In this document: piece after piece, positions 1-64,000 of the stretch | Layout of the letters: the number at the start of each line of letters is the position of its first letter | Numbering within the stretch: position 1 is the first letter of the stretch | Assembly: GCF_900142415.1 (NCBI RefSeq) | Contig: NZ_FRAU01000001.1 | Location: 675,246 to 739,245, forward strand | Length of the DNA stretch: 64,000 nucleotides | Direction of reading: 5' to 3' | Source: Rhodothermus profundi | GTDB lineage: Bacteria > Bacteroidota > Rhodothermia > Rhodothermales > Rhodothermaceae | Notes under the pieces: model-generated | What the model saw: the letters and a program-made list of their open reading frames with translations, nothing else | Databases searched by the model: none | Told to the model about the DNA's origin: nothing | Made by a program: the position numbers and the translations under genes

Positions 1-3000
1 TCGTTCACGGCTCGCCCACGCTGGCTGACCTACATGCTGGACGCATTGCCATTGATCCAGACCAAAGAGCCCAGCGAGATTTCCTTTTCAGGCGAATTTG
101 CCCAGCTACGTCCCGGACATGGCGAAACGCTGGCCTTCGAACGCACGCGCCGTGAGCTGCGCGACAACAACCGCGACTTTCCACGGGACGAATTGAAAGG
201 CATTTCCTACATCGACGACTTCGAAGGGTTTGAAAACACTTTCTCCCTGAAACAACCGGGCAGTTGGCGCCTGGCCTCCCCACCCGACTCAATTGCCCGC
301 TACCCTGCCGGGTTCACCGGAAGCCTGTACGACTCGCTGCGCACCACCTGGCGGGGCATCTTTACCTGGTATCAGCTCAGTGACGTGCTCGTGGCTGACC
401 TGGCCCGCCGCGCACCCGTCTACGACCCTGAAGCGGTCCGGCCCGTTCTCATCACCGACGTGTTTCCTAACCGGGACGTCCGGGGGGAGCTAAACCAGAC
501 GCTGCCCACACTCGACGTGTACTTCAACCCACACCGCCGCGGCCCTTACAACTATACCACTGAACTCGACGACTTCCTCAATCATCCAGAAGAGGTCTGG
601 GGCGGCATGATGCAGCGCCTGCCAGAAGGATACACCGACTTCAACCTGAAAAATATTGAGTTTATCGAATTCATCTTCCGCCCCTTCCCGGAAAATCCGG
701 AGCGAGATGCCGGCCCTCAGGCCAAACTGTACATCGATCTGGGATCCATTTCCGAAGACGTGATCCCCAACGGTAAACTGAACGCCGAAGATGGGCTCTC
801 CATGACAGACCCCACTTCTGGTTTTCGGGGTGATCAGTGGAGTCGCTATCCTACCAGCATCCAGAATAATTCCGTCGACCTGGACCTGAGCCTGCGCCGC
901 ACCGAAGACCTGGGGCTAGACGGCCTCGTCTCGTATGACCTTTCCGCTTATCCTGAAGTCTACACAGAAGCCTTCCACTTCCGAAAGTTTCTGGAATCGC
1001 TCGATCCTGCCCATCCAGACCCGCGATACCGAGCGGAACGGGCTCGCGCGCTCCGCGATCCTTCAGGCGACGACTATCAGAGCTTCGATAACGAAGCCTT
1101 CTTCAATGACCCCGAGCTCTTTCCACCGGAACTTTACCCGAACGGCGTTCCCCTGCAGGAACGGTTTGCCCACTACTTTCCGGGACTGGAGCTGAACGCC
1201 TATGAAACGCAGAACCAACTGGCCACAGGTGCTTCGGTGCGGCGCGGCAACTCGCGCATCCCGGACACCGAAGACTTGAACTTTAACGCCTCTATCGATA
1301 CAGACAACAGCTACTTTCAGTATGAAATTCCCCTCAGCAAAGCCATTCTCGACTCCCTGGCTCACCCTGATCGAGAGGATGACTACATCGTAGGTGCGAT
1401 CACCAATAGCCGGGGAGAAACCTGGTATCAGGTGCGCATCCCCGTGCGCAAATATACCCGCCGGGTAGGTAACATCCAGGACTTCTCGCTCATCGAAACC
1501 ATCCGCGTGTGGACCACCGGCCATCGCGTCCCGATCACGCTGCGTTTTGCCACCTTCGAGCTGGTAGGGAGTCAGTGGCGCAAGGCCGAAGAGGTTGCTG
1601 TCGAAGAACAGACGCCGTCCGACACGCTGTTTGCTAACACGCGGGTTAGCATCTCCAGCATCAACAATGAAGAAAATCCGGACATTTATCGCACGCCCAA
1701 CGGAGCTATTATCAGCCAGGTGCGCATGGCCAGCGGCGTCGTGCGTAACGCCCGCGAGCAAGCGCTGGTACTGCGCGTCGAAAATCTCTACCCCGGCCAT
1801 CAGCGAGGGATCTACAAAACCTTCACCCAGGGGTTGGATCTGCTTCGGTATTCCAACCTGCGCATGTTCGTCCATCTACATGGCACGTTAGGCGATGGTA
1901 CCCCGCTCGAAGCACTGGCCCAGCAGGATCCTGAGGCCGCGCGTCAAAAAGTCCGGCTCTTCGTGCGCCTGGGCTCAAACGCCAGCAACGACTACTATGA
2001 GTACGAGCAGCCCCTCATGCCCAGCTCGGTCACGTCAGGCAATAGCGATGAGCTATGGCAAACCTTCCAGCGCTGGGGGGATCGGGTAATTGATCTGAAC
2101 TCGGTCAACATCCTGCTCAGCGCCCTCAATGAACTGAAAATCGCCCGTGACGCCGTCGGATTCCCGGCCGACAGCGTGTTCTGGAACAAGATAGACGGCC
2201 GCCCCACAGCCCCAGGCGTCCCCGACGCCGACGCCTTCGCGCCGCCCGGCACGCGCCTGGCTGTCAAAGGGAATCCTTCTCTGGGGCGCATCACCATGAT
2301 CATCATTGGCGTGCGCAATCCAGCTCCTCCTGGCAGCACCGACCCCCGCGACCGACTGGAAGAAGTGGTTGTCTGGCTGAACGAACTACGCGTCTCGGGC
2401 TATGACGAAAAAAACGGCTACGCCGCGGTAGCCAACGTAAGCCTGAAGCTGGCAGACCTGGGCCGCGTGCGCGCCAGCTTTCGCATGCAAACCGATGGGT
2501 TTGGATCGCTTTCCAGCACGCTTGGCGAGCGTGAGCAAACCAACCAGCAAAGCTGGAGCCTGGCAACCGACTTCAATCTGGACCGCCTGCTTCCCCGCCG
2601 CTACGGCTGGTCTATTCCCTTCTCGTTGCAACTTCAGTCCAGTACTTCGACGCCTCGCTTCGACCCGGCCCGCGGCGACGTGCGGGTTGCAGAAGTGCTC
2701 AACCAGATCAAGCGAGATACCACGCTGTCGCGCCAGGAGCGCGCCCAGTACCGCCAGGCAGTAATCGAGCGCGTGCAGACGCATTCGTTTACGCGCTCGT
2801 ATAGCTTCCGCATTCAAAAACGAGGTTCTAAGTCCTGGCTGACGCGCACCTTAATCGATGGGCTCAGCTTCAGCTATGCTTTTGCCGAAACCCAGGCGCG
2901 AAGCCCTACCCAGCGCTTCCAGAATTCATGGCGCTGGAATGCCTCGCTGAGTTATCGCCTGAACATCCATCGTCCTCGCACCGTACGGCCATTCTGGTTT

Positions 3001-5178
3001 CTGGACAACGTGCCCCTTGTTGGCCTGTTGGGAAGGCTGCGTTTTAACTACTTACCCCAGAGCCTTTCCTGGGCCGGCAATGCCAGCCGAAATTTCTCCG
3101 GCAGCCAGGACCGTCCGGCCCTCCTGCCTGGCCAGCGCAATCCTGAGCTGCCCGACCTGGTTGCCAATCCGATCCGCGAGCAGCACAACTTTGCGCACAG
3201 CCGCACGTTCAGCCTCCAGTACAACCCCTTTACGTTTCTAAATCTGAGCTTCGACACCAATACCCGGCAAAGCCTCAACGCCCTTAGCGTCGACACTGTC
3301 TATCAGGTCGTTACCCCCGACACTGTCTATGCAGGACGCACGCTGGCTGAAGCGCTGGCGCAAGGCCTGATCGACTCATCAGACGTGGGCGTCCGGGCTT
3401 TTGAGCAGTATCGGTTGCGCCCTGTGCCTGTCCGCCGCATGCTGCAACGCATCCTGGATGGAGCGGAGGGTCTGCGCACCGACAGCTATCAGCAACGCTT
3501 CACGGCCAGCCTGCGTCCCAACCTGCGCACGCGCTGGCTACAATTGCAGGACATTAACTACACAGCTCAGTTCTCCTGGCAGAACGGTTCTATCCAGCGC
3601 AACACAGGGGCCAGCGTATCCAACCAGGCCGGCCTCAGCAGTGGGCTGACGCTCCGCCCTCGCGAACTGTGGCGCAAGTTGGCGTTTTATCGCAAACTGG
3701 AAGAACAGGAGCGACAGACCAGCCGGCGTCGTCGCCAGTCCCGGGCGCAACAGCAAGACAAAGACAAACCCCGCATTCGTCCCCCTAACCCTATCGTGCT
3801 TTTGCGGCGCCTCTTTCTGGCCATTACCGGCATTGAAAATCTGCAAATTACCGGCCGCGTCAACTGGAGCAGCGCCTCCAGCAACGTTGGGCGCGGTCCT
3901 ATCGACAGCGTGCAAGTTGCCTACAGCCTGTTGGATGCATTGCGCGGACGCGGTCCGTCGGTAGGCTATCGCTTTGGCCTGGCTCGCCGAATTGATCTTA
4001 CCAACCGCATCCTGGACCCCAGCCTGCAGGTAACCGATCTGCTTAATAATGACTATGAGTTGCGCGCCACCACCTCGCTTCAGCTCAGTCCCAACCTGCA
4101 GGTGTCGCTGAACTGGAGCGTCAGTTGGAATGTGCGCACTGACTATTCGTACCGGCCGCTGGACAACGGCGGGGTTGATACAACCCGCACCGAGCGCGGC
4201 AGCAGCCGCGCTTCGGTCTGGGCCTTCGGGGCTTCGTACCTGAAACTATTTCGGCGTCAACTTGAAACCTATCGGCAAGACTTCCGGCAGGCCGCCAATC
4301 CAGGCGAATTTGGCGATGAAAACGGCGATGGACGAGTGGCGTTGACCAATGCCTCCGTGGTGGCAGACTTCCGCCGCGCCTTTATCCGCACCCTGGGTCT
4401 GCTGGGCACGAACACGCCTATCCCCATGCCAAGCTGGCAACTCACGTACTCGGGATTGTCGCGCTGGCCCCTGTTTCGACGCCTGGCCCAGAGCGTTACG
4501 CTCCGGCACAGCTACAGTGCCGATTACAGCAGCGATTACCGCACAAACCTGAACGCGCTGGTCGATGACCCCGAGGCGGCTGTTGGCACGTTCGTACTGG
4601 GAGGACGGCGCATTCGCTACCGATTTCCACGCTACGAGATAAGTGCCGTGCGCATCAACGAGCGCTACCAGCCACTCATCGGGCTGGACATCACCTGGAA
4701 AAATCGCCTGCAAACCAACCTGGCCTGGTCTAAAAGTCGCACCTACTCCCTATCCACCAACAATGAAGTCAACACAAGCGCTACCAGCGAGCTAACCTTC
4801 ACGCTCAGCTACCAACGCCAGGGCCTGCGGATTCCATTTCTGCCCATCAAACGTCTGAATAACCGCGTTGGCATTAGTCTGAGCATTGCACGTTCTGCCA
4901 CCGAGGAACGACGCTTTTCCCTTTTCCGAGCGATGCAAGCGGCGGCCAACGATCCAGAAGCCTTTAATCCAGAGGATGCCTTAAGTCCGGACTTTGCCCC
5001 CATCCTGACCTCCTGGACCCGCACCACAATTGCCCCTCAGATCTCCTATCAGTTCAGCAACCGCGTCTCGGCCAGCTTCCAATTGCGTTACGAGCGCTTT
5101 GAAAGCGCCGATAGCCGCGTGCCGTCGTCTACTACCATTCAGGGCGGATTCAATATTCGCGTAAGCATCTCCAACTAA
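1..5178 (+). CDS. sprA: SprA, type IX secretion outer-membrane translocon (5' truncated by window)
   Basis: SprA forms the giant outer-membrane beta-barrel through which Bacteroidota type IX secretion cargo passes. The frame is open from base 1, so the N-terminus lies outside the window; the first Met is at 34. About 1,725 residues are visible, against roughly 2,300-2,500 in complete family members. Most of the visible part is rich in alternating aromatic/polar strands typical of a large barrel (for example repeated Trp-Ser/Thr, Leu-Ser-Tyr strand patterns), with long extracellular loops such as the RRRRQSRAQQQDKDK stretch near codon 1240. The last residues, FNIRVSISN, form a final strand. 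The identification rests on overall similarity to SprA as I know it; no search was possible. lipB follows after 45 bases on the same strand. Confidence 0.85.
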   Translation, partial: SFTARPRWLTYMLDALPLIQTKEPSEISFSGEFAQLRPGHGETLAFERTRRELRDNNRDFPRDELKGISYIDDFEGFENTFSLKQPGSWRLASPPDSIARYPAGFTGSLYDSLRTTWRGIFTWYQLSDVLVADLARRAPVYDPEAVRPVLITDVFPNRDVRGELNQTLPTLDVYFNPHRRGPYNYTTELDDFLNHPEEVWGGMMQRLPEGYTDFNLKNIEFIEFIFRPFPENPERDAGPQAKLYIDLGSISEDVIPNGKLNAEDGLSMTDPTSGFRGDQWSRYPTSIQNNSVDLDLSLRRTEDLGLDGLVSYDLSAYPEVYTEAFHFRKFLESLDPAHPDPRYRAERARALRDPSGDDYQSFDNEAFFNDPELFPPELYPNGVPLQERFAHYFPGLELNAYETQNQLATGASVRRGNSRIPDTEDLNFNASIDTDNSYFQYEIPLSKAILDSLAHPDREDDYIVGAITNSRGETWYQVRIPVRKYTRRVGNIQDFSLIETIRVWTTGHRVPITLRFATFELVGSQWRKAEEVAVEEQTPSDTLFANTRVSISSINNEENPDIYRTPNGAIISQVRMASGVVRNAREQALVLRVENLYPGHQRGIYKTFTQGLDLLRYSNLRMFVHLHGTLGDGTPLEALAQQDPEAARQKVRLFVRLGSNASNDYYEYEQPLMPSSVTSGNSDELWQTFQRWGDRVIDLNSVNILLSALNELKIARDAVGFPADSVFWNKIDGRPTAPGVPDADAFAPPGTRLAVKGNPSLGRITMIIIGVRNPAPPGSTDPRDRLEEVVVWLNELRVSGYDEKNGYAAVANVSLKLADLGRVRASFRMQTDGFGSLSSTLGEREQTNQQSWSLATDFNLDRLLPRRYGWSIPFSLQLQSSTSTPRFDPARGDVRVAEVLNQIKRDTTLSRQERAQYRQAVIERVQTHSFTRSYSFRIQKRGSKSWLTRTLIDGLSFSYAFAETQARSPTQRFQNSWRWNASLSYRLNIHRPRTVRPFWFLDNVPLVGLLGRLRFNYLPQSLSWAGNASRNFSGSQDRPALLPGQRNPELPDLVANPIREQHNFAHSRTFSLQYNPFTFLNLSFDTNTRQSLNALSVDTVYQVVTPDTVYAGRTLAEALAQGLIDSSDVGVRAFEQYRLRPVPVRRMLQRILDGAEGLRTDSYQQRFTASLRPNLRTRWLQLQDINYTAQFSWQNGSIQRNTGASVSNQAGLSSGLTLRPRELWRKLAFYRKLEEQERQTSRRRRQSRAQQQDKDKPRIRPPNPIVLLRRLFLAITGIENLQITGRVNWSSASSNVGRGPIDSVQVAYSLLDALRGRGPSVGYRFGLARRIDLTNRILDPSLQVTDLLNNDYELRATTSLQLSPNLQVSLNWSVSWNVRTDYSYRPLDNGGVDTTRTERGSSRASVWAFGASYLKLFRRQLETYRQDFRQAANPGEFGDENGDGRVALTNASVVADFRRAFIRTLGLLGTNTPIPMPSWQLTYSGLSRWPLFRRLAQSVTLRHSYSADYSSDYRTNLNALVDDPEAAVGTFVLGGRRIRYRFPRYEISAVRINERYQPLIGLDITWKNRLQTNLAWSKSRTYSLSTNNEVNTSATSELTFTLSYQRQGLRIPFLPIKRLNNRVGISLSIARSATEERRFSLFRAMQAAANDPEAFNPEDALSPDFAPILTSWTRTTIAPQISYQFSNRVSASFQLRYERFESADSRVPSSTTIQGGFNIRVSISN

Positions 5179-5223
5179 GGGCACGTTGGCCGTCTGACGG
5201 CGTAAAAAGCCCCGAACAGATCC

Positions 5224-6012
5224 ATGCACACCATGGCTGAGCGAGTTGTCGTCTGTCACTTAGGACGTGTCGCCTACAAGCCTACCTGGGATCTGCAACG
5301 GTTGTTGCAGGCGCGGCTGGTAGCCGCCAAACGACAAGATCCTCCTGCCCCCATCCCCCATGTCTTCTTGCTCGTTGAACATCCGCCCGTCTATACGCTG
5401 GGCAAAAATGGTCGTTTAAATCACCTGCTTCTTTCCGAAGAAGCGCTGCGAGCACGGGGCGCCGAATTTTTCCACATTGACCGAGGGGGCGATATTACCT
5501 TTCACGGTCCAGGCCAACTCGTAGGCTATCCGATTCTGGATCTGGACCGCTTTTTTACGGACATTCACCGCTACCTGCGCGAGCTGGAAGAAACCATCAT
5601 CCGCACCTGCACAGAGTACGGCCTGCTGGCCCGGCGCGTCCCCGGACGCACAGGAGTGTGGATCGGGCCAGACGCACGGGGCGCAGAGCGTAAAATCTGT
5701 GCTATGGGCATCCGCTGTAGCCGCTGGGTCACGATGCATGGCTTTGCGTTCAATCTCAACACCGATCTGCGTTACTTCTCTTACATTATTCCCTGTGGCA
5801 TTGCCGATCGTAAGGTAACCTCCCTGGCCGCCGAGTTAGGACGCCCTGTCGCAGAAGCTGAAGTGCGCGCGCGCCTGCTGCACCACTTTGCCCGGTGCTT
5901 CGAAGCAACGTTAACGGTTTACGAAGGAGATGAAGCCTTTGCATTTCTGGAAGATTATCTTGAAAAAGAAGGCATTGCGTCTTGGGTTAAAGCAGGCCAT
6001 GTCGTATCATAA
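5224..6012 (+). CDS. lipB: Octanoyl-[ACP]:protein N-octanoyltransferase
   Basis: LipB moves octanoyl from acyl carrier protein to lipoyl domains of enzymes such as pyruvate dehydrogenase, the first step of lipoate synthesis. The 262-residue product has the expected landmarks: [20 protein letters not shown] near residues 87-106, the lysine in RKICAMGI (K157), and the catalytic cysteine in IIPCGI (C191), the acyl-thioester residue of the family. Length is normal. Two starts are possible: the first ATG at 5224 or the ATG at 5233 giving MAERVVV; neither has a strong Shine-Dalgarno. Cytoplasmic. It sits alone between sprA and a small acidic protein. Confidence 0.96.
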
Positions 6013-6077
6013 AACGGAACCGAAAGAAACCGTTTCGGTTGTCTGAGCATCGCTTCGTCAACCTGCACAGGCTGGCT

Positions 6078-6431
6078 ATGGCAGCTTTTGACCTTGATCA
6101 CTTCACGCGCCAGTTGATCGCCGAGGCCCTCTTTTATGACGAAGAGTACGGCGCACTGGGCAATCTCAGCCTGATTGACCCGCGCGAGGGCCGGGAGCGC
6201 TTCATCGCCTCTTACGTCCCCGAAGAGGGGCATTTTACAATCGAAGAGGCGACAGCGTGGGAGCAAGGAGCGGTCGATGAGGAGGTGGGCTACGCCTTAG
6301 CCGTTGACTTCCAGGAATACGGGGTCTACGACACTCCCGAGGCGGCGGCGGAAGCCCTGCTGGCGCTTGCTCGCGAGCACGACTTGCTCCCCAGCATTAC
6401 GCTTCTGTTCGAGGAGGACGAGGTAAGCTAA
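6078..6431 (+). CDS. Hypothetical small acidic protein
   Basis: A 117-residue acidic protein starting MAAFDLDHFTRQL. The frame could be extended to a TTG at 6039, but the ATG at 6078 is the natural start. It has no signal peptide or membrane segment and is rich in Glu and Asp (for example VDEEVGYALAVDFQEYG and the C-terminal EEDEVS), suggesting a soluble cytoplasmic protein. I do not recognise the family. It lies 65 bases downstream of lipB and may be co-transcribed with it. Its stop overlaps the stop of the convergent DUF423 gene by four bases. The codon use resembles neighbouring real genes, which is the main reason for accepting it. Confidence 0.65.
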   Translation: MAAFDLDHFTRQLIAEALFYDEEYGALGNLSLIDPREGRERFIASYVPEEGHFTIEEATAWEQGAVDEEVGYALAVDFQEYGVYDTPEAAAEALLALAREHDLLPSITLLFEEDEVS

Positions 6432-6805
6432 ACGCGAAGCGCTTGCCAGAGTCCCCAGGCCAGCACGCCCCACCCAAGCATAAAGGCCGCTCCGCCCAGA
6501 GGTGCCAGCGCTCCCAGCCAAGAGGCGTCGGCCAGTACCAGGACGTACAGGCTGCCGGAAAATAGTACGATTCCGGCCAAAAAGCACCATCCGGCCACGG
6601 TCAGCGTAGCAGCGTTGAGTTGATGCAGCAGCCATCCTGTCAGCAGCAAGGCCAGTGCGTGGTACATCTGGTAGCGCACGGCCGTTTCAAACGTATGCAA
6701 GCGCTCAGGCGTAACCCTCGGCGCCAGCCCATGGGCTGCAAAGGCACCCAGCGCAACTGCAAGGCCCGCTAGCACGGCGCCCAGCACAAGAAAAGTTCGC
6801 GCCAT
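6428..6805 (-). CDS. DUF423 family small membrane protein
   Basis: A 125-residue inner-membrane protein with four hydrophobic segments. It starts MARTFLVLGAVLAGLAVALG and contains the DUF423 hallmark LGAFAAHGL, followed by ETAVRYQMYHALALLLTGW, as in E. coli YgdD. The biochemical role of the family is unknown. It is the last gene of a minus-strand run with rsfS and the LytR_C protein upstream, and its stop overlaps that of the convergent small acidic protein. Family assignment is by recognised motifs; no function is implied. Confidence 0.88.
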   Translation of the reverse strand: MARTFLVLGAVLAGLAVALGAFAAHGLAPRVTPERLHTFETAVRYQMYHALALLLTGWLLHQLNAATLTVAGWCFLAGIVLFSGSLYVLVLADASWLGALAPLGGAAFMLGWGVLAWGLWQALRV

Positions 6806-6875
6806 TTTCCTGCAGTTGTTGTCGGTTACCGGTTGCTTCGGCTACGTTGTTTGCACCGGAGCGTTTCCCGTTCGG

Positions 6876-7361
6876 TTATTTTTCAGGCTTGTGAATTTCA
6901 AAGGTAAAGACGCGGTCGTTGAGCTTCAGCGTGTAGCTGCCTGGCGCAAAGCGGTCTGCCAGCATCAAGTAAAAGCGAAAAGGACGCACCACCGGCCGAC
7001 ACCGTTTGCGCTGAGGCCGACGCATCCAGAGCTGAATCCGCAGCAGGGTGCCGGCCCGCTGTTGCGTCACGGCATCTAGCTCGGAGCAGGCATCTGGCAG
7101 ACTTCCCTTGATAAGTAATTCGACGGGAACTGTATTCCTCGTCCCGTGAAAGGGAGCCGGACGTACGTGAATGGTATCAATCGGGACTGGATAGCGCCAG
7201 TACGCCACGGCTGAATCAGGTAACGTCAGCGTCAGCGTTACCCGACCGTCCGGTGCCCGTTTCGCATAGCGATGCCCGAACTGATCGTCAGGAGCTAGCA
7301 GGCGGGGACTTACACAGGCACTTAGCAGCGCCAGTCCTATCACCCCGTACTTCCATCGCAT
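6876..7361 (-). CDS. Hypothetical lipoprotein
   Basis: A 161-residue protein beginning MRWKYGVIGLALLSACVSPR. The lipobox LSAC at residues 13-16 predicts signal peptidase II cleavage and lipid attachment at Cys16. The mature part is rich in beta-strand-like sequence (for example VTLTLTLPDSAVAYWRY and SYTLKLNDRVFTFEIHK), suggesting a small beta-sandwich. I do not recognise the family. It lies 18 bases downstream of rsfS on the same strand, so it is probably translated from the same mRNA. Confidence 0.75.
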   Translation of the reverse strand: MRWKYGVIGLALLSACVSPRLLAPDDQFGHRYAKRAPDGRVTLTLTLPDSAVAYWRYPVPIDTIHVRPAPFHGTRNTVPVELLIKGSLPDACSELDAVTQQRAGTLLRIQLWMRRPQRKRCRPVVRPFRFYLMLADRFAPGSYTLKLNDRVFTFEIHKPEK

Positions 7362-7379
7362 CGCCCCGGCAAATGCCCA

Positions 7380-7832
7380 CTAGCCTGTTGTCGCAATCGG
7401 CTCCTTAAGGAGCTGCACCTCGGCCCCCGTACGATCTTCGGTAACCTGCTCCTGGGGCGCATCCCCCCAGAGCCGCTCCAGGTTATAAAAAGCCCGCTTT
7501 TCGGGCGTGAAGATGTGCACCACGACATCCACGTAATCCAGTACCACCCACTGCAGGTGCTCCCGCCCCTCCACATGCCAGGGACGCTCCTGGCAGCACT
7601 GCTCAATCCGCTCCTCAATCGCCTCAGCAATGGCACGAATCTGCAAATCCGATTGGCCGGTGCAGAGCACAAAGTAGTCGGCCACCCCACTAACCTGGCG
7701 CATGTCTATGACGACCAGGTCCTGCGCCTTCTTCTCCAGAGCCGCATCAACGGCATGCCGCGCCAGCACGCGAGACGGATAACGCACGCGCTGCTGAGCG
7801 TCTAACGGCGATACTGTCTGAAGCTGAGCCAT
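7380..7832 (-). CDS. rsfS: Ribosomal silencing factor RsfS (Iojap family)
   Basis: RsfS binds ribosomal protein uL14 on the 50S subunit and blocks subunit joining when nutrients are scarce. The 150-residue protein carries the family core: AVDAALEKKAQDLVVIDM, then VADYFVLCTGQSDLQIRAIA and WVVLDYVDVVVHIFTPEKRAFYNLERLWGDA, matching the usual Iojap order. The length is slightly above average because of about 25 extra residues at the N-terminus. It follows the LytR_C gene by 11 bases, the common arrangement next to LytR/CpsA-related genes in this phylum. Confidence 0.95.
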   Translation of the reverse strand: MAQLQTVSPLDAQQRVRYPSRVLARHAVDAALEKKAQDLVVIDMRQVSGVADYFVLCTGQSDLQIRAIAEAIEERIEQCCQERPWHVEGREHLQWVVLDYVDVVVHIFTPEKRAFYNLERLWGDAPQEQVTEDRTGAEVQLLKEPIATTG

Positions 7833-7843
7833 TCCTCCTTGTT

Positions 7844-8323
7844 TTAGTCCAATTGATTTCTAAACGGTGCCAGTTGCGCGTAATCCTTTCCAATAATGAC
7901 GGACGCATCCAGAAAGAGATCCGGACGAATTTGCTGACGCACCCGATCTTCGGGGATGCCCAGCACAGCCGCTACTTTGCGGGCAGCTTCCAGATCACCT
8001 ACGCGATCAATAACCAGCGAATACGGCACGTCGAATGAGGTGTGGTCTCCTACCTCAACCACGTCAAATCCGTGTCGGCGTAAATAACGCGTCGCCTGCG
8101 CCGCTACACCGTCCACCCCACACCCATTGCGCACCTCTAGCTGGATAATGTCCCCTACCAGACGTGCCGGATTTTTTTCTCGGACCGGATCAACACGCGG
8201 CGCCAGCAAGCGCACCCCCAGGGCATACAGCAAAATCCCAACGCTCCCGATCAGGAAAATAAGCAATGCATTTTCAAGCCTTCTGGGACGCCCTTTCGTC
8301 CTGCGCCTCATCTTCTTTGCCAT
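7844..8323 (-). CDS. LytR_C domain membrane-anchored protein
   Basis: A 159-residue protein with a basic start (MAKKMRRRTKGRPRR), one membrane segment at about residues 20-41 (NALLIFLIGSVGILLYALGV) and a C-terminal LytR/CpsA/Psr_C domain. The domain shows the typical opening LEVRNGCGVDGVAAQATRYL and the later YSLVIDRVGDLEAARKVA. The LytR_C domain alone, without the ligase domain, has no established activity. It is probably cell-envelope associated. It lies immediately upstream of rsfS in the same operon. The family call rests on the motif 'N-G-(C/T)-G-x-x-G-x-A' and the context. Confidence 0.85.
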   Translation of the reverse strand: MAKKMRRRTKGRPRRLENALLIFLIGSVGILLYALGVRLLAPRVDPVREKNPARLVGDIIQLEVRNGCGVDGVAAQATRYLRRHGFDVVEVGDHTSFDVPYSLVIDRVGDLEAARKVAAVLGIPEDRVRQQIRPDLFLDASVIIGKDYAQLAPFRNQLD

Positions 8324-8354
8324 AGCGCACCATCAGCATGGGCGCCTGCGCCCC

Positions 8355-8858
8355 TCACCGGTCGTTCCAGAACCAGGCTCCCCGTGCACCTCGGAACGGA
8401 TAGTAGCCGTACGGTGCCATGAAGTAGCCATACGGACTCTGCCGCACTGTCAACTGAAAGAGCATATTCTCCCGCGGCCGGTAGGCAATCTCTGCATTCC
8501 GCAAGAAAATCTGCGGACGTCGGTTCAATCCCAGACTGCCCCCAAAAGGCGAATGGGCGATCCCTATGTCCACGCGAGCCGCCAGCTTGTTACTGAATTG
8601 CCAGAGCATAGAGTTCGTGTAGATACCCAGCGAATAGCTGGCCCCACCAAAGGTACCCATGCTCATTTCATAGGAGTGCTGCATGCGGAAATGCTTCGGG
8701 CTAAACAGGTCGCTCAGCGAAAACCCGGTGCCCGGATTGTAAAGCCGCATCGGAGCGCGCTGCACCGCCGAAGAAACGTCGGCGCGCAACTGGGCCTGAG
8801 CCGGAACGGTAACGCCCAGTAAGATCACAAAGCCGATTAGCAGGAATATCTTACGCAT
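8355..8858 (-). CDS. Hypothetical secreted beta-rich protein
   Basis: A 167-residue protein with a clear signal peptide, MRKIFLLIGFVILLGVTVPA, and probable cleavage after AQA. The mature part is beta-rich with aromatic residues and ends in a Tyr/Gly/Phe-rich tail (SPYGYFMAPYGYYPFRG). It is probably periplasmic or outer-membrane associated. I do not recognise the family. It is the first gene of the minus-strand run that continues with LytR_C and rsfS (31-base gap) and is divergent from tsaD. Confidence 0.7.
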   Translation of the reverse strand: MRKIFLLIGFVILLGVTVPAQAQLRADVSSAVQRAPMRLYNPGTGFSLSDLFSPKHFRMQHSYEMSMGTFGGASYSLGIYTNSMLWQFSNKLAARVDIGIAHSPFGGSLGLNRRPQIFLRNAEIAYRPRENMLFQLTVRQSPYGYFMAPYGYYPFRGARGAWFWNDR

Positions 8859-8977
8859 AGCTTTTCCTGAAGTTAGGAGCGTTGCAAGGGTATAGTGTAC
8901 ACGATCCGGTCATCATTGTCAAGAACGGTCCGGCGCATCAATTGTTGCCCGAGCGGAAACCTTTCGTCTTTTCCTGC

Positions 8978-10036
8978 ATGCCTTTCAGCTCAACGCGCTG
9001 CTTAAGCAATTACCCTGCCGTGGCTTTGCCTCGTGTTATTCTGGGTATTGAAACGTCGTGCGACGACACGGCGGCGGCCGTGGTCGTCGAAGGACGCCTG
9101 CGCGCGAACGTCGTCGCCTCGCAGCAAACGACGCACCGCCGCTACGGGGGTGTCGTACCGGAACTAGCCTCGCGGGACCATCAGCGCCGCATTGTGCCGG
9201 TCGTCCGTCAGGCGCTGCAGGAAGCGAACCTGACCTCTCGGGACCTCGACGCTATCGCCGTCACCTACGGCCCCGGGCTGGTTGGCTCGCTGCTGGTAGG
9301 CCTGAGCTTTGCCAAGGCCTTTGCGCTTGGCCTGGGGCGTCCGTTGATCGGCGTCAATCATTTAGAAGGGCATATTTATTCGGTTTTTATTGAACCACCA
9401 TCTCCCCCCTTTCCTTATCTATGCCTGATTGTTTCAGGCGGACACACGCAACTGATGCGCGTTGACGAGGGCTTCCGCCATACACTCCTGGGGCGCACGC
9501 GTGACGATGCCGCCGGTGAAGCCTTTGACAAAGTCGCCCGCCTGCTGGGCCTGGGCTATCCAGGCGGCCCGGAAATCGACCGCCTGGCCCGCCGAGGCAA
9601 GCCGGATTTTGTAGCCTTTCCGCGTCCGCGGCTGGAAGGCTATGACTTTTCGTTCAGTGGCCTGAAGACGGCTGTGCTGTACTACCTCAACCGGCTGCCA
9701 GAAAAAGAACGGGAGCAACTGCTCGAACAGCATCGCGCAGACCTCTGCGCCTCCTTTCAGCAGGCTGTTGTCGATGTGCTAATGGAGACGCTCCGCCGCG
9801 CTATCTGCGACACAGGACTCCGACATGTTGCCATTGTGGGAGGCGTCTCGGCCAACTCAGCGTTGCGCGCCGCCGCCCAGCGGCTAGCCGAGGAACTGAA
9901 TGTTCGATTGTATATTCCTCCCCTGGCCTACTGCATGGACAACGCAGCGATGATCGCTGTTACCGGCTACTTTAAAGCACAGGCGGGTCTGCAAAGCCCG
10001 CTCACGCTGGCAGCAGTCCCTGCACTGTCTATCTAA
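8978..10036 (+). CDS. tsaD: tRNA N6-adenosine threonylcarbamoyltransferase TsaD
   Basis: TsaD transfers threonylcarbamoyl to adenosine 37 of ANN-decoding tRNAs, with TsaB and TsaE. Family landmarks are GIETSCDDTAAAV at the N-terminus, the metal-binding histidines in GVNHLEGHIYS, and IVSGGHTQL. The open frame begins at 8882, but that gives a long unrelated extension. I chose the ATG at 8978 (352 residues). The GTG at 9020 (MALPRVILGIETSCDD) would bring the N-terminus even closer to the family norm. No clear ribosome-binding site separates these options. Chorismate mutase follows 20 bases later. Confidence 0.95.
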   Translation: MPFSSTRCLSNYPAVALPRVILGIETSCDDTAAAVVVEGRLRANVVASQQTTHRRYGGVVPELASRDHQRRIVPVVRQALQEANLTSRDLDAIAVTYGPGLVGSLLVGLSFAKAFALGLGRPLIGVNHLEGHIYSVFIEPPSPPFPYLCLIVSGGHTQLMRVDEGFRHTLLGRTRDDAAGEAFDKVARLLGLGYPGGPEIDRLARRGKPDFVAFPRPRLEGYDFSFSGLKTAVLYYLNRLPEKEREQLLEQHRADLCASFQQAVVDVLMETLRRAICDTGLRHVAIVGGVSANSALRAAAQRLAEELNVRLYIPPLAYCMDNAAMIAVTGYFKAQAGLQSPLTLAAVPALSI

Positions 10037-10056
10037 CATCTGGCGACTTTAATACC

Positions 10057-10422
10057 ATGTCGTTTGAACTGCTCCACAGCGCCATTGACCACGCCCAGAA
10101 CCATCGCCCGGAACTGCCGGAGTCGCCCACAGAGGCCGACATGATTCCCTGGCGACGACGCATCGACGAAATCGACCGGGCCATCCTACGCCTGCTTAAC
10201 GAACGCGCCCGCTGCGCTAACATTATCGGCTACATCAAAAAGAAGCTGGGTTTGCCGGTCTACGTACCCGAACGTGAAGAAGAGGTGCTGCGTAACGTGC
10301 TCTCAGCGAACGAAGGACCACTTTCCAATGAAGCGGTTCGCCGCCTCTTCGAACGCGTGATCGACGAAACGCGCGCCCTGGAACGTCAGAAATATCAGGA
10401 TGCGCCCTCCGAGCACCCATGA
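10057..10422 (+). CDS. Chorismate mutase, AroQ type
   Basis: Converts chorismate to prephenate for Phe/Tyr synthesis. The 121-residue all-alpha domain shows the AroQ signature: IPWRRRIDEIDRAILRLLNE, then RARCANIIGYIKKKLGLPVY, then PEREEEVLRNV and a C-terminal helix with RRLFERVIDETRALERQ. The Arg, Lys and Glu positions match the active-site residues of the E. coli P-protein mutase domain. It is a stand-alone domain, not fused to prephenate dehydratase or DAHP synthase. An extra 30 residues precede the domain. Its stop overlaps the mltG start in an ATGA arrangement, so the two are probably translationally coupled. Confidence 0.92.
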   Translation: MSFELLHSAIDHAQNHRPELPESPTEADMIPWRRRIDEIDRAILRLLNERARCANIIGYIKKKLGLPVYVPEREEEVLRNVLSANEGPLSNEAVRRLFERVIDETRALERQKYQDAPSEHP

Positions 10423-11465
10423 GACGCTGGTTCGTCGCACTCATATCGGCCCTTTTTCTGCTTACCGGAGGCCTGGCCTGGATTGCGCTAGCTCCCAATA
10501 CCCCGGCTTTTGAGGGTACGCGCGGCGTCAAAATTCCCCGAGCTGCTACGTTTGCGCAGGTAGTCGATTCTCTGGAGGCTGCCGGTATCCTGCGACGCCG
10601 TGCTTCGTTTGTCTGGCTGGCTCGTCTGACCGGATGGCAGCATCAGATTAAAGCGGGGTACTATACTTTTGAAGCAGGCGTTTCCAACTATCACCTGCTC
10701 AGCGTTCTGCGCCGAGGGCTGCAAACGCCCCTCCGGGTCACCATTCCCCCGGGCTCACGCCCTGAAGTGGTAGCAGCGGTAGTCTGCAAGACGCTAGCCT
10801 GCGCTCCCGATTCGCTGTTAGCTGCCCTGCAAGACGCTGGCTTAGCGGCTGAGCTGGGCACCGACACGCTCCATCTGTTTGGCCGTCTGCTACCCGACAC
10901 CTACTTCTTTTACTGGCTTACCGATCCCCGCACGGTCATCCGCCGCATACACCGCCACTTTCTGGACTTTTTCACGCCTGAGCGTCGCGCGCGTGCCGAC
11001 AGCCTAGGCTTAACCATCGACGAAGTGCTCACGCTGGCCTCTATCGTCGAATGGGAAGCAGGCCCTGAAGAGCGACGGCGCATTGCCGGCGTTTATCTGA
11101 ACCGTTTGCGCCGGGGCATGCCCCTACAGGCTGATCCTACCGTTCAATACGCCATCCTGCAACGGGAAGGAAAGAAACGTCGCCTGCTTTTCGCTGACTA
11201 TCGGATTGACCACCCTTACAACACCTACCGCTTTCGGGGATTACCTCCCGGCCCCATTACGAATCCTTCGCCTGATGCGATCGATGCAGTGCTCTACGCG
11301 GAGCAGCACGATTACCTGTACTTTGTGGCCGACGGCAAAGGCGGACACGTCTTTAGCCGTACGTTTCGGGAGCACGTGCGAGCAGCCAACCGCTACCGCC
11401 GCCTGATGCAGCAACGCCGCCAGGCAAACCGCACGAGCCGTGCTCCTATCGGCGCCGACGAATAG
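10419..11465 (+). CDS. mltG: Endolytic murein transglycosylase MltG
   Basis: MltG cleaves nascent peptidoglycan strands inside the chain and is thought to terminate glycan polymerisation. The 348-residue protein has an N-terminal membrane anchor (about residues 4-26), a LysM-like region, and the YceG core. The catalytic glutamate lies in LASIVEWEAGPEERRRIAGV (Glu211), followed by the conserved NRLRRGMPLQADPTVQYAI and YNTYRFRGLPPGPITNP. The length is normal. The start overlaps the chorismate mutase stop by four bases, and the 3' end overlaps the convergent FadL-like gene by 20 bases. Confidence 0.95.
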   Translation: MRRWFVALISALFLLTGGLAWIALAPNTPAFEGTRGVKIPRAATFAQVVDSLEAAGILRRRASFVWLARLTGWQHQIKAGYYTFEAGVSNYHLLSVLRRGLQTPLRVTIPPGSRPEVVAAVVCKTLACAPDSLLAALQDAGLAAELGTDTLHLFGRLLPDTYFFYWLTDPRTVIRRIHRHFLDFFTPERRARADSLGLTIDEVLTLASIVEWEAGPEERRRIAGVYLNRLRRGMPLQADPTVQYAILQREGKKRRLLFADYRIDHPYNTYRFRGLPPGPITNPSPDAIDAVLYAEQHDYLYFVADGKGGHVFSRTFREHVRAANRYRRLMQQRRQANRTSRAPIGADE

Positions 11466-13038
11466 CCGGGGCCTTTGGTGGCGGAAGCGTGTACGTCAAT
11501 CCGATCACGAGCCGGTTTCGTCGCACCGTTTCACGCACAAACGGAGGCCGCTCAACGTCCCCATAAGGCTGATAATAGTCCTCAAATTGCTCCTGCGTCC
11601 ACCCTATGTGGAAGCGGAACGACTCGGCCAACTGGATTGAGGCCCCCAGGGAACCAAAAACGCGCTGGCGGTCAGTCTCTGTTTCTCGAATCTCGGACCT
11701 GTGCGGATCCGGGAAGACGGCCAGGCCACCGTACAGGGTGGTTCCTCCCAGTTGATAGGCCAGGCCCAGCCGCGTGTTCACCACCGGCTCCATCATGTCC
11801 CGGACCTGACGGTTCAACTCTTGAATAAAGCTTCGATCAGTAGCTGCATCAAAGCGCAGTTGCGACCAGTCGATCAATTCCAGGTCCAATCCCACGTAAA
11901 GCTGCCGCGTCTGATAGGCTGCTCCTATCCGCAACCGCCAGGGCGTGCGAATCTCATAGTCAAATGAGCCTGTACCCGCATCCCCGGGCTGCCCACCGTA
12001 TTGCAGCGATCCCCCCTCATCGAAGAAAGTTTCCAGCACGGTACTGTACTCCTCCTGAACCGAGAAGAAAACCGGTGTTTCTATGCTTGCGCCCAATCGC
12101 CAGCTCGGCGAAAGCCGCGCCGAGAGCCCAGCCCGCACACTGAATCCCTGCAGATCCGCCTCAAAGAAGTCCTGCGCTCGCAGATAATCGAAGCCCCGCA
12201 GCAGCCCTCCTTCAACGGCCACTTCGTACAGATCCGGCGTGTTTTCGTCGCGAAAGTCGTCCTCCTCGTACTGCCGCTCAAAGCGATAAAAGCCCGTGAC
12301 AATCCCGATCGAAACGCCTAAAAACAAATCCGGCGCTGCCTCAATGGCACCTCCAAAGCTTAGCTCATGCAACCCTCCTTCTTCAGTTACCTCCCCGATC
12401 TGCCGGATGGTCGTTCCAGGCGCCACGGCCTGGTAAAAGGGATAACGTCCGGCCTCATATTCTGCGGGCAGAAATTCAATGGCTCCGGCCTGATAGGCTA
12501 TGAAAGGAATGTCGTTGTTGAATTGCAAATCTCCGTCGTCGGTTACCGTATATTCTCCAGGATACGGAAGATAGGAGTCGGTGATTGAGTTGGCACTGTT
12601 GTCGCCCTGAAAGTAAAGGCGGCGCGTGAAATCAGCTACGCGGGCATAGGCCATTCCCAGCACAAGCGAGCCGCGTACAGTCGGGACCTTGTAAACGGCC
12701 GCCAGGTGATCCAGGTTGGTGGCACGCAGTTCACTTTCCCAGTCGAAGCGGTTGCCGGGCACGTAGTAGGTGGCGGCATCCCGGGCGTTCATCCACGTCA
12801 ATCCTCCTATCACTTCCGAAGCGCGGTAGTAGCCCAGACCTGCCGGGTTGCTGTAAAGGGCACCGTAGTCCGCCAGCCCGGCTGCACTGGCACCCGACAT
12901 GGCCGTCAGGCGCGCGCCCACTCCTGGCAACCGCTGTGAAAAACGCCAGGCGTCCGCTACAGTCTGCGCACGCACCTGTCCTGCGGTCAGCATAAACAAA
13001 CAGAATCCACCAAACAGATACCGCAATACGTTCCTCAT
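11446..13038 (-). CDS. FadL/OmpP1-like outer membrane beta-barrel protein
   Basis: A 530-residue protein with a signal peptide (MRNVLRYLFGGFCLFMLTAG, cleavage near VRAQ). The early part has the FadL/TodX/PorV-like pattern GARLTAMSGASAAGLADYGALYSNPAGLGYYRASEV, here broken over residues 41-75. The remainder is amphipathic strand sequence ending in aromatic-rich hairpins. FadL relatives move hydrophobic substrates across the outer membrane, while PorV acts in type IX secretion. The length and the SNPAGL motif do not separate these two options. The C-terminus is unusually basic (AIRRRR). It is transcribed alone and is convergent with mltG. Confidence 0.85.
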   Translation of the reverse strand: MRNVLRYLFGGFCLFMLTAGQVRAQTVADAWRFSQRLPGVGARLTAMSGASAAGLADYGALYSNPAGLGYYRASEVIGGLTWMNARDAATYYVPGNRFDWESELRATNLDHLAAVYKVPTVRGSLVLGMAYARVADFTRRLYFQGDNSANSITDSYLPYPGEYTVTDDGDLQFNNDIPFIAYQAGAIEFLPAEYEAGRYPFYQAVAPGTTIRQIGEVTEEGGLHELSFGGAIEAAPDLFLGVSIGIVTGFYRFERQYEEDDFRDENTPDLYEVAVEGGLLRGFDYLRAQDFFEADLQGFSVRAGLSARLSPSWRLGASIETPVFFSVQEEYSTVLETFFDEGGSLQYGGQPGDAGTGSFDYEIRTPWRLRIGAAYQTRQLYVGLDLELIDWSQLRFDAATDRSFIQELNRQVRDMMEPVVNTRLGLAYQLGGTTLYGGLAVFPDPHRSEIRETETDRQRVFGSLGASIQLAESFRFHIGWTQEQFEDYYQPYGDVERPPFVRETVRRNRLVIGLTYTLPPPKAPAIRRRR

Positions 13039-13088
13039 GGTCTACATTGCGCTTGATGACAGGGAGTTGGTGAGCTGCGCTGCCTCCC

Positions 13089-13132
13089 GCACAAAAGCCC
13101 GCGCTCGCATACGCTCACACGGGCTTTTGTGC
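13089..13132 (-). terminator. Perfect 13-bp inverted repeat, terminator-like
   Basis: Arms GCACAAAAGCCCG (13089-13101) and its exact complement (13120-13132) enclose an 18-base loop. The AAAAGCCCG/CGGGCTTTT arms are the usual form of terminators in this phylum, where the T-run is part of the stem. It lies 31 bases beyond the stop of the Tyr/Arg-rich lipoprotein gene and could stop its minus-strand transcript before the FadL-like gene. Confidence 0.6.
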
Positions 13133-13163
13133 GAAAAGCCTTCCGCCGCACCGGTACGCCGGC

Positions 13164-14519
13164 TCAGTGATTGCCCCGCGCTCCACCCCGTCCATGGCTT
13201 CGCACTGTCGCCCGGCTCCTTTCCGGAGCTCTATGCCCAGCAGACCGAACAGCCGGAGTCGAACGCGGCGCCGGAGCCGACCGGATGCGAGATGCAGGAG
13301 GATGGCTGCTGCGGGGCCGAGGCGGGTGCACTCGCGGTGCAGGCGCCGTCGAGCGGACCCTTGTCCGGGTGTGCCCTGGTGTGAAGGCCCGCACGGACGG
13401 TGCCCGATGCATAGCCCCCAGCTCATGCTGATACTGCCGCATTTCCTGCCGATCGTCGTGGTTGCCGCGGGGCCGTGTGCGCCGAGTGGAACGTGCGGGT
13501 CGGTCAGGTGAGCGCCTGGCCGGGGCCCGCTGCACACGCGTCCGCGCATCCTGGTTGCCGGCCGGACGCTTCACCGTGGGCCGCCGTCGTTCAGGACGAA
13601 CGGCGGAGCGACCGCGCTCCGTCTGCCGTGTTGGTCTACGCGTCACCGTCGAGCGGGTACGCTCCCCGGAACGTCGGGTACCCCGCGTTACCACCGAACG
13701 TCCTGTCGTAGCGCGGGGGCGCTCCGAGCGAACGCGCGTATCACGCGAGCGCGTCACCGTACGCGCTCGCGTCCGCGTAGCCTCCTGCGTGGAATGTCGT
13801 TCCACGCCGGTGGACGTGCGTCGCGGCGCTACCCGGGTGCCTCGCGTTGTACGGACAATCGACCGCGTGCGCGCGTATGTATCCTCCCGCTCATACCGGC
13901 TGCGTCCTCGGAGACGTGGGGTGCGCCCTATCCAGGCGCTTCGCCCCAGCGAAGTCCCCCGCGGCGCATAGTTCCAGGCGACCCGACCGCGAGAGGGCGT
14001 GGCAAAAAAGTAGTGGAGATGTCCGGGATAGTAGGCCCAGTAATAGGGACTATAGTAGTAATATCCAAAGCCGTAGAACCAGTAATACCCGTGATGCACG
14101 TGCGGCCAGTGTAAGAACGGATCCCCGAAAAAGAAGCTCAGCCGAAAGCGGAACGTCGGGCCGTAATAGAACGGATCGCAATAGAACGGGTCATAATAAA
14201 ACGGGTCAAAGCAGTCGTAGTAGAAGAAGGGGTCCCCATAGAAACGAGCAAAATAGCGGCGGTAGTAGTACGGCGGGCGATCGTAATAGTAGTATTCCTT
14301 AACAACTGTACGGTCGTCGTCGTAGCGCTCCACAATCACCCGGTCCGGCAGACGTTCGTACGCTTCCTCTGCTTCTTCTTCATAATAAACCCGTTCGGTG
14401 GCCGCCAACTGCGTATAGCAGCCCGTCAATCCCCCCACAAGCAACCCGGCCAGCAGCAGACTCCAGAGACTGCCGCGGGCCGATTTCCTCATGCGCAAGG
14501 AGTGCAGCAGGCGGTTCAT
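13164..14519 (-). CDS. Tyr-rich / Arg-Thr-rich lipoprotein of unknown function
   Basis: A 451-residue protein starting MNRLLHSLRMRKSARGSLWS, with a hydrophobic stretch and lipobox LTGC predicting a lipidated N-terminus. A longer open frame runs to 14576, and an internal ATG at 14492 is also possible. Three low-complexity zones follow: an acidic patch (EEEAEEAYERL), a Tyr/Phe-rich zone with DPFYYD-type repeats (about residues 75-175), and an Arg/Thr/Ser/Pro-rich basic tail of more than 200 residues. The composition suggests a surface or periplasmic structural protein that might bind polyanions; that is inference only. I do not recognise the family. Divergent from proS. Confidence 0.7.
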   Translation of the reverse strand: MNRLLHSLRMRKSARGSLWSLLLAGLLVGGLTGCYTQLAATERVYYEEEAEEAYERLPDRVIVERYDDDRTVVKEYYYYDRPPYYYRRYFARFYGDPFFYYDCFDPFYYDPFYCDPFYYGPTFRFRLSFFFGDPFLHWPHVHHGYYWFYGFGYYYYSPYYWAYYPGHLHYFFATPSRGRVAWNYAPRGTSLGRSAWIGRTPRLRGRSRYEREDTYARTRSIVRTTRGTRVAPRRTSTGVERHSTQEATRTRARTVTRSRDTRVRSERPRATTGRSVVTRGTRRSGERTRSTVTRRPTRQTERGRSAVRPERRRPTVKRPAGNQDARTRVQRAPARRSPDRPARSTRRTRPRGNHDDRQEMRQYQHELGAMHRAPSVRAFTPGHTRTRVRSTAPAPRVHPPRPRSSHPPASRIRSAPAPRSTPAVRSAGHRAPERSRATVRSHGRGGARGNH

Positions 14520-14589
14520 GGTTCGGGGCGGTCTGGTTAATCGATTGTTCACGATGTTAACGTCGGGGTGGTCCAAAAGGTTTGGCGGC

Positions 14590-14618
14590 TTGCCAACAAG
14601 AACCCGCGCCCCTATATT
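14590..14618 (+). promoter_or_regulatory. Candidate sigma70-like promoter upstream of proS
   Basis: TTGCCA (14590-14595) and TATATT (14613-14618) are separated by 17 bases, the ideal spacing for a vegetative promoter. Transcription would begin near 14625, giving a leader of about 115 bases before the proS ATG at 14744. No T-box or other riboswitch was recognised in that leader. The call rests on consensus only. Confidence 0.45.
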
Positions 14619-14683
14619 CGCGGACGCTTTCCGGTAAAAAAAGAACCAAATTGCAGACCATTTTCGACTTTAGCGGTGTTTGA

Positions 14684-16234
<1,551 letters not shown>

Positions 16235-16365
16235 AATCGCTTGCCCACTGCCGATAATTTCCAGGTAACGTCCAACCAACCATCAGCCCGCCTGATTTAT
16301 CTAAAACCGCTACTACGGTTGAGCATACACCTGACAGGATGATGCCCCGGGGAGGCGGGCGAGGT

Positions 16366-18816
16366 ATGGTGCGTTCATCACTGGCGTTTCTGGTACTGCT
16401 GCTCCCGGCTACCCTTGCTCAGGCGCAAGGATGGGGACGCGTAACCGGACGCGTTACCGATGCGGAGACCGGAGCCCCGCTGGCCGCCGTAACTGTGCTC
16501 GTTGACGGCACCAACTATGGCACGGCTACCGACGAGGCCGGCCGCTACCAGCTCCGCCTGCCAGCTGGTCGCTACGTGCTGCGTTTCTCGGCCATTGGCT
16601 ACGAAACGCGACGCGACTCTGTGACCGTCGCGCGCGATCAGACAACCCGACTCGACGTGCAACTGGCTGTCCAGGTCGTCGAACTGGCAGATGTTACCGT
16701 CGAGGCACAGGCTGTCGAAACGGAAGCCGGTGTTTTTACTATCGACCCGGAAACGGCCCAGCGTATCCCGGCACCGCTCAGCAGCGGCTTCCGGGCATTG
16801 AAAGTGCTTCCCGGTGTTGTCTCCAACAACGAACTGTCGTACCAGTATTCTGTCCGAGGCGGAGGCTACAACGAAAATCTGGTCTTCATCGACGGCTTTG
16901 AGGTATATCTGCCCTTCCGGGCCCAGAAAGGCGAGCAGGAAGGACTGGGATTGCTAAACCTGGCGCTTACAGACCGGGTAACGCTTTATGCCGGAGGCTT
17001 CCCGGCTCGCTATGGTGGTAAGCTCTCCTCAGCCCTGGAAGTCCGCTATCGACGTCCCTATCAGGAACCTCTGCGGGGATCTGCCACCCTGTCGCTGCTT
17101 GATGCGGGGCTGGCGGCCGGCGCCTCTGCCCTCAACGGCAAGGTGGGTTGGATGCTCGGAATTCGAAAGGCGCGTGCCCGCCGCTTTTTCAGCACGCAGG
17201 AACTCAAGGGCAACTATCAGCCGGATTATACCGATCTACAGGGCACGTTGACGCTTCGCCCCTCTGCGCGGTACACCCTGGAGTTTTTAGGAATCGTGGC
17301 CCGTCATGACTTTCTGCTTGATCCCGGCACGCGCAAGACCTACTTTGGCACGGTCAGCTTTGACCCGACGCAACCGTCTAACCTGGAATCCATCTGGCTG
17401 GACTACGAAGGCGAAGAACGCGCAGGCTTCCGGACCTACTTCGGAGGCGCACGTCTTTCGAGCTGGCTGAGCCCGGGCTTTCGGCTCTCCCATGAGGTTG
17501 CCTATTTCGAGACCGTAGAGAACGAATACCGTGATGTGCGTGCCCGGGCCGTGCTCTACCAGGTAGACCCCGGTAGTGGCGAACACGTGCCCGAAGGCGC
17601 AGCCCGCCAGCAAGATACCGCCGACAACCAGGTGCGCGTGCAAACCTGGACTGCCGCCCAACGCTGGCAGTTCTATCCGCAAGGCCACGCCCTTGAAGCA
17701 GGCGTGTACGTGCGGCACCTCGTCTTTACAGATCGGCTGAATGAACGCTCGGTGGCCGTTGGCGCTGACCCATCTGGGTCTGGATTATTGCGCGTGGTAC
17801 TGGACAGCCTGAATGCTCGTGCTCGCCTGGGCACCTGGCAGAGCGGTGGCTATGTGCAAGATGCGATTGAACTGCTTCCTGAAAACCGCCTGCTGGTAAC
17901 GCTGGGTGCACGTCTGGACTACTTTGCCTTCAACGGCGAATGGACGTTTTCGCCCAGGCTTTCGGTTCGTTACAAAGCCTCCGACGTGCTCACGCTGACC
18001 GGCGCCTGGGGCATTTACTATCAACCTCCCTCCTATCAGGAACTGCGCGGCCAGCCCTCTCCGGAACGCCCACTGCGCGACCAGCTCAACCGCAACCTGA
18101 AGGCCCAGCGCGCTCATCTGGTGGTCGCCGGTGCCGAATATTTTCTGCCCCGCAAGCGGCTCTACCTCCGCGCCGAAGCCTACTGGAAAGACCTGGATCG
18201 CCTGATCTCCTACGAAGTCGAAAACGTCCGCCTGGAATACAGCGGCCTGAACGACAGCTACGGCTACGCCTACGGACTCGACCTGCAGGTGCGCGGCGAG
18301 TTCGTACCCGGCGTCGAAAGCTGGGTCAACTACGGCTTTCTCGTTACCCGCGAACACTTCCTGCCCGCCTACCAGAACGCCTACAACGAAGGCTGGCGCC
18401 CCCGGCCCACCGACCAGCGCCACACGCTGTCGCTTTTTGTGCAGGACTATGTACCCGGCGATCCTACCTGGAAGCTACACCTGCGCATTCTTTTTGGCAG
18501 CGGGCTGCCCTACACGCCCCCCGTACCCGGCCGCCGCGTAGGCACCTATGTTGCCCAGGTGCCCGGCCCCCGCATGTCAGCCCGCTACCCGGAGTATCGC
18601 CGCGTGGACATGGGTGCCACCAAGGAGCTGGAACTGACCCGGCTGCCCGACGGCCGCCCCGTCTATCTGGAACTGAGCGGCGAGCTGCTCAATGTGTTCG
18701 ATATGACCAATACGGTGGACTATACCTGGATTCCCGGCCAGAACGGCATCTGGAAACGCATTCCCACCCGTCTGACGCCCCGCACCTTCAATCTTCGCCT
18801 TCGAGTGCGATTTTAA
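16366..18816 (+). CDS. TonB-dependent receptor with N-terminal carboxypeptidase-regulatory domain
   Basis: An 816-residue outer-membrane receptor. The start at 16366 gives a good signal peptide (MVRSSLAFLVLLLPATLAQA); the open frame extends to 16339. A carboxypeptidase D regulatory-like beta domain follows (VTGRVTDAETGAPLAAVTV ... GRYQLRLPAGRYVLRFSAIG), then a plug (residues about 130-240, with YSVRGGGYNENLVFIDGFEV) and a 22-strand-type barrel ending in NLRLRVRF with terminal Phe. Such receptors import siderophores, glycans or other ligands using TonB energy. The substrate cannot be told from the sequence. No SusD partner lies nearby, which argues against a glycan-utilisation locus. Confidence 0.92.
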   Translation: MVRSSLAFLVLLLPATLAQAQGWGRVTGRVTDAETGAPLAAVTVLVDGTNYGTATDEAGRYQLRLPAGRYVLRFSAIGYETRRDSVTVARDQTTRLDVQLAVQVVELADVTVEAQAVETEAGVFTIDPETAQRIPAPLSSGFRALKVLPGVVSNNELSYQYSVRGGGYNENLVFIDGFEVYLPFRAQKGEQEGLGLLNLALTDRVTLYAGGFPARYGGKLSSALEVRYRRPYQEPLRGSATLSLLDAGLAAGASALNGKVGWMLGIRKARARRFFSTQELKGNYQPDYTDLQGTLTLRPSARYTLEFLGIVARHDFLLDPGTRKTYFGTVSFDPTQPSNLESIWLDYEGEERAGFRTYFGGARLSSWLSPGFRLSHEVAYFETVENEYRDVRARAVLYQVDPGSGEHVPEGAARQQDTADNQVRVQTWTAAQRWQFYPQGHALEAGVYVRHLVFTDRLNERSVAVGADPSGSGLLRVVLDSLNARARLGTWQSGGYVQDAIELLPENRLLVTLGARLDYFAFNGEWTFSPRLSVRYKASDVLTLTGAWGIYYQPPSYQELRGQPSPERPLRDQLNRNLKAQRAHLVVAGAEYFLPRKRLYLRAEAYWKDLDRLISYEVENVRLEYSGLNDSYGYAYGLDLQVRGEFVPGVESWVNYGFLVTREHFLPAYQNAYNEGWRPRPTDQRHTLSLFVQDYVPGDPTWKLHLRILFGSGLPYTPPVPGRRVGTYVAQVPGPRMSARYPEYRRVDMGATKELELTRLPDGRPVYLELSGELLNVFDMTNTVDYTWIPGQNGIWKRIPTRLTPRTFNLRLRVRF

Positions 18817-18831
18817 CGGTGCGCCGCCGCG

Positions 18832-19497
18832 CTACCCGAAGCTTTTCCGGCTGAGCTGGTCGGCTCGTCGCGTTGGTTCTGGCAGGCGAAAGCGTGTGGT
18901 GCAGCGCAGCGTGAGCGCTACGGCCGCTTCCAGCGTCATGCGGTGCCCTACGCTCACGTACACCGGCCGCACTCCTGTGCGCGTGCGCACTACAGCCCCA
19001 ATCACCTCGCCATTGTCATACAGGAGGGTCCAGCTTCCTTTTTCCACCCCGGGTTCGTCGTGATGCCCGGTCAGCCGGGACTTGGCCACGCCCACCGATG
19101 GATGATCCAGCAACACGCCCAGATGCGTGGCCAGTCCGCACCGTCGCGGATGGGCCCATCCCTGTCCGTCCACCATGAGCACGTCTGGCCGGATGCGCAG
19201 CCGGGCCAACGCCTGCAATAGCAGCGGCACCTCCCGAAAGCTGAGCAGTCCGGGGATGTACGGAAACGCAACCGGTCCTTCGACCACAACGCACTCCAGC
19301 ACCTGCTGCGACGCTACCTGCCAGACCACCACGGCCGCCCGTCCCCGCTCGCCCCGCACGCTCACGTCCAGTCCGGCTACCGTTTCCATGCGGTCCGGTA
19401 CCTCAAAGCGTACCTGCCGGGCCAACTGTCGCTGCAACGCCCGCGCCTCTTTCGGCGACAGGTTCCAGGGATGGGATACGCGCGGAATCAGTCCCAT
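18832..19497 (-). CDS. nfi: Endonuclease V (deoxyinosine 3' endonuclease)
   Basis: Repairs deaminated adenine by nicking one base 3' of deoxyinosine. The 221-residue protein has the family's key motifs: the metal-binding Asp in AGLDVSV, the substrate wedge FPYIPGLLSFREVP, the Asp/His motif VDGQGWAHPRRCGLATHLGV, and VGVAKSRL. The open frame begins at 19521, but the Met at 19497 gives MGLIPRVSHPWNLSP, which fits relatives better. A short Arg-rich tail (TRRADQLSRKSFG) is extra. Convergent with the TonB receptor, whose stop is 15 bases away. Confidence 0.95.
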   Translation of the reverse strand: MGLIPRVSHPWNLSPKEARALQRQLARQVRFEVPDRMETVAGLDVSVRGERGRAAVVVWQVASQQVLECVVVEGPVAFPYIPGLLSFREVPLLLQALARLRIRPDVLMVDGQGWAHPRRCGLATHLGVLLDHPSVGVAKSRLTGHHDEPGVEKGSWTLLYDNGEVIGAVVRTRTGVRPVYVSVGHRMTLEAAVALTLRCTTRFRLPEPTRRADQLSRKSFG

Positions 19498-19557
19498 ACA
19501 GATTGATCGCCGGTTCGACAAGCGCCCCCCTGCGCCGCTGGTCTCTTGCTGCCCGGC

Positions 19558-19896
19558 TTATCGGGGCGTTGCTTCGTTGCCGTAGTGCTCGGTCATCAAC
19601 TGTTGCTGCACCTGCTGGTAGAGCTTTCGGAAGGCTTCCGGATTGCGCGCGTAGGTTTCCAGCCGACGCGCTACCGCAGCCGAATCCAGCCCATAATGCG
19701 CCAGCACCGAATCGCGCATGGCTGGCGTTACGTCGCCTACCAGGGCCTGCCGGGCTGCCAGCAAATGCAACTCCACCAGGACGTGCACCAGCATGCTATC
19801 GACAGCAACTCCTTCTGAGGTTTCCCCTCTGCATCCCGGCAGCAACAATCCAACGGCCAGGCACGCAACGGCCAGTCCCTTTCTTTTGCCGCTCAT
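19558..19896 (-). CDS. DUF4296-like lipoprotein
   Basis: A 112-residue protein starting MSGKRKGLAVACLAVGLLL with lipobox LPGC, predicting a lipid anchor. The mature helical part (LVHVLVELHLLAARQALVGD ... AMRDSVLAHYGLDSAAVARR ... AFRKLYQQVQQQLM) resembles the DUF4296 family of Bacteroidota lipoproteins, which has no known function. The frame is open to 19926; I prefer the internal Met because the lipobox then falls at the normal distance. It is followed by nfi on the same strand after a 60-base gap. Confidence 0.7.
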   Translation of the reverse strand: MSGKRKGLAVACLAVGLLLPGCRGETSEGVAVDSMLVHVLVELHLLAARQALVGDVTPAMRDSVLAHYGLDSAAVARRLETYARNPEAFRKLYQQVQQQLMTEHYGNEATPR

Positions 19897-20224
19897 GCCA
19901 GAATTCTCTTGCAGGTTTACCTGCAAGATACGCTGCTCGCGGCTGCCCTGCTCAATGCAGCCGTTTACCGACAGTCAGGAAAGCACCAGAGAGCTTCCTG
20001 CTGAAGACACAGCCAGACAAAAAACAGGCACCCTGCCAGAAGCCTCCGGAAGTCAGCTTACTGTTTCCATAGCTCCAATCAGCGTCAATCTTAGCCTGTG
20101 GGCGAAAGCAAGCATCTTACAATCAGGCTGATTCCTTTGACCCATCGACCATGCCAGGTTAGCAGCACCTTTTTAAACGCAAACATGGCTCTCTGCATGT
20201 CTAATACGGGCCCTCTCCAAACCA
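19897..20224. other. Intergenic region without recognised gene
   Basis: About 330 bases between the DUF4296-like gene and the hisG terminator. Open frames here are short and have no family resemblance. The stretch presumably holds the promoter of the DUF4296-like gene, but I see no convincing -35/-10 pair. Confidence 0.5.
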
Positions 20225-20260
20225 CAAGCGGCAGCCTGCGCTGGCGCAGGCTGCCGCTTG
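20225..20260 (-). terminator. Strong hairpin closing the trp-hisG operon
   Basis: A perfect 16-bp GC-rich stem: CAAGCGGCAGCCTGCG at 20225-20240 pairs with 20245-20260 across a CTGG loop. It lies 21 bases beyond the hisG stop. On the minus strand there is no uridine tract after it, so it may be a 3'-end stabiliser or a factor-dependent terminator rather than a canonical intrinsic one. Confidence 0.6.
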
Positions 20261-20281
20261 CTATGCGTTTCAGGATATGGA

Positions 20282-21214
20282 TCAGGGGATCACCTTGTTG
20301 AGAGGGTATTCGATAATGCCTTCGGCACCGGCACGTTTGAGCTCAGGAATGAGCCGGCGCACCTCTTTTTCTTCAATGATTGTTTCGATGGCCACCCACT
20401 CCTCCCCGTCGGCTGCCAGCGGCGAAATGGTCGGCCGCCGCATCGCCGGCAACATCCGGATAATCTTTTCCACGTCGGCCTTACGGGCATTCATTTTCAG
20501 GCCCACGCGGTTTTCGGCCCGGATGGCCCCCTCCATCAGCATCGCGATGTTTTCGATCTTGCGTCGCTTCCAGGGATCCTGCCAGGCCTGTTTGTTGGCA
20601 ATGAGTTGCGTGTTCGATTCCATGAGCACTTCCAGGATGCGCAGCCGGTTGGCCCGCAGCGACGCCCCGGTTTCGGTGACCTCTACAATCGCATCAACCA
20701 GCTCGGGACATTTGGCCTCGGTGGCGCCCCAGGAAAACTCCACCTCTGCCTCCACACCACGCTCGGCCAGCCAGCGCCGGGTCAGATTGACCACCTCAGT
20801 AGCGATGCGCTTGCCCTGCAGGTCCTGAACTGATCGGATGTCAGAGTTTTCAGCCACCGCCAGCACCCAGCGCACTGGCCGCATGCTCTGCTTTGAATAG
20901 ATGAGATCGGCCACGGTGACCACATCGGCGCCGGTCTCCAGCACCCAGTCCTTCCCCGTAATGCCGGCATCAAAGACGCCGTCTTCAACGTAGCGGGCCA
21001 TTTCCTGGGCCCGCACAAGCATGGCGCTCAGCTCTTCATCGTCGGTCGAAGGAAAATAGGAGCGCTCCCGAATGCTGAATTTGAAGCCAGCCTTTTCCAG
21101 CAACTCCAGGGTGGCCTGCTGCAGGCTTCCTTTGGGCAGGCCCAGCCGCAACACGCGGCGCGGCGGTTCCTCAGCCTGTTGGGTTTGGGTCTGCGTAGCG
21201 ACTTCGACAGCCAT
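20282..21214 (-). CDS. hisG: ATP phosphoribosyltransferase, long form
   Basis: Catalyses the first step of histidine synthesis, joining ATP and PRPP. The 310-residue length and the extra C-terminal domain (about residues 225-310, from [20 protein letters not shown] onward) mark the long HisG form, which is inhibited directly by histidine and does not need HisZ. The catalytic domain shows [38 protein letters not shown] and the PRPP-loop region [17 protein letters not shown]. The first 20 residues are a variable extension. It is the last gene of the minus-strand series that begins with the trp genes (36-base gap to the DUF4837 gene). No other his genes are in the window. Confidence 0.96.
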
Positions 21215-21249
21215 AGAACAACGCAGGATTTTTGGCGGGTTTGTTCAGG

Positions 21250-22356
21250 TTAAGGGGTTGCAGGGGTAGACGCAGCCTCCAGGCGCGTCCGGAAGGTATA
21301 GGCGATGACCTCCATCTGGCGCAGAAACTCGCGTTTTCGAAAGCCAGGGGCAAACACCATCCCGTCGATCATGTAGAGCCGTCCGCTCTGCTGATCATAG
21401 AACGTATAGTTGACGAACGGGCCGCCCATACCGGCCGGAAAGAGCCGTCCGTCTGCTAACTCGGTCACCATGTGCCAGAGTCCGCGGGTTTCGTAGCCAT
21501 AGCGCCCCAGAAAGTCGATAGCGCGTGTTTCGAGCGGTTGGCGGTAATCGATCTGCACAAAGCCTCCCGCATTGCCCTGCAGGTAGCGTCGGGTGAGCGA
21601 GTCGCGCGTGGCATAGATCCAGGCCGGGGTCAGCCGTGCCGGATCTGCATTCTCTTCATAGTACACGAACAGGCTGCGCCAGGTGTCGGGAAGCACGCGC
21701 CGCAACCAGACAAAGCGCGTCGTGTCAAGCACAATGACATAGTCGTGCTGCACGTTCACCGCAAAGCCATGATGCGCCATGAGCGTATCTTCCAGGTGGA
21801 ACTGCCGGCCTTTTTCGAACATTTCGGCCGCCAGCCACTCCCGGGCCATCTCGTTAAAGGCAGCCCGCAGCCGGGGTGTTGCCTGGCGTATTGCCGCGGC
21901 AAGCTGCGAATCCGTCTCGGCCACAACAAAATAGACCAGTTGGCGCCGCCGCCACAGATCGCGCCGGGGCACTACAGCAGCCGAACCGGCCCGCACGGCC
22001 TGCAGGGCTTCGGCCGAAAACGCCTGTTGCACCAGGCGAGAAACGCGGCTTGAATCGCGCAGCGCGGCCACAAACAGTACGTTCTTGAATTTCTTAATGC
22101 GATCCAGATCGTCCTGCGTTCGCGGCTCGATAGGCCGCAGGGTAAAGAGCGGCTCCGGATTGGGCAACGTCTGTACATAGTAGCCAAGCGCCAGGCGCAG
22201 GGCTTCACCGACCGGCCCTGTCCATAACGTAGAATCAATGACGACCTGAATTTCTCCATTCTTGCCAATAGCCAGCGGGCGGTAGTCCACCTTACCACAG
22301 CCAAGCACCAGCGGCAATCCAAGCATCCAGAGTCGTGTAGCAAAGCGCCAGGGCAT
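21250..22356 (-). CDS. DUF4837 family lipoprotein
   Basis: A 368-residue protein with a signal sequence and lipobox (MPWRFATRLWMLGLPLVLGC, Cys20), so probably lipid-anchored in the envelope. The mature part fits DUF4837, a Bacteroidota family: AIGKNGEIQVVIDSTLW near the start, FVAALRDSSRVSRLVQQAF, then GLWHMVTELADGRLFPAGMG and YMIDGMVFAPGFRKREFLRQ near the end. The function is unknown. It lies between trpA and hisG on the same strand with 72- and 35-base gaps and no terminator, so it is probably read with them. Confidence 0.85.
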   Translation of the reverse strand: MPWRFATRLWMLGLPLVLGCGKVDYRPLAIGKNGEIQVVIDSTLWTGPVGEALRLALGYYVQTLPNPEPLFTLRPIEPRTQDDLDRIKKFKNVLFVAALRDSSRVSRLVQQAFSAEALQAVRAGSAAVVPRRDLWRRRQLVYFVVAETDSQLAAAIRQATPRLRAAFNEMAREWLAAEMFEKGRQFHLEDTLMAHHGFAVNVQHDYVIVLDTTRFVWLRRVLPDTWRSLFVYYEENADPARLTPAWIYATRDSLTRRYLQGNAGGFVQIDYRQPLETRAIDFLGRYGYETRGLWHMVTELADGRLFPAGMGGPFVNYTFYDQQSGRLYMIDGMVFAPGFRKREFLRQMEVIAYTFRTRLEAASTPATP

Positions 22357-22428
22357 GGTATGCTGCAGGATCTAATGCCAGGCAATACTGCGCGTGGAAC
22401 GTTGCCGCATGGCTTCAGGTGCCCTGAC

Positions 22429-23265
22429 TCAGGAAATCGGGACCGACGTGCCGTATTTCAGGCCATGTACAAAACGGCGCACCGTCTCCTGCCGACTCTC
22501 GAACGTCTGCGCCGGATCATCCCAGAGCCGCTCAACCAGCCGGATCAGCGCCGAGCCCACAATAAATCCGTCGGTGTGCCGGCTCAGGCGCCGGGCATCT
22601 TCATGGGATTTGATCCCAAAGCCTACCAGCAAGGGATTGCGGGTAACCTGGCGCCGGGCGCGCTGAAGGTAAGCCTCTACTGCGGCGGGGTCGGCGAGCT
22701 GGCTTCCGGTAAGCCCCGTGACTGAAACGGCATAGACAAAACCTGTCGCCCGGGCATCAATCGCGCGGATGCGTTCGTCCGGCGTGTTCGGAGCGATCAG
22801 ATAGACCATGGCCAGGCCGGCTGCCCGGGCTGCGTCGGCCAGCTCCTGGCCTTCTTCGGGAGGCAGATCAGCCAGAATCAATCCATCCACACCAGCCTGT
22901 GCAGCATCGCGGCAGAAGGCCCGGTAGCCATAGCGATAGATCGGGTTCAGGTAGCCCATAAGCAACAGAGGCGTCTGGCTACGCGCCCGAAACCACTCGG
23001 CCGTGCGAAACGCATCGGTCAGGCGCACGCCATGCTGAAGCGCGCGTTCACTGGCACGCTGAATCGGCACGCCTTCGGCCAGCGGATCGCTAAACGGCAT
23101 GCCCAGCTCAATGAAGTCTGCCCCGGCTTCGTCGATGACCTCCAGCAGTGGACGCGTGCTTTCCGGATCGGGAAAACCGTTCGTCAGAAACAGGCCCATG
23201 GCTTTCTCTCCACGGGCCTTCAGCGCATCAAACATTGCTTGCAGGCGATCGCTCATATTGTTCAT
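22429..23265 (-). CDS. trpA: Tryptophan synthase alpha subunit
   Basis: Cleaves indole-3-glycerol phosphate to indole for TrpB. The open frame reaches 23442, but the real start is the ATG at 23265 (or 23256), giving 278 residues beginning [20 protein letters not shown]. Core motifs are [44 protein letters not shown] and [13 protein letters not shown]. The catalytic Glu (Glu49 in Salmonella) is present in FIEL. The second catalytic residue, Asp60 in Salmonella, is replaced by Glu (codon at 23074-23076), and the following GP reads GV. The start overlaps the stop of a transposase-like remnant as TAATG. The unusual 355-base interval to trpB holds that remnant. Confidence 0.95.
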
Positions 23266-23543
23266 TAGCTGGTAGGATACCGATCCTGGCACCAGTAGGG
23301 TTCTCTGCAATGGTAAGTTGCCAGACAGCCTCCGTTGGCGTCCGGCGTCGCCAACCGACCTGGACCGGTGCGGCCGCCCTCTTGGAACGCACGATGGTTG
23401 GGCCCGAACAGGCCAGTTGTTCTGTTCCGGCGGCAGGTGCACAGGGTGATCAAATCGCCCCCGGGCCGGATGGCCAAGTACTCCTGTAGTCGAATCGAAC
23501 GCCGGTGATGCCGGTCAGGGTTGTATTGTGACGCCATGGCCAA
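23265..23543 (-). pseudogene. Remnant of a RAYT/IS200-like transposase inside the trp operon
   Basis: A 92-codon frame whose first part, [18 protein letters not shown] followed by [20 protein letters not shown], closely matches the N-terminus of REP-associated tyrosine transposases (usual form: [33 protein letters not shown]..LFG). After about 50 residues the resemblance stops. The HUH pair and catalytic Tyr region are absent, so this is a fragment. The interior YLAIRPGG in place of Y-D-Y-x-x-x-G suggests small frame disturbances. Its stop overlaps the trpA start as TAATG, so ribosomes reading it could still couple into trpA. It is a recognised-pattern call; a profile search would settle it. 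Confidence 0.6.
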
Positions 23544-23619
23544 TAATGGTCGAGGCTACCGCGTCCTGCAGGCGCGTGGCCGTGTTACCACTGCTTGTGT
23601 TTGCTGTGGTCTACTGAGG

Positions 23620-24858
23620 TTATGCCATGTTTTTCTGGTTATCACTCCCCTGATACCGTGCAATGGTCTCCATGTCTTTGTCGCCCCGGCCGGACAGGTT
23701 GACTACCACAACAGCATCTGGTCCCAGCTCACGCGCCAGGCGGGGCAGGAAGGCCAGCGCATGAGCCGTTTCCAGCGCCGGAATGATACCCTCGGTGCGG
23801 GCCAGCAGGCGCACGCCTTCGAGCGCCTCCTGGTCGGTAGCCGTTACGTAGGTCACCCGTCCCAGATCTTTCAGATAGGCGTGCTCGGGTCCCACACCGG
23901 GATAGTCCAGTCCGGCCGAGATAGAATGGGCCAGTTGTACCTGGCCGTCGTCGTCCTGCAGCAGGTAGCTCATGGCTCCGTGCAGGACGCCGGGGCGCCC
24001 GCAGGTGAGCGTGGCGGCGTGTCGGCGGTCGAGTCCTTCACCGGCTGCTTCGACCCCGTACAGTCGCACCTGTTGGTCGTTCAGGAAGGGATAGAAAAGC
24101 CCCATGGCGTTAGAGCCACCTCCCACACAGGCCACCAGCGCGTCAGGCGTTTCGCGGCCGATATGCTCGGCCAGTTGCCGTCGCACTTCGTCACCGATCA
24201 CGCGTTGAAAATCGCGCACCAGCATCGGGTATGGATGGGGGCCCACGACCGAGCCAATCAGGTAGAACGTCGTGTGCACATTTGTTACCCAGTCGCGGAT
24301 GGCTTCATTGGTCGCATCCTTGAGCGTACGGCTTCCACTCTCGACGGGACGCACCTCAGCGCCCAGTAGCTGCATACGCAGCACATTCAGATGCTGGCGC
24401 GCGACGTCTTCGGCTCCCATGTATATGACGCACTCCATGCCAAAGCGGGCGCACACCGTGGCCGTTGCCACGCCATGTTGTCCGGCTCCTGTTTCGGCGA
24501 TGATGCGCGTTTTGCCCATGCGCCGGGCCAGCAGAATCTGGCCAATGGTGTTGTTGATCTTGTGGGCGCCCGTGTGGCATAGATCCTCCCGCTTCAGATA
24601 GACCTGCATGCCTCCCAGCGCTTCGCTGAGCCGGGGTGCAAACGTCAGCGGCGTAGGCCGGCCTACGTATTCCTGAAGCAACGCGTGGTATTCCGCCCAG
24701 AAGGCCGGATCCTGTCGTGCTTCGGCATAAGCTGCCTTCAGCGCCTCAAGCGCCGGTACCAACGTCTCGGGCACAAAGGCGCCGCCATATGGGCCAAAAT
24801 GACCACTGGCATCCGGTGCATTGTAGGTCTCCAGGGGCTCAAGCTTCGCAGTCGCCAT
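23620..24858 (-). CDS. trpB: Tryptophan synthase beta subunit
   Basis: PLP enzyme joining indole and serine to tryptophan. The start at 24858 gives 412 residues beginning [13 protein letters not shown]; the frame is open to 24903. Landmarks are [19 protein letters not shown], the PLP lysine in [32 protein letters not shown], the phosphate-binding [10 protein letters not shown] and GRGDKD near the C-terminus. It is a typical TrpB1 in size and motifs. It lies between trpF and the transposase remnant, with about 205 non-coding bases separating it from trpF, which is long for this operon. Confidence 0.97.
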
Positions 24859-25063
24859 CGTGTTACGAAATCCAGGGTCTGTATGGAGCAACCGGCCGGG
24901 CACCTGGCTCGCCGCTCCCTGAGTATTACAGGATCGACGTCCTACGCCACTAGAACGCTATCCACTGGCGTGACATGCACCTCTGCACGCATCCGTAAAT
25001 GGGCAAGGCATGCCACCCCGACATCTGGGTTCTCGCTGGCGCGCCTGTTGCCCTTTCCCGGCC

Positions 25064-25723
25064 TTACTCCATAGCCTCCGCTTCCAGTTGCTTGCGCAGC
25101 GCGTGAAACACCTCGAAAAAGCGCGCCAGCTTGTCGAAATCTTTTTTACCCGGCGCGGTTTCTACACTACTCGACAGATCCACCCCCAGCGGACGCATGG
25201 TGCGAACCGCCTCCTCCAGGTTATGCGCCCCAATTCCGCCCGCCAGCAGGATCGGATAGTCGGCCGAGAGTTCACGGGCCAGTCGCCAGTTAAACGACTC
25301 GCCTGTACCGCCCCAGAGATTTGTTTTGTGTGTGTCAAGCAGGAAGTACGTTACCCAGGGACGATAAGGCTCCATGAGGGCCCGCAACTGTTCGGCCGAC
25401 GCATCGTGCACCACATGGATGGCTTTGATGATCGGCGCGTCGATCTCGGCGCACCAGGCTGGCGGTTCCGTGCCATGCAGTTGGACCATTGTAAAGCCCA
25501 CTTCTTCAAGGGCCCGGTTCACCACATCAGGCGTGGCGTTCACAAACACCCCCACCTTTTCTGGTCCATGGATCCACTCAATGATTTCCCGGGCCACCTC
25601 AGGGGCGACATAGCGTGGACTTTCCGGATATTGAATGAACCCCAGAAAGTCCGCGCCGGCGGCCGCACAGTAACGGGCATCCTCCAGGTTTGTAATGCCG
25701 CAGATTTTAACTTTAAGCATCAC
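25064..25723 (-). CDS. trpF: Phosphoribosylanthranilate isomerase
   Basis: Isomerises phosphoribosylanthranilate to CdRP. The 219-residue TIM barrel starts MMLKVKICGITNLEDARYCA with the general-base Cys in KICGIT. The general-acid Asp is in LLDTHKTNLWGGTGESFNW, and the phosphate sites LLAGGI and VDLSSSVE are present. The start may be the first or second Met of the MM pair. It is a stand-alone enzyme, not fused with TrpC, and begins only ten bases after trpC ends. Confidence 0.97.
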   Translation of the reverse strand: MMLKVKICGITNLEDARYCAAAGADFLGFIQYPESPRYVAPEVAREIIEWIHGPEKVGVFVNATPDVVNRALEEVGFTMVQLHGTEPPAWCAEIDAPIIKAIHVVHDASAEQLRALMEPYRPWVTYFLLDTHKTNLWGGTGESFNWRLARELSADYPILLAGGIGAHNLEEAVRTMRPLGVDLSSSVETAPGKKDFDKLARFFEVFHALRKQLEAEAME

Positions 25724-25733
25724 ATTTTTTTGG

Positions 25734-26555
25734 TTAGACGGCCAGGCGCAACGTATCAGAAGCCATCAGCCGCTGGCGCACCTCCCGACGCAGCCGTTCC
25801 AGCGCTTCCCCTGGATGCGTTGCCCGCATAAAGGCTTCCCCGATCAGCACTGCATCAATGCCGTGCCGGCGCAGATGCACCAGCTCGTCGGCCGTGCGCA
25901 GACCACTTTCGGCTACGCGAACAATGCGTTTCGGTACATGCCGCAGCACCTGCACGGCCCGGTTGACATCTACCTCGAACGTATGCAGGTCGCGATTGTT
26001 GACGCCCAGGATTTCAATCTTATCCAGGTCAAGCTGGTCTAGCTCACGCTCCGTATGCACTTCGACCAGACACGACAGGCCTAGTTCAACGGCCATGTCG
26101 TACAGCTCGTGCAACTGGACTGGATCCAGCAGCGCGGCAATTAACAAAATGGCATCGGCTCCATAGGCTCGCGCTTCGACGACCTGGTACGGATCCAGAA
26201 TGAAATCCTTTCGGAGCAAGGGAAGGTCAACGGTGCGCCGCGCTGCTTCCAGATGCTCCAGGCTGCCCTGGAAATAATCCGGCTCGGTCAGGACGGATAT
26301 GGCCTGCGCGCCGTGCCACTTGTACTGACGCGCCAGTTCCGGTACGTTAAGCTCTCGCCGGATGATACCGCTGGAGGGCGAGGCTTTTTTGATCTCCGCA
26401 ATAATAGCCAGCTCCTCTGAGCGCAGCGCGGGGCGCAGCGGCAACGTGGGACTCTGATAGTGCGAACGTTCTACCAGCAGGGCAATGGGAACGCGACGCT
26501 TTCGTTCTTCCAGACGTTCACGGACAGTCTGTGCGATCTGATCTAAGCGGGTCAT
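25734..26555 (-). CDS. trpC: Indole-3-glycerol phosphate synthase
   Basis: Closes the indole ring from CdRP. The 273-residue barrel shows the expected series: IAEIKKASPSSG (catalytic Lys), SVLTEPDYFQGSLEHL, LLRKDFILDPYQV (second catalytic Lys), AYGADAILLIAALL, LVEVHTERELDQ, GVNNRDLHTFEVD and VAESGLRTADEL. Length is normal. A 199-base interval with a small GGCCCC/GGGGCC hairpin (26638-26653) separates it from trpD; trpF follows at once. Confidence 0.97.
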   Translation of the reverse strand: MTRLDQIAQTVRERLEERKRRVPIALLVERSHYQSPTLPLRPALRSEELAIIAEIKKASPSSGIIRRELNVPELARQYKWHGAQAISVLTEPDYFQGSLEHLEAARRTVDLPLLRKDFILDPYQVVEARAYGADAILLIAALLDPVQLHELYDMAVELGLSCLVEVHTERELDQLDLDKIEILGVNNRDLHTFEVDVNRAVQVLRHVPKRIVRVAESGLRTADELVHLRRHGIDAVLIGEAFMRATHPGEALERLRREVRQRLMASDTLRLAV

Positions 26556-26754
26556 GGCAACTTCCTCCAGGCTACGGTGGACGATTGGTCAGCCAATGAT
26601 GCAGCGAAACGACGCAGTCGTACGCAGTGCTACCTTCGGCCCCTGACGGGGCCAGTAGTAGGCGCCATACCTACTAAATCGCTCATCGTAGCAGGTGCAC
26701 CGTCCTAATAGACCGGGCTTTCCAATCGATATGCACAAGGCACGGTTCATAGCC

Positions 26755-27807
26755 TTAAGCTGCCGGTTGTCGCGTGGTTGTTTCCTGTGCAGCCTGGCGG
26801 GATACGCGGATCAGTTGCTCCAGGCGATTTCGGGCAGCCCCGCGATCAATGCTTTCGCGGGCAGCCTCCAGGCATGCCTGCAGATCGTCTCCAAAGCGTC
26901 CACTCACGTAGAGCGCATAGGCTGCGTTCAAGAGCACCACATCGCGGTGCGGTCCGGTCTCCCCGTCGAGTACTCGGCGCAGCAGGCGGGCATTGGTGCT
27001 GGCATCGCCGCCCCGCAATTGTTCCAGGGGCGCCCGCGACAGTCCTAACATTTCCGGGGCAACGCGTCCGCTCCGGGGTGCCTCGTCGCCTTTCCGGTAC
27101 TCATAGGTAACGGTCGGGGCAGCCAGCGAAAGCTCGTCAAGTCCGTCCTCGGCATGAACAGCCACCACGTGCTCTGCTCCAAGACGCGCCAGGATAGCCG
27201 CCATGGTGGCCGCTACGTCCGGCCGAAAAGCGCCCACAAGCTGGCGCCGCACACCGGCCGGGTTGCAGAGCGGTCCCAGGATGTTGAAAAACGTTCGCAC
27301 TCCCAGCGCCCGCCGCACCGGCATGACGTGACGCATTGCCGGATGAAAGCGCGGAGCAAAGGCGAAGGCGATCCCCACCTCCTCCAGACAGCGCTCGACA
27401 CCTTCCGGTCCCAGATCGATAGCCACCCCCAGCGCTTCCAACACATCGGCCGAGCCGGCCTGCGACGACACCGAACGGTTGCCATGCTTTACCACCGTCA
27501 CGCCGGCCCCGGCGCATACAAAAGCGGCTGCGGTTGAAATATTGAACGTGCCCGAACGGTCACCGCCCGTCCCGCAGAGGTCAATCGCGCATGGGTCGTC
27601 CACGCGCACAGGCACGGCATATTGCCGCATGACACGCGTAAAGCCCACCAGTTCGTCCAGCGTTTCTCCCCGCGCCCGCAGTCCCATGAGCAGGCCGGCA
27701 ATCTGCTCGGGCGAAGCTTCCCCTCGCATCATCTGATGCATGGCCGCTTCGGCCTCCTCCTGCGTCAGCGTGCGGCCTTCAGCCAGGGCTGTCAGGTAGG
27801 GTTGCAT
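26755..27807 (-). CDS. trpD: Anthranilate phosphoribosyltransferase
   Basis: Adds phosphoribose to anthranilate. The 350-residue protein has the N-terminal helical domain (LTQEEAEAAMHQMMRGEASP) and the PRPP-binding loop DLCGTGGDRSGTFNIST; the usual GDGSGT is GDRSGT here. VVKHGNRSVSSQAGSADVLE and GVRTFFNILGPLCNPAGVRR are typical. It is a stand-alone TrpD, not fused to TrpG, which lies six bases upstream. Confidence 0.97.
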   Translation of the reverse strand: MQPYLTALAEGRTLTQEEAEAAMHQMMRGEASPEQIAGLLMGLRARGETLDELVGFTRVMRQYAVPVRVDDPCAIDLCGTGGDRSGTFNISTAAAFVCAGAGVTVVKHGNRSVSSQAGSADVLEALGVAIDLGPEGVERCLEEVGIAFAFAPRFHPAMRHVMPVRRALGVRTFFNILGPLCNPAGVRRQLVGAFRPDVAATMAAILARLGAEHVVAVHAEDGLDELSLAAPTVTYEYRKGDEAPRSGRVAPEMLGLSRAPLEQLRGGDASTNARLLRRVLDGETGPHRDVVLLNAAYALYVSGRFGDDLQACLEAARESIDRGAARNRLEQLIRVSRQAAQETTTRQPAA

Positions 27808-27813
27808 GACGGT

Positions 27814-28428
27814 CTATCGTTGCGTTTGCAGGACCGACGTCGCACGCGTCTGGTGCCAGGATTTTACCTGGCGCAGCCAGTTGGCAATCAGACGGGGTCC
27901 TTCGGTGGTGAGCACACTTTCCGGATGAAATTGCACCCCTTCCACCGGATAGGTGCGGTGGCGCAGCCCCATGATCACCCCCTCCTCTGTCCAGGCCGTG
28001 ATCTCCAGCACCTCAGGCAGCGTGTTGCGCTCCACCACCAGCGAATGGTAGCGGGTCGCCGTAAACCCCTGGGCCGCTCCTTCGAACAGGCCCTCGCCCG
28101 TGTGGAAGATGCGGCTCGTCTTGCCGTGCATGAGCGAGGGTGCATGCACGATGCGGCCGCCATAGACTTCCCCGATGGCCTGGTGCCCCAGGCACACGCC
28201 CAGGATCGGCGTGGTGGGTCCCAGCTCGGCAATAACCGCCTCGGTGATGCCGGCCTCGGCCGGTCGGCCCGGCCCCGGCGAGATCAGGATCGCCTCAGGC
28301 TGCATGGCGCGCACCTCGTCGAGCGTAAGCGCGTCGTTACGCACCACGTGTAGATCCCGGGTGTGCTGCCCGAGCAGGTGCACCAGGTTGTAGGTAAACG
28401 AGTCGTAGTTGTCAATTACCAGAATCAT
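27814..28428 (-). CDS. trpG: Anthranilate synthase component II (glutamine amidotransferase)
   Basis: Supplies ammonia from glutamine to TrpE. The 204-residue class I amidotransferase starts MILVIDNYDSFTYNLVHLLG and has ISPGPGRPAEAG, the nucleophile Cys in ILGVCLGHQAIGEVYGG, and the His/Glu of the triad in VQFHPESVLT. In some bacteria the same subunit also serves PabB; no pabB is seen here. The start overlaps the trpS stop by four bases (ATGA), so the two are probably translationally coupled. Confidence 0.96.
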   Translation of the reverse strand: MILVIDNYDSFTYNLVHLLGQHTRDLHVVRNDALTLDEVRAMQPEAILISPGPGRPAEAGITEAVIAELGPTTPILGVCLGHQAIGEVYGGRIVHAPSLMHGKTSRIFHTGEGLFEGAAQGFTATRYHSLVVERNTLPEVLEITAWTEEGVIMGLRHRTYPVEGVQFHPESVLTTEGPRLIANWLRQVKSWHQTRATSVLQTQR

Positions 28429-29489
28429 GACGTTTCCGGACGATACGTGGCATAGTGCAGCCCGACCCGATCCCGCACCTGCTCCATGATTTCCTGCGCT
28501 CGCTGGCGGCCTTTGCGTCCGCCTTCGCGCAGCACGTCCATCACATAGTCCGGATGCTTCAGCAGCTCCCGCCGCCGCTCCCGGGCTTCGGCAAAGTGCG
28601 CGTCAATCAGCTGAATCAGCTCTTTCTTGGCGTCCCCATAGCCGTAGCCGCCCTGCCGGTAAGCCTCGGCAATCCGGTGGCGCGTTTCCGCATCGGCAAA
28701 CAGCTTGATGAGCGCAAACACGTTGCAGCGCTCCGGATCCTTCGGTGCCTCCAGCGGCGTCGAATCGGTCACGATCGACATTACCTTCTTCCGCAGCGTT
28801 TTGCCCTCATCGAAAATGCCGATCGTGTTGCCATAGCTTTTGGACATCTTGCGCCCATCAATGCCCGGGACCACCGCCACTTCTTCCCGGATCAGCGGCT
28901 CCGGGATCGGAAATAGCGGCCGGTCAGGCGGGCAGAACGTACGGTTGAAGCGCTGCGCAATGTCGCGGCAGATCTCAATGTTCTGCTTCTGGTCAGCTCC
29001 GACAGGCACCAGCGTGCCGCCATAGATCAGGATGTCAGCCGCCTGCAATACCGGATAGTTGAACAGGCCGGCGTTGGCCGGCAGGCCCTGGGCCACTTTG
29101 TCCTTGTAGGCCACGCCCTTTTCAAGCATCGAGACCGGCACCAGGTTGTAAAAAATCCAGGCCAGCTCTGTGACCTCCGGGACATCGCTCTGAACAAACA
29201 GCGCTGCTTTCTCGGGATCGAAGCCCAGGGCCAGGTAGGTAACGGCGGCCTCGAACGTGTAGCGCTGCAGCGCTTCGCGGTCGTGAATGGTTGTCAGCGC
29301 GTGATAGTTAACAATGAAGAAGTACGACTCGTACTGCCTGTGCAGCTCCAGGTGCTGGCGGATGGCGCCAAAATAGTTGCCCAGATGCAGCTCCCCGGAC
29401 GGCTGGATGCCCGAAACAACCACGGTCCGCGTGGCCGCACCGCCAGGCTGTGCCGTCTGCTGAGCGGGTGTGGTGGTTGCCGTACTCAT
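28425..29489 (-). CDS. trpS: Tryptophanyl-tRNA synthetase encoded inside the trp operon
   Basis: Charges tRNA-Trp. The 354-residue class I enzyme has the HIGH-type motif in GIQPSGELHLGNYFGAIRQH and the KMSKS motif in GIDGRKMSKSYGNTI. VPVGADQKQNIEICRDIAQR and the Rossmann core are as in bacterial TrpRS. The first 20 residues (Thr/Ala/Gln-rich) are an unusual extension. Its start overlaps the unknown 163-residue gene by four bases, and its stop overlaps the trpG start, placing it fully under the trp leader. Charging capacity and tryptophan synthesis would therefore rise together under attenuation control. Confidence 0.96.
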   Translation of the reverse strand: MSTATTTPAQQTAQPGGAATRTVVVSGIQPSGELHLGNYFGAIRQHLELHRQYESYFFIVNYHALTTIHDREALQRYTFEAAVTYLALGFDPEKAALFVQSDVPEVTELAWIFYNLVPVSMLEKGVAYKDKVAQGLPANAGLFNYPVLQAADILIYGGTLVPVGADQKQNIEICRDIAQRFNRTFCPPDRPLFPIPEPLIREEVAVVPGIDGRKMSKSYGNTIGIFDEGKTLRKKVMSIVTDSTPLEAPKDPERCNVFALIKLFADAETRHRIAEAYRQGGYGYGDAKKELIQLIDAHFAEARERRRELLKHPDYVMDVLREGGRKGRQRAQEIMEQVRDRVGLHYATYRPETS

Positions 29490-29977
29490 GACGCTGCTGC
29501 CGTCGCTGGTTTCGGATAGCGTCGAGCTACTTCTTGCAGATAACGGAGGCGTTCTTCGCTGTGCTGCCGCACAAGATTCAGCGTGGCTCTGGTGCGAATC
29601 TGGTGGTTCAGCTTGAGCTCATCGGTAACAAGCTGGAGAAAGCGCTGCTCCGCCTCCAGGAGCCGGTGGATCATCTCGGCCGGATCGCTGCCCAGGTTGA
29701 AGTCGTCCGGCTCCATATCGACCCCGCTATAGGCCGTGCCGCCCGCGCTGAAGACGACCTCGGCCAGCTTCCCTACGTCCACCCGGGCAATCTTCTGAAA
29801 CTGCTCCAGCCGTTCGGCAATCTCCGCCTCGCCAATCGTGCGAATCACATAGTCGTGCTGATGGTTCAAGGCAATATGCTCGCGAATGATCGGATTGATT
29901 CGTTCAACAGTCTCCTGGCGGGAGAGCGACTTTCCAATGCCGCCCTTGTTGAAAATCAATGTTTTCAGCGAAACCAT
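29486..29977 (-). CDS. Unknown helical protein between trpE and trpS
   Basis: A 163-residue soluble protein of unknown family starting MVSLKTLIFNKGGIGKSLSR. After a short N-terminal segment it is predicted by eye to be mostly helical (ETVERINPIIREHIALNHQH, IAERLEQFQKIARVDVGKLA, EMIHRLLEAEQRFLQLVTDE, then SEERLRYLQEVARRY), which could form a four-helix bundle of ferritin-like type. The KGGIGKS string is not a normal Walker motif context. It lies 24 bases after trpE and its stop overlaps the trpS start by four bases, so it is translated as part of the trp operon. A role in tryptophan metabolism or its control is inference from position only. Confidence 0.8.
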   Translation of the reverse strand: MVSLKTLIFNKGGIGKSLSRQETVERINPIIREHIALNHQHDYVIRTIGEAEIAERLEQFQKIARVDVGKLAEVVFSAGGTAYSGVDMEPDDFNLGSDPAEMIHRLLEAEQRFLQLVTDELKLNHQIRTRATLNLVRQHSEERLRYLQEVARRYPKPATAAAS

Positions 29978-30001
29978 GGTCGGTGCAGGGTTTGGTTACC
30001 T

Positions 30002-31489
30002 TTATAACAAACCGGACGCGGCGACGCGCATGGCCTCGACCAGCGCCCGGGCCTTGTTAACGGTTTCCTCGTACTCCCGTTCGGGCTCACTATCGGCCAC
30101 GATGCCCGCCCCGGCCTGTATGTAGATGGTGCCGTTGCGGACCACCATGGTGCGGATGGCAATGCAGGTGTCCAGGTTGCCCGAAAAATCCATGTACCCG
30201 ACTGCCCCGGCATAGACGCCCCGGCGCGTGGGCTCCAGCTCGTCGATGATCTCCATGGCCCGCACCTTGGGCGCGCCGCTGACCGTGCCGGCTGGAAAGC
30301 AGGCAGCCAGCGCATCAAGCGCATCGTAGCCAGACGCAAGCTCCCCGGACACCAGCGAGACCAGGTGCATTACGTGGGAGTACCGCACGACAAAGGCGAA
30401 CCGATCCACCTGGACGGTGCCGAAGCGACAGACCCGGCCCAGATCGTTCCGGCCCAGATCGACCAGCATCAGATGCTCTGCCTGCTCCTTGGGATCGGCT
30501 TTCAGCTCGGCCTCCAGCGCCTGATCCTCCTCAGGCGTGCGGCCCCGCGGCCGCGTCCCGGCAATGGGCAACACTTCGGCCCGCCCGTGCTCAACGCGCA
30601 CCAGCACTTCCGGTGACGAGCCGATCAGCGCCAGATCCCCGAAGTCGATGTAGAACAGGTAAGGCGACGGATTGACCTGCCGGAGAGCCCGGTATAGATT
30701 GAAGCGGTCGCCCGTATAGGGCATGGCAAATCGCTGTGAGAGAACCACCTGAAAGATGTCCCCCTCATAGATGTACTCCTTGGCCCGGCAAACTGCCTCG
30801 CAGAAGGCGTTGCGTGAAAAGTTGGACGTAAGGGGCGCGGCAGGAAGCGCGACCGGCTCCGGCACTTCCAGCGACGCCTGCGCCAGCATGTCGCTCAGCA
30901 TATCCAGCCGGGCGACCGCCTCGTCATAGGCAGCGTGCAGCTCCGTGTCGGGCTCGACAAAAACCCCGGCCATGAGCACGAGCTGATGGCGCACGTGGTC
31001 GAACGCCACCACCGTATCGTAGAAATTCCAGCGGGCATCCGGCAGCTCCAGGTCATCGGGTGGAGGAGAAGGCAGGTGCTCCAGTTGCCGGACCATATCG
31101 TAGCCCAGATAGCCTACCGCCCCTCCTGTGAAACGCGGCAGCTCCGGCACGCTGACCGGATGGTAGCGCCGAAGCAACTGGCGCATTGTGGTAAAGAAGT
31201 CGGTCGCGCTCTTCTCCGACCGGTCGGGATGGTGCAGCACAACTCGCTCCCCGCGCACTTCTACCCTTAGGTAGGGCCGCGCTCCCAGAAAAGAATAGCG
31301 TCCCAGCTTTTCCCCTCCCTCCACACTTTCCAGCAAAAATGCATCCGGTGCCATGCTGCGGAGCCGGAGAAAGGCCGAAACCGGCGTCAGCAGATCCGCG
31401 CCCACGCGCCGAAAGACGGGCACGAACAGATGCGCGTGGCCGTCTGCTCGATGCGTCTCAATTAATCGGTGGAAGGTCTCGAACGTCAT
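30002..31489 (-). CDS. trpE: Anthranilate synthase component I
   Basis: Makes anthranilate from chorismate using ammonia from TrpG. The ATG at 31489 gives 495 residues starting MTFETFHRLIETHRADGH; the frame runs open to 31600 through the attenuator, which is not coding here. The feedback-inhibition motif LLES is present (DAFLLESVEGGEKLGRYSFL). Catalytic-domain motifs are GTRPRGRTPEED, LMLVDLGRNDLGRV, GTVSGAPKVRAMEIIDELEP and YIQAGAGIVADSEPEREYEE. An AGGGAG ribosome-binding site sits directly before the ATG, ten bases after the terminator U-tract. It is the first structural gene after the trpL leader. Confidence 0.97.
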   Translation of the reverse strand: MTFETFHRLIETHRADGHAHLFVPVFRRVGADLLTPVSAFLRLRSMAPDAFLLESVEGGEKLGRYSFLGARPYLRVEVRGERVVLHHPDRSEKSATDFFTTMRQLLRRYHPVSVPELPRFTGGAVGYLGYDMVRQLEHLPSPPPDDLELPDARWNFYDTVVAFDHVRHQLVLMAGVFVEPDTELHAAYDEAVARLDMLSDMLAQASLEVPEPVALPAAPLTSNFSRNAFCEAVCRAKEYIYEGDIFQVVLSQRFAMPYTGDRFNLYRALRQVNPSPYLFYIDFGDLALIGSSPEVLVRVEHGRAEVLPIAGTRPRGRTPEEDQALEAELKADPKEQAEHLMLVDLGRNDLGRVCRFGTVQVDRFAFVVRYSHVMHLVSLVSGELASGYDALDALAACFPAGTVSGAPKVRAMEIIDELEPTRRGVYAGAVGYMDFSGNLDTCIAIRTMVVRNGTIYIQAGAGIVADSEPEREYEETVNKARALVEAMRVAASGLL

Positions 31490-31498
31490 CTCCCTAAC

Positions 31499-31529
31499 AA
31501 AAAAGCCCACCGCGAAGCTTGCGGTGGGC
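31499..31529 (-). terminator. trp attenuator: intrinsic terminator
   Basis: On the minus strand GCCCACCGC, a seven-base loop AAGCTTC and GCGGTGGGC form a perfect 9-bp stem, followed by six T residues (plus-strand A-run 31499-31504). It ends ten bases before the trpE ATG. Its 5' arm overlaps a CGGCCCACC block (31523-31531) that can instead pair with GGTGGGCCG inside the leader gene (31571-31579), giving a competing 9-bp antiterminator. Confidence 0.9.
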
Positions 31530-31557
31530 CGTCTTGTTTCCCGTACAGGATGCATCA

Positions 31558-31641
31558 TCAGGCACGTGCGCGGCCCACCACGGCGGGGGTAAACCACCAC
31601 CAGCCATAATAGTGGGCGCTATGATACGCAACGTGCCGCAT
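31558..31641 (-). CDS. trpL: trp operon leader peptide with WWW
   Basis: A 27-codon reading frame beginning ATG at 31641 and ending TGA at 31558-31560. The peptide starts MRHVAYHSAH, continues YYGWWWFTPA and ends VVGRARA. Codons 14-16 are three consecutive TGG (31594-31602). AAGG lies nine bases upstream of the ATG as a weak ribosome-binding site. Segment 1 (GCCCAC, 31612-31617, codons 9-10) can pair with GTGGGC of segment 2. Segment 2 (GGTGGGCCG) can instead pair with segment 3, the terminator's 5' arm. A ribosome stalled at the Trp codons would mask segment 1 and favour antitermination, the classical trp mechanism. All pairings are seen in the sequence; the function is inferred. Confidence 0.9.
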   Translation of the reverse strand: MRHVAYHSAHYYGWWWFTPAVVGRARA

Positions 31642-32018
31642 CGTGGCCTTAAAGATACGACGCGATCGCGTTCCTGCACAACCCGTTCCTTGAAAAATCG
31701 GCAAACCGTGCGTGTGACTTAAAGGGGTGTGTTCAAGAAAAGTCCCTGCGTTCCTGTCTGCGACGCGTGCCGGTTCGTAGCAAGCCACGGCGCAAAGCGA
31801 AGTGGCGTACCCGGAAACAACACGGCGCCGGCGCTTCGCAGGCAGCCCTGTCGAACCTGCGGGATCTTCTTGCCGACCACACCACGATCCTGCATGCACG
31901 CTGGCCGATAGTCGGAGAGAAAGAACGTGCCGCCTTGCTTTCCGGCCGCCCATCTGGCAGGCAGTTGCCCGGAGCGTCCCGGCCTTTCGACAGCCTCCAG
32001 CGTGCCCTCATGCCTTTC
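31642..32018. other. Intergenic region upstream of the trp leader
   Basis: About 375 bases with no recognised gene. Several overlapping open frames exist on both strands, but none resembles a known protein or has a convincing ribosome-binding site. It must contain the trp promoter on the minus strand. A TATCTTTA block at 31651-31658 resembles the Bacteroidota TAnnTTTG element but lies too close to the trpL ATG to be convincing. Confidence 0.5.
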
Positions 32019-32187
32019 GCCGCAGCACCCTTCAACCGATGCGCCATTTCTCCCATAACATCCTGAATGTTCAGCCATTCCTCCCCCATCGTCCCTCTTG
32101 ACAATGTGTGTGTGTTAACTAGGGGTGCGCGGCCGGTCGTCTGGCCCGCACCCCCGGCGGCCGGCCTAGGGCCCATCGGGTGCGAAC
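32019..32187 (+). repeat. Long leader repeat, copy A (upstream of Cys-peptide 1)
   Basis: A 169-base block almost identical to 33639-33807 (about 12 mismatches by eye, exact offset 1,620). It contains TTGACAATGTGTGTGTGTT (32098-32116), a potential -35 region, then a hairpin: GGGTGCG-c-GGCCGG, loop TCGT, CTGGCC-CGCACCC (32123-32153), and ends with GGGCCCATCGGGTGCGAAC. The G-T wobble here against the A-T pair in copy B keeps the stem. It lies 24 bases before the peptide ATG. Confidence 0.85.
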
Positions 32188-32211
32188 CATTCAGATCAGA
32201 GAAAGCGTACG

Positions 32212-32451
32212 ATGAAACAGGGAATCTCTTTGCCCACAATGCTAACCATAGTCGTGTTGGGCTTACTGAGCAATCTTTTTGCTCCCAGAGTCAGTTTTTC
32301 AGAACCTTCTATTCTATGTGCCTGGGAAACAGAAGAATGTGCCAGCGTCGTCTTTCAGTACACGGATCGCTGGGTCTTAGAGATTCGTTGTGGTAACGAA
32401 ACGCATCTATACGAAGGATCCGGCATATGGCCAGGCTTCTGCCCCGAATAA
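32212..32451 (+). CDS. Small secreted four-cysteine protein 1
   Basis: A 79-residue protein with a signal peptide (MKQGISLPTMLTIVVLGLLS...) and a mature part of about 45 residues containing four cysteines in the order C-x6-C-x16-C-x16-C-P-E (CAWETEEC ... EIRC ... GFCPE). The same pattern occurs in the broken copy at 37928-38144, so it defines a small family; I do not recognise it from elsewhere. Two disulfides are plausible for an exported protein. It overlaps the following propeller gene by 25 bases, in another frame, so their translation may be coupled. Unlike the other two peptides it has no AAAGGAGG site, only a purine-rich AGAGAAAG. Confidence 0.7.
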   Translation: MKQGISLPTMLTIVVLGLLSNLFAPRVSFSEPSILCAWETEECASVVFQYTDRWVLEIRCGNETHLYEGSGIWPGFCPE

Positions 32452-33518
32452 CCGGCAGTCTGCTGGGTTGCCTCTTGCTGGTCTTCGAGCTCAGGGGACA
32501 GGCGCCTATTGCCTTGTCCCCTGAGCTCATTCTGAGCGGTGAACAATTCGGCAAAGCCGTTGCCCTTGCAGTCGATCGACGTGGTCGCGTTCTGGTAGCG
32601 GACGCGCGGGCTTACCAGATCGTATTGTTCGACTCAGCTGGAGCGGCACTCGACACGCTGGGCCGACGGGGCGAGGGTCCCGGGGAATTCCAGTTTCCAC
32701 CGCGTCATCTCACTTACCAGCCCGACACAGACGTGCTCTATGCCCTGGAGCTTTTCAGCGGCCGCGTGCACGCCTGGCGCCTGTCTCCTGCAACCAAATG
32801 GATTGGGACGCGCTCGCTGGTCGCCTCGCTCAGCGACGCCCAACGGGTCGAGGCCGTATGGGCCTGGGGAGCCGACACGCTCGTGCTGCGGGTCGTCGAA
32901 CGTCGCCGGGGTCGCAACGTCCATAATCTCGAAGCTCTTCGATGGTACCACTGGACCCAACGCACACAAGTGGCCCTTTTCGCGCTGCGTCCTGCCGAAG
33001 CCATTCGCACAGAAGTATCCTATACTATACTCCCTTTCCTGGCGCGCACGCTGGTAGACGTGCGCCCGGGTCAGGGCATTGCCTGGCTCTGGAGCGACAG
33101 CCTCATCGTGCACATTTACGATCCCAGAAGCCAACGCTGGGCACACCTTCCCTTTCGGATTACGCGACGCCTCCCGTTTACACAGACGCAATGGCAGCAG
33201 GCCGTGGACCGGATGCGACGGCTGGCTCCCCCGAGGTACAAATCCCTTGTCTATCCTCGTCCCCAGCGCAATTACTGGCCCTACACCGATGATTTGCTGC
33301 TGGACGACCAGCGACGCGTGTGGCTCCGGCTGCAACAGGGACCAGAAGTCACAGACCAGACCGTGTATCTGGTGGTTTCCGAAAAAGACCAACGCCAGAT
33401 TGTTCTGGAAGGCTCCGTTAATCTGGAAGTTGTGCAACAGGGACAGGCCTGGGGCATCAGGAATGCCCCCGATGGCCTCAAAGAAGTGGTTCGTTATCGA
33501 TTGCCTTTTGACCGGTGA
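32427..33518 (+). CDS. 6-bladed beta-propeller protein 1
   Basis: A 363-residue secreted protein (MARLLPRITGSLLGCLLLVF signal, cleavage near LRGQ). It has the repeat pattern of Bacteroidota 6-bladed beta-propeller (NHL/TolB-like) proteins: VLVADARAYQIVLFDSAGA, LGRRGEGPGEFQFPPRHLTY and later blades. The GPGEF motif is shared with four other genes in the cluster. The closest paralogue is the interrupted gene at 38086: both have the sequence WPYxDDLLLDD near the end. No enzymatic residues are recognised; the usual role of such propellers is ligand or protein binding. Start chosen because the ATG overlaps the end of peptide 1 and gives a good signal peptide. Confidence 0.85.
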   Translation: MARLLPRITGSLLGCLLLVFELRGQAPIALSPELILSGEQFGKAVALAVDRRGRVLVADARAYQIVLFDSAGAALDTLGRRGEGPGEFQFPPRHLTYQPDTDVLYALELFSGRVHAWRLSPATKWIGTRSLVASLSDAQRVEAVWAWGADTLVLRVVERRRGRNVHNLEALRWYHWTQRTQVALFALRPAEAIRTEVSYTILPFLARTLVDVRPGQGIAWLWSDSLIVHIYDPRSQRWAHLPFRITRRLPFTQTQWQQAVDRMRRLAPPRYKSLVYPRPQRNYWPYTDDLLLDDQRRVWLRLQQGPEVTDQTVYLVVSEKDQRQIVLEGSVNLEVVQQGQAWGIRNAPDGLKEVVRYRLPFDR

Positions 33519-33638
33519 TCATATGACGAATACGGGAATCCCATCGCTCAGATCACATCTATGAGGATGCACCCTAAGACTGTTCCGGACACCCTCTTGC
33601 CGTCCGGCTTCATTCAGAACTCCTGTCGAATCCCCTCA

Positions 33639-33807
33639 GCCGCAGCACCCTTCAACCGATGCGCCTTTCTTCCCATAACGTCCTGAATGTTCAGCCATTC
33701 CTCCCCCATCGTCCCTCTTGACAATGTGTGTGTGTTATTTCCGGGTGCGAGGCCAGTCGTCTGGCCCGCACCCCCGGCGGCCGGCCCGGGGCCCATCGGG
33801 TGCGAAC
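33639..33807 (+). repeat. Long leader repeat, copy B (upstream of small peptide 2)
   Basis: Second copy of the 169-base block of 32019-32187. The hairpin is GGGTGCG-a-GGCCAG, loop TCGT, CTGGCC-CGCACCC (33743-33773), with fully Watson-Crick stems apart from one bulged A. After the shared end GGGTGCGAAC the sequence runs into AAAGGAGGTGCACT and the ATG at 33832. A minus-strand frame across both copies reads MGEEWLNIQDVMG, but it is short and probably fortuitous. Confidence 0.85.
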
Positions 33808-33831
33808 TACAAATCTTAAAGGAGGTGCACT

Positions 33832-34080
33832 ATGAAACGCTTGCTGCTTCCCTTCGCCCTTATCCTCTCGCTGCTGGGCAGCCTGTTGTTGCTTGATACC
33901 GCAACGCGCACGGAAGTAGTGACCAACGCGGCTGCCCTGATCACACCTACGGAAGCCTGTGCAGGAGGCTGCGAAGAAGCCGACTGCCCTGGTAGTGGTG
34001 CGCCATGTTGCGAAGAGTCGTGGTTATTTGGACTTATCAAAAAGGTAAAAACGTACGAGGCACCTACTCCTCCTAATTGA
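33832..34080 (+). CDS. Small secreted cysteine-rich peptide 2 (NVEALA-like)
   Basis: An 82-residue precursor with a strong AAAGGAGGTG ribosome-binding site. The signal segment MKRLLLPFALILSLLGSLLL is followed by TRTEVVTNAAALITPTEA and a Cys/Gly/Glu-rich core, CAGGCEEADCPGSGAPCC, then a basic-hydrophobic tail (FGLIKKVKTYEAP). The TNAAALI stretch recalls the NVEALA peptides that sit beside 6-bladed propeller genes in Bacteroidales; this link is inference. Five cysteines are present (C-x3-C-x5-C-x6-CC). A terminator hairpin follows. The function is unknown; a secreted, possibly processed peptide is the likeliest reading. Confidence 0.7.
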   Translation: MKRLLLPFALILSLLGSLLLLDTATRTEVVTNAAALITPTEACAGGCEEADCPGSGAPCCEESWLFGLIKKVKTYEAPTPPN

Positions 34081-34108
34081 ACAACCATTTCCAAATCAGC
34101 ATTGCTCG

Positions 34109-34143
34109 AGAGGATGGATCATTACTCAAATGATCCATCCTCT
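34109..34143 (+). terminator. Hairpin terminator after small peptide 2
   Basis: A perfect 15-bp stem, AGAGGATGGATCATT (34109-34123) paired with 34129-34143 across an ACTCA loop, followed by TATTATC. It lies 28 bases past the peptide stop. Termination here, or partial readthrough, would make the peptide transcript far more abundant than the downstream propeller gene. Confidence 0.7.
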
Positions 34144-34169
34144 TATTATCTAACACCAATAACAAACAA

Positions 34170-35261
34170 ATGGATATCATGACAAAAAAACATATATTGA
34201 AGATTGCAATTGTTCTACTAACTCTATCCGGTTTTGGCGTGGCGTTCAGCATCTTGTCTCTTCCAGGGAAATTACCTGAGATCAAACTTTCCGATCAAAT
34301 GCCTCCTCCCCAGCCCCAAGCACTTACTGATCGTCGAATAGCCAATGTTCTACTAAAGCGTGTTCAAGTATTAGGCAATACACCAGAAACTTTCCTAAAC
34401 TATGTTGATTTTATCAAAATAGGCCCTCGAAAAACTGTTTATGTCTTTGACAGGGGAGTTAACCAAGTTATTCAGTTTGACCTGAATACAGGACAAATAG
34501 TACAACGTTATGGCAAAGGACTAGGAAAAGGACCTGGAGAATTTAATGTAGTTACTGATTTTGAAGTAGACAATGACGGATATGTTTATGTTTGCGATTC
34601 AGAAAATAGTCGCATTACAATATTTTCCCCAAATGGATCATTGTTATCTACCTTATCACTCTCCAGTCCTCCATTAGGAATTGCTCTGTTAAAAGACAAA
34701 TACATTGCAGTGCAACTAATAGATCCAAAGAACGATGCCTTATTTGAGATATATCAACTTGAAAAGAATCGCGATAAGTATAAACTAAAACTTATAAAAC
34801 GATTTGGCAAATTTTTTGAAAAGCAAGCAGCTTTAGGACTACTATTGAATGGTTTAATTACAGGTTCTGACACTTTCTTTGTGTATGCACCACGGCGAAT
34901 TGGCTGGCTTACAGCATTCAGACTCGACGGAACGTTGCTGTATCACAGAACTACTATTGATCCTATTCCTGTTCCTAAGCTCATTCGCCAGGGAGCAGTA
35001 ACAAGGGTAGATCGGAATGCTCCTCGAGCAACCTTCGAAGTAGTTATTGATGGAAATAAAGTTTATCTTTATGCAGGTAAAGTAAAAATGGAATCAAACA
35101 GCATATATATGATTGATCTATATGATGCATATACTGGAGATTATTTATTTTCTATTCCTTTGCCGGAACGATTTGGTTTATTAGCCATTCGCGACTCTTT
35201 AATTTATGCAACACAGGACACTGTGGTTACGGTATGGCACTGGCAATTAAAGGAGGATTAA
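34170..35261 (+). CDS. 6-bladed beta-propeller protein 2 (AT-rich)
   Basis: A 363-residue secreted or membrane-tethered protein; N-terminal hydrophobic segment ILKIAIVLLTLSGFGVAFSI. Blade motifs include VYVFDRGVNQVIQFDLNTG, YGKGLGKGPGEFNVVTDFEV, VYVCDSENSRITIFSPNG and a late RRIGWLTAFRLDG. The alternative ATG at 34179 would shorten it by three residues. The gene is visibly AT-rich (codons such as AAA, ATA, TTA are common), in contrast with the GC-rich propeller genes on both sides, suggesting separate acquisition. It follows the peptide 2 terminator. No catalytic residues are recognised. Confidence 0.85.
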   Translation: MDIMTKKHILKIAIVLLTLSGFGVAFSILSLPGKLPEIKLSDQMPPPQPQALTDRRIANVLLKRVQVLGNTPETFLNYVDFIKIGPRKTVYVFDRGVNQVIQFDLNTGQIVQRYGKGLGKGPGEFNVVTDFEVDNDGYVYVCDSENSRITIFSPNGSLLSTLSLSSPPLGIALLKDKYIAVQLIDPKNDALFEIYQLEKNRDKYKLKLIKRFGKFFEKQAALGLLLNGLITGSDTFFVYAPRRIGWLTAFRLDGTLLYHRTTIDPIPVPKLIRQGAVTRVDRNAPRATFEVVIDGNKVYLYAGKVKMESNSIYMIDLYDAYTGDYLFSIPLPERFGLLAIRDSLIYATQDTVVTVWHWQLKED

Positions 35262-35374
35262 GTATTATATAGTCGGTTGCGTAGCGCCTCTTTATAAAAT
35301 AGGCCGGATAATCATGAATCCAAACCTGGCGTTCCTCTGAAAACACTAAACGCCTCAAGTGCCGGACAATCGCT

Positions 35375-36370
35375 ATGCAGGCTTTTGCAGGCAGCTACCT
35401 GCACGCAGCGATCGGGTTGTTGGCTGGAGTTGCATACCTGCTGCCAGTCGACCGCATCTATCGCTCCGTGCAGTGGGAGCTACTCTGGGAAGTGGGCGAA
35501 CCCGTCCTGCTCAACCCGGTGCAGGTAGAGATAGGTCCAGGCGGACGCGTGTACGTGATGGACTACGGCACGTTTCGGCTGCACGTCTTCACCCCGGACG
35601 GGCAGCTTCATCGCACCATAGGCCAGGGCGAAGGACAGGGCCCCGGCGAATTCAGCCATCCCATCGACTTTGTCATCGATGCCCGGGGCCGCATCTGGGT
35701 CCTGGACGCCACCACGGCACGGGTGACCATCTTCTCGACAAGCGGCTCCTTGGATACGCTCTGGACGTTGCCCTTTCCCGCCAGTCGGCTGGCCCTTTCG
35801 CCCGACAGCCGGCACTACGCACTCTTTCCGATCTCCCCGCGCCGTGAAGGGGCTTTCGCGCTGTTCCGAGACGGCCAACTGCTCGGCTTTTTCGGACAAC
35901 TGGCAGCCGATCAGGTGCAACGCTGGATTGCTTTCGACGGCCGACTGATGGGCGATCGAGAAGGTTTCTACTACACAGCCATTCGCGCTGGATGGGTCGC
36001 CTCGTTCGACTGGAACGGCCGCGTGCGCTTTTCGTGGACCAGCATCGAACCGGTGCCTTTTCCGCAACCCGAGCGCACGCCCGAAGGGGGCCTGCGCCTC
36101 ACGCGGCGCCATCGTTTCGTATCGTACGACATAGCACCGGGGCCGCATCCGGAGACGTTTGCCGTGATGGGGTTGCTACCGGTCGATGGACGTTACCGTG
36201 CCGTCATCGACGTGTATCACCGCCAGGATGGGCGCTACTGCTACAGCCTCCAGCTACCCCGAGGCGGCTCCGGCTTCACGTTTCACGGAAATCGGCTCTA
36301 TCTGGTCAATCGTATCGCCTTGCTGGCCTACCGCCTGGAAGGAAACACGGCCTGCCCTCCAGCAAAATAG
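35375..36370 (+). CDS. 6-bladed beta-propeller protein 3
   Basis: A 331-residue protein with an N-terminal hydrophobic segment (HAAIGLLAGVAYLLPVD) that may act as signal or anchor. Blades show VYVMDYGTFRLHVFTPDG, IGQGEGQGPGEFSHPIDFVI, RIWVLDATTARVTIFSTSG and AIRAGWVASFDWNGRVRFSW. The last motif aligns with the corresponding part of propeller 2 (RRIGWLTAFRLDG), and GPGEF is in the same place, so the two are paralogues despite very different base composition. Function unknown; probably periplasmic. The GC content is like the genome average. Confidence 0.85.
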   Translation: MQAFAGSYLHAAIGLLAGVAYLLPVDRIYRSVQWELLWEVGEPVLLNPVQVEIGPGGRVYVMDYGTFRLHVFTPDGQLHRTIGQGEGQGPGEFSHPIDFVIDARGRIWVLDATTARVTIFSTSGSLDTLWTLPFPASRLALSPDSRHYALFPISPRREGAFALFRDGQLLGFFGQLAADQVQRWIAFDGRLMGDREGFYYTAIRAGWVASFDWNGRVRFSWTSIEPVPFPQPERTPEGGLRLTRRHRFVSYDIAPGPHPETFAVMGLLPVDGRYRAVIDVYHRQDGRYCYSLQLPRGGSGFTFHGNRLYLVNRIALLAYRLEGNTACPPAK

Positions 36371-36511
36371 TAGCGACAAAAAGTCGTTAGTTGCTGCCAA
36401 ACCTGGAGTTTGACACGAGATAAGAATATCTTAGTCACAGGAAAATCCAGAGTTATAGCCCAGATACATGAGGCGATTGCACACCCTATCCACAACCTGA
36501 ATAAGTTTACT

Positions 36512-37630
36512 ATGTTGCCCAGAACCATTTCTATGGCGATACTCTTTGTTGCTTTGCCACCATCCTATTGCCTGGCGCAGACCTGGACCGCCTCGTTCTC
36601 CACGGAATGGAGGCTGGGATTAGAAGAAGTAGAACCTCAATTCTTTCGCTGGCCCCTCCAACTCATCACAGATCAAAAGGGCTACGTATACGTGCACAGT
36701 TATGGAGACGCATACCTTCGCGTCTTTGATGCAAACGGACGCTTCGTCAAATACATCGGGCGCAAAGGACAGGGACCTGGGGAATTCGAGGTAATCGATC
36801 AGTTTTTTGTTGATTCCAAAAACAAACTTTATATTAACGATCCTATCAATGATCGTATTACAATTTATGATCATAGTAGGGAAAGTTTTGTAACAATATC
36901 TTACCCTTTATATATCTATAAAGCATACTCTATTCAAAAGGACTCTATGCTACTCATTGCGCGGTTAAAATTAAATAAAAACAAAAGATTAAATAAAAAC
37001 AAAAGAGATTGCATACTTTTCATTACTGACAACAAGTTTAACCTCGATCACAAGTCTTGTGTAGCCCGCGCCTCGCTGTTCTGGTCACCGGAAGATCCAC
37101 TCTATGCCATGCTGGTGCGTCGAGGCGCCATTCGGGTGGCCTATCGTCAGGGCGTCCTCATGGCCGCGCCCTGGCTCTATGAAGGCGTACTCTTCCGCCT
37201 GGAACGCCACCGTGACCAGTGGCAGGCAACGCGGCTTACCGGCCTCCACCCCGGCAAATCGGCCTACACCAAACTGCCAGACGGCACGGCCCCCTGGGAC
37301 CTGTCGCCTTCAGAAAGAAAACACATGTTCTTTGCCAGTGGTCCGTATGGGCGCCTTGCCCTGCGCATTCATCGTCGCAGCCTGGGCGTCTTTGCGCTGG
37401 CCAATGGCGGGTGGGGGCATTTCAGTATAGACCAGCAGCATGATCCGCCGATTGGTTTTCTGGAGATCTGGGATGGGCGGGGCCAGTATCTGGGTTATGC
37501 CGAGCTTCAGTCGCCTCCGTACGACATCCTGTGGAAAGAACCGGACAGGGACACGTTTTATCTGTTGCGGTGGCAGGAGGATTTGCCGGTTATCGAAAAG
37601 GCCCGGCTACAGCTGCAGCGCAGACAGTAA
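36512..37630 (+). CDS. 6-bladed beta-propeller protein 4 (composition mosaic)
   Basis: A 372-residue protein. The open frame begins at 36410, but the ATG at 36512 gives a clean signal peptide (MLPRTISMAILFVALPPSYC, cleavage near LAQ). Blade motifs are VYVHSYGDAYLRVFDANG, IGRKGQGPGEFEVIDQFFVD and LYINDPINDRITIYDHS. The middle is AT-rich up to about 37060, then turns sharply GC-rich, and the second half has fewer obvious blade motifs (SERKHMFFASGPYGRLALRI). An 18-base tandem duplication in the AT-rich part repeats the residues LNKNKR. The gene may be a recombinant of two paralogues. No catalytic motif is seen. Confidence 0.8.
   Translation: MLPRTISMAILFVALPPSYCLAQTWTASFSTEWRLGLEEVEPQFFRWPLQLITDQKGYVYVHSYGDAYLRVFDANGRFVKYIGRKGQGPGEFEVIDQFFVDSKNKLYINDPINDRITIYDHSRESFVTISYPLYIYKAYSIQKDSMLLIARLKLNKNKRLNKNKRDCILFITDNKFNLDHKSCVARASLFWSPEDPLYAMLVRRGAIRVAYRQGVLMAAPWLYEGVLFRLERHRDQWQATRLTGLHPGKSAYTKLPDGTAPWDLSPSERKHMFFASGPYGRLALRIHRRSLGVFALANGGWGHFSIDQQHDPPIGFLEIWDGRGQYLGYAELQSPPYDILWKEPDRDTFYLLRWQEDLPVIEKARLQLQRRQ
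36970..37005 (+). repeat. 18-bp perfect tandem duplication in propeller 4
   Basis: ATTAAATAAAAACAAAAG occurs twice head to tail (36970-36987 and 36988-37005). It keeps the reading frame and duplicates a lysine/asparagine-rich six-residue segment. Replication slippage in AT-rich sequence is the simplest origin. Confidence 0.9.
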
Positions 37631-37875
37631 CGTGGCGCCAGGGCGCTGCTGATCGGGGAAGGTTTCGGACTGGACAATTCGGCACAGCCGCAGGTGCGCT
37701 TGCAGTTCGGCCGGCGGTGTCTTGTCCGGATCGGATTACTGCGCTTATTGCGCCGTGGTTGACGACAGGCGGAACCTGACGCCATTGCGCTTTGCTTTAG
37801 GGCCGACTACAGGCGGGTGTGCATCGCCGCTCTAGGCCTCCTTCCAGACCCACGTGCAGGCCTGTCTCACCCATA

Positions 37876-37936
37876 GCCGGCCCGAGGCCCATCGGGTGCG
37901 AACTGCCAATCTCAAAGGAGGTGCACTATGAAACGC
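37876..37936 (+). repeat. Shortened third copy of the leader element
   Basis: GCCGGCCCGAGGCCCATCGG followed by GTGCGAACTGCCAATCTCAA and AAGGAGGTGCACTATGAAAC matches the 3' end of copy B, including the ribosome-binding site and first codons. The upstream hairpin and TTGACA part are missing. The preceding 245 bases (37631-37875) hold no recognised gene. A still shorter trace, GCCCCATCGAGTGCGAAC, is at 39256-39273 before the ABC permease. Confidence 0.8.
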
Positions 37937-38144
37937 TCGCTGCTTATTTTAGGCCTATTGATAGGATTCAGTATCTCCTCTTTTACTTTTCTGCCTCCTG
38001 AAGAAGTATGCCAGTGGAAGACAGATACCTGTCTGGTAATTATCCTTCAATAATGAAGGGTACGGGGAAATGATAATCCGTTGCGATGATGGCTACCGAG
38101 ATGAAATTATTCAGGAAGGCACCTGGACATTCTGCCCGGAATAG
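37928..38144 (+). pseudogene. Frameshifted small four-cysteine peptide 3
   Basis: A strong AAAGGAGGTG site precedes an ATG and signal peptide (MKRSLLILGLLIGFSISSFT). The frame continues CQWKTDTCLVIILQ and stops at TAA (38051-38053). Shifting by one base there restores NEGYGEMIIRC ... TWTFCPE ending at TAG 38142-38144. The restored protein has the same C-x6-C-x16-C-x16-C-P-E pattern as peptide 1. One extra T near 38051 explains the break. The signal peptide resembles peptide 2, so the gene may be a hybrid of the two types. Probably inactive, unless frameshifting occurs. Confidence 0.75.
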
Positions 38145-39171
38145 CTCTAAAGCAGGCCTCCGTCTGTGCCTTTGCCCCCTTCTGTTTATTTTCTTCGGCG
38201 CGCGATCTGTCCAAGGACAATCTGCTCCGGTCTTGTCCCCAGACCTTGTGCTGCCGGGCCATCTTTTTGCCCGCGTGGTATCGGTAGCCATGGATCGCCA
38301 TCAGCACATCCTGGTGGCCGATGCCGGCGTCTACCACGTGCTCCTGTTTAGCGCGCAGGGCGCGCCGATCGACACGCTGGGCCAACGGGACAACGGCCCC
38401 GGCGAATTTCAGACCCTTACGCGCATCGCCTGTCCACCTGAAGGTGACTGGCTATTCGTACTGGAAGAACTGTCCCGCCGCGTGCATCGCTGGCACCTGG
38501 ATCCCGCTCCCCGCCACGTGGACACTCGGATTCTCCCCTCCCCACGCGCGCCAGCCCGCTGGCCGCTGGAACTCTGGCCCGTAAGCGCCGACACGCTGAT
38601 CCTCCGTTTTGCAGCCAGCCTGATCGACGCCGGTGCGCATGGACTTTACCGCTATCAGTGGTCAAATCGGCAACTTCACCGGCTACTTCCGCTGCGTGAA
38701 AATGAGGTCATCCGTCGGGGAACGCGTCGCACGGTCTTTCCCTTTCTGGCGCGCCAGCTTGTGGCCGTTCGGCCTCCCCACGGCATTGCCCTGGTCTGGA
38801 GCGATAGCCTCCAGGTGGTGCTGTATGACCTGAAGGGCAACCGGCAGGCACGCCGTCGTTTTAGTGCGCCCCCGCCTCGTGCTCTGACCTCTGAAGACTG
38901 GGCCAGAGCACGCCAGATGGATACCCGTTTTGCCTTCTCTGCATCCCTGCCGCGCCTTGGACGAACGCACTGGCCTTACGTCGACGATCTGCTGCTCGAC
39001 GATGCGGGCAACATATGGATGCGGCTTCTCTAGGGATGGCCGGACGAGCAGCCTCGAAGCACCCAGTACCTGGTCTTCACCTCTCGGGGTGACGTGCACC
39101 TGGTTTATCTGAAGAGTGCCATTGACCTTGAGGTTTGCAGAATGGTCGGGCGCTGGGCTTGCGGCAGGAAG
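38086..39171 (+). pseudogene. 6-bladed beta-propeller 5, interrupted by a nonsense codon
   Basis: A close paralogue of propeller 1: ALSPELILSG there aligns with VLSPDLVLPG here, LGRRGEGPGEF with LGQRDNGPGEF, and WPYTDDLLLDD with WPYVDDLLLDD. The frame from 38086 ends at TAG 39031-39033, just where propeller 1 has WLRLQQGPEV. Downstream the same frame continues as GWPDEQPRSTQYLVFTSRGD and DLEVCRMVGRWACGRK, still aligning with propeller 1 to about 39171. A CAG-to-TAG change is the likely cause. The true start is uncertain because the ATG that overlaps the peptide end in copy 1 is not conserved here. About 85% of the protein could still be made. Confidence 0.75.
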
Positions 39172-39325
39172 CGGACGGGACCCGGTCGGTGGTTGTTTTC
39201 TCGCGGATTCGCCTGCACCAGCACGACGCCACGCAAGAATAACCGTCTGGTCCAGGCCCCATCGAGTGCGAACCAGACTAAATGCAACGTGTCATGCAGG
39301 GGCTAAGTATAGGTACCTGGCTCGG

Positions 39326-40804
39326 ATGCGCCCAATGAGACCGCAGAGGTCCCGACTGCGTTTGCTGGTAGGGCTCTGGCACCGCTGTGCTTCCCGACAG
39401 CGGGCCCTGGTGCAGCATCCCGTAGAACGGTGGTTGCTCCGCATTGTCCTGGGCTTAAGCATCGCGGGCGCCTTTGTCTGGGGTCTTCTGGCGGCCTGGA
39501 TGCTCCCCTTACGGTCTCTCTCGCTGCATACGCTCCATAGTGCGCTCTTAGGGCTGCTGCTCCTCTGGCCACTTTTGCTTTCACTCTGGCAGTCGGGCCC
39601 CCAATTGCCGGTGCACGCATGGCTGGTATGGCCGGTTACGCGCAACTGGCTGGCCCATGGGCTCCAGATGCTCAGCTTACTTCACGCAGGAAATGCCTGG
39701 CTTCTGCTTTTTCTGCTGGGTATCTGGGCGAAAGGCATTGCCCCTTCGTTTTCTCTGGCGTCAAACCTGGGATGGCTGGCAACGGCCGGCTTGCTGCTTA
39801 CCCTTGCGCAATGGATAACGAATGGGCTGCGCATCCTTCGCTATAGCTACCCCACGAGTTATGTATTGATATGGCTGGGCGGCATCGTGGGCATCGGACT
39901 TTTGAGCACGCAGGACGGACTCTCCTGGCTGGCCGGGCAAACGCTTGATCGCGCGTTAAATCAACCGGCCTCGGTCCTCTGGATACTGCTTGTTGTGAAT
40001 ATATGCTGCTACCTTTTGTCCTTACTGCCCATCCGAAAATCTCTGTTTGTGGACCACCCTTTTATGTTTCCCCTATCGTCTGCTTTATCTACGCGTCCAC
40101 GCTGGACCGCGTCAGGCATCTGGCGCCTGGTGCGGCTACAACTGCTTTTAATCTGGCGACATCGCTTTACAAGAATGATGCTATTTCTACCTCTGCTGTT
40201 TGGGTTGATGGGTTCCATTCAGTTCGGAGTAGGTTTGCAGCAAAATGCCTGGATTTATACCGCAACAGGTACAGGGTTTCTGTTAGGGTCTTCCCTGCAT
40301 TTCCTGATCCATATGCTCAGTTGGCAGAGCACATACGCAGCGGCTCTGTTTACCTGGCCGATATCCTATCAGGATCTGGGACGGGCAACGTTGTGGGTTG
40401 CGCTGGGACCGGCTTCAACTGGCTTTCTCACAGGTGCGGGCATTGTATTTTTAATTGACCCGTCGGTGCTTATCCATCTGCTTGTTCTCTATGGCTATCT
40501 GGTAGGCTGGGTGCATCCTATTTTGCTCTGGCAAATGCCGTTACATGGCGTGCGCGTCCAGCTCCATCCCCAATCTGTTAGTCCATCAGGTCCTCCTCAT
40601 CGACGTCCCTTTCGTCTCATCGGTCTTGTGCTGCTGCTTATCGGGCTGGCGGTGGGAGGCATAACGGCCGGAAAGTGGGGCTTGCTGATGCTGGCCCTGT
40701 TAGGTGGGGTGGGTCTATTAATGCTTCCGCTCTGGCTTGATCTGTTTGAAGTACAGATGCATCGTCAAAAGCATTCCCTCCTGGTCCACCTGCAAGCAGT
40801 ATAG
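39326..40804 (+). CDS. ABC transporter permease, DUF5687-like
   Basis: A 492-residue polytopic membrane protein with about 11-12 hydrophobic segments, starting MRPMRPQRSRLRLLVGLWHR; the ATG at 39335 is an alternative. The frame is open to 39116, but that extension is non-hydrophobic and overlaps the broken propeller. The layout (hydrophobic halves separated by a segment RTRWTASGIWRLVRLQLLLI, then the motif LFTWPISYQDLGRATLWVAL) resembles DUF5687 permeases of Bacteroidota, which pair with an ATPase encoded next door. Here the ATPase that follows after four bases is broken. Export of the cluster's peptides is a possible but unproven role. Confidence 0.65.
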   Translation: MRPMRPQRSRLRLLVGLWHRCASRQRALVQHPVERWLLRIVLGLSIAGAFVWGLLAAWMLPLRSLSLHTLHSALLGLLLLWPLLLSLWQSGPQLPVHAWLVWPVTRNWLAHGLQMLSLLHAGNAWLLLFLLGIWAKGIAPSFSLASNLGWLATAGLLLTLAQWITNGLRILRYSYPTSYVLIWLGGIVGIGLLSTQDGLSWLAGQTLDRALNQPASVLWILLVVNICCYLLSLLPIRKSLFVDHPFMFPLSSALSTRPRWTASGIWRLVRLQLLLIWRHRFTRMMLFLPLLFGLMGSIQFGVGLQQNAWIYTATGTGFLLGSSLHFLIHMLSWQSTYAAALFTWPISYQDLGRATLWVALGPASTGFLTGAGIVFLIDPSVLIHLLVLYGYLVGWVHPILLWQMPLHGVRVQLHPQSVSPSGPPHRRPFRLIGLVLLLIGLAVGGITAGKWGLLMLALLGGVGLLMLPLWLDLFEVQMHRQKHSLLVHLQAV

Positions 40805-40808
40805 CGCC

Positions 40809-41283
40809 ATGGAAATTCGAATTGCTAACTTGAAAAAATGGTCAGGTCACAGCCGTTGATATACCTGCGCTAACCGTTCACGCTGGCGAAATCGTTGGAC
40901 TGATCGGGCCAAACGGATCCGGCAAAACCACCTTACTCCGCTTAATCCTTGATCTCGTCGCTCCTACCGAAGGACAGGTATGCATCAACGGACAGGACGT
41001 GCGCCGGACGATTGACTGGAAATTTGCGACCGCAGCGTATCTCGACGAAGGCTTTTTGATCCCCTTTCTAACGCCGCTCGAATATCTCAATCTTGTGGGC
41101 AGCGTATATGGACTCCAGGAAACCGAAATGCAGAAACGCCTGGACGAGCTGGCCCCGTTTCTTGAGCCCTCGCTGCCAGCGCTGCTCTCCCTGAATCACT
41201 TCCGGAATGTACTCACACAAACCTTCGCTTGCACTGTAATCTTGCGCGGGCGCTTTATTGACAGGAAAGCGGATTCTCTATGA
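40809..41283 (+). pseudogene. ABC transporter ATPase, frameshifted and truncated
   Basis: The ATG at 40809 starts MEIRIANLKK and hits a stop after 16 codons. Adding one A in the run of six at 40833-40838 joins it to the next frame: NGQVTAVDIPALTVHAGEIV, then the Walker A motif GLIGPNGSGKTTLLRLIL. The frame runs on through QDVRRTIDWKF and FLTPLEYLNLVGSVYGL to LDELAPFLEP. It then loses resemblance and stops at 41283, without ABC signature, Walker B or H-loop. A slipped A-run could be a sequencing or slippage event, but the missing 3' half cannot. The transporter is therefore probably dead unless another ATPase serves the permease. Confidence 0.85.
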
Positions 41284-41326
41284 CACCGCCCCCTGTTCTG
41301 CTGTGCAATCTTCTGTGAATCCATAC

Positions 41327-41409
41327 TGCTTACGGCCCTCTTTACCCTGCGACTGTGGAACCACTTCCTGCGTTTGGCCTTTGGGTTGAAAAAAGCAGTC
41401 TTTACCTGA
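41327..41409 (+). pseudogene. Possible C-terminal scrap of a membrane protein
   Basis: One frame reads LLTALFTLRLWNHFLRLAFG followed by LKKAVFT and a stop at 41407-41409. The hydrophobic-basic pattern suggests the tail of a second permease left after a deletion that also removed the 3' half of the ATPase gene. There is no start codon. Weak evidence, by appearance only. Confidence 0.35.
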
Positions 41410-41415
41410 AGAGCT

Positions 41416-43872
41416 ATGATAGGCGTTTTAGGTCACCTGGCCGTGCTGTCGGCCTTCGTGGCGTGCGTGTTAGCAGGACTTGCGTACTGGCAGGCCGCCC
41501 GGCAGCGCGATGCGTTTGATTGGATCCGCCTGGCACGGGGAAGCTGGCATGTGATGTTTGGCGCCACGGTGGTGGCCTCCGGAGCGTTGCTTTATTTGAT
41601 CCTCACGCACCAGTTTCAGTACGCGTATGTTTATCAGTACTCGTCGCGCGACCTTCCCCTGCATTACTTGATCTCCTCATTCTGGGCCGGCCAGGAAGGT
41701 TCCTTCCTGCTGTGGATTCTTTACACCGGTCTTCTTGGATTTGGCATGATGCGCTGGTCGGGCCGTTTTGAAGCCCCAGCAATGGCTGTGATCGCCCTGA
41801 GCCAGGCCTTTCTGCTGTCAATGGTGATCGGAGTGAAGCTTGGTCCTCTGACTATTGGCTCGTCTCCGTTTCAGTTGCTGGTTGAGCGCTTTCCTGACGC
41901 TCCTATTTTCCGCCAGAATCCGGGCTTTGTACCGGCCGACGGCAATGGTCTCAACGATCTGTTGTTAAACCCCTGGATGACGGCTCATCCGCCTACGTTA
42001 TTCGTAGGGTTTGCCGCCATGGCAGCGCCTTTTGCCCTGGCTATTGCCGCGCTCTGGCAGCGTCGCTATCGAGAATGGATCCGGGTAGCCATGCCCTGGA
42101 TGCTGTTTGCGGTGCTGGCCCTGGGAGCGGGTATTCTGCTGGGCGGCTACTGGGCCTACGAAACGCTTTCTTTTGGGGGATACTGGGCCTGGGATCCCGT
42201 AGAAAATTCCTCGCTGGTCCCCTGGATTACCGGAGTAGCTGCCTTGCACGCCATGCTGATCCAGCGGCGTAGTGGGCGAGCTTACCGCATGGCGCTTGTG
42301 CTGACCCTAGTCAGTTATGTGCTGGTCATCTATTCGACGTTCCTGACGCGCAGCGGCATTCTGGGCGATCTGTCGGTCCATTCGTTCGTTGATCTGGGGC
42401 TGCATAATCAACTGCTCGTCTGGATTGCGTCCATGATCTTACTGGGCGGCATCCTCCTTGTCGCGCGGTACCGTGAGCTGCCAGCCCCTGCCGATGAGCC
42501 ACCCGCCCTTTCGCGCGAGGCCTGGATTTTCATCGGGGCGTTGCTCCTGACCATCACGGCCCTGGTCATTCTGGTCGGCACCAGTGCCCCTATTTTAGGT
42601 AAGCTTTTCCGCGACAATCCGGCCAGTGTGGCCACTTCGTTTTACAACCAGTGGACGCTCCCCCTAGCAGTCGTCTTCACTTTCTTAATGGGTGCCGCGC
42701 AGCTCATCTGGTGGCACAAGATGGAAGTGGACATGGCGCACCGGTTGCTCTGGCGACCGCTGGCCCTTTCGGTGGGGGCGACGTTAGCGGTGCTGTTAGG
42801 GACGCCCTTCGTCGAGCATACCGTACGGCCGCTCATGCCCTCTGCAGATAGCCCCATGGCTCAGGCTGACCTGCTGGGCGGCCTCACGCAACTCTGGCAG
42901 GCCTACGGCTACAGCCTGCTGCTGCTTTTGCTCGTTTTTGCTTCGTTTTTTGCCTTTTTTGGCAATTTGCAGGTGCTCTGGCGCATTGGACGGGGCAATC
43001 CACGTCTGGCTGGCGGAGCCCTCTCTCATGTCGGCCTGGCTATCATGCTGCTGGGCGTTGTCGCTTCGAGTGGTTTTAGCCTCCCTCTGCCCCATCGGGG
43101 CGTACCGCCGGCTTTCCGCGACGAGGAGCGCACCAACTTTGTGCTGGTGCGCGATGAACCTCGACGTGTAGGTGGGTACGAGGTGCGTTACGAAGGCCGC
43201 GGCCTCACGCCCGAGGGCCATACCTTCTACCGCCTATCGTTCACGGCTCCCGACGGCCGCACCTTCACGCTGAAGCCGGTTGCTTATCAGAACCGCCGCG
43301 AAGAATGGATCCTGCATCCCGACATCAAGCTATCGCTCTGGAAAGACCTGTTTGTAGCCGTTTCCCCTGCGGAAATGTTCGAGCAGGATTCCACCTTCTC
43401 TGAAAAAGGCGGTGAGCTGGTGCTGGCCCGAGGCGATTCGGTGGTGCTGGGTCGCCAGGAATTCGCGTTGCGTTTCGTGGGCTTCGACACGCAGGTTGAT
43501 CCGTCACTGCTGCCCGACAGCACCACTATTGCTGTAGCAGCTGTCTTGCACGTGACGAACTTGCAGACGCAGGAAACACGCATCCTGCGGCCTGTCTACT
43601 TAGTACGGGCCGATCGCTCCGTGCAATACATCCAGACGCGCGTGCGCGACTGGAATCTGGCGATCACGTTCACCAGCATGAACGTCAGTTCTGGAGAGAT
43701 CACCCTGGCCATTGAAGGCGTGGACGTGATGCCTGACGACTGGATCGTCGTGCAGGCCTACGAAAAGCCGCTGATCAACCTGGTATGGCTGGGCTTTTTA
43801 CTCATGAGCGGCGGGATTGGGCTCGCGCTCATGCGTCGCGCCCGTGAACTGCGCCCTGTGCTGCGCCGCTAA
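41416..43872 (+). CDS. ccmF: Cytochrome c heme lyase subunit CcmF
   Basis: Part of the System I heme lyase, which attaches heme to apocytochrome c at the outer face of the inner membrane. The 818-residue protein has about 15 membrane segments. Signature parts are SFWAGQEGSFLLWILYTGLL, the WWD-type heme-handling motif GGYWAWDPVENSSLVPWITG, and a long periplasmic C-terminal domain (about 565-790) before the last helix. Histidines suited for heme ligation flank the motif, as in the family. Length is slightly above the E. coli protein. Other ccm genes are not in the window. The 3' end overlaps a convergent unknown gene by 75 bases. Confidence 0.95.
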   Translation: MIGVLGHLAVLSAFVACVLAGLAYWQAARQRDAFDWIRLARGSWHVMFGATVVASGALLYLILTHQFQYAYVYQYSSRDLPLHYLISSFWAGQEGSFLLWILYTGLLGFGMMRWSGRFEAPAMAVIALSQAFLLSMVIGVKLGPLTIGSSPFQLLVERFPDAPIFRQNPGFVPADGNGLNDLLLNPWMTAHPPTLFVGFAAMAAPFALAIAALWQRRYREWIRVAMPWMLFAVLALGAGILLGGYWAYETLSFGGYWAWDPVENSSLVPWITGVAALHAMLIQRRSGRAYRMALVLTLVSYVLVIYSTFLTRSGILGDLSVHSFVDLGLHNQLLVWIASMILLGGILLVARYRELPAPADEPPALSREAWIFIGALLLTITALVILVGTSAPILGKLFRDNPASVATSFYNQWTLPLAVVFTFLMGAAQLIWWHKMEVDMAHRLLWRPLALSVGATLAVLLGTPFVEHTVRPLMPSADSPMAQADLLGGLTQLWQAYGYSLLLLLLVFASFFAFFGNLQVLWRIGRGNPRLAGGALSHVGLAIMLLGVVASSGFSLPLPHRGVPPAFRDEERTNFVLVRDEPRRVGGYEVRYEGRGLTPEGHTFYRLSFTAPDGRTFTLKPVAYQNRREEWILHPDIKLSLWKDLFVAVSPAEMFEQDSTFSEKGGELVLARGDSVVLGRQEFALRFVGFDTQVDPSLLPDSTTIAVAAVLHVTNLQTQETRILRPVYLVRADRSVQYIQTRVRDWNLAITFTSMNVSSGEITLAIEGVDVMPDDWIVVQAYEKPLINLVWLGFLLMSGGIGLALMRRARELRPVLRR

Positions 43873-44241
43873 GCCATCACGCCGGAGGCGTCGGTAAATT
43901 TCGACGCGCCATGCCTGGTTGAGGAGGGCATAGTCGCGTGCCTGCAAGGTCTCATCTACGTCCTGCACGCATAAAAAGCCGTAGTCTACCGGCGAACGGT
44001 TGCCAAGCGGCGCGCTGCTTAAATTGAGCAGCCCGGCCCGGCTCAATCCCAGAAAGAAGGTGCCGTATCGCTGGCCCAGCACGCACAACGCGCTGTCAGC
44101 CAGTTCCAGGCGCGCTACATCCACCCGTCGATACCAGCCTGGATCGACCCGGTCCAGATGAGCTGCGCCTCGCGCTGCCCGTTGGCAAGCCGATTCCCAG
44201 GAGACCGAAACCGCTCGACGTCGCCACCAGCGTCCGATCAT
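43798..44241 (-). CDS. Unknown protein coupled to the TolB-like gene
   Basis: A 147-residue soluble protein starting MIGRWWRRRAVSVSWESACQ. The central part has features of a folded domain (VDVARLELADSALCVLGQRY, GTFFLGLSRAGLLNLSSAPLG, DYGFLCVQDVDETLQARDYA). I do not recognise the family. The ATG overlaps the TGA of the upstream TolB-like gene by four bases, which supports real translation. The last 25 codons run antisense over the end of ccmF, so the extreme C-terminus (THEREPNPAAHE) may be under dual constraint. No signal peptide is seen. Confidence 0.6.
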   Translation of the reverse strand: MIGRWWRRRAVSVSWESACQRAARGAAHLDRVDPGWYRRVDVARLELADSALCVLGQRYGTFFLGLSRAGLLNLSSAPLGNRSPVDYGFLCVQDVDETLQARDYALLNQAWRVEIYRRLRRDGLAAQHRAQFTGATHEREPNPAAHE

Positions 44242-45389
44242 TTTCGCCCAAAGTTCAGATCCACCGGCTCTGGATGTTCGACCCAGTCTGCTACAAAAAT
44301 GTTCGTCTCGTGCGAGGGTTCTCCCCGGGCATTGCGGTTGGAGGCAAAAATCAGCCGTTTTCCATCGCGCGAAAACATCGGAAAGGCGTCGAACGTCCCG
44401 GAATACGTAATCTGCTTCAGCCCCGTACCATCCAGACGAATGAGAAACAGGTCAAAGAGACGTCCGCCATCCGTGTGATGGTTCGAGGCAAAGATGATCC
44501 GCTCCCCATCGGGATGGAAGTAGGGTGCCCACTGCGCCCCGGGCAACTGAATAATGCGACGCGGATTGCTGCCATCAGCATTGGCCACGAACAGGTCCAT
44601 GTCAGAGGGCTCCACCAGTCCCTGCGCAAGCAGGCGCTGGTAGCGTTCGGCTGCCTCACCGGTTGGTCGGCTGGCCCGCCAGACAATCTTGCTGCCATCC
44701 GGCGAAAAGAACGCGCCGCCATCATAGCCCAGCTCATGCGTGAGCTGCAGCAGCTCACCTGTGTGTAAATCATAGCGCCACAGCTCCAGATCGCCTGATC
44801 GACTGGAGGTAAAGACCACGTAGCGGCCGTCCGGCGAGACGGTCGCTTCAGCATCATAACCAGGTCCGCCAATAAGCAGCTTGGGCTCAGCGCCTGTGGT
44901 GTCGGTGATGTAAATGTCGTAGGTGTCATAAACAGGCCAGACGTAGCGGCCTTCCGCGGTGCGCTGCACGGGCGGGCATTCGGGCCCGGCTGCATGCGTC
45001 GAGGCATAGATAACACGCCCGTCGGGCAGGAAGTAGGCGCAGGTGGTCCGTCCACGACCTGTTGAAAGCAGCCGGTAGCGCTGCCCGTCTGCCAGCGGTT
45101 GTCCGTCGGCCCGCATCAGAAAAATCTGATCACACCCCTGCGAATTGATCGCCGCCCAGTCGCTCTGGAAGACCAGGTAGCGATCGTCATAGCTCCAGTA
45201 AGCTTCCGCATTATTGCCGCCGAAGGTAAGGGGCCGAATGTTGCGCAGGTGCACTTCGCCCGGAAAGCGCAGCGAATCGGTTGCTGGATCGTAGGCGTCC
45301 GCTGGCTGGAATGAATTCGGTGTGCAGGCCGGAACGATCAGCAGACTGATCAGAAAAATGTCACGCACTGACAGCATGGCATACTTCAA
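44238..45389 (-). CDS. TolB-like WD40/PD40 beta-propeller lipoprotein
   Basis: A 383-residue envelope protein; N-terminus MKYAMLSVRDIFLISLLIVP followed by the lipobox-like PAC (Cys22). The Met at 45377 is an alternative start. The body contains repeated PD40 blades: YWSYDDRYLVFQSDW, ATVSPDGRYVVFTSSRSGDL, AFFSPDGSKIVWRAS, PYFHPDGERIIFASNHHTDG and PMFSRDGKRLIFASNRN. This is the pattern of TolB C-terminal domains and of prolyl-oligopeptidase-associated propellers, but no peptidase domain follows. It is translationally coupled to the unknown gene downstream and divergent from the thioredoxin gene. Confidence 0.9.
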   Translation of the reverse strand: MKYAMLSVRDIFLISLLIVPACTPNSFQPADAYDPATDSLRFPGEVHLRNIRPLTFGGNNAEAYWSYDDRYLVFQSDWAAINSQGCDQIFLMRADGQPLADGQRYRLLSTGRGRTTCAYFLPDGRVIYASTHAAGPECPPVQRTAEGRYVWPVYDTYDIYITDTTGAEPKLLIGGPGYDAEATVSPDGRYVVFTSSRSGDLELWRYDLHTGELLQLTHELGYDGGAFFSPDGSKIVWRASRPTGEAAERYQRLLAQGLVEPSDMDLFVANADGSNPRRIIQLPGAQWAPYFHPDGERIIFASNHHTDGGRLFDLFLIRLDGTGLKQITYSGTFDAFPMFSRDGKRLIFASNRNARGEPSHETNIFVADWVEHPEPVDLNFGRK

Positions 45390-45457
45390 CCGATGGTCTG
45401 AATCTTGTCGGCATCTGACGCCGGTTGTTTTCAGCGCAAAACCAACCGGGAATTATT

Positions 45458-46291
45458 ATGCAAGGTACGAACGCCGCCGTTTATGAAGTCGTGGATTTTC
45501 AGCGAGACGTCCTGGAGGCCAGCTACCGGATACCCGTGCTGGTGGACTTCTGGGCGCCCTGGTGCGGTCCGTGCCAGATTCTGGGGCCTGTGCTAGAACG
45601 TCTGGCCCAAAAATACGCCGGCAAATGGAAACTGGTGAAGGTCAATACCGACGAGCATCCCGAGCTGGCCATGCAGTACGGCGTGCGGGGCATTCCGGCG
45701 GTTAAGCTGTTTGTAAAGGGAGAAGTGGTTGGCGAGTTCGTCGGGGCCCTGCCCGAATATGCCATCGAGCAGTGGTTGGCGGAGGTGCTCCCGGATGAAA
45801 ACCGTGCGCGCCTGGAACAAATCGAACAGTTGTTAGAAGAGGGCAAGCTGACCGAAGCTGAACCCCTCCTCCGAAAGCTGCTGACGGCTGATCCGGGCAA
45901 CAACAAGGCGCGCGTACTGCTGGCTCGCATTCGCGTGTTTGACGATCCCGACGAGGCGGAACGGTTGCTGCAAAACCTGGATCTGGCCGAAGCGGCTTAC
46001 CTGCAACAGATCGAAAGCATTCGCACGCTGATTCGACTGCTTCGCCGGAAGGATCAGGCGGAAACCCTCCCCGAAGGCCCCGGACGGGAACCGTACCGGC
46101 AGGCTATCGAGGCGCTGGCCCGCAAGGATTTTGATACCGCGGTGGAGCGGCTGATCGACGTGCTGCGCAAGGATCGCTACTATGACGATGACGGCGCCCG
46201 CAAGGCCGGCGTAGCCCTTTTTACCGTGCTGGGCGCGCGTCATCCTGTCACGCAGCGCTGGCGCCGAACGTTCGACATGTGGCTCTACTGA
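45458..46291 (+). CDS. Thioredoxin with C-terminal TPR region (CnoX/YbbN-like)
   Basis: A 277-residue cytoplasmic protein starting MQGTNAAVYEVVDFQRDVLE; the open frame reaches a TTG at 45425. The N-terminal thioredoxin fold (about 1-110) has the active site WAPWCGPCQILGP and the cis-Pro in GIPAVKLF. The remaining part is helical, with TPR-like units (LLEEGKLTEAEPLLRKLLTA, ALARKDFDTAVERLIDVL). This architecture is that of CnoX (YbbN), a chaperedoxin that works with chaperonins. Here the CGPC site is intact, unlike E. coli CnoX, so it should be redox-active. Divergent from the TolB-like gene. Confidence 0.92.
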   Translation: MQGTNAAVYEVVDFQRDVLEASYRIPVLVDFWAPWCGPCQILGPVLERLAQKYAGKWKLVKVNTDEHPELAMQYGVRGIPAVKLFVKGEVVGEFVGALPEYAIEQWLAEVLPDENRARLEQIEQLLEEGKLTEAEPLLRKLLTADPGNNKARVLLARIRVFDDPDEAERLLQNLDLAEAAYLQQIESIRTLIRLLRRKDQAETLPEGPGREPYRQAIEALARKDFDTAVERLIDVLRKDRYYDDDGARKAGVALFTVLGARHPVTQRWRRTFDMWLY

Positions 46292-46297
46292 CAGACG

Positions 46298-47782
46298 TCA
46301 GGGAGCGCTCAGCCTGCGCAGCAGCGCATAATAGGTGCGTACCGCCAGGACGTACTCTTGCACCGGAATGCGTTCGTCTACGCCATGCAGCGTGGCCAAT
46401 AGTTCGGACGTGATCTGGGCTCCGATAAAGCGGTACACGTTCGGACTGAGCGTCGTAAAGTACCGAGCGTCTGTGGCTCCCGGCACCAGATAAGGGGCCA
46501 CAATGGGTGGTGTCTCCGCCCGGGCCTTTCGAATGGCGGCTGCCAGGCGGCGGAATGCTTCCCCCTCAAAGTCGGAAACGGGCGACGGATCGGTCCCGGT
46601 GCCTTCAAGGCGATTCACCTGCACGGGCAATCCCTGAAGCAATGCCCGAACGCGTTGCTCTACGCTTGCTACTGTTTCGCCCGGAAAGATCCGGAAGTTT
46701 ACCACCGCCCGGGCGTGCGTCGGCAGCACGTTTTCTTTAACCCCTGCCTCAAAAATTGTCGGTGCCATCGTGGTGCGCAGGCTTGCATTACCGGCCGGCG
46801 ACCGAGCAAGCGCTTGCTTCATGAGCGGACCGAAAAGCCACAGGTTGGCTAGCACGATGCGCGGCCCAAACGAAGCATAGGGTGCCAGCCGCTCCAGCAG
46901 CCCCCGGGTGGGCCCTTCAAGCCGCGCTGGAAAAGGATTTTCCACAAGCGTGACAATGGCCTGGCTGAGCGTTCCGATGGCCGTCTGCCGGGGCGGTGTG
47001 GAAGAGTGTCCACCCGATGCCCTCGCCCGCAGCTCCAGGCTGACATACCCCTTCTCGGCTACGCCCACCAGGGCAACAGGCCGCGTTATTCCCGGAATGA
47101 CGCCCGCTACCACAAATCCTCCCTCATCCACCACCGCAATCAACGACACCTTACGCGCTTTCAGAATTTCAGCTATCCTTCGCGCCCCATAGCGCCCCCC
47201 TACCTCTTCGTCATGCCCGAACGCCAGGTAAACCGTTCGCACCGGCTGGAACCCTTCCGCCAGGAGTTGCTCAACCGCTTCCAACACGCCCAGCACGCTA
47301 ACTTTATCATCCAGCGCCCCACGGCCCCAGATAAACCCATCCGCTATGACACCGCCAAAAGGTGGGTGCGTCCAGGCCTCCGGCGTAGCAATCGGCACGA
47401 CATCCTGATGGCCCATAAAAAGCACCGCCGGCAATGTTGTATCCTGGCCAGGCCAGGTGTAGAGCAGGCTTAATCCACTGATGACCTCTTGTCGCAGATG
47501 GGTATGCACGCGGGGAAATTGCGCTTTCAGATATGCATGGAGTGCCCGAAAGGCTCCACTGTCAATCTGAGCAGGATCCTGGTATGAAATTGTAGGGAAC
47601 CGCAGCGCGCCGGCCAGCCGCTGCGCTAACGCTTCCGCCTCCAGCGTAACGGTCAGCGGTTCCACATTCTCCAGGACGCCGGCCTGCTGACCTGCCTGCC
47701 AGGCCCGCCCGAATACCACGAGCACCAGCGCAAGCAGCAGCACCAGGACACTGATCCATGTCAGACGAAATAGCTTTCGCAT
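46298..47782 (-). CDS. M20 family metallopeptidase, PM20D1/CPS1-like
   Basis: A 494-residue enzyme with an N-terminal membrane segment (MRKLFRLTWISVLVLLLALV), so probably membrane-anchored facing the periplasm. The frame is open to 47836, but the Met at 47782 fits better. Zinc-site motifs are VLFMGHQDVVPIA, GRGALDDKVSVLGVLEAVEQ, FGHDEEVGG and a late His in VPGATDARYF plus LHGVDERI. The dimerisation domain GGHSSTPPRQTAIGTLSQAI is present. The large size and motif series match carboxypeptidase S/PM20D1-type members that hydrolyse or condense N-acyl amino acids and dipeptides. Substrate not known. Confidence 0.92.
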   Translation of the reverse strand: MRKLFRLTWISVLVLLLALVLVVFGRAWQAGQQAGVLENVEPLTVTLEAEALAQRLAGALRFPTISYQDPAQIDSGAFRALHAYLKAQFPRVHTHLRQEVISGLSLLYTWPGQDTTLPAVLFMGHQDVVPIATPEAWTHPPFGGVIADGFIWGRGALDDKVSVLGVLEAVEQLLAEGFQPVRTVYLAFGHDEEVGGRYGARRIAEILKARKVSLIAVVDEGGFVVAGVIPGITRPVALVGVAEKGYVSLELRARASGGHSSTPPRQTAIGTLSQAIVTLVENPFPARLEGPTRGLLERLAPYASFGPRIVLANLWLFGPLMKQALARSPAGNASLRTTMAPTIFEAGVKENVLPTHARAVVNFRIFPGETVASVEQRVRALLQGLPVQVNRLEGTGTDPSPVSDFEGEAFRRLAAAIRKARAETPPIVAPYLVPGATDARYFTTLSPNVYRFIGAQITSELLATLHGVDERIPVQEYVLAVRTYYALLRRLSAP

Positions 47783-47893
47783 AACCTTCACCGACCAATT
47801 TTTTGCGAAAATAACTGTCCAGGAAAGTCGGTGCAACGCGCCTGCTTTCGAATTCCTGAAATAGCTGTCAGCCAGCGCAGCACTGTTCAGAGA

Positions 47894-49069
47894 TTATCGA
47901 TGGAAGTTCAGCAGCGGCAGCCAGCGAAGAGCAGGGGGCTGGTTGCCTGCGTAGTTCAGCAGACCGAGCTGCAGACCATGCAACCGATGGGCATAGTTGA
48001 TCAGTCCGATGGTCAGGCCGCGCTGGGTCCCACGAATATGATTAAACGCACTGATTGCTATGCCTCGGAAGTGTCCGTCTGGAGCGATCTGAAAATACGC
48101 TCCCGCTACCGTCAGTCCAGTCATCTCCAGGGCCTCTGCCCAGAGTCCAGTCAGCAATATGCCGCGCACCATCGGAGCCTTAGCTCCTACCCCGCCAACC
48201 ACAACGCCACCCAGAGCCTCACCGGCCCCGACCCCTAACCCGCCAATCAGCACACCGGTGGCCCTTTTCCCGGCTCCTACCCCGAGTCCGCCTATCAGCA
48301 ATCCTGCTACATTTTTTCCAGCGCCAACCCCGAAGCCCCCTACCGCAATCCCTCTGACTGAGCCCCTGGCCGCACCCCCCAGGCCGCCGATCAGCAAACC
48401 GGTCACCGTTCCTCCAACACCCACCCCCAATCCACCGATCAGTACTCCGGTAGCGTTTTTGTCTATCCCAACCCCCAGACCGCCTACCGCAATCCCTCTA
48501 AGCCCCCCTCTGGCACCGACTCCGAGTCCCCCTACCATAATTCCCTGCAGGGAACCTCCAGCCCCCACGCCCATCCCGCCAATCAGTAATCCTTTTGCAT
48601 CCCCACCGGCTCCGACCCCGACTCCGCCGACAAACACGCCGCGCATCTCCTTACCCGCTCCCATGCCAATACCGGCCACCCCGATGCCACTCAGCGTTTC
48701 ACCGGCACCAAGGCCCATGCCTGCCAGGGCCACTCCGGTAAACCGCTCCTCAACACTGACGCCAAACAATCCAATACCTATCCCCAGAACACGCCGGGCT
48801 CCCGTAAGCGGCAGTCCAAGCGCCACCCCGTGCACAACTCCCTGCACCGGCCGATAGGGTTCCCAGATCGTTGCGTTCAGACCGTCCACATGCTCCAGCC
48901 GACGATCCCGAAAGTTCAGGCGTAGGCCGATCACACGCGGAGCATCTCCGATTCGGATCCCCACCCGACGCACGGTCAGGTCCAGCACCTGCGCCTGCAA
49001 TTCAGCAGGGACTACCAGCATCAGCGCGGAGCAGAGCGACAGCAAAACCAGGCGTCTGTGTAGTACCAT
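47894..49069 (-). CDS. Secreted glycine-rich repeat protein (LA_2272 surface-repeat type)
   Basis: A 391-residue protein with a signal peptide (MVLHRRLVLLSLCSALMLVV, cleavage near LQAQ). Residues about 115-310 are twelve consecutive 16-residue repeats of the form G-[VIL]-x-[IV]-[GA]-G-[LMV]-G-V-G-A-G-x4, for example GLLIGGMGVGAGGSLQ and GVLIGGLGVGAGEALG. The C-terminal part keeps related units such as GLTIGLINYAHRLHGLQLGL. This matches the LA_2272 family of surface repeat proteins. The strict period suggests a beta-solenoid or barrel-like sheet. Function unknown; likely outer surface. Confidence 0.8.
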   Translation of the reverse strand: MVLHRRLVLLSLCSALMLVVPAELQAQVLDLTVRRVGIRIGDAPRVIGLRLNFRDRRLEHVDGLNATIWEPYRPVQGVVHGVALGLPLTGARRVLGIGIGLFGVSVEERFTGVALAGMGLGAGETLSGIGVAGIGMGAGKEMRGVFVGGVGVGAGGDAKGLLIGGMGVGAGGSLQGIMVGGLGVGARGGLRGIAVGGLGVGIDKNATGVLIGGLGVGVGGTVTGLLIGGLGGAARGSVRGIAVGGFGVGAGKNVAGLLIGGLGVGAGKRATGVLIGGLGVGAGEALGGVVVGGVGAKAPMVRGILLTGLWAEALEMTGLTVAGAYFQIAPDGHFRGIAISAFNHIRGTQRGLTIGLINYAHRLHGLQLGLLNYAGNQPPALRWLPLLNFHR

Positions 49070-49619
49070 GATGATACCTCGCTGCCTACCTTCTGGAAAG
49101 ACCGGCCCGGTTTACGAACAGGCGACCCGTCCAGGTTGCAGCCACGCTCCGTAAAAGCTCCCCGCTTCGTAGCGGCCACGCACCTTCTACTGAGGTCATT
49201 CCAACAGGGCCAGCGCAGAACCGGCGCCTCCAGGCACGTGCGTCGCATCCGACGTCAGGCAAGCCATGAGAAAAGGCAAACAGATGAGCCTGTTTGATTC
49301 GGAACAGCCGGCACGCGGACCACTGCTCAGGAGTCGCTACGCGGACAGTGCGTCGATGCGGACATAGCGGTCGTGATTTCCCAGAAACCCAGGGGCCCCA
49401 GCAGCGCGCGCTCCTGCCGCAACGCTTCCCGGATGGCACGCAACACCTTTTGCATCATACCTGGCCCAACAGGGCCTCCGCAGCCAGAAACGCTACGGGG
49501 TTTGCTCGCCTCGCACAAGGGCAAACAGGATTTTCTCAGCGCAAAAGCACCCCTGCGAGGCAAAGCCCCTTCCTCACCCGGAACCAGAACCGAAAGAAAT
49601 TTCTGAAGCGATTAGTACC
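49070..49619. other. Intergenic region without recognised gene
   Basis: About 550 bases between the repeat protein and the toxin-like gene. Several short frames on both strands lack family resemblance. One on the minus strand (49327-49563) ends with a stretch ALLGPLGFWEITTAM that I cannot place. No convincing promoter or hairpin was found. The stretch may hold decayed sequence bordering the accessory region. Confidence 0.5.
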
Positions 49620-50615
49620 ATGAAGCAGACCCGTTGCCTTTCAAGTCCCTGGTTTGCTGCTCTGGAACTGTTCGCACAGCCGGTGAGCCTGTCGGGGTGC
49701 GAAGGCTGGACGCCAGCCCCGAACGAAGAACCCTCCTCGGACCCTTCGCGTTTTCGCCGGGCGCTGGTCGAAGAGCAGGAACGCCTGACGCGCTTCGTGG
49801 CGCGTTATGTGCGGCGCCAGGAAGCGTTTCGGGCGGGCAAGCGGCTGGACCGTCAGGCGGTGAGTCGGTTGCTGGAGGAGGCGCTGGCAGCTTATGAGCG
49901 GACGCATGGGGTGACGGGTGTGCTGAGGGGGTATCGTCGGGCGCAGTTGGTGTTGGCGCAGGCTCGCTCGGGGGATCGTCAGACGGCCTGGTGGGACAGT
50001 CTGGGGTTGGACGCGGAGCAGCAGGTGTGGATGGGGCGGTTGTGGGAGGTGTTTCGGACGTCGCACACGGTGGCGGAGCTGGACGCGCGGCTGGGTCGGT
50101 ATGAGGCGACGGTGGTGGCGGCGTTGGGGGCGGAGCGTTCGGGGGTGTTGTATAGTGTTGCGGTGTTCGTGTTTGGTCGGGAGGCGTGGGTGGAGGCGTT
50201 CTGGTCGGTGGTTCGGGAGTTGTTGAAGAAGTCAGGTAGTGGAGGTATGGCGAGGTGGGGTGTTCTAGGTGGTAGGGGATGGATTCGGCTGGCGGCACAA
50301 AGCCTTTGCGAGCCGGTCACGATGCCTCAATTTGGGGACTATTGGACGGGAGTGGAGTTGGGGGCGGTTATGGTGGGGGCCTGCATAGGGGGAGACCTTG
50401 TGGCCTTTATCAGGCGGCTTACCAATCCATGGGTGCTTTTGGGTACCTGTGTTGTAGGCGCCATTGTTGGCGGTTCTTTATATATGGCGGAGGCCTATAC
50501 TGACTATCGTACGGATCTGGCCAAGTGGTGCAGAGAGAATTATATTAGTTGTAAAGATAATGAATTTTACAGGGATGTCTATGCAGATTTTATAAAGCCA
50601 GAAACAACGGAATAA
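49620..50615 (+). CDS. Secreted protein with C-terminal glycine-rich hydrophobic hairpin (candidate pore-type toxin)
   Basis: A 331-residue protein of unknown family. The N-terminus (MKQTRCLSSPWFAALELFAQ) leads to a lipobox-like LSGC at residues 24-27, so it may be a lipoprotein. Residues about 42-205 are helical and charged. Residues 236-290 hold two hydrophobic Gly-rich segments (GVELGAVMVGACIGG and NPWVLLGTCVVGAIVGGSLY), then a soluble tail WCRENYISC ... FYRDVYADFI. This tail and the hydrophobic part recur in the shorter protein at 51180. A multi-TM protein gene follows six bases later. A pore-forming toxin with membrane immunity partner is an inference from layout. The 5' half is strongly G/T-rich on the coding strand. 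Confidence 0.65.
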   Translation: MKQTRCLSSPWFAALELFAQPVSLSGCEGWTPAPNEEPSSDPSRFRRALVEEQERLTRFVARYVRRQEAFRAGKRLDRQAVSRLLEEALAAYERTHGVTGVLRGYRRAQLVLAQARSGDRQTAWWDSLGLDAEQQVWMGRLWEVFRTSHTVAELDARLGRYEATVVAALGAERSGVLYSVAVFVFGREAWVEAFWSVVRELLKKSGSGGMARWGVLGGRGWIRLAAQSLCEPVTMPQFGDYWTGVELGAVMVGACIGGDLVAFIRRLTNPWVLLGTCVVGAIVGGSLYMAEAYTDYRTDLAKWCRENYISCKDNEFYRDVYADFIKPETTE

Positions 50616-50621
50616 CAAGCT

Positions 50622-51047
50622 ATGCAGCGTATATCAAAATATTCAGTTATGAGGTTATTTATAGGATGGCTGTTAATGGCTGTTATATTGGGAATATCTC
50701 GTAGCATTAGCTTAAATACGAACTTGTTAAATTTGGAGAATATTATGACAAGCATGTCTTTTTCAGCTTATGTTTTGGCAATGTTATCAATAATATTATT
50801 TATGGGATTATTATGCATAAGAAATTCAAAACCAATTTCATTATCATCTTTATATATATCTATATTTACTACTTTTGGTACTCAGTTACCTTTGGTACGT
50901 CGATATCTTTCTGCTGATGAAGATTTTGTAGTAACTAGTGATTACCTAAGATTTCTATTTTATATTTTTGCGAGCATATATATTGTCGCTTTATTGACTT
51001 TGTATATTTTAAAAAAGAAAAGGGCATCGTTGCCGAAGTGCGCATGA
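50622..51047 (+). CDS. Four-TM membrane protein, candidate immunity protein 1
   Basis: A 141-residue, very AT-rich gene starting six bases after the candidate toxin. The product has four hydrophobic segments: LFIGWLLMAVILGISRS, FSAYVLAMLSIILFMGLLC, SLYISIFTTFGTQLPLV (weak) and FLFYIFASIYIVALLTLYIL, with a basic tail KKKRASLPKCA. I do not recognise the family. Its size and topology resemble immunity proteins of pore-forming colicins (three to four helices), which supports, but does not prove, an immunity role. Base composition is unlike that of nearly all other genes in the window. Confidence 0.7.
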   Translation: MQRISKYSVMRLFIGWLLMAVILGISRSISLNTNLLNLENIMTSMSFSAYVLAMLSIILFMGLLCIRNSKPISLSSLYISIFTTFGTQLPLVRRYLSADEDFVVTSDYLRFLFYIFASIYIVALLTLYILKKKRASLPKCA

Positions 51048-51179
51048 GTCACCAGGGAATGGTCGAGGGATCTTATTCTGGGCGTTTGGGGCGTGGCTGT
51101 GATCGTTGTTGCATAAGACAGATGGCGTTGGATAGCCTTTGGTCGGGCGCAGCAGAATGCGACGTGTGAGCTCAACCAC

Positions 51180-51467
51180 ATGCTGCAGATTGGAGATTAT
51201 CGGACCGTGGAGGGGCGCTCACGGCGATACTTACAGGAGCATGGGAAGGCTGTGTGTGGATCAGGAGCAGGGTTTTTAAGCGGCCTGATAGGTTCTATCA
51301 TAATCGGTGCGGAAGCCGGCTTACTGACCGGACTCTTTGTGGGGTCTTTTGCCTGGAAACAGAGATTGGAGGCCGCATCCATCGCCTGGTGTGAACGCAA
51401 TCGTGATGTCTGTGAAGGGGTGGAAGCATATCACGCGTTCTGTGACGAAATAACCCAACCCCACTAA
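51180..51467 (+). CDS. Orphan C-terminal module related to the candidate toxin
   Basis: A 95-residue frame with ATG at 51180; the same frame is open upstream only to a stop at 51114. It aligns with the C-terminus of the 331-residue protein: IGDYRTVEG with FGDYWTGVE, and AWCERNRDVCEGVEAYHAFC with KWCRENYISCKDNEFYRDVY. Between them lies a Gly-rich hydrophobic stretch (CGSGAGFLSGLIGSIIIGAE, AGLLTGLFVGSFAW) with GxxxG spacing. Upstream codons (CELNHM) also match (CEPVTM), so this is a 5'-truncated copy. Whether it is translated on its own is unknown. It precedes a second multi-TM gene by six bases. Confidence 0.6.
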   Translation: MLQIGDYRTVEGRSRRYLQEHGKAVCGSGAGFLSGLIGSIIIGAEAGLLTGLFVGSFAWKQRLEAASIAWCERNRDVCEGVEAYHAFCDEITQPH

Positions 51468-51473
51468 TTGGCC

Positions 51474-51890
51474 ATGCGTCCTATAACAATCTCGAACAAA
51501 AAGATCTGGAAGCAACCCGCAAGTATCATAGTCATTATTTTGATATGGTCAATGTACAATATTATTCAATATAATGTGGACACATTTATTATAATTAGAT
51601 CTTTATCATTTGCCGGGATACTATCGGCCTTTCTTTTTATCCTTACCCTAATCATTGCTGCCTTTTTCAAAAGCATCGAAATTTCCATTCATTCGTTTAA
51701 AGAGGTCATCTTCTGGTCACTGATATTATCTTATTATGCATGGAGTTTTTCATTTCTGGCATATGACCATGCGCTGAAAGGATGGTTTGACATGAACGAA
51801 TGGAATATGGCATGGATACTATTTGTCCTCTGGTTCTTTCCCTTTCTTGGAATGTTTTACCTGCTGCACCGGAAAATCAGAACGCAATGA
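51474..51890 (+). CDS. Four-TM membrane protein, candidate immunity protein 2
   Basis: A 138-residue membrane protein starting MRPITISNKKIWKQPASIIV; a TTG at 51468 is an alternative. Hydrophobic segments are ASIIVIILIWSMYNIIQY, GILSAFLFILTLIIAAFF, VIFWSLILSYYAWSFSFLAY and MAWILFVLWFFPFLGMFYLL. It is AT-rich. It has the same position relative to the orphan module as the first membrane gene has to the full protein, and the same size, although I see little sequence identity between the two. This is expected for immunity proteins matched to diverged toxin domains. Confidence 0.7.
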   Translation: MRPITISNKKIWKQPASIIVIILIWSMYNIIQYNVDTFIIIRSLSFAGILSAFLFILTLIIAAFFKSIEISIHSFKEVIFWSLILSYYAWSFSFLAYDHALKGWFDMNEWNMAWILFVLWFFPFLGMFYLLHRKIRTQ

Positions 51891-52123
51891 TTCCGCTACC
51901 TGCCGGTTGTGTAGGCGTTTGGAAACCCGGTTACGCCTCTCCTGAATGACGCACGCTCGTCAGATCGGCGCGCCCCTGTCTGCTTCCCGTTCCTTGTGGG
52001 AGCCGTATGCGTGTGCCCGAAAGGTCGCAGCGGCTCGATCCCTGCGTTCGTCGGATGGCGATGCCTTTGCCGCAGGTCTGACCAACCGGCCCGGTCCCAG
52101 CAGGCGGGCGCAAGCTTTCCCGC

Positions 52124-53338
52124 TTATGGTCCGCTTGCCTTCATGGGGGACAGAGCGCCCACCTCTGCCTCATAACGACGGCGGATTTCTTCCAGGCTGT
52201 CGCCCCCGAACTTTTCCAGAAAGGCGTTGGCAATGACAAAGGCCACTGTGGCCTCGGCCACAACAGAGGCAGCCGGCACGCTGGTCACGTCGCTGCGTTC
52301 GTAACGCGTAGGTTGCGCCTCGCCGGTGGCGATGTCGACGGTCTCCAGCGGTTTGATCAGCGTGGGAATCGGCTTCATATAGCCGCGCACGACAAGGGGC
52401 ATGCCGGTCGTGACGCCGCCTTCCAGACCGCCGGCATGGTTCGAACGGCGCCGGAAGACACCGTTTTCTCTGATGATCGGATCGTGCACCTGCGAGCCCG
52501 GCAGCGAGGCAGCCGCAATCCCGTCGCCGATCTCGACGGCCTTCTGTCCCTGAATCGATAGAATAGCCTGCGCCAGCTGGCCGTCCAGTCGCCGATCCCA
52601 GTGCACATAGGAACCCAGTCCGGGCGGCACCCCCGTCACAATGACTTCATAGACACCCCCCAGCGAATCGCCCTGTTTTTTGGTTTCCTGAATATGCGCG
52701 ATGGCTTGCTCGGTCAGCTCCGGGTCGAGCATCCGCACCGGGCTCTGATCGGCTGCCCGGGCCAGCGCGTCGGCGCCTTCGGCCATCAATGCCGCTGCCC
52801 GCTCTTGCCAGTCTTCGGGCCGCTTGTAGCCGACCCGACCGATCCGCAGCACATGGCTACCGATCTGAATACCGAACTGACGCAAAAGCTGCCGGGCGAT
52901 GGTACAGCAGGCCACCCGCATGGCCGTCTCGCGCGCGCTGGCCCGGTCGATCACTGGCCGCAGGTCATCGAATCCGTACTTCTGCGCCCCTACCAGGTCA
53001 GCATGGCCCGGTCGGGGGAGCGTGATCTTTTCGATCCCCTCGCCCGTCCCTTCAATGGCCATCACCTCGGGCCAGTGCGCGCGATCCCGATGGTAAGCCG
53101 CATTGTCGAGGCGCAGCGCGATCGGGCTGCCGATCGTCTTTGAAAAGCGAACGCCTGAATAAATGTGCACCCGGTCCTGCTCGATCTTGGCGCGTCCCCC
53201 CCGACCATAGCCCTGCCACCGCCGGGCCAGTTGCTCATTGATCACCTCGGCCGTCAGCGGTACCCCGGCCGGCATGCCTTCGACAATCCCGATCAGAGCT
53301 TCTCCGTGCGACTCGCCAGCGGTCAGGTAGCGCAACAT
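52124..53338 (-). CDS. aroC: Chorismate synthase
   Basis: Last step of the shikimate pathway, using reduced FMN; the product feeds the trp operon and the chorismate mutase in this window. The 404-residue protein has the signatures MLRYLTAGESHGEALIGIVE, GRGGRAKIEQDRVHIYSGVR, DLVGAQKYGFDDLRPVIDRA, SARETAMRVACCTIARQLLR and RRSNHAGGLEGGVTTGMPLV (FMN-binding), all in the usual order. The size is at the long end, as in Gram-positive and Bacteroidota-type enzymes. It is followed on the minus strand by nothing close; the protease gene lies 21 bases upstream. Confidence 0.97.
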   Translation of the reverse strand: MLRYLTAGESHGEALIGIVEGMPAGVPLTAEVINEQLARRWQGYGRGGRAKIEQDRVHIYSGVRFSKTIGSPIALRLDNAAYHRDRAHWPEVMAIEGTGEGIEKITLPRPGHADLVGAQKYGFDDLRPVIDRASARETAMRVACCTIARQLLRQFGIQIGSHVLRIGRVGYKRPEDWQERAAALMAEGADALARAADQSPVRMLDPELTEQAIAHIQETKKQGDSLGGVYEVIVTGVPPGLGSYVHWDRRLDGQLAQAILSIQGQKAVEIGDGIAAASLPGSQVHDPIIRENGVFRRRSNHAGGLEGGVTTGMPLVVRGYMKPIPTLIKPLETVDIATGEAQPTRYERSDVTSVPAASVVAEATVAFVIANAFLEKFGGDSLEEIRRRYEAEVGALSPMKASGP

Positions 53339-53359
53339 CGTCAGGATTTCTCAACCGTT

Positions 53360-54973
53360 TTATTGCTCCGATAGTACCGGAACAGGCACCTCGTAGAAGG
53401 CCACCGTACCATCCCGCTTTTTCACGCGAAAGAGCACTGTTTCCGCGCCGGCTAACTCCTCTAGCAACAGAAGCGCATCCTCAAGCGCCGTCACGTCGAT
53501 CCCCTCGATCTGCACAATGACCACATCCCGCGGTAATCCGGCCCTGTCGGCCACGCTACCGCGCGCTACATAGGCCACGTAAACACCATGGTCTACATCG
53601 AAGGCGGTACGTTCTGAGGCCGTCAATTCCCGCAGCCCTACTCCCCAGTTCTCTAACTTGAACACCCCGTCTGGCGGCGTCTCTGGAGTCAGCTCCGGCA
53701 TGCGAGGCGGCGCCTCTTCGGTCAGCTCGCTGAACCATTCCTGGTAAGCCGGCGCATCCCGCCCCATCAGTTCCACCTGCAGGTGCAACCGTTGCCCTTG
53801 GCGCCAGATCTCCAGTTCTAATCGATCACCCGGCCGGTAGCGGGCCACCACGCTCTGCAATTCGTTCGGAGCGTTTACGGCGCGACCGTTCACCGCCAGC
53901 ACCACATCCCCTTCCCGCACCCCGGCCTGGTCAGCCGCACCGCCTCTCCGCACCTCGGCGATCAGTACGCCCTGCACACCTGGCAGCCCCAGCTCGCGGG
54001 CCTGCTGTGCATTAACCTCTTGAATCGACACGCCCAGATACCCCCGCTGCACTTCGCCATAAGCGATCAGGTCCTCCACCACCCGGGCCACCAGATTCAC
54101 CGGAACTGCAAAACCATAGCCTTCATAGGCTCCACTCTCAGTTGCGATGGCTGTATTGATCCCTACTAGCTCACCCCGCAGATTCACCAGGGCTCCCCCT
54201 GAATTGCCGGGATTAATCGCAGCGTCTGTCTGAATAAAATCCTCCACTCGGAAAAAGTCGTCAATGATGTTCACCTGCCGCCCCAGCGCACTGACGATAC
54301 CGGCCGTCACGGTCGATGTCAGCCGGAATGGATTCCCGACCGCCAGCACCCATTCACCCACAGTGAGCTCGTCCGAGTTCCCAAACGCAATGACGGGCAA
54401 CGTTTCACCTTCTGGCGGATCGATTTTAATGACGGCCAGATCTGTTGAGCGGTCAAACCCAATCAGCCGCGCTTCGAACTGTCGTTTGTCAGCCAATGTA
54501 ACCCGCATCTCGCGGGCATCCTCTACGACATGATAGTTGGTTACAATGTAGCCGTCCGGGCTGATAATCACCCCACTGCCCACGCTCTGGCGGGGCATGA
54601 ACTCTCGGAAGAAGCGTTCCTGGTCGGGATCAAACCGGTGAAAGAAATCACCCGAGAAAGACCCTGAGCGCCCTACCGTTACCTCAATGTATACCACCGC
54701 AGGCGTCACTCGCCGGGCCACTTCGCGAAAGACCTGATTCAACACGACCGGGTCCAGTGCCAGCTTCTGGCCATCCTCTGCCGAAAGCGTAACCGTCCCT
54801 ACCGTCTCACCGCCTCCGAGCTGAACCCGCTCTACAATGCGGACCGGCGGGGTTGCCAGTTGCGCCTTCTGAAAGCGCCATTCCATCAGCAGAATCCCGG
54901 CGAGTAATCCAATCAGCAGCAGCCCGATGCCGCCAGCCAGGAGGAGTACCCGCGAACGCCCCTTTTCCGCCAT
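53360..54973 (-). CDS. DegP/DegQ-type serine protease with two PDZ domains
   Basis: A 537-residue envelope protease/chaperone. An N-terminal hydrophobic segment (VLLLAGGIGLLLIGLLAGIL) anchors it to the inner membrane. The trypsin-like domain has the triad in NYHVVEDAREM (His), STDLAVIKID (Asp) and INPGNSGGALVN (Ser). PDZ1 is near 305-400 (RGYLGVSIQEVNAQQARELG) and PDZ2 near 440-525 (YVAYVARGSVADRAGLPRDV). Such proteases degrade or refold misfolded periplasmic proteins. It precedes aroC by 21 bases and follows plsC by 44 bases, so it may be part of that transcript. Confidence 0.95.
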   Translation of the reverse strand: MAEKGRSRVLLLAGGIGLLLIGLLAGILLMEWRFQKAQLATPPVRIVERVQLGGGETVGTVTLSAEDGQKLALDPVVLNQVFREVARRVTPAVVYIEVTVGRSGSFSGDFFHRFDPDQERFFREFMPRQSVGSGVIISPDGYIVTNYHVVEDAREMRVTLADKRQFEARLIGFDRSTDLAVIKIDPPEGETLPVIAFGNSDELTVGEWVLAVGNPFRLTSTVTAGIVSALGRQVNIIDDFFRVEDFIQTDAAINPGNSGGALVNLRGELVGINTAIATESGAYEGYGFAVPVNLVARVVEDLIAYGEVQRGYLGVSIQEVNAQQARELGLPGVQGVLIAEVRRGGAADQAGVREGDVVLAVNGRAVNAPNELQSVVARYRPGDRLELEIWRQGQRLHLQVELMGRDAPAYQEWFSELTEEAPPRMPELTPETPPDGVFKLENWGVGLRELTASERTAFDVDHGVYVAYVARGSVADRAGLPRDVVIVQIEGIDVTALEDALLLLEELAGAETVLFRVKKRDGTVAFYEVPVPVLSEQ

Positions 54974-55017
54974 GTTCGCTTTACCGGAAATGCGTGTTGG
55001 ATGCCTGGGGATTATTT

Positions 55018-55884
55018 TCAGAGACCGTGCCCGGCCCGCTTTGTTTCATGGACGTTAGTAGAAAAGATACGATCATCATCGGCCATTGCCATCCTCTCGG
55101 TCAACATTTTATGATACAGGGCACGCACCTGCTCAAAAGCCTGCTGTGCCAATTGCTTCCGATGCTGCCCGGTAGTTGGGATAGGCGTGCCCACCTGCAC
55201 CTTCAGGTGCAGGTGCTTTGTTCCCAGCCAGCGCAGCAGGTGCCGCAAAAACGACAGGCCTTCTGTCCAGGCATACCAGCGCCGCACTTCAGGCGTAGCT
55301 AAGCGGCCATTCACGCGCTGCAAGCAAAGACTGACGGGCAGTACCCAACCTTCTTCCAAACCCGCCACCGCCTCAAAAGCCCCCGTCTTGAACGGTCGGA
55401 CGGTCTCGCCCGTCCCCGTTGTCCCTTCTGGAAAGACCATTACAGGCACGCCCGCAGCAAGCCACGTGCGCATTTGCTGAATAATGGCAACCGAACGGGT
55501 TCGTCGCTCCCGCTCAACAAACAACACGCCGTAGGTTCGGCACAGCCAGCCAATCAACGGCCAGCGAGCCAGCTCCGCTTTCCCTACAAAAGCCACCGGC
55601 CAGCACGTAGCCAGCACAATCGGATCCAGGGCGCTGAAATGATTGGCCACCAGCAGTCCCGGCTGTCCGGCAGGCAGTGGAGGGCAGTCTGGCGCGTCCA
55701 CGACAATTCCCATAAGCCGGCACAGGATCCGGCAGCCTTCTTGAAGCCGCTGCGCCCGATACATAGGACGCTGCACCGATGGTAGCCGGCGCACCTTCCA
55801 CGCAGTCCAGGCCGTGTACCACAATGTAGTGCCCAACAACCGTGGCAACCGCTTTAACACGCGCCACCAGGACGGCCTCAACAT
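55018..55884 (-). CDS. plsC: 1-acyl-sn-glycerol-3-phosphate acyltransferase
   Basis: Makes phosphatidic acid for membrane lipids. The 288-residue protein has the acyltransferase motif I NHFSALD (H-x4-D), a block with VERERRTRSVAI, and motif III MVFPEGTTGTGE. An N-terminal hydrophobic segment is weak (LPRLLGTTLWYTAWTAW). The family is clear; the exact acyl acceptor is inferred. It begins two bases after the end of the sensor kinase gene upstream, so it is in the same operon. Confidence 0.92.
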   Translation of the reverse strand: MLRPSWWRVLKRLPRLLGTTLWYTAWTAWKVRRLPSVQRPMYRAQRLQEGCRILCRLMGIVVDAPDCPPLPAGQPGLLVANHFSALDPIVLATCWPVAFVGKAELARWPLIGWLCRTYGVLFVERERRTRSVAIIQQMRTWLAAGVPVMVFPEGTTGTGETVRPFKTGAFEAVAGLEEGWVLPVSLCLQRVNGRLATPEVRRWYAWTEGLSFLRHLLRWLGTKHLHLKVQVGTPIPTTGQHRKQLAQQAFEQVRALYHKMLTERMAMADDDRIFSTNVHETKRAGHGL

Positions 55885-55886
55885 CT

Positions 55887-58800
55887 CTACGTTTCCGATA
55901 GTTGCCAGTGTGGGTACATCCCTGAGGGGGTTCCATGCTCCGGCGCGCGTGGGAGCACCACGGTAAAGGTGCTTCCTTCCCCTTTCTTACTGGCGACTTC
56001 AATGGTGCCTCCCATAAGCTTTACCAGCCGCGCTGCTATAGCCAGGCCCAGCCCACTCCCCTCATAAGCCCGGTCGGTACCGGACGACTCCTGACGAAAT
56101 TCTTCAAAGACATGCGGCAAAAACTCTTCAGAAATGCCTTCGCCCGTATCCCGCACAGCGATCCGCACATGTTGCTCGTCGGCTGTTACCGAAATCACTA
56201 CCTCACCTCTGGGAGTAAACTTGATGGCATTGCCCACCAGATTGTTTAGCACCCGTTCTACAGCCCGTGGATCCCCAAACACGCGGACCGGCACCGTTGG
56301 CAATTCCATCCGGAAGTCCAGTCCTTTTTTGCGCGCCAACGGCTCCAGAAGCTGATAGACTTTCTGAACGGTTTCGGTGATTTCTACCGGCACGCGCCGC
56401 AGCACCATGGATCCGGAACGCAGCCGCGCCAGATCCAGGATGTCGTTGATCGTTGCCAGCAAGCGTTGGCCGCTCTCTTCAATAAGCTCCAGAAATTCCT
56501 GGTGCTGCGGATTATCTGTTTCTTCCTTAAGTACTGAGGCAAATCCCAGAATGGCTGAAAGCGGCGTGCGCAGCTCGTGCGTCGTGGTTGAAAGGATCGT
56601 TTCTTTGGCTGCATTCGCTTCGCGGAGCATCCGCGTCAGCAAATTAATACGCGCCGTCAGGGAATGGATACGATCCCCTAGCACCGTTGCAATGTACATC
56701 TGCTGCGCCCGCTGCTGCGCCACATAATGACGCCAGGTCAGCGCCACGGTGGTTACCAGAATCACCAGGTAGAGGGTGTAGGCCCACCAGGTGCGGTACC
56801 AGGGCGGCAGGATGCGTATGACCAGGGTCGTAACCGGTGTGGTCAACCCCCAGGCATTGCGCGCCCGCACCTGGAAGCGGTAAACGCCTTCCCACAGGTT
56901 CGGGTAAAACCGCTGCGTAACGGTCGTCCAGTCTGACCAATCTTCTTTACCCTCTAACCGATACTGGTAGCGATTATCCTCTGCACGAATAAAACTGGGC
57001 AGCGCAAATTCAAATTGCAGGTCATTAAAAGCATAGGGAAGCTCCAGCACCTCACCATCTTGCTGCTGTCCACGCAGAAACCCATCGGTGCCCACAAACG
57101 CCCCGCCGAACAGCACATGATCGCCTACCGCCACCTGCCGGATTAACACTGGAGGCGGTTCCACAGAAAACAATTCTTCCGGAAAGGGCAGCGTTGGATC
57201 GTAGCGGATAAGCCGATCCCGATTCCCCAGCCAGACAATCCCTTCCTCATCTACATACACCTGCACAGGAGAACCCCAGGCTGGATAGCGGAGCACCAGC
57301 GGCGTTTCAAACCGGTAGCCTCCGCCAGGCAACGGATGCGCAATATCTACGTGCGTCGGGTAGATGGTCCAGACTCTCCGAAAACGATCCACCACCAGGG
57401 CCAGCAGTTCATCATGTCCTTCATGCCCCCGCGCGATGAGCGAACTGTCTGGCTGAAAAACCGGCGTAGCTTCCGGCACAAAACGATATACACCTTCTCT
57501 GGCATAAAAGAACACTGTACTATCAATTTCAACCATCTGCGTTACACTTCCCGGCAATCCATCTGCCTCCCCATAAACTGTTACCTCCGGCGCTTCCATC
57601 CAGCCATTTAAGAATTGCATCTGCACAATCCGTCCATCCCGCAAACTGAGCCAGAGCGTATGTCCTGCTCGTACAATGCGCAGGACCTCTCCGGTTACTC
57701 CAGCAATAGGGTCAATAGCCCATTGCCTGCCATTCCATCTGAGTCGTACCAGTCCGCTTTTAGTGCCTGCCGCAATCAGACTATCGGTAAGTCGAGCCAG
57801 TGAAAAAACGGTTTGCTCAGGTAATAAAAGAGTCTGATCAGAAAGAACTTGCTCTCTCTTCTTTATATGAAGCCCTTCCGCCGTAGCTAGCCATAAATCT
57901 TCCCCATGGCGAAAGATCTGAAAGACCTGATCGGAGATCCGCACATCCCGCACAAAGACAGGCCGCGATCCCTGTGATAAAGACATGTGAAACAGTCCCG
58001 TGCTGGTAGCAGCGTAGAGATGATCGGCTTCTTGCCCCAACCAGTACATAAATCCGTCCAGTCCCAGCCGCTTGTCCCACACCGAAAGGTAGGGGACGGC
58101 ATCGGCGCGGGCCAGTCCGCGGCTATTGAGTGCCATCCAGAGGCTGCCCTGCCGATCGACGTACACGTAATTCACCCAGCTATCCGGCAACCCGACCGAC
58201 TCATCAATAACCTGAACGATCCGCCCCTCCCGATCAATAATGAACACCCCGCCTCCCAGCGTAGCCAGCGCATAGAACCCCCCCGGCATGGCCGTGCCAT
58301 GATAGAGCGGATAGGCGCGGATGAACGGCTCAACTTCGCTGGGTAGATACCGAAACGTGCGACCATCGTAAAGCCAGAGACCTGCCTCCCGGGTAGCAAT
58401 CAAGATCTGCTCCGCATCATAGGGCATCATAGCGTAAATGCGCAGGTGGGCGAAGCGCTCTCCGCCAGGCACCAGTCGCAACGAATCGCCCGCAACTGTC
58501 TGGAGCCCGATGCTGTCCTGCCGCACGTAGAGACGGCCATGCACTACAAAAGCCGTATGAAAATAAGTGTGTGGGCGCCACACCCGGATGGTATCGCCAT
58601 CCCAGCGAAACAGCCGGGCATGCGTTTGAAAATAGACGCCATCGGGCGTCACGCGCGTGGCCCACACGTCCCAGAAATTCCGGTCTGTCGAGTCAGCAAT
58701 CTCGGGTACCAGCGACGTGTAGCGCAGCACTCCCAGCGAATCAGGCCAGAAATAGCCAAAATCGCCCTGCGCTCCTACAAAAATCCGTCCTGCCGTATCT

Positions 58801-59135
58801 ACATCCAGTGAGCGAACGATGGTGTTCGTCGCCGTTCGCAACAATCGCCAGTGCACCCCATCGAATTCCAACACCCCATCTACATTCCCCACATAGATCA
58901 CGCCCCGCCTGTCCTGCACAATGGCCCAGTTCTGCGGAAACTGTCCATAGTCCTGAGGAGCGTAGTGCTGCAGGTAAAGCGGCGCGCCTACTTCGACCTG
59001 GTACGAAAGCTCCTGAGCTTGCAGAGGCCAGGAGCCCAATAGCAGCAGGATTCCTCCCGTCCATCGGCCTATAGCCCGAAGCAGCCGGCTCTGAATCGTC
59101 AGACAGACTGGATGTGGTCGATGCGCGCGCGCCAT
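55887..59135 (-). CDS. Sensor histidine kinase with N-terminal two-component propeller and Y_Y_Y domains
   Basis: A 1,082-residue transmembrane kinase; the Met at 59135 gives a signal-like segment (SRLLRAIGRWTGGILLLLGS). The periplasmic part is a reg-prop beta-propeller (GVLEFDGVHWRLL, AGRIFVGAQGDFGYFWPDSL, repeated GLWLYDGRTF-type blades), then a Y_Y_Y domain (FALPSFIRAEDNRYQYRLEG). One TM helix follows (YTLYLVILVTTVALTW, about 765-785). The HisKA domain has the phospho-His in TTTHELRTPLSAILGFASVL. The HATPase domain has NLVGNAIKFTPRG, VRDTGEGISEEF and GSGLGLAIAARLVKLMGG. No receiver or AraC domain is fused, unlike Bacteroides hybrid systems, and no response regulator is adjacent. The ligand is unknown. 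Confidence 0.93.
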   Translation of the reverse strand: MARAHRPHPVCLTIQSRLLRAIGRWTGGILLLLGSWPLQAQELSYQVEVGAPLYLQHYAPQDYGQFPQNWAIVQDRRGVIYVGNVDGVLEFDGVHWRLLRTATNTIVRSLDVDTAGRIFVGAQGDFGYFWPDSLGVLRYTSLVPEIADSTDRNFWDVWATRVTPDGVYFQTHARLFRWDGDTIRVWRPHTYFHTAFVVHGRLYVRQDSIGLQTVAGDSLRLVPGGERFAHLRIYAMMPYDAEQILIATREAGLWLYDGRTFRYLPSEVEPFIRAYPLYHGTAMPGGFYALATLGGGVFIIDREGRIVQVIDESVGLPDSWVNYVYVDRQGSLWMALNSRGLARADAVPYLSVWDKRLGLDGFMYWLGQEADHLYAATSTGLFHMSLSQGSRPVFVRDVRISDQVFQIFRHGEDLWLATAEGLHIKKREQVLSDQTLLLPEQTVFSLARLTDSLIAAGTKSGLVRLRWNGRQWAIDPIAGVTGEVLRIVRAGHTLWLSLRDGRIVQMQFLNGWMEAPEVTVYGEADGLPGSVTQMVEIDSTVFFYAREGVYRFVPEATPVFQPDSSLIARGHEGHDELLALVVDRFRRVWTIYPTHVDIAHPLPGGGYRFETPLVLRYPAWGSPVQVYVDEEGIVWLGNRDRLIRYDPTLPFPEELFSVEPPPVLIRQVAVGDHVLFGGAFVGTDGFLRGQQQDGEVLELPYAFNDLQFEFALPSFIRAEDNRYQYRLEGKEDWSDWTTVTQRFYPNLWEGVYRFQVRARNAWGLTTPVTTLVIRILPPWYRTWWAYTLYLVILVTTVALTWRHYVAQQRAQQMYIATVLGDRIHSLTARINLLTRMLREANAAKETILSTTTHELRTPLSAILGFASVLKEETDNPQHQEFLELIEESGQRLLATINDILDLARLRSGSMVLRRVPVEITETVQKVYQLLEPLARKKGLDFRMELPTVPVRVFGDPRAVERVLNNLVGNAIKFTPRGEVVISVTADEQHVRIAVRDTGEGISEEFLPHVFEEFRQESSGTDRAYEGSGLGLAIAARLVKLMGGTIEVASKKGEGSTFTVVLPRAPEHGTPSGMYPHWQLSET

Positions 59136-59412
59136 GCCAGCGGTGCATTGCCCTGGTACAGTATCGGGAAATCCAGCCACGAACTCAAGCGGTAGGCCGG
59201 GTCTTTTACCGGGTTCGGCCTCCGAACGATTCGTTTCCCTGCAAGGATTAATCCAATTTACCCTTTATCTCCTCCGCATTTTTTCCCTCTAAAATTGATT
59301 TTCTCAGCAAAAATATCCCCACTATCTGCGCCAGAGTGCTCACCTTGTTCAGGCATAGGCTCGGGTGGTTTAGGCGAGGCCTCATCCATTCACCCCAACC
59401 GTATAAAGTACC

Positions 59413-59640
59413 ATGAAGCGATTGGCTAAACTGATGATGTTGCTGGCGATTCCGGCGTTGCTGGCCGGAGGCTCGCTGGCGCTGACGGGCTGCAGCTCGG
59501 ATGCCCTGACGGGTCCGGTTGTTATGGAGAGCGGAGGGAACAATGGTGGTGGTTCAACCACCATTGGTGGGGACCATAACAACTATGGTGGTAACAATGG
59601 TGGTGGTTCGACCACGATTGGTGGTGATCACAACAACTGA
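59413..59640 (+). CDS. Mini-lipoprotein with a 17-residue tandem repeat
   Basis: A 75-residue precursor starting MKRLAKLMMLLAIPALLAGG with lipobox LTGC. The mature part is about 48 residues and ends in two copies of GGNNGGGSTTIGGDHNN separated by Y, a Gly/Asn/Thr/Asp-rich hydrophilic sequence. A strong terminator follows 25 bases later, so it is a single-gene transcript. I do not recognise the family. A surface-exposed flexible or metal-binding tail (Asp, His, Asn) is a guess. Confidence 0.7.
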   Translation: MKRLAKLMMLLAIPALLAGGSLALTGCSSDALTGPVVMESGGNNGGGSTTIGGDHNNYGGNNGGGSTTIGGDHNN

Positions 59641-59665
59641 GCACTAGGCCAGCGTTTTTCTTATT

Positions 59666-59695
59666 CCCGGCCTCTTTCGAGAGGCCGGGTTTTTT
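59666..59695 (+). terminator. Intrinsic terminator of the mini-lipoprotein gene
   Basis: CCCGGCCTC (59666-59674), loop TTTCGA, GAGGCCGGG (59681-59689), then six T residues (59690-59695). A textbook intrinsic terminator. Confidence 0.92.
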
Positions 59696-59755
59696 ATTGC
59701 CTCAGGTAGGCATGGAAGGGTATTTTGCTGGAAAGGCCGTACGTACCCTGCAGAG

Positions 59756-60913
59756 ATGGCGTGCAGTGACGTCTGTTTTGCGCTGGTGGGATCGGTGCCC
59801 CACAACAGCCGAGCACTTCGCCAGCTCCGAGCGCTGGCCCAGCTTGGCCTCTCCATTGAGGCGTTTGGCGTAGGACCGCCGGTTGCGCTGCCTGCCGACC
59901 TACAGTCCAGCGTACGGTATCATTCCCTGCCGCTTCCTGAAGGGCAAGGTCCTCGTTTTTTCTGGCAACTACACCGGCAATTCCTGCGCGTTCTTCGCTC
60001 CTGCCAGGCCCGCATTTACCATGCAGGTGATCTGTATGTGCTGCCTGCGCTGGCCCGTACAGCCCGTCGCTTTGGTGGACGGCTGGTCTTTGATGCCCGG
60101 GAACGGTACCCCTACGTTGCCAGCACGGCAGGTCGTCCGCTACGCCAGCGTTTCTGGAAGCTGGTAGAGCGTCATTATATACGCCAGGCTGATCTTGTGC
60201 TGACCGTCAGCGAAGGAATAGCCGTCCATCTGGTGCATGACTATGGCATTGCGTCCCCGTTGGTCCTGTACAATGCGCCTGAGGCGCCGGCCCCAACCGT
60301 TCAGACTACTTCCCTGCGGCAACACCTTCAGCTTCCCGACCACCTTGTACTTTTTCTCTATCAGGGCCATTTACGGCCTGGCAGAGGTTGTTTATTGCCG
60401 CTTGAAGCGTTGCCCGAGGTGCCAGAGGCTGCGCTGGTCTATCTGGGGGATGGACCGTTGGCCCCGGTTATCCGAGAGCGCGCAACCACCCTGGGCGTAG
60501 CCGACCGCGTGCACCTGTTACCACCGGTACTACCCGATAAGCTGCTGCCTGTTACTGCTTCGGCTGACGTAGGGCTTGTGCTGCTTGAAGATACTTGCCT
60601 GAACCACCGGCTGGCGCTCCCTAACAAGCTTTTTGAATACCTGGCAGCCGGTCTTCCCGTGCTGGCCAGCAACCTGCCTGAACTCCGCCGTGTGGTGGAA
60701 ACCTACGGGGTAGGCTATGTCGTTGACACTCCCAATCTCGAAGCGCTTACGGCCGCCATGCGGCAGCTGTGCGGAGATCCCGCCCTGCGACGCAGGTTGG
60801 CGGCCCGTACCAGCGCTGCGTTTGCCGCCCATAGCTGGGCCCGCCTGGCTCCCCGTTTTCAAGAAGCCTACCAGAAACTGCTATGCGACGTTCAACCTAC
60901 CTGTGCTGGCTGA
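59756..60913 (+). CDS. Glycosyltransferase family 4
   Basis: A 385-residue GT-B enzyme. N-domain: VCFALVGSVPHNSRALRQLR and IYHAGDLYVLPALARTARRF. Inter-domain part: LVLTVSEGIAVHLVHDYGI. C-domain: LVLFLYQGHLRPGRGCLLPL, ALVYLGDGPLAP, the nucleotide-sugar motif NHRLALPNKLFEYLAAGLPV with E-x7-E character, and VLASNLPELRRVV. It probably acts on cell-surface glycans or glycolipids in the cytoplasm. The donor sugar is not known. Its 3' end overlaps the thioredoxin gene by 31 bases, suggesting an operon. Confidence 0.92.
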   Translation: MACSDVCFALVGSVPHNSRALRQLRALAQLGLSIEAFGVGPPVALPADLQSSVRYHSLPLPEGQGPRFFWQLHRQFLRVLRSCQARIYHAGDLYVLPALARTARRFGGRLVFDARERYPYVASTAGRPLRQRFWKLVERHYIRQADLVLTVSEGIAVHLVHDYGIASPLVLYNAPEAPAPTVQTTSLRQHLQLPDHLVLFLYQGHLRPGRGCLLPLEALPEVPEAALVYLGDGPLAPVIRERATTLGVADRVHLLPPVLPDKLLPVTASADVGLVLLEDTCLNHRLALPNKLFEYLAAGLPVLASNLPELRRVVETYGVGYVVDTPNLEALTAAMRQLCGDPALRRRLAARTSAAFAAHSWARLAPRFQEAYQKLLCDVQPTCAG

Positions 60914-61401
60914 GCCTGACCGTCCTGCTTCCTCTGACGGCGCAGGCCCAATCTTCACTGTTTGATCCGGCGATCATGGCCCCTATCGGCTGGCAACGAG
61001 TCGAAGAGGCCATGGCAGCAGCCGCGCAAAGTGGAAAAAAAGTGCTTATTGACATTTCGGCCCCCTGGTGCCCCTGGTGCCGTCGGATGCAAAAAGAAGT
61101 CTATGCCGACTCGGCCGTGGTCGCCTATCTGAAAGCCCACTTTGAATACGCTCGGCTCAACGGCGAAGACACCGCCCGCAAACTTACCTTTCGTGGCTAT
61201 GAGCTGACCGAGGCAGAGCTTGCTCAGGCGCTCGGGCTGTCTGGATATCCTACTACCGTCTTTCTGGAGCCAGACGGCACGTACATCACACGGGTGCCTG
61301 GTTTTGTGCCGACCGAGACGTTCCTGCAGATCTTACGTTTTATTGGTTCCGAAGCGTACCGAACCCAGAGTTTCGAGGAATTTATGGAGCAACAACGCTA
61401 A
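60883..61401 (+). CDS. Periplasmic thioredoxin-fold protein (CPWC active site)
   Basis: A 172-residue protein with a signal peptide (MRRSTYLCWLSLTVLLPLTA, cleavage near AQAQ). The thioredoxin fold has the active site APWCPWCRRMQKEVY and the cis-Pro loop SGYPTTVFLEPDG. This matches thioredoxin_7/DUF255-like exported proteins that reduce disulfides in the periplasm. The Cys pair is complete, so redox activity is likely. It starts 31 bases inside the glycosyltransferase gene, in another frame. A shared terminator lies just beyond, on the side of the convergent sat-cysC gene. Confidence 0.9.
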   Translation: MRRSTYLCWLSLTVLLPLTAQAQSSLFDPAIMAPIGWQRVEEAMAAAAQSGKKVLIDISAPWCPWCRRMQKEVYADSAVVAYLKAHFEYARLNGEDTARKLTFRGYELTEAELAQALGLSGYPTTVFLEPDGTYITRVPGFVPTETFLQILRFIGSEAYRTQSFEEFMEQQR

Positions 61402-61440
61402 AAAAATAGCGGTGCCCGGGCCTTTCCGCCCGGGCACCGC
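61400..61440 (-). terminator. Intrinsic terminator of sat-cysC
   Basis: GCGGTGCCCGGG (61409-61420) and its complement (61429-61440) form a perfect 12-bp stem with an eight-base loop. On the minus strand it is followed by TATTTTTTT (plus-strand A-run 61400-61406), which terminates sat-cysC. On the plus strand the T content after the stem is low, so it serves the convergent thioredoxin gene less well. Confidence 0.9.
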
Positions 61441-61457
61441 CTACGTCCTTTTCCTGC

Positions 61458-63194
61458 TTACGCGTTATTTTCCTCTTTTTTCAGGTAGCCTTCCTGATAG
61501 AGATAGGCCAGAATTTTCTCCACGCACTGCTCGACCGTCTCCTCCGTGGTGCGGCAAACAATTTCAGGGTTTGAGGGCGGCTCATACGGATCGTCGATGC
61601 CCGTAAAGCCTTTGATGATCCCAGCGCGGGCTTTTGCGTAGAGGCCTTTGACGTCGCGCTGCTCACACACTTCCAGGGGCGTATCGACAAAGACCTCGAT
61701 GTAGCCGCCGAAGCTGCTGATGAGCTGCCGGTTGTACTGCCGGTCTGCTTCGTAGGGCGCAATGGGAGCGCAGATCGCAATGCCACGATGTTTGGTAATT
61801 TCACTGGCTACGTACCCGATGCGCCGCACGTTAATTGACCGATCTTCCCGGGAAAAGCCCAGCCCTTTGCTCAGGTGCGTGCGCACGACGTCGCCATCAA
61901 GCAGCGTCACGGGACGCCCGGTCAGCTCCAGGAGGCGGGTCATGAGCGCATTGGCAATGGTGGACTTACCGGAGCCCGACAGCCCCGTAAAGAATACCGT
62001 GAATCCCTGTTGATGACGCGGAGGATGCGTGCGGCGCAGCTCAGCCACCACCTCAGGATAGGAGAACCATTCGGGAATTTCTTCGCCTTCGGCCAGCCGG
62101 CGCCGCAGCTCCGTCCCTGAGATACTGAGCGTCCGCTCTCCTTCTTTGACTTCGTCGATGGGTTTGTACGTGTCCTGGTCTGGCAGGTAGACCATCAGTT
62201 TGAAGGGAACCACGCCAATGCCCAGCTCCTCCTGGTACTGCTGAACCAGCTCCTGGGCATCATAGGGCCCGTAGAATGGCTTGCCGCTGGAGTCTTTTCC
62301 GGGCCCTGCATGGTCACGGCCAATAATCAGGTGGGTGCAACCATAGTTCTTGCGAATGATTGCGTGCCAGACCGCTTCGCGGGGTCCGCCCATGCGCATA
62401 GCCAGCGGCAGCAGGCTCAGCATGGCCCGCCCTTCGGGATAGTACTTGAGCAGTTTCCGGTAGCAACGCACGCGCGTGTAGTAATCGATATCCCCGGGCT
62501 TCGTCATGCCCACGACCGGATGAATGAGCAAATGGCCCCCTACTTCTTCGGCTGCACGGTCGGTCAGTTCTTTGTGGGCCCGGTGCATGGGATTACGGGT
62601 CTGAAAGGCTACGATACGCTCCCATCCCCGTCGTTCAAATTCGGCGCGTAGCTGCGCAGGCGTATGCCGCAGTTCTTTAAAGTCGTAATGCACCGGAAGC
62701 TGCACGCCTTTGAGCGTACCGCCGACGTAATATTCGCCCGCTTCGTGCATCAGGTAGGCCACGGCTGGATGCTCTGTGCTGGTAGTACCAAAAACCAGTC
62801 GGGCCTCCCGCTCTTTATCTGGTTTCCAGACATCTTCGACCTGCATTACGGCCAGCAGCAGACCGGTCTGATCCCGCAACGCTACTTCATCGCCTGGATT
62901 CAGCGTGCGGGCTACGTCTGCCGAGACGTCCAGCGTGATCGGCATGGGCCATAGCACGCCGCTTTGCAGCCGCATCTCTTCAACGACCCGCTCGTAGTCG
63001 GCCCGGTTCAGAAAGCCTCGCAGCGGCGAAAAGCCTCCATTGAGCAGCAGCTCTATGTCACAGAGCTGCCGAGGCGTAAGGGTAAGCGATGGAAGCGTCA
63101 GGGCTTTTTCCTTGAGCGTCTCGCGTTCTGCCTCCGGAACAATCAGCTCACAGAGAGCGCCACCATGTGGCTCAATAAGTGTCGTCGTGGACAT
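61458..63194 (-). CDS. Bifunctional sulfate adenylyltransferase / APS kinase
   Basis: A 578-residue fusion catalysing both steps from sulfate to PAPS. Residues 1-385 are the dissimilatory-type ATP sulfurylase (Sat): IVAFQTRNPMHRAHKELTDR (QxRNPxHRxH nucleotide motif), HPVVGMTKPGDIDYYTRVRC and IIGRDHAGPGKDSSGKPFYG. Residues about 392-575 are APS kinase (CysC): Walker A GLSGSGKST, LDGDVVRTHLSKGLGFSRED and IAPYEADRQYNRQLIS. The fusion order is Sat-CysC, as in Aquifex and some Bacteroidota. It is followed by its own terminator and preceded by an SLC13-type permease gene, which fits sulfate uptake and activation. Confidence 0.95.
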   Translation of the reverse strand: MSTTTLIEPHGGALCELIVPEAERETLKEKALTLPSLTLTPRQLCDIELLLNGGFSPLRGFLNRADYERVVEEMRLQSGVLWPMPITLDVSADVARTLNPGDEVALRDQTGLLLAVMQVEDVWKPDKEREARLVFGTTSTEHPAVAYLMHEAGEYYVGGTLKGVQLPVHYDFKELRHTPAQLRAEFERRGWERIVAFQTRNPMHRAHKELTDRAAEEVGGHLLIHPVVGMTKPGDIDYYTRVRCYRKLLKYYPEGRAMLSLLPLAMRMGGPREAVWHAIIRKNYGCTHLIIGRDHAGPGKDSSGKPFYGPYDAQELVQQYQEELGIGVVPFKLMVYLPDQDTYKPIDEVKEGERTLSISGTELRRRLAEGEEIPEWFSYPEVVAELRRTHPPRHQQGFTVFFTGLSGSGKSTIANALMTRLLELTGRPVTLLDGDVVRTHLSKGLGFSREDRSINVRRIGYVASEITKHRGIAICAPIAPYEADRQYNRQLISSFGGYIEVFVDTPLEVCEQRDVKGLYAKARAGIIKGFTGIDDPYEPPSNPEIVCRTTEETVEQCVEKILAYLYQEGYLKKEENNA

Positions 63195-63233
63195 CGGTAC
63201 GTTTACTCAGGTTTGGTTAAACAGAAGGTAGGT

Positions 63234-64000
63234 TTACAGCCAGATCCATGCGATCATCGTTAGCCCAACTGCAAAAACCAGAGCAGCAACCGGAGTGCCA
63301 GCTTTCAGATAATCGCGGAAGCGATAGCCTCCGGCCGACATCACCATCAGGTTCGTCTGGTAGCCGATCGGGGTCAGAAAGCTGGCCGAGGCCGCTACGG
63401 CGACGGTAATTGCAAAAGCTCGGGGTTCCAGCCCCAGCTCGCCTGCCACAGCGAGCGCAACGGGCAGCATGAGCGCAGCGGCCGCGTTGTTGGTAAACAG
63501 TTCGGTTAGCGCCATGGTAACCAGATAGAGCACGGCCAGCGCAGCCACTGGTCCCAGGTCGGCCGTCATCGCCACCAGACCATGGCCGAGCGCAGCAGCC
63601 AGTCCGGAGCGATCGACGGCCTGTCCGATTCCCAGCGCAGCCGCAATCACCACCAGCACCTGTAGATCAAGCGCCTGCCGGGCTTCACGGCCTGAAAGGC
63701 AACGCGTCAGCACCATCCCCAGGGCGGCTGCAAAGGCTGCCGTTACCAGCGGCACCCATCCCAGCGCGGCCAGCAACACCATGCCCGCAAAAATGGCCAG
63801 GGCTACGGGCGCGTGGCGGGGACGCGGCCGGGGCCGTTCCGGACTGCGTGGAGCGACCAGGTAAAACTCATCGCGCCGGGCGTTCCAGCGGCGGTCAAAA
63901 CCATTTCGGGCTTCAATCAGCAGCAGGTCGCCCGCTTCAATAGGAATGCGCCCAAGCGATCCGACAATGCGCTGACCTTGCCGCTGAATGCCCAGTACTA
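63234..64000 (-). CDS. SLC13/DASS-type anion permease with TrkA_C domain (partial)
   Basis: The C-terminal 255 residues of a transporter whose start lies beyond the window. The right-hand part (63790-64000) encodes the end of a TrkA_C (RCK_C) domain (GIQRQGQRIVGSLGRIPIEA, GDLLLIEA), then a basic linker and at least six membrane segments: VALAIFAGMVLLAALGWVPL, ALDLQVLVVIAAALGIGQAV, VAALAVLYLVTMALTELFT and the family motif TNNAAAALMLPVALAVAGEL. TFNNA/TNNAAA near the inverted-repeat helix is typical of the SLC13 permeases. The last helix is LVFAVGLTMIAWIWL. The neighbouring sat-cysC suggests sulfate as substrate, which is inference. Confidence 0.88.
   Translation of the reverse strand, partial: VLGIQRQGQRIVGSLGRIPIEAGDLLLIEARNGFDRRWNARRDEFYLVAPRSPERPRPRPRHAPVALAIFAGMVLLAALGWVPLVTAAFAAALGMVLTRCLSGREARQALDLQVLVVIAAALGIGQAVDRSGLAAALGHGLVAMTADLGPVAALAVLYLVTMALTELFTNNAAAALMLPVALAVAGELGLEPRAFAITVAVAASASFLTPIGYQTNLMVMSAGGYRFRDYLKAGTPVAALVFAVGLTMIAWIWL

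What the first reader, a model, noticed from the sequence alone, without database searches (positions are those of the whole stretch)
32019..39171. Cluster of five GPGEF beta-propellers with small secreted Cys peptides
Five tandem paralogous 6-bladed propeller genes alternate with three small exported Cys-containing peptides, followed by an ABC permease. Two of the peptides share C-x6-C-x16-C-x16-C-P-E. Peptide-propeller pairs recall NVEALA/propeller pairs of Bacteroidales, whose role is not known. It could be a peptide signalling, binding or defence system in which each propeller recognises its partner peptide.
Basis: partly seen in the sequence, partly recalled or inferred. Interest (0 to 1): 0.75.

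Follow-up and report, generated by a model that had tools for sequence, protein, structure and literature searches.

The report
Switchable secreted-peptide and propeller gene pairs
This heat-loving bacterium (Rhodothermus) carries a cluster of small secreted cysteine-rich peptides, each followed by the gene for a matching propeller-shaped partner protein; the promoters contain a length-variable TG repeat that could switch the pairs on and off, and the same peptide-propeller layout recurs across related bacteria, which suggests a widespread peptide-weapon-and-protector (or ligand-and-receptor) system.

Summary
The cluster is real and the pairing is not chance. Pairs 1 and 2 are intact (peptide 32212-32451 with propeller 32427-33518; peptide 33832-34080 with propeller 34170-35261). 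Pair 5 is decayed (frameshifted peptide, truncated propeller), propellers 3 and 4 have no peptide, and the DUF5687 permease is followed by a broken ATPase.

In Rhodothermus genomes, 30 of 58 propellers have a secreted peptide with at least three Cys directly upstream, against 0 of 257 control genes; outside the genus 27 of 128 against 1 of 57. Elsewhere in the class the peptides carry double-glycine-type leaders beside C39 exporters, HlyD and VKOR. In one distant Bacteroidota genome all six NVEALA peptides precede a propeller. The window's peptides are not NVEALA members.

New: peptides 1 and 2 are driven by a repeated cassette with a (TG)n tract between TTGACA and a TA-box. All 16 (TG)7+ tracts in seven genomes lie there; spacers vary in 2-nt steps. 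A second TG module drives redoxin-like protein, Cys peptide and propeller; two copies in one genome are 92-100% identical up to the signal peptide and unrelated after it.

Best reading: phase-variable, payload-swapping bacteriocin-like peptides with cognate propeller binder/immunity proteins. Architecture shown; function inferred.

The parts
32010..32211 (+). Promoter/leader cassette copy 1, upstream of peptide 1
   Evidence: 209-nt direct repeat 32010-32218 / 33630-33838, 86% identical; related copies in G003, G014, G099, G146
32098..32121 (+). TG-tract promoter: TTGACA, 12-nt spacer containing (TG)5, TAACTA
   Evidence: spacer 12 here, 8-28 in other copies, 17 in four orthologous non-tract promoters of the genus
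32131..32184 (+). Candidate leader RNA pseudoknot (32131-32141 with 32156-32166; loop 32147-32153 with 32178-32184)
   Evidence: 97.7% of cells paired, 3 pairs with compensatory changes; suggestive only, a rival hairpin also pairs 94.8%
32212..32451 (+). Peptide 1, 79 aa, signal peptide plus C-x6-C-x16-C-x16-CPE core
   Evidence: core dN 0.046 / dS 0.647 vs G014 orthologue; overlaps propeller 1 by 25 nt, as does the G014 pair
32427..33518 (+). Propeller 1, 363 aa, exported
   Evidence: AlphaFold pLDDT 90.1, pTM 0.89; closest solved folds Brat/TRIM NHL domains
33630..33831 (+). Promoter/leader cassette copy 2 with TG-tract promoter 33718-33741
33832..34080 (+). Peptide 2, 82 aa, signal peptide plus CAGGCEEADCPGSGAPCC core
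   Evidence: homologues before propeller-2-type genes in G014, G099, G146
34170..35261 (+). Propeller 2, 363 aa, DUF5128; G+C 37.5% against 58.6% for the window
35375..36370 (+). Propeller 3, 331 aa, DUF5128; no peptide in front here
   Evidence: the G003 orthologue (79%) follows a TG cassette and a 67-aa Cys peptide
36515..37630 (+). Propeller 4, 371 aa, DUF5128; no intact peptide in front
   Evidence: 60.5 bits; paralogue 76% identical at G000:C9 behind a cassette and a decayed peptide-propeller fusion
37876..37927 (+). Cassette copy 3, 3' end only (no TG promoter left)
37928..38147 (+). Peptide 3, frameshifted (ORF ends at 38053; CPE-ending remainder in another frame)
   Evidence: intact orthologue at G014:C15
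38086..39033 (+). Propeller 5, truncated (315 aa; orthologue 383 aa)
   Evidence: in-frame TAG in the match; G014:C15 orthologue
39244..39275 (+). Cassette copy 4, short remnant before the permease; no peptide left
   Evidence: 81% identical over 32 nt
39329..40804 (+). DUF5687 ABC-type permease
   Evidence: 48% identical to the permease of the intact TG-promoter / hydrophobic-peptide / DUF5687 / ATPase operon at G000:C10
40808..41400 (+). Broken ABC ATPase
   Evidence: tblastn with the intact G000:C10 ATPase aligns only residues 11-126 of 237

Best explanation
The cluster is a partly decayed array of effector-partner modules. Each module has four steps. (1) A promoter whose -35/-10 spacer holds a (TG)n tract, so that gain or loss of TG units can switch the operon on or off. 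(2) A structured leader. (3) A secreted, probably disulfide-bonded Cys-rich peptide. (4) A co-transcribed exported propeller that binds that peptide. The peptide most likely acts on neighbouring cells as a bacteriocin-like toxin, and the propeller protects the producer by sequestering it outside the inner membrane, much as the lantibiotic immunity lipoprotein NisI does. Payloads (core plus propeller) are swapped behind constant promoter/signal modules. Shown: module anatomy, pairing, tract placement and length variation between copies, payload swap. Inferred: on/off switching, co-transcription, disulfides, binding, toxicity, immunity.
For: Pairing: Cys peptide (3 or more Cys, signal or GG leader) directly upstream of 30/58 propellers vs 0/257 controls in the genus (p 4e-26), and 27/128 vs 1/57 outside (p 2e-4); with a ribosome-binding site required, 20/58 vs 0/257 and 15/128 vs 0/57. 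All six NVEALA peptides of G326 precede a propeller. Peptide-propeller similarity Mantel r 0.95, 0 of 5000 permutations. Bacteriocin-type context: in G062, G092 and G013 the peptides carry double-glycine-type leaders (LNRNEMKHILAGS, LSREEMRNVKGG) beside propellers; G092 and G013 also have a C39-peptidase ABC exporter, HlyD and a VKOR-thioredoxin protein (Pfam-checked for G092). One leader weakly matches 'bacteriocin-like protein' and TIGR04149 models, below cut-off. The cassette also drives a hydrophobic GxG-rich peptide with a DUF5687 permease and, in G000:C10, an ATPase. Switch: all 16 (TG)7+ tracts in seven genomes directly follow TTGAC. Spacers are even (8-28) in cassette 1 and odd (13-27) in module 2, against 17 in four orthologous non-tract promoters. 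Payload swap: two G003 copies are 92-100% identical from promoter to signal peptide, then 35-67%. Constraint: peptide-1 core dN/dS about 0.07.
Against: No functional data. About half of the genus's propellers have no detectable peptide, and most DUF5128 propellers elsewhere in the class do not. No killing domain or target is recognised, and peptide cores match no toxin family. Linked duplication alone would give the peptide-propeller correlation. Bacteroidetocins, the nearest tested peptides of the phylum, have no known immunity protein and inhibit their own producers (PMC6671954). TG lengths come from single, partly fragmented assemblies; within-strain variation was not tested.
Confidence: 0.45

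Rival explanations
1. Peptide signalling: the peptide is a secreted pheromone and the propeller is its periplasmic or surface receptor, part of a sensing or kin-recognition system.
For: Same pairing data. Each peptide family keeps its own propeller family. Propellers are common ligand-binding scaffolds.
Against: No kinase, regulator or transmembrane signalling gene recurs beside the pairs. Tract-bearing promoters, payload swapping and a promoter shared with peptide-ABC operons fit antagonism better.
Confidence: 0.2
2. Maturation or detoxification: the propeller is an enzyme or chaperone that processes, folds or inactivates the peptide, like the NHL-type peptide amidating lyase PAL or virginiamycin B lyase.
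For: Profile and fold matches to PAL (3fvz, E 5e-13) and virginiamycin B lyase (2z2o). Adjacent redoxin-like and VKOR genes show that peptide maturation matters.
Against: PAL and virginiamycin B lyase rank below RNA-binding NHL domains, so this is general fold similarity. Invariant columns of the propeller alignments belong to the GxGPGEF blade motif, with no obvious catalytic set. A private propeller per peptide is unusual for a maturation enzyme.
Confidence: 0.17
3. Envelope or adhesion function: the pairs make variable surface complexes, and the TG tract gives antigenic-type or phage-receptor variation.
For: Phase-variable promoters in other bacteria often drive surface structures, for example the (TA)n of hifA/hifB (PMC2651432).
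Against: Peptides are short, with no surface anchor recognised. C39/VKOR export contexts point to released peptides.
Confidence: 0.1
4. The TG tract is not a switch: tracts are decaying hot spots or spacers without regulatory effect (this rival concerns only the switch and is independent of the others).
For: Most spacers are far from 17 nt. The window's own genome has only short tracts ((TG)3-5), and several of its pairs are decayed. No strain-level data.
Against: Every (TG)7+ tract in seven genomes lies at this one position, before two or three unrelated promoters with the same kind of cargo. Flanking boxes are conserved while tract length varies, in 2-nt steps.
Confidence: 0.25

Closest known systems
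NVEALA peptide (PF14055) and propeller pairs of Bacteroidota
   Same: Small leader, short Cys core, directly before a six-bladed-propeller lipoprotein; 6 of 6 in G326
   Different: No NVEALA motif or PF14055 match in the window or in Rhodothermus; hhalign of peptide-2 family vs NVEALA 1.9%. TG promoter, leader and redoxin-like module were not seen with NVEALA here.
Bacteroidetocins / double-glycine bacteriocins of Bacteroidota (Coyne 2019, PMC6671954)
   Same: Small disulfide-type peptides; thiol oxidoreductase in the cluster; relatives of our pairs have GG leaders, C39 exporter and VKOR
   Different: Bacteroidetocin loci have no reported propeller and no known immunity protein; the window peptides have Sec signals and no C39 exporter beside them.
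Lantibiotic immunity lipoproteins (NisI/SpaI), from general knowledge
   Same: Working model only: exported protein encoded next to the peptide that would sequester it; dedicated ABC transporter as second immunity branch (compare the DUF5687/ATPase operon)
   Different: Not homologous; propeller fold; one private partner per peptide; binding untested.
hifA/hifB (TA)n phase-variable promoter of Haemophilus (PMC2651432)
   Same: Dinucleotide repeat in the promoter region, proposed to alter -35/-10 spacing
   Different: Different repeat (TG), phylum and cargo; many dispersed copies before small-peptide operons; switching not demonstrated here.
Polymorphic toxin-immunity modules (PMC3482391; general knowledge)
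   Same: Constant export part, variable payload and adjacent specific partner gene
   Different: Payload is a 40-60-aa Cys peptide, not a toxin domain on a large carrier; partner is a propeller.

Membership tests
DUF5128 (PF17170) six-bladed propellers | Pfam gathering score reached | tested here: inconclusive
   Propellers 2-4 above cut-off (34.5, 39.7, 60.5 vs 22.9); 1 and 5 below (16.6, 16.0)
DUF5128 (PF17170) six-bladed propellers | NHL-type propeller fold | tested here: met
   Propellers 1 and 2: pLDDT 90.1 and 89.0; Foldseek to NHL propellers E 1e-11 and 6e-13
NVEALA (PF14055) | Profile match / NVEALA motif | tested here: not met
   No match for peptides 1 and 2, none in the six Rhodothermus genomes; hhalign 1.9%
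NVEALA (PF14055) | Direct neighbour of a propeller gene | tested here: met
   Window pairs 1 and 2; NVEALA pairs in G326. Architecture shared, sequence not.
Double-glycine bacteriocins / TIGR04149-type precursors | GG leader and C39-peptidase exporter | tested here: not met
   Window peptides have Sec-type signals and no C39 gene beside them; met in outline for relatives in G092 and G013
Bacteriocin with immunity protein | Growth inhibition of sensitive cells and protection by the partner | not testable with these tools
   Needs experiment
Phase-variable promoter by simple repeat | Repeat between promoter boxes whose length varies between copies | tested here: met
   32 promoters, spacers 8-28 even and 13-27 odd; 16/16 (TG)7+ tracts after TTGAC
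Phase-variable promoter by simple repeat | Reversible length change within a strain altering transcription | not tested
   One genome per species in the collection; no reads or expression data

The most novel reading that the evidence does not exclude
Across Bacteroidota, six-bladed propellers of the DUF5128/DUF4221/TolB_like group are cognate extracytoplasmic immunity (or receptor) proteins for a large, unrecognised set of short Cys-rich secreted peptides that use at least three kinds of leader (Sec, NVEALA, double-glycine/C39). In Rhodothermus the pairs form a dispersed, payload-swapping arsenal switched by TG-repeat promoters.
Probability: 0.35. Interest if true: 0.9.

Novelty: new variant of a known kind. 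Interest (0 to 1): 0.74.

Why it matters
DUF5128-type propellers are abundant in Bacteroidota and have no assigned role. Linking them to adjacent secreted Cys peptides gives a directly testable function (binding, immunity or reception) for both families at once. If the peptides are antibacterial, this opens a large catalogue of small disulfide-bonded antimicrobials with private resistance proteins. The TG-tract promoters would be a clear case of a phase-variable small-peptide regulon in a thermophile, testable from existing sequencing reads.

Tried and rejected
NVEALA membership of the window peptides: rejected. Known RNA family for the leader: no Rfam match up to E = 1. Sigma-70 consensus scan: no enrichment, and it misses the TG promoters because their spacers are off 16-18. 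ScyF and Lactonase family hits: far below cut-off, fold similarity only. A pairing rule for all propellers of the class: rejected; arrays such as those in G064 and G098 have lipoprotein propellers and no detectable peptides. A redoxin assignment of the 163-184-aa module-2 protein by Pfam: no hit; only a weak DsbE match (E 0.012). Leader hairpin versus pseudoknot: covariation mildly favours the pseudoknot, resting mostly on two divergent copies. Co-folding peptide and propeller was not possible with monomer jobs. Literature: no paper in the held library on NVEALA, and none found on DUF5128-type propellers with peptides.
Full report
What is there. The window lies on contig 1 of a 3.14-Mb genome (G000) of the genus Rhodothermus: the genus member G146 carries a 10,705-bp contig that matches in length and in its 63% propeller identity the named record WFPM01000152.1, 'Rhodothermus sp. 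isolate S012_61' (that the two are the same is inferred). Between trpE (minus strand, 30002-31600) and ccmF (41416-43872) lie five propeller ORFs, three small exported Cys peptides and a DUF5687 ABC permease (trpE and ccmF named by eye from the translations). Pairs 1 and 2 are intact. Peptide 3 is frameshifted and propeller 5 is truncated relative to an intact G014 pair. Propellers 3 and 4 have no peptide in front, but the G003 orthologue of propeller 3 follows a 67-aa Cys peptide. The ATPase behind the permease is a remnant. The cluster sits at the same trpE-ccmF position in G003 and, as far as contigs show, in G014. It is a mosaic: propeller 2 is 37.5% G+C and part of propeller 4 27.5%, in a 58.6% window.

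The peptides are real genes. Peptide 1 and its G014 orthologue differ by 13 synonymous and 5 non-synonymous changes in the core (dN 0.046, dS 0.647). The 25-nt overlap of peptide 1 with propeller 1 is kept in G014, which suggests translational coupling.

The pairing is not chance. I gathered loci around propellers and cassettes and asked how often a 45-140-aa ORF with a signal-like or double-glycine leader and at least three Cys lies directly upstream. In the genus: 30 of 58 propellers against 0 of 257 other genes of the same loci. Outside the genus: 27 of 128 against 1 of 57. Requiring a ribosome-binding site: 20/58 vs 0/257 and 15/128 vs 0/57. Loci were chosen for propellers or cassettes, so the rates describe these loci, not all genomes. 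Over 18 pairs, peptide-core similarity and propeller similarity correlate (Mantel r 0.95, 0 of 5000 permutations), as linked inheritance would also produce.

Three kinds of leader, one kind of partner. In other families of the class (G062, G092, G013) the peptides have double-glycine-type leaders and stand before DUF5128-type propeller lipoproteins; G092 and G013 also have a C39-peptidase ABC exporter, HlyD and a VKOR-thioredoxin protein (Pfam-checked in G092, by sequence likeness in G013). In a distant Bacteroidota genome, G326, all six NVEALA peptides precede a lipoprotein of the DUF5128, DUF4221 or TolB_like families. The Rhodothermus peptides have plain Sec-type signals and no NVEALA similarity. 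The leader changes while the Cys core and the propeller remain, so the partner of the propeller is most simply the mature peptide (inference).

The TG promoters. Upstream of peptides 1 and 2 lies a 209-nt repeat (86% identical). Relatives of it occur in four other Rhodothermus genomes before peptide-propeller pairs, before a hydrophobic GxG-rich peptide plus DUF5687 permease, and before two lipoprotein-like genes in G099. Its core is TTGACA, a (TG)n tract, then TAATTA. Four orthologous promoters of the genus with similar boxes and no tract have a spacer of exactly 17 nt, and a tRNA-gene promoter has 18. In 32 tract promoters the spacer is 8, 10, 12, 14, 18, 20, 22, 24, 26 or 28 nt in cassette 1 and 13, 15, 19, 21, 25 or 27 nt in module 2 (one chance match removed). 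All 16 (TG)7+ tracts in the seven genomes follow TTGAC within a few bases. This is the anatomy of a phase-variable promoter like the (TA)n of hifA/hifB (PMC2651432). Switching itself is not shown, and assembled tract lengths can be wrong.

A second module confirms the cargo. An unrelated TG promoter (TTGACA-(TG)n-TAACTT) drives a 163-184-aa signal-anchored protein (weak DsbE similarity, E 0.012), then a 64-74-aa Cys peptide with a nearly constant signal (MRRWKDRLATLFLVVAVGLSLLPW), then a propeller. Two copies in G003 are 92-100% identical from promoter through signal peptide, then fall to 35-67% for core and propeller. The break lies near the signal/core boundary, so core and propeller appear to be exchanged as one payload. 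A third promoter type (G099:C92) precedes Cys peptide, propeller and a redoxin-like gene.

The leader. The 5' leader can form an 11-bp stem whose loop pairs with a conserved GGGTGCG just upstream of the ribosome-binding site (H-type pseudoknot), in competition with a 5' hairpin. Pairing is 97.7% with three compensatory pairs, against one for the hairpin. This is suggestive only. There is no Rfam match.

Mechanism. Exported Cys peptide, private exported propeller, payload swapping, tract-bearing promoters and relatives with C39/VKOR export genes are best joined by an antagonism model: switchable bacteriocin-like peptides with propeller immunity proteins that bind them outside the cell membrane. 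I put this at 0.45. Signalling (0.2), peptide maturation or inactivation by the propeller (0.17) and surface variation (0.1) remain. No toxin, receptor or enzyme function is demonstrated for either partner. Bacteroidetocins, the best-studied small peptides of the phylum, need a thiol oxidoreductase, carry GG leaders and lack known immunity proteins (PMC6671954), so a propeller immunity protein would be new.

Novelty. The held library contains no paper on NVEALA and none was found on DUF5128-type propellers paired with peptides. The parts are known kinds (small secreted peptide, propeller, repeat-bearing promoter); the combination and its spread appear undescribed, within the limits of that library.

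Noticed in passing
L212 (G003:C1:77000-88000) and L213 (G003:C1:501000-513000); also L214, L215, L217-L223: Second TG-promoter module (redoxin-like protein, Cys peptide with constant signal, propeller) with payload change at the signal/core boundary; three near-identical copies of one version in G000 (C12, C4 end, C7 start).
   Followed up: yes
L106 9650-7018 (G000:C10), L072 3075-1145 (G014:C42), L075 5091 onwards (G099:C22): TG promoter before a 91-101-aa hydrophobic GxG-rich peptide (C.AASGIGA..LGT...TPVG.AAWL), followed in G000 and G014 by a DUF5687 permease and in G000 by an ABC ATPase: a bacteriocin-like operon with candidate ABC immunity.
   Followed up: partly
window 32110-32196 and 33730-33815; alignment A3: Conserved leader RNA with a possible H-type pseudoknot just upstream of the ribosome-binding site, shared by otherwise unrelated genes.
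   Followed up: partly
L164, L168, L174 (G062:C105, G092:C1, G013:C11): Double-glycine-leader Cys peptides before DUF5128 lipoproteins, with C39 exporter, HlyD and VKOR-type genes nearby.
   Followed up: yes
L234-L236 (G326:C2 and C4): All six NVEALA peptides directly precede propeller lipoproteins of three Pfam families (DUF5128, DUF4221, TolB_like).
   Followed up: yes
L074 (G099:C182) and L078 (G099:C207): The same TG cassette drives 186-aa and 288-aa lipoprotein-like genes with no assigned role.
   Followed up: no
L163, L165, L166 (G064:C3, G062:C105, G098:C1): Long arrays of DUF5128 lipoproteins beside RND-type efflux genes, mostly without detectable peptides.
   Followed up: no
window 32036-32080 and 33656-33700: Conserved near-palindrome (CTGAAnTTTCAG-like in G014) about 30 nt upstream of the -35 box in cassette 1; operator-like.
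   Followed up: no

What the first reader, a model, noticed from the sequence alone, without database searches (positions are those of the whole stretch)
49620..51890. Toxin-immunity-like tandem module with an orphan C-terminal cassette
A 331-residue secreted protein has a C-terminal Gly-rich hydrophobic hairpin and is followed six bases later by a four-TM protein. The next unit is a 5'-truncated copy of the same C-terminus, again followed six bases later by an unrelated four-TM protein. Full toxin + immunity followed by orphan toxin tip + second immunity is the hallmark of polymorphic toxin loci. The hydrophobic hairpin and multi-TM partners would suit a pore-forming effector. None of the four proteins is a family I recognise.
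Basis: partly seen in the sequence, partly recalled or inferred. Interest (0 to 1): 0.8.

Follow-up and report, generated by a model that had tools for sequence, protein, structure and literature searches.

The report
Rhodothermus lipoprotein toxin–immunity gene family
A heat-loving bacterium and its close relatives carry several copies of a lipoprotein gene whose tail differs from copy to copy and is always followed by a matching small membrane protein, the pattern expected of weapons and antidotes used between related bacteria.

Summary
The window's genome (a Rhodothermus species) has at least five copies of the same gene. Five of seven Rhodothermus genomes carry the family; no other genome searched in the class or sampled in the phylum does. 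Each copy has a conserved lipoprotein-type N-terminus (about 220 residues), a variable hydrophobic-hairpin tip, and directly downstream an AT-rich gene for a 126–191-residue multi-TM protein. Tip type and partner type track each other (6 changes on the tip tree, the minimum; 0 of 200 shuffles). At fixed chromosomal sites, species carry different tips, extra cassettes, or an empty site. At one site a new tip–partner pair sits upstream of a decayed old tip whose partner is kept: classic polymorphic-toxin stratigraphy. The window's 95-residue "orphan" is a chimeric, probably frameshifted scar. The window's full copy has a weakened signal peptide and has lost the family promoter, replaced by a fragment of a DNA-glycosylase gene. 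Other copies share a promoter-like segment with a 6–17 base A-tract. No known family matches. Toxicity, pore formation and immunity are inferred, not shown. Best reading: a new, genus-restricted, membrane-targeting polymorphic toxin–immunity family.

The parts
49620..50279 (+). Conserved N-terminal part of the 331-residue toxin-like protein: signal region with lipobox LSGC and mostly helical carrier domain
   Evidence: 85-89% identical to other copies in the same genome; lipobox LSGC in 13 of 14 readable copies, but weak h-region here
50280..50612 (+). Variable C-terminal tip (type A): Gly-rich hydrophobic helical hairpin plus conserved end motif WCRENY..C
   Evidence: AF2 helices 244-265 and 270-306, pLDDT 63-91; alignment with other tips
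50622..51047 (+). Presumed immunity protein A, about four TM helices, GC 30%
   Evidence: 70% identical ortholog at the same site in another species; dN/dS 0.27
51117..51467 (+). Truncated, chimeric tip remnant (type B); ORF 51180-51467, similarity starts upstream of its ATG
51474..51890 (+). Presumed immunity protein B, multi-TM, GC 37%; not detectably similar to A
   Evidence: dN/dS 0.23 against ortholog
49352..49595 (-). Fragment of the 5' end of a uracil-DNA-glycosylase-like gene with its upstream DNA, lying where relatives have the family promoter; marks recombination with the copy at the glycosylase/coaBC site
   Evidence: 85% identical over 252 bases to L012:9055-9301; sequences

Best explanation
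This is one site of a genus-restricted polymorphic toxin-immunity family. The carrier is a lipoprotein (signal peptide, LSGC lipobox, helical domain). Its C-terminal tip is a Gly-rich hydrophobic helical hairpin that most likely inserts into and permeabilises the inner membrane of closely related neighbours. The small multi-TM protein encoded just downstream is most likely the cognate immunity protein, sitting in the inner membrane and blocking that tip. New tip-immunity pairs are acquired by recombination in the shared N-terminal and linker sequence. They push older pairs downstream, where the tip decays and the immunity gene is kept. Shown here: multi-copy carrier with variable tips, constant tip-partner order, tip-partner congruence, different tips at syntenic sites, retained partner beside decayed tips, purifying selection on partners. 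Inferred: toxicity, membrane target, immunity, cell-to-cell delivery.
For: Five copies with closely similar N-termini plus two contig-edge tip cassettes in the own genome, several contigs breaking inside the repeat; 5 of 7 Rhodothermus genomes. Every tip with readable downstream sequence is followed by a hydrophobic multi-TM ORF; 18 pairs measured, partner GC 25-41% against about 63-66% for the N-terminus. Seven partner types need 6 changes on the tip tree, the minimum (0 of 200 shuffles), also with near-copies removed; Mantel 4 of 5000 permutations. Syntenic swaps and stratigraphy at the fxsA-fpr, aroC, folD and coaBC-glycosylase sites. Partners under purifying selection: dN/dS 0.21-0.31. AF2 hairpin in the tip; weak sub-threshold Gly-zipper matches (E 0.0017).
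Against: No sequence or fold match to any known toxin or immunity protein. No delivery system was identified. Several copies have stops or frameshifts in the N-terminus, so part of the family is dead. The window copy has a weak signal peptide and no family promoter. The GC contrast is partly expected because hydrophobic proteins use AT-rich codons.
Confidence: 0.75

Rival explanations
1. Diversifying surface lipoprotein with a membrane partner: the lipoprotein and the multi-TM protein form a complex (for example transport, signalling or envelope stress), and variation of tips reflects antigenic or phage-receptor diversification, not toxicity.
For: Lipobox and promoter-like segment with variable A-tract would also fit a phase-variable surface protein; no known toxin fold.
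Against: Does not predict partners surviving alone beside decayed tips (G003 fxsA-fpr site; window and G006 aroC site), nor tandem tip-partner cassettes lacking the N-terminus.
Confidence: 0.14
2. Abortive-infection or toxin-antitoxin type module acting inside the producing cell against phage or for maintenance of the locus, with the multi-TM protein as antitoxin.
For: Weak sub-threshold match of the N-terminus to EAD1 (E 0.02-0.2), a domain known from bacterial conflict proteins; membrane-active effectors are common in such systems.
Against: PADLOC finds nothing; signal peptide and lipobox point outward; no match in plasmid records; orphan immunity genes are typical of intercellular toxins.
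Confidence: 0.06
3. A decaying genomic repeat family without current function, spread by recombination.
For: Frameshifts, stops, lipobox deletion and transposase insertion in many copies.
Against: dN/dS 0.2-0.3 for partners and for tip A; intact copies in several species; tip-partner congruence.
Confidence: 0.05

Closest known systems
SitA/SitI lipoprotein polymorphic toxins of myxobacteria (PMC5562445, PMC8546572)
   Same: Lipoprotein carrier with conserved N-terminal domain, polymorphic C-terminal tip, immunity gene immediately downstream, multiple copies per genome, lineage-restricted carrier
   Different: SitA tips are nucleases acting in the cytoplasm and delivery needs TraA/TraB outer-membrane exchange; here tips are hydrophobic hairpins with multi-TM partners, and no sequence relation or TraAB was established
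CDI ionophore toxins with polymorphic immunity (PMC11630599)
   Same: Hydrophobic helical C-terminal toxin with putative glycine zipper; small, very hydrophobic, highly polymorphic cognate immunity proteins
   Different: Carried by CdiA; five-helix ionophore domain; immunity 72-100 residues with two TM helices, against 126-191 residues and about four TM here
TelE/EsxX glycine-zipper T7SS (LXG) toxins and their immunity proteins (PMC10434224, PMC12744356)
   Same: C-terminal Gly-rich membrane-active tip and dedicated immunity protein
   Different: LXG carrier and type VII secretion in Gram-positives; no LXG match here
Pore-forming colicins and their 3-4 TM immunity proteins (own knowledge)
   Same: Hydrophobic helical hairpin neutralised by a small multi-TM inner-membrane protein
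   Different: Colicins have receptor and translocation domains and a ten-helix pore domain; no homology found

Membership tests
Polymorphic toxin-immunity systems (general class) | Conserved N-terminus joined to variable C-terminal tips across paralogs and orthologs | tested here: met
Polymorphic toxin-immunity systems (general class) | Small, tip-specific gene immediately downstream | tested here: met
   Position and congruence shown; immunity activity itself not tested
Polymorphic toxin-immunity systems (general class) | Orphan tip/immunity cassettes downstream and tip replacement between strains or species | tested here: met
   (species level; strains not available)
Polymorphic toxin-immunity systems (general class) | Tip is toxic and the partner neutralises it | not testable with these tools
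   needs expression assays
SitA/SitI | Lipobox in the carrier | tested here: met
   LSGC in 13 of 14 readable copies, one has lost it
SitA/SitI | Nuclease C-terminal domain | tested here: not met
   no Pfam nuclease match; tips are hydrophobic hairpins
SitA/SitI | Host has traAB; confined to Myxococcales | not tested
   hosts are Rhodothermus, not myxobacteria; traAB not searched
CDI ionophores (CdiA-CT) | Large CdiA carrier | tested here: not met
   carrier is a ~330-360-aa protein without CdiA domains
CDI ionophores (CdiA-CT) | Five-helix ionophore domain and two-TM immunity of 72-100 aa | tested here: not met
   two long hydrophobic helices predicted in the tip; partners 126-191 aa with about four TM
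Glycine-zipper proteins (Pfam Gly-zipper_YMGG) | Score above the curated cut-off | tested here: not met
   best 18.5 bits, cut-off 28.9

The most novel reading that the evidence does not exclude
A thermophile-specific lipoprotein toxin family, all of whose tips are membrane-inserting hairpins with matched four-TM immunity proteins, whose carrier genes are individually switched on and off by slippage in an A-tract lying in the promoter spacer, so that each cell displays a changing subset of kin-discrimination toxins while keeping its immunities.
Probability: 0.25. Interest if true: 0.8.

Novelty: new variant of a known kind. Interest (0 to 1): 0.62.

Why it matters
No polymorphic toxin family is described for Rhodothermus in the papers searched, and none of the four proteins belongs to a named family. 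If the reading is right, it adds a new carrier and several new tip–immunity types of a membrane-attacking class. It also offers a thermostable system in which tip–immunity specificity can be studied, and a clear fossil record of cassette replacement: new pair in front, decayed tip and kept immunity behind.

Tried and rejected
Known-family assignment by Pfam, NCBIfam, PHROGs, PADLOC and PDB sequence: nothing above cut-offs. Fold comparison of the two models with the PDB: nothing at E <= 0.001; best E 1.9 and 3.3; the toxin model is modest (pLDDT 62.9) with confidence only in part of the helical domain and in the hairpin. Plasmid search: no match. The viral-contig scan with the alignment could not run. 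I first took the orphan-tip match to profile A1 as evidence of homology, but A1 contains the orphan itself, so I rely on the pairwise matches. I also expected the orphan tip to show relaxed selection; its back half (55 codons) gave dN/dS 0.27, so decay is shown only for the front half. Promoter-consensus literature for the phylum was looked up but the element in this genus was not matched to a published consensus.

Full report
Observation. The direct match between the 331-residue C-terminus and the 95-residue protein is weak (E 0.003), but the 95-residue protein matches other members of the family found below with E down to 8e-19. Its similarity extends upstream of its start codon (WIAFGRAQQNATCELN-M), so it is a real 5'-truncated copy. 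The two membrane proteins are not detectably similar, and nothing passes the family cut-offs.

The family. In the window's own genome the protein has further copies with closely similar N-termini (79-89% identical by segment) and different ends; several contigs break inside this repeat. The collection names the relatives as Rhodothermus. Among seven genomes of the genus, five carry it. No other genome matched among 245 searched in the class or 395 sampled from the phylum. One genome with a single copy (G004) has a chromosome of 3,261,604 bases, which I recall as R. marinus DSM 4252.

Anatomy. Relatives start with a typical lipoprotein signal (…AIGLFALLVGLSGCEGWTP). In the window copy this stretch reads AALELFAQPVSLSGC, with mean hydropathy 0.94 against 1.8-2.5 in the others. 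The following domain is predicted helical with moderate confidence. The tip begins in a conserved linker (GGMARWGVLGGRGWxRLAQQNTTCELNSMPQxGDY), runs through a Gly-rich hydrophobic stretch of variable sequence, and ends in WCRxNYxxCxxNEYYxxxCxEIIxPQ. AlphaFold2 puts two long helices in the hydrophobic stretch (244-265, 270-306; pLDDT mostly 76-91). Some tips have weak, sub-threshold matches to glycine-zipper models.

Partners. Every tip whose downstream DNA is readable is followed closely by a gene for a hydrophobic protein, in 18 measured cases 126-191 residues long with GC 25-41%, while N-termini are about 63-66% GC. One appears split in L051 and one truncated in L047 (cassette C). In the whole 64-kb window only three open frames of 100 residues or more are below 40% GC, and two of them are these. 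Seven partner types, defined by partner similarity, need only six changes on the tree of tips, the minimum; no shuffle of 200 was as low, and removing near-copies does not change it. A matrix test gives 4 of 5000 permutations. So tips and partners travel together.

Fixed sites with different content. (1) Between fxsA and a ferredoxin-NADP-reductase-like gene (names by my reading): G004 has tip X and partner X. G003 has tip Y, partner Y, a decayed tip (LAFYNEYLKDVKQWW*ENYNHC…) and an intact partner X (68% identical to that of G004). G006 has tip Y and partner Y. G002, 91-96% identical to G004 in the flanks, has about 66 bases instead of the 2-kb module. (2) Beside aroC: the window has tip A, partner A, tip-B remnant, partner B. 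G006 has tip A, partner A, tip C, a partner-C fragment, a tip-B remnant without the usual start, partner B. G003 has a different tip and partner followed by a remnant of partner B. G002 and G004 lack the module. (3) Beside folD: partner E, tip F and partner F in the window's genome; tip E, partner E and a relic of F in G006; another tip in G005; nothing in G001, G002, G004. (4) Between coaBC and the uracil-DNA-glycosylase-like gene: these are neighbours in six species; in the window's genome both flank family sequence at contig ends, so an insertion is inferred. The pattern is new pair in front, old tip decaying, old partner kept.

The orphan in the window. Through position 51219 it aligns with the front of cassette C of G006, and from about 51302 with the back of its cassette B, so it looks like a junction formed by loss of DNA between two cassettes. 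Relative to L013 it has a 1-base deletion near 51212 and regains frame further on. The back half shows dN/dS 0.27 over only 55 codons, so I do not claim complete loss of function.

Selection. Between species, partner A 0.27, partner B 0.23, partner X 0.31, partner E 0.31, partner Y 0.21, tip A 0.27, tip Y 0.79 (few changes), against 0.03-0.07 for aroC, folD, the reductase and the HtrA-like gene. The partners evolve fast but under constraint.

Promoter region. The twelve other copies whose upstream DNA was extracted all share a segment of the form TTG(C)–short gap–A-tract–short gap–TAnCGTT, with 6 to 17 A's; spacing was 16-21 bases in the ten that could be measured automatically, and the A17 copy would be longer. 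Runs of A9 or more are rare (by my count of distinct tracts, about 13 in 3.1 Mb of G000), yet two of them lie at family promoters; the window itself has no A or T run of 8 or more. The layout suggests slippage-controlled expression; this is inference, and homopolymer length is error-prone in assemblies. The window copy lacks this segment. It has instead a fragment of the 5' end of the glycosylase gene (49352-49595, 85% to L012), a trace of recombination with the copy at site 4.

Mechanism. Steps shown: carrier with exchangeable tips, matched downstream partner, cassette replacement, retention of partners. Steps inferred: lipoprotein display, transfer to a neighbour, insertion of the hairpin in the inner membrane, neutralisation by the partner. 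Membrane attack is the most economical reading because tip and partner both look like membrane proteins, as with ionophoric CDI toxins (PMC11630599) and glycine-zipper toxins (PMC10434224). The lipoprotein carrier recalls SitA (PMC5562445, PMC8546572), but SitA tips are nucleases and no homology was found, so it is not filed under SitA.

Verdict. A real, undescribed, genus-restricted polymorphic toxin–immunity-like family; the kind is known, the carrier and tip–partner set are new.

Noticed in passing
L009, L010, L011, L012, L040, L042, L044-L046, L048, L050, L052, upstream of the carrier start: Conserved promoter-like segment with an A-tract of 6-17 bases in the spacer; possible phase variation of toxin expression.
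   Followed up: partly
window 49352-49595 (- strand): Fragment of the 5' end of a uracil-DNA-glycosylase-like gene upstream of the module, 85% identical to the intact gene region in L012.
   Followed up: yes
L009:6549-6551 and L011:9492-9494; L040 and L048 around residue 90: Paralogs share the same frameshift (L009, L011) or the same stop codon (L040, L048), suggesting spread of a broken N-terminus by gene conversion.
   Followed up: partly
L051:4449-5126 (- strand): A transposase-like sequence is joined in frame to a tip at residue ~187, apparently an insertion into a carrier gene.
   Followed up: no
L012:9548-9560: This copy has lost the 12 bases encoding LSGC, the lipobox, while keeping the rest of the signal peptide.
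   Followed up: no
window 47894-49069 (- strand): 391-residue predicted exported protein made of many Gly-rich repeats (GVLIGGLGVGAGG...), next to the module and shared with G002-G004; function unknown.
   Followed up: no
L148 (G004:C1:1822944-1822986): A run of 43 A's in a two-contig genome of the genus; may be real or an assembly artefact.
   Followed up: no
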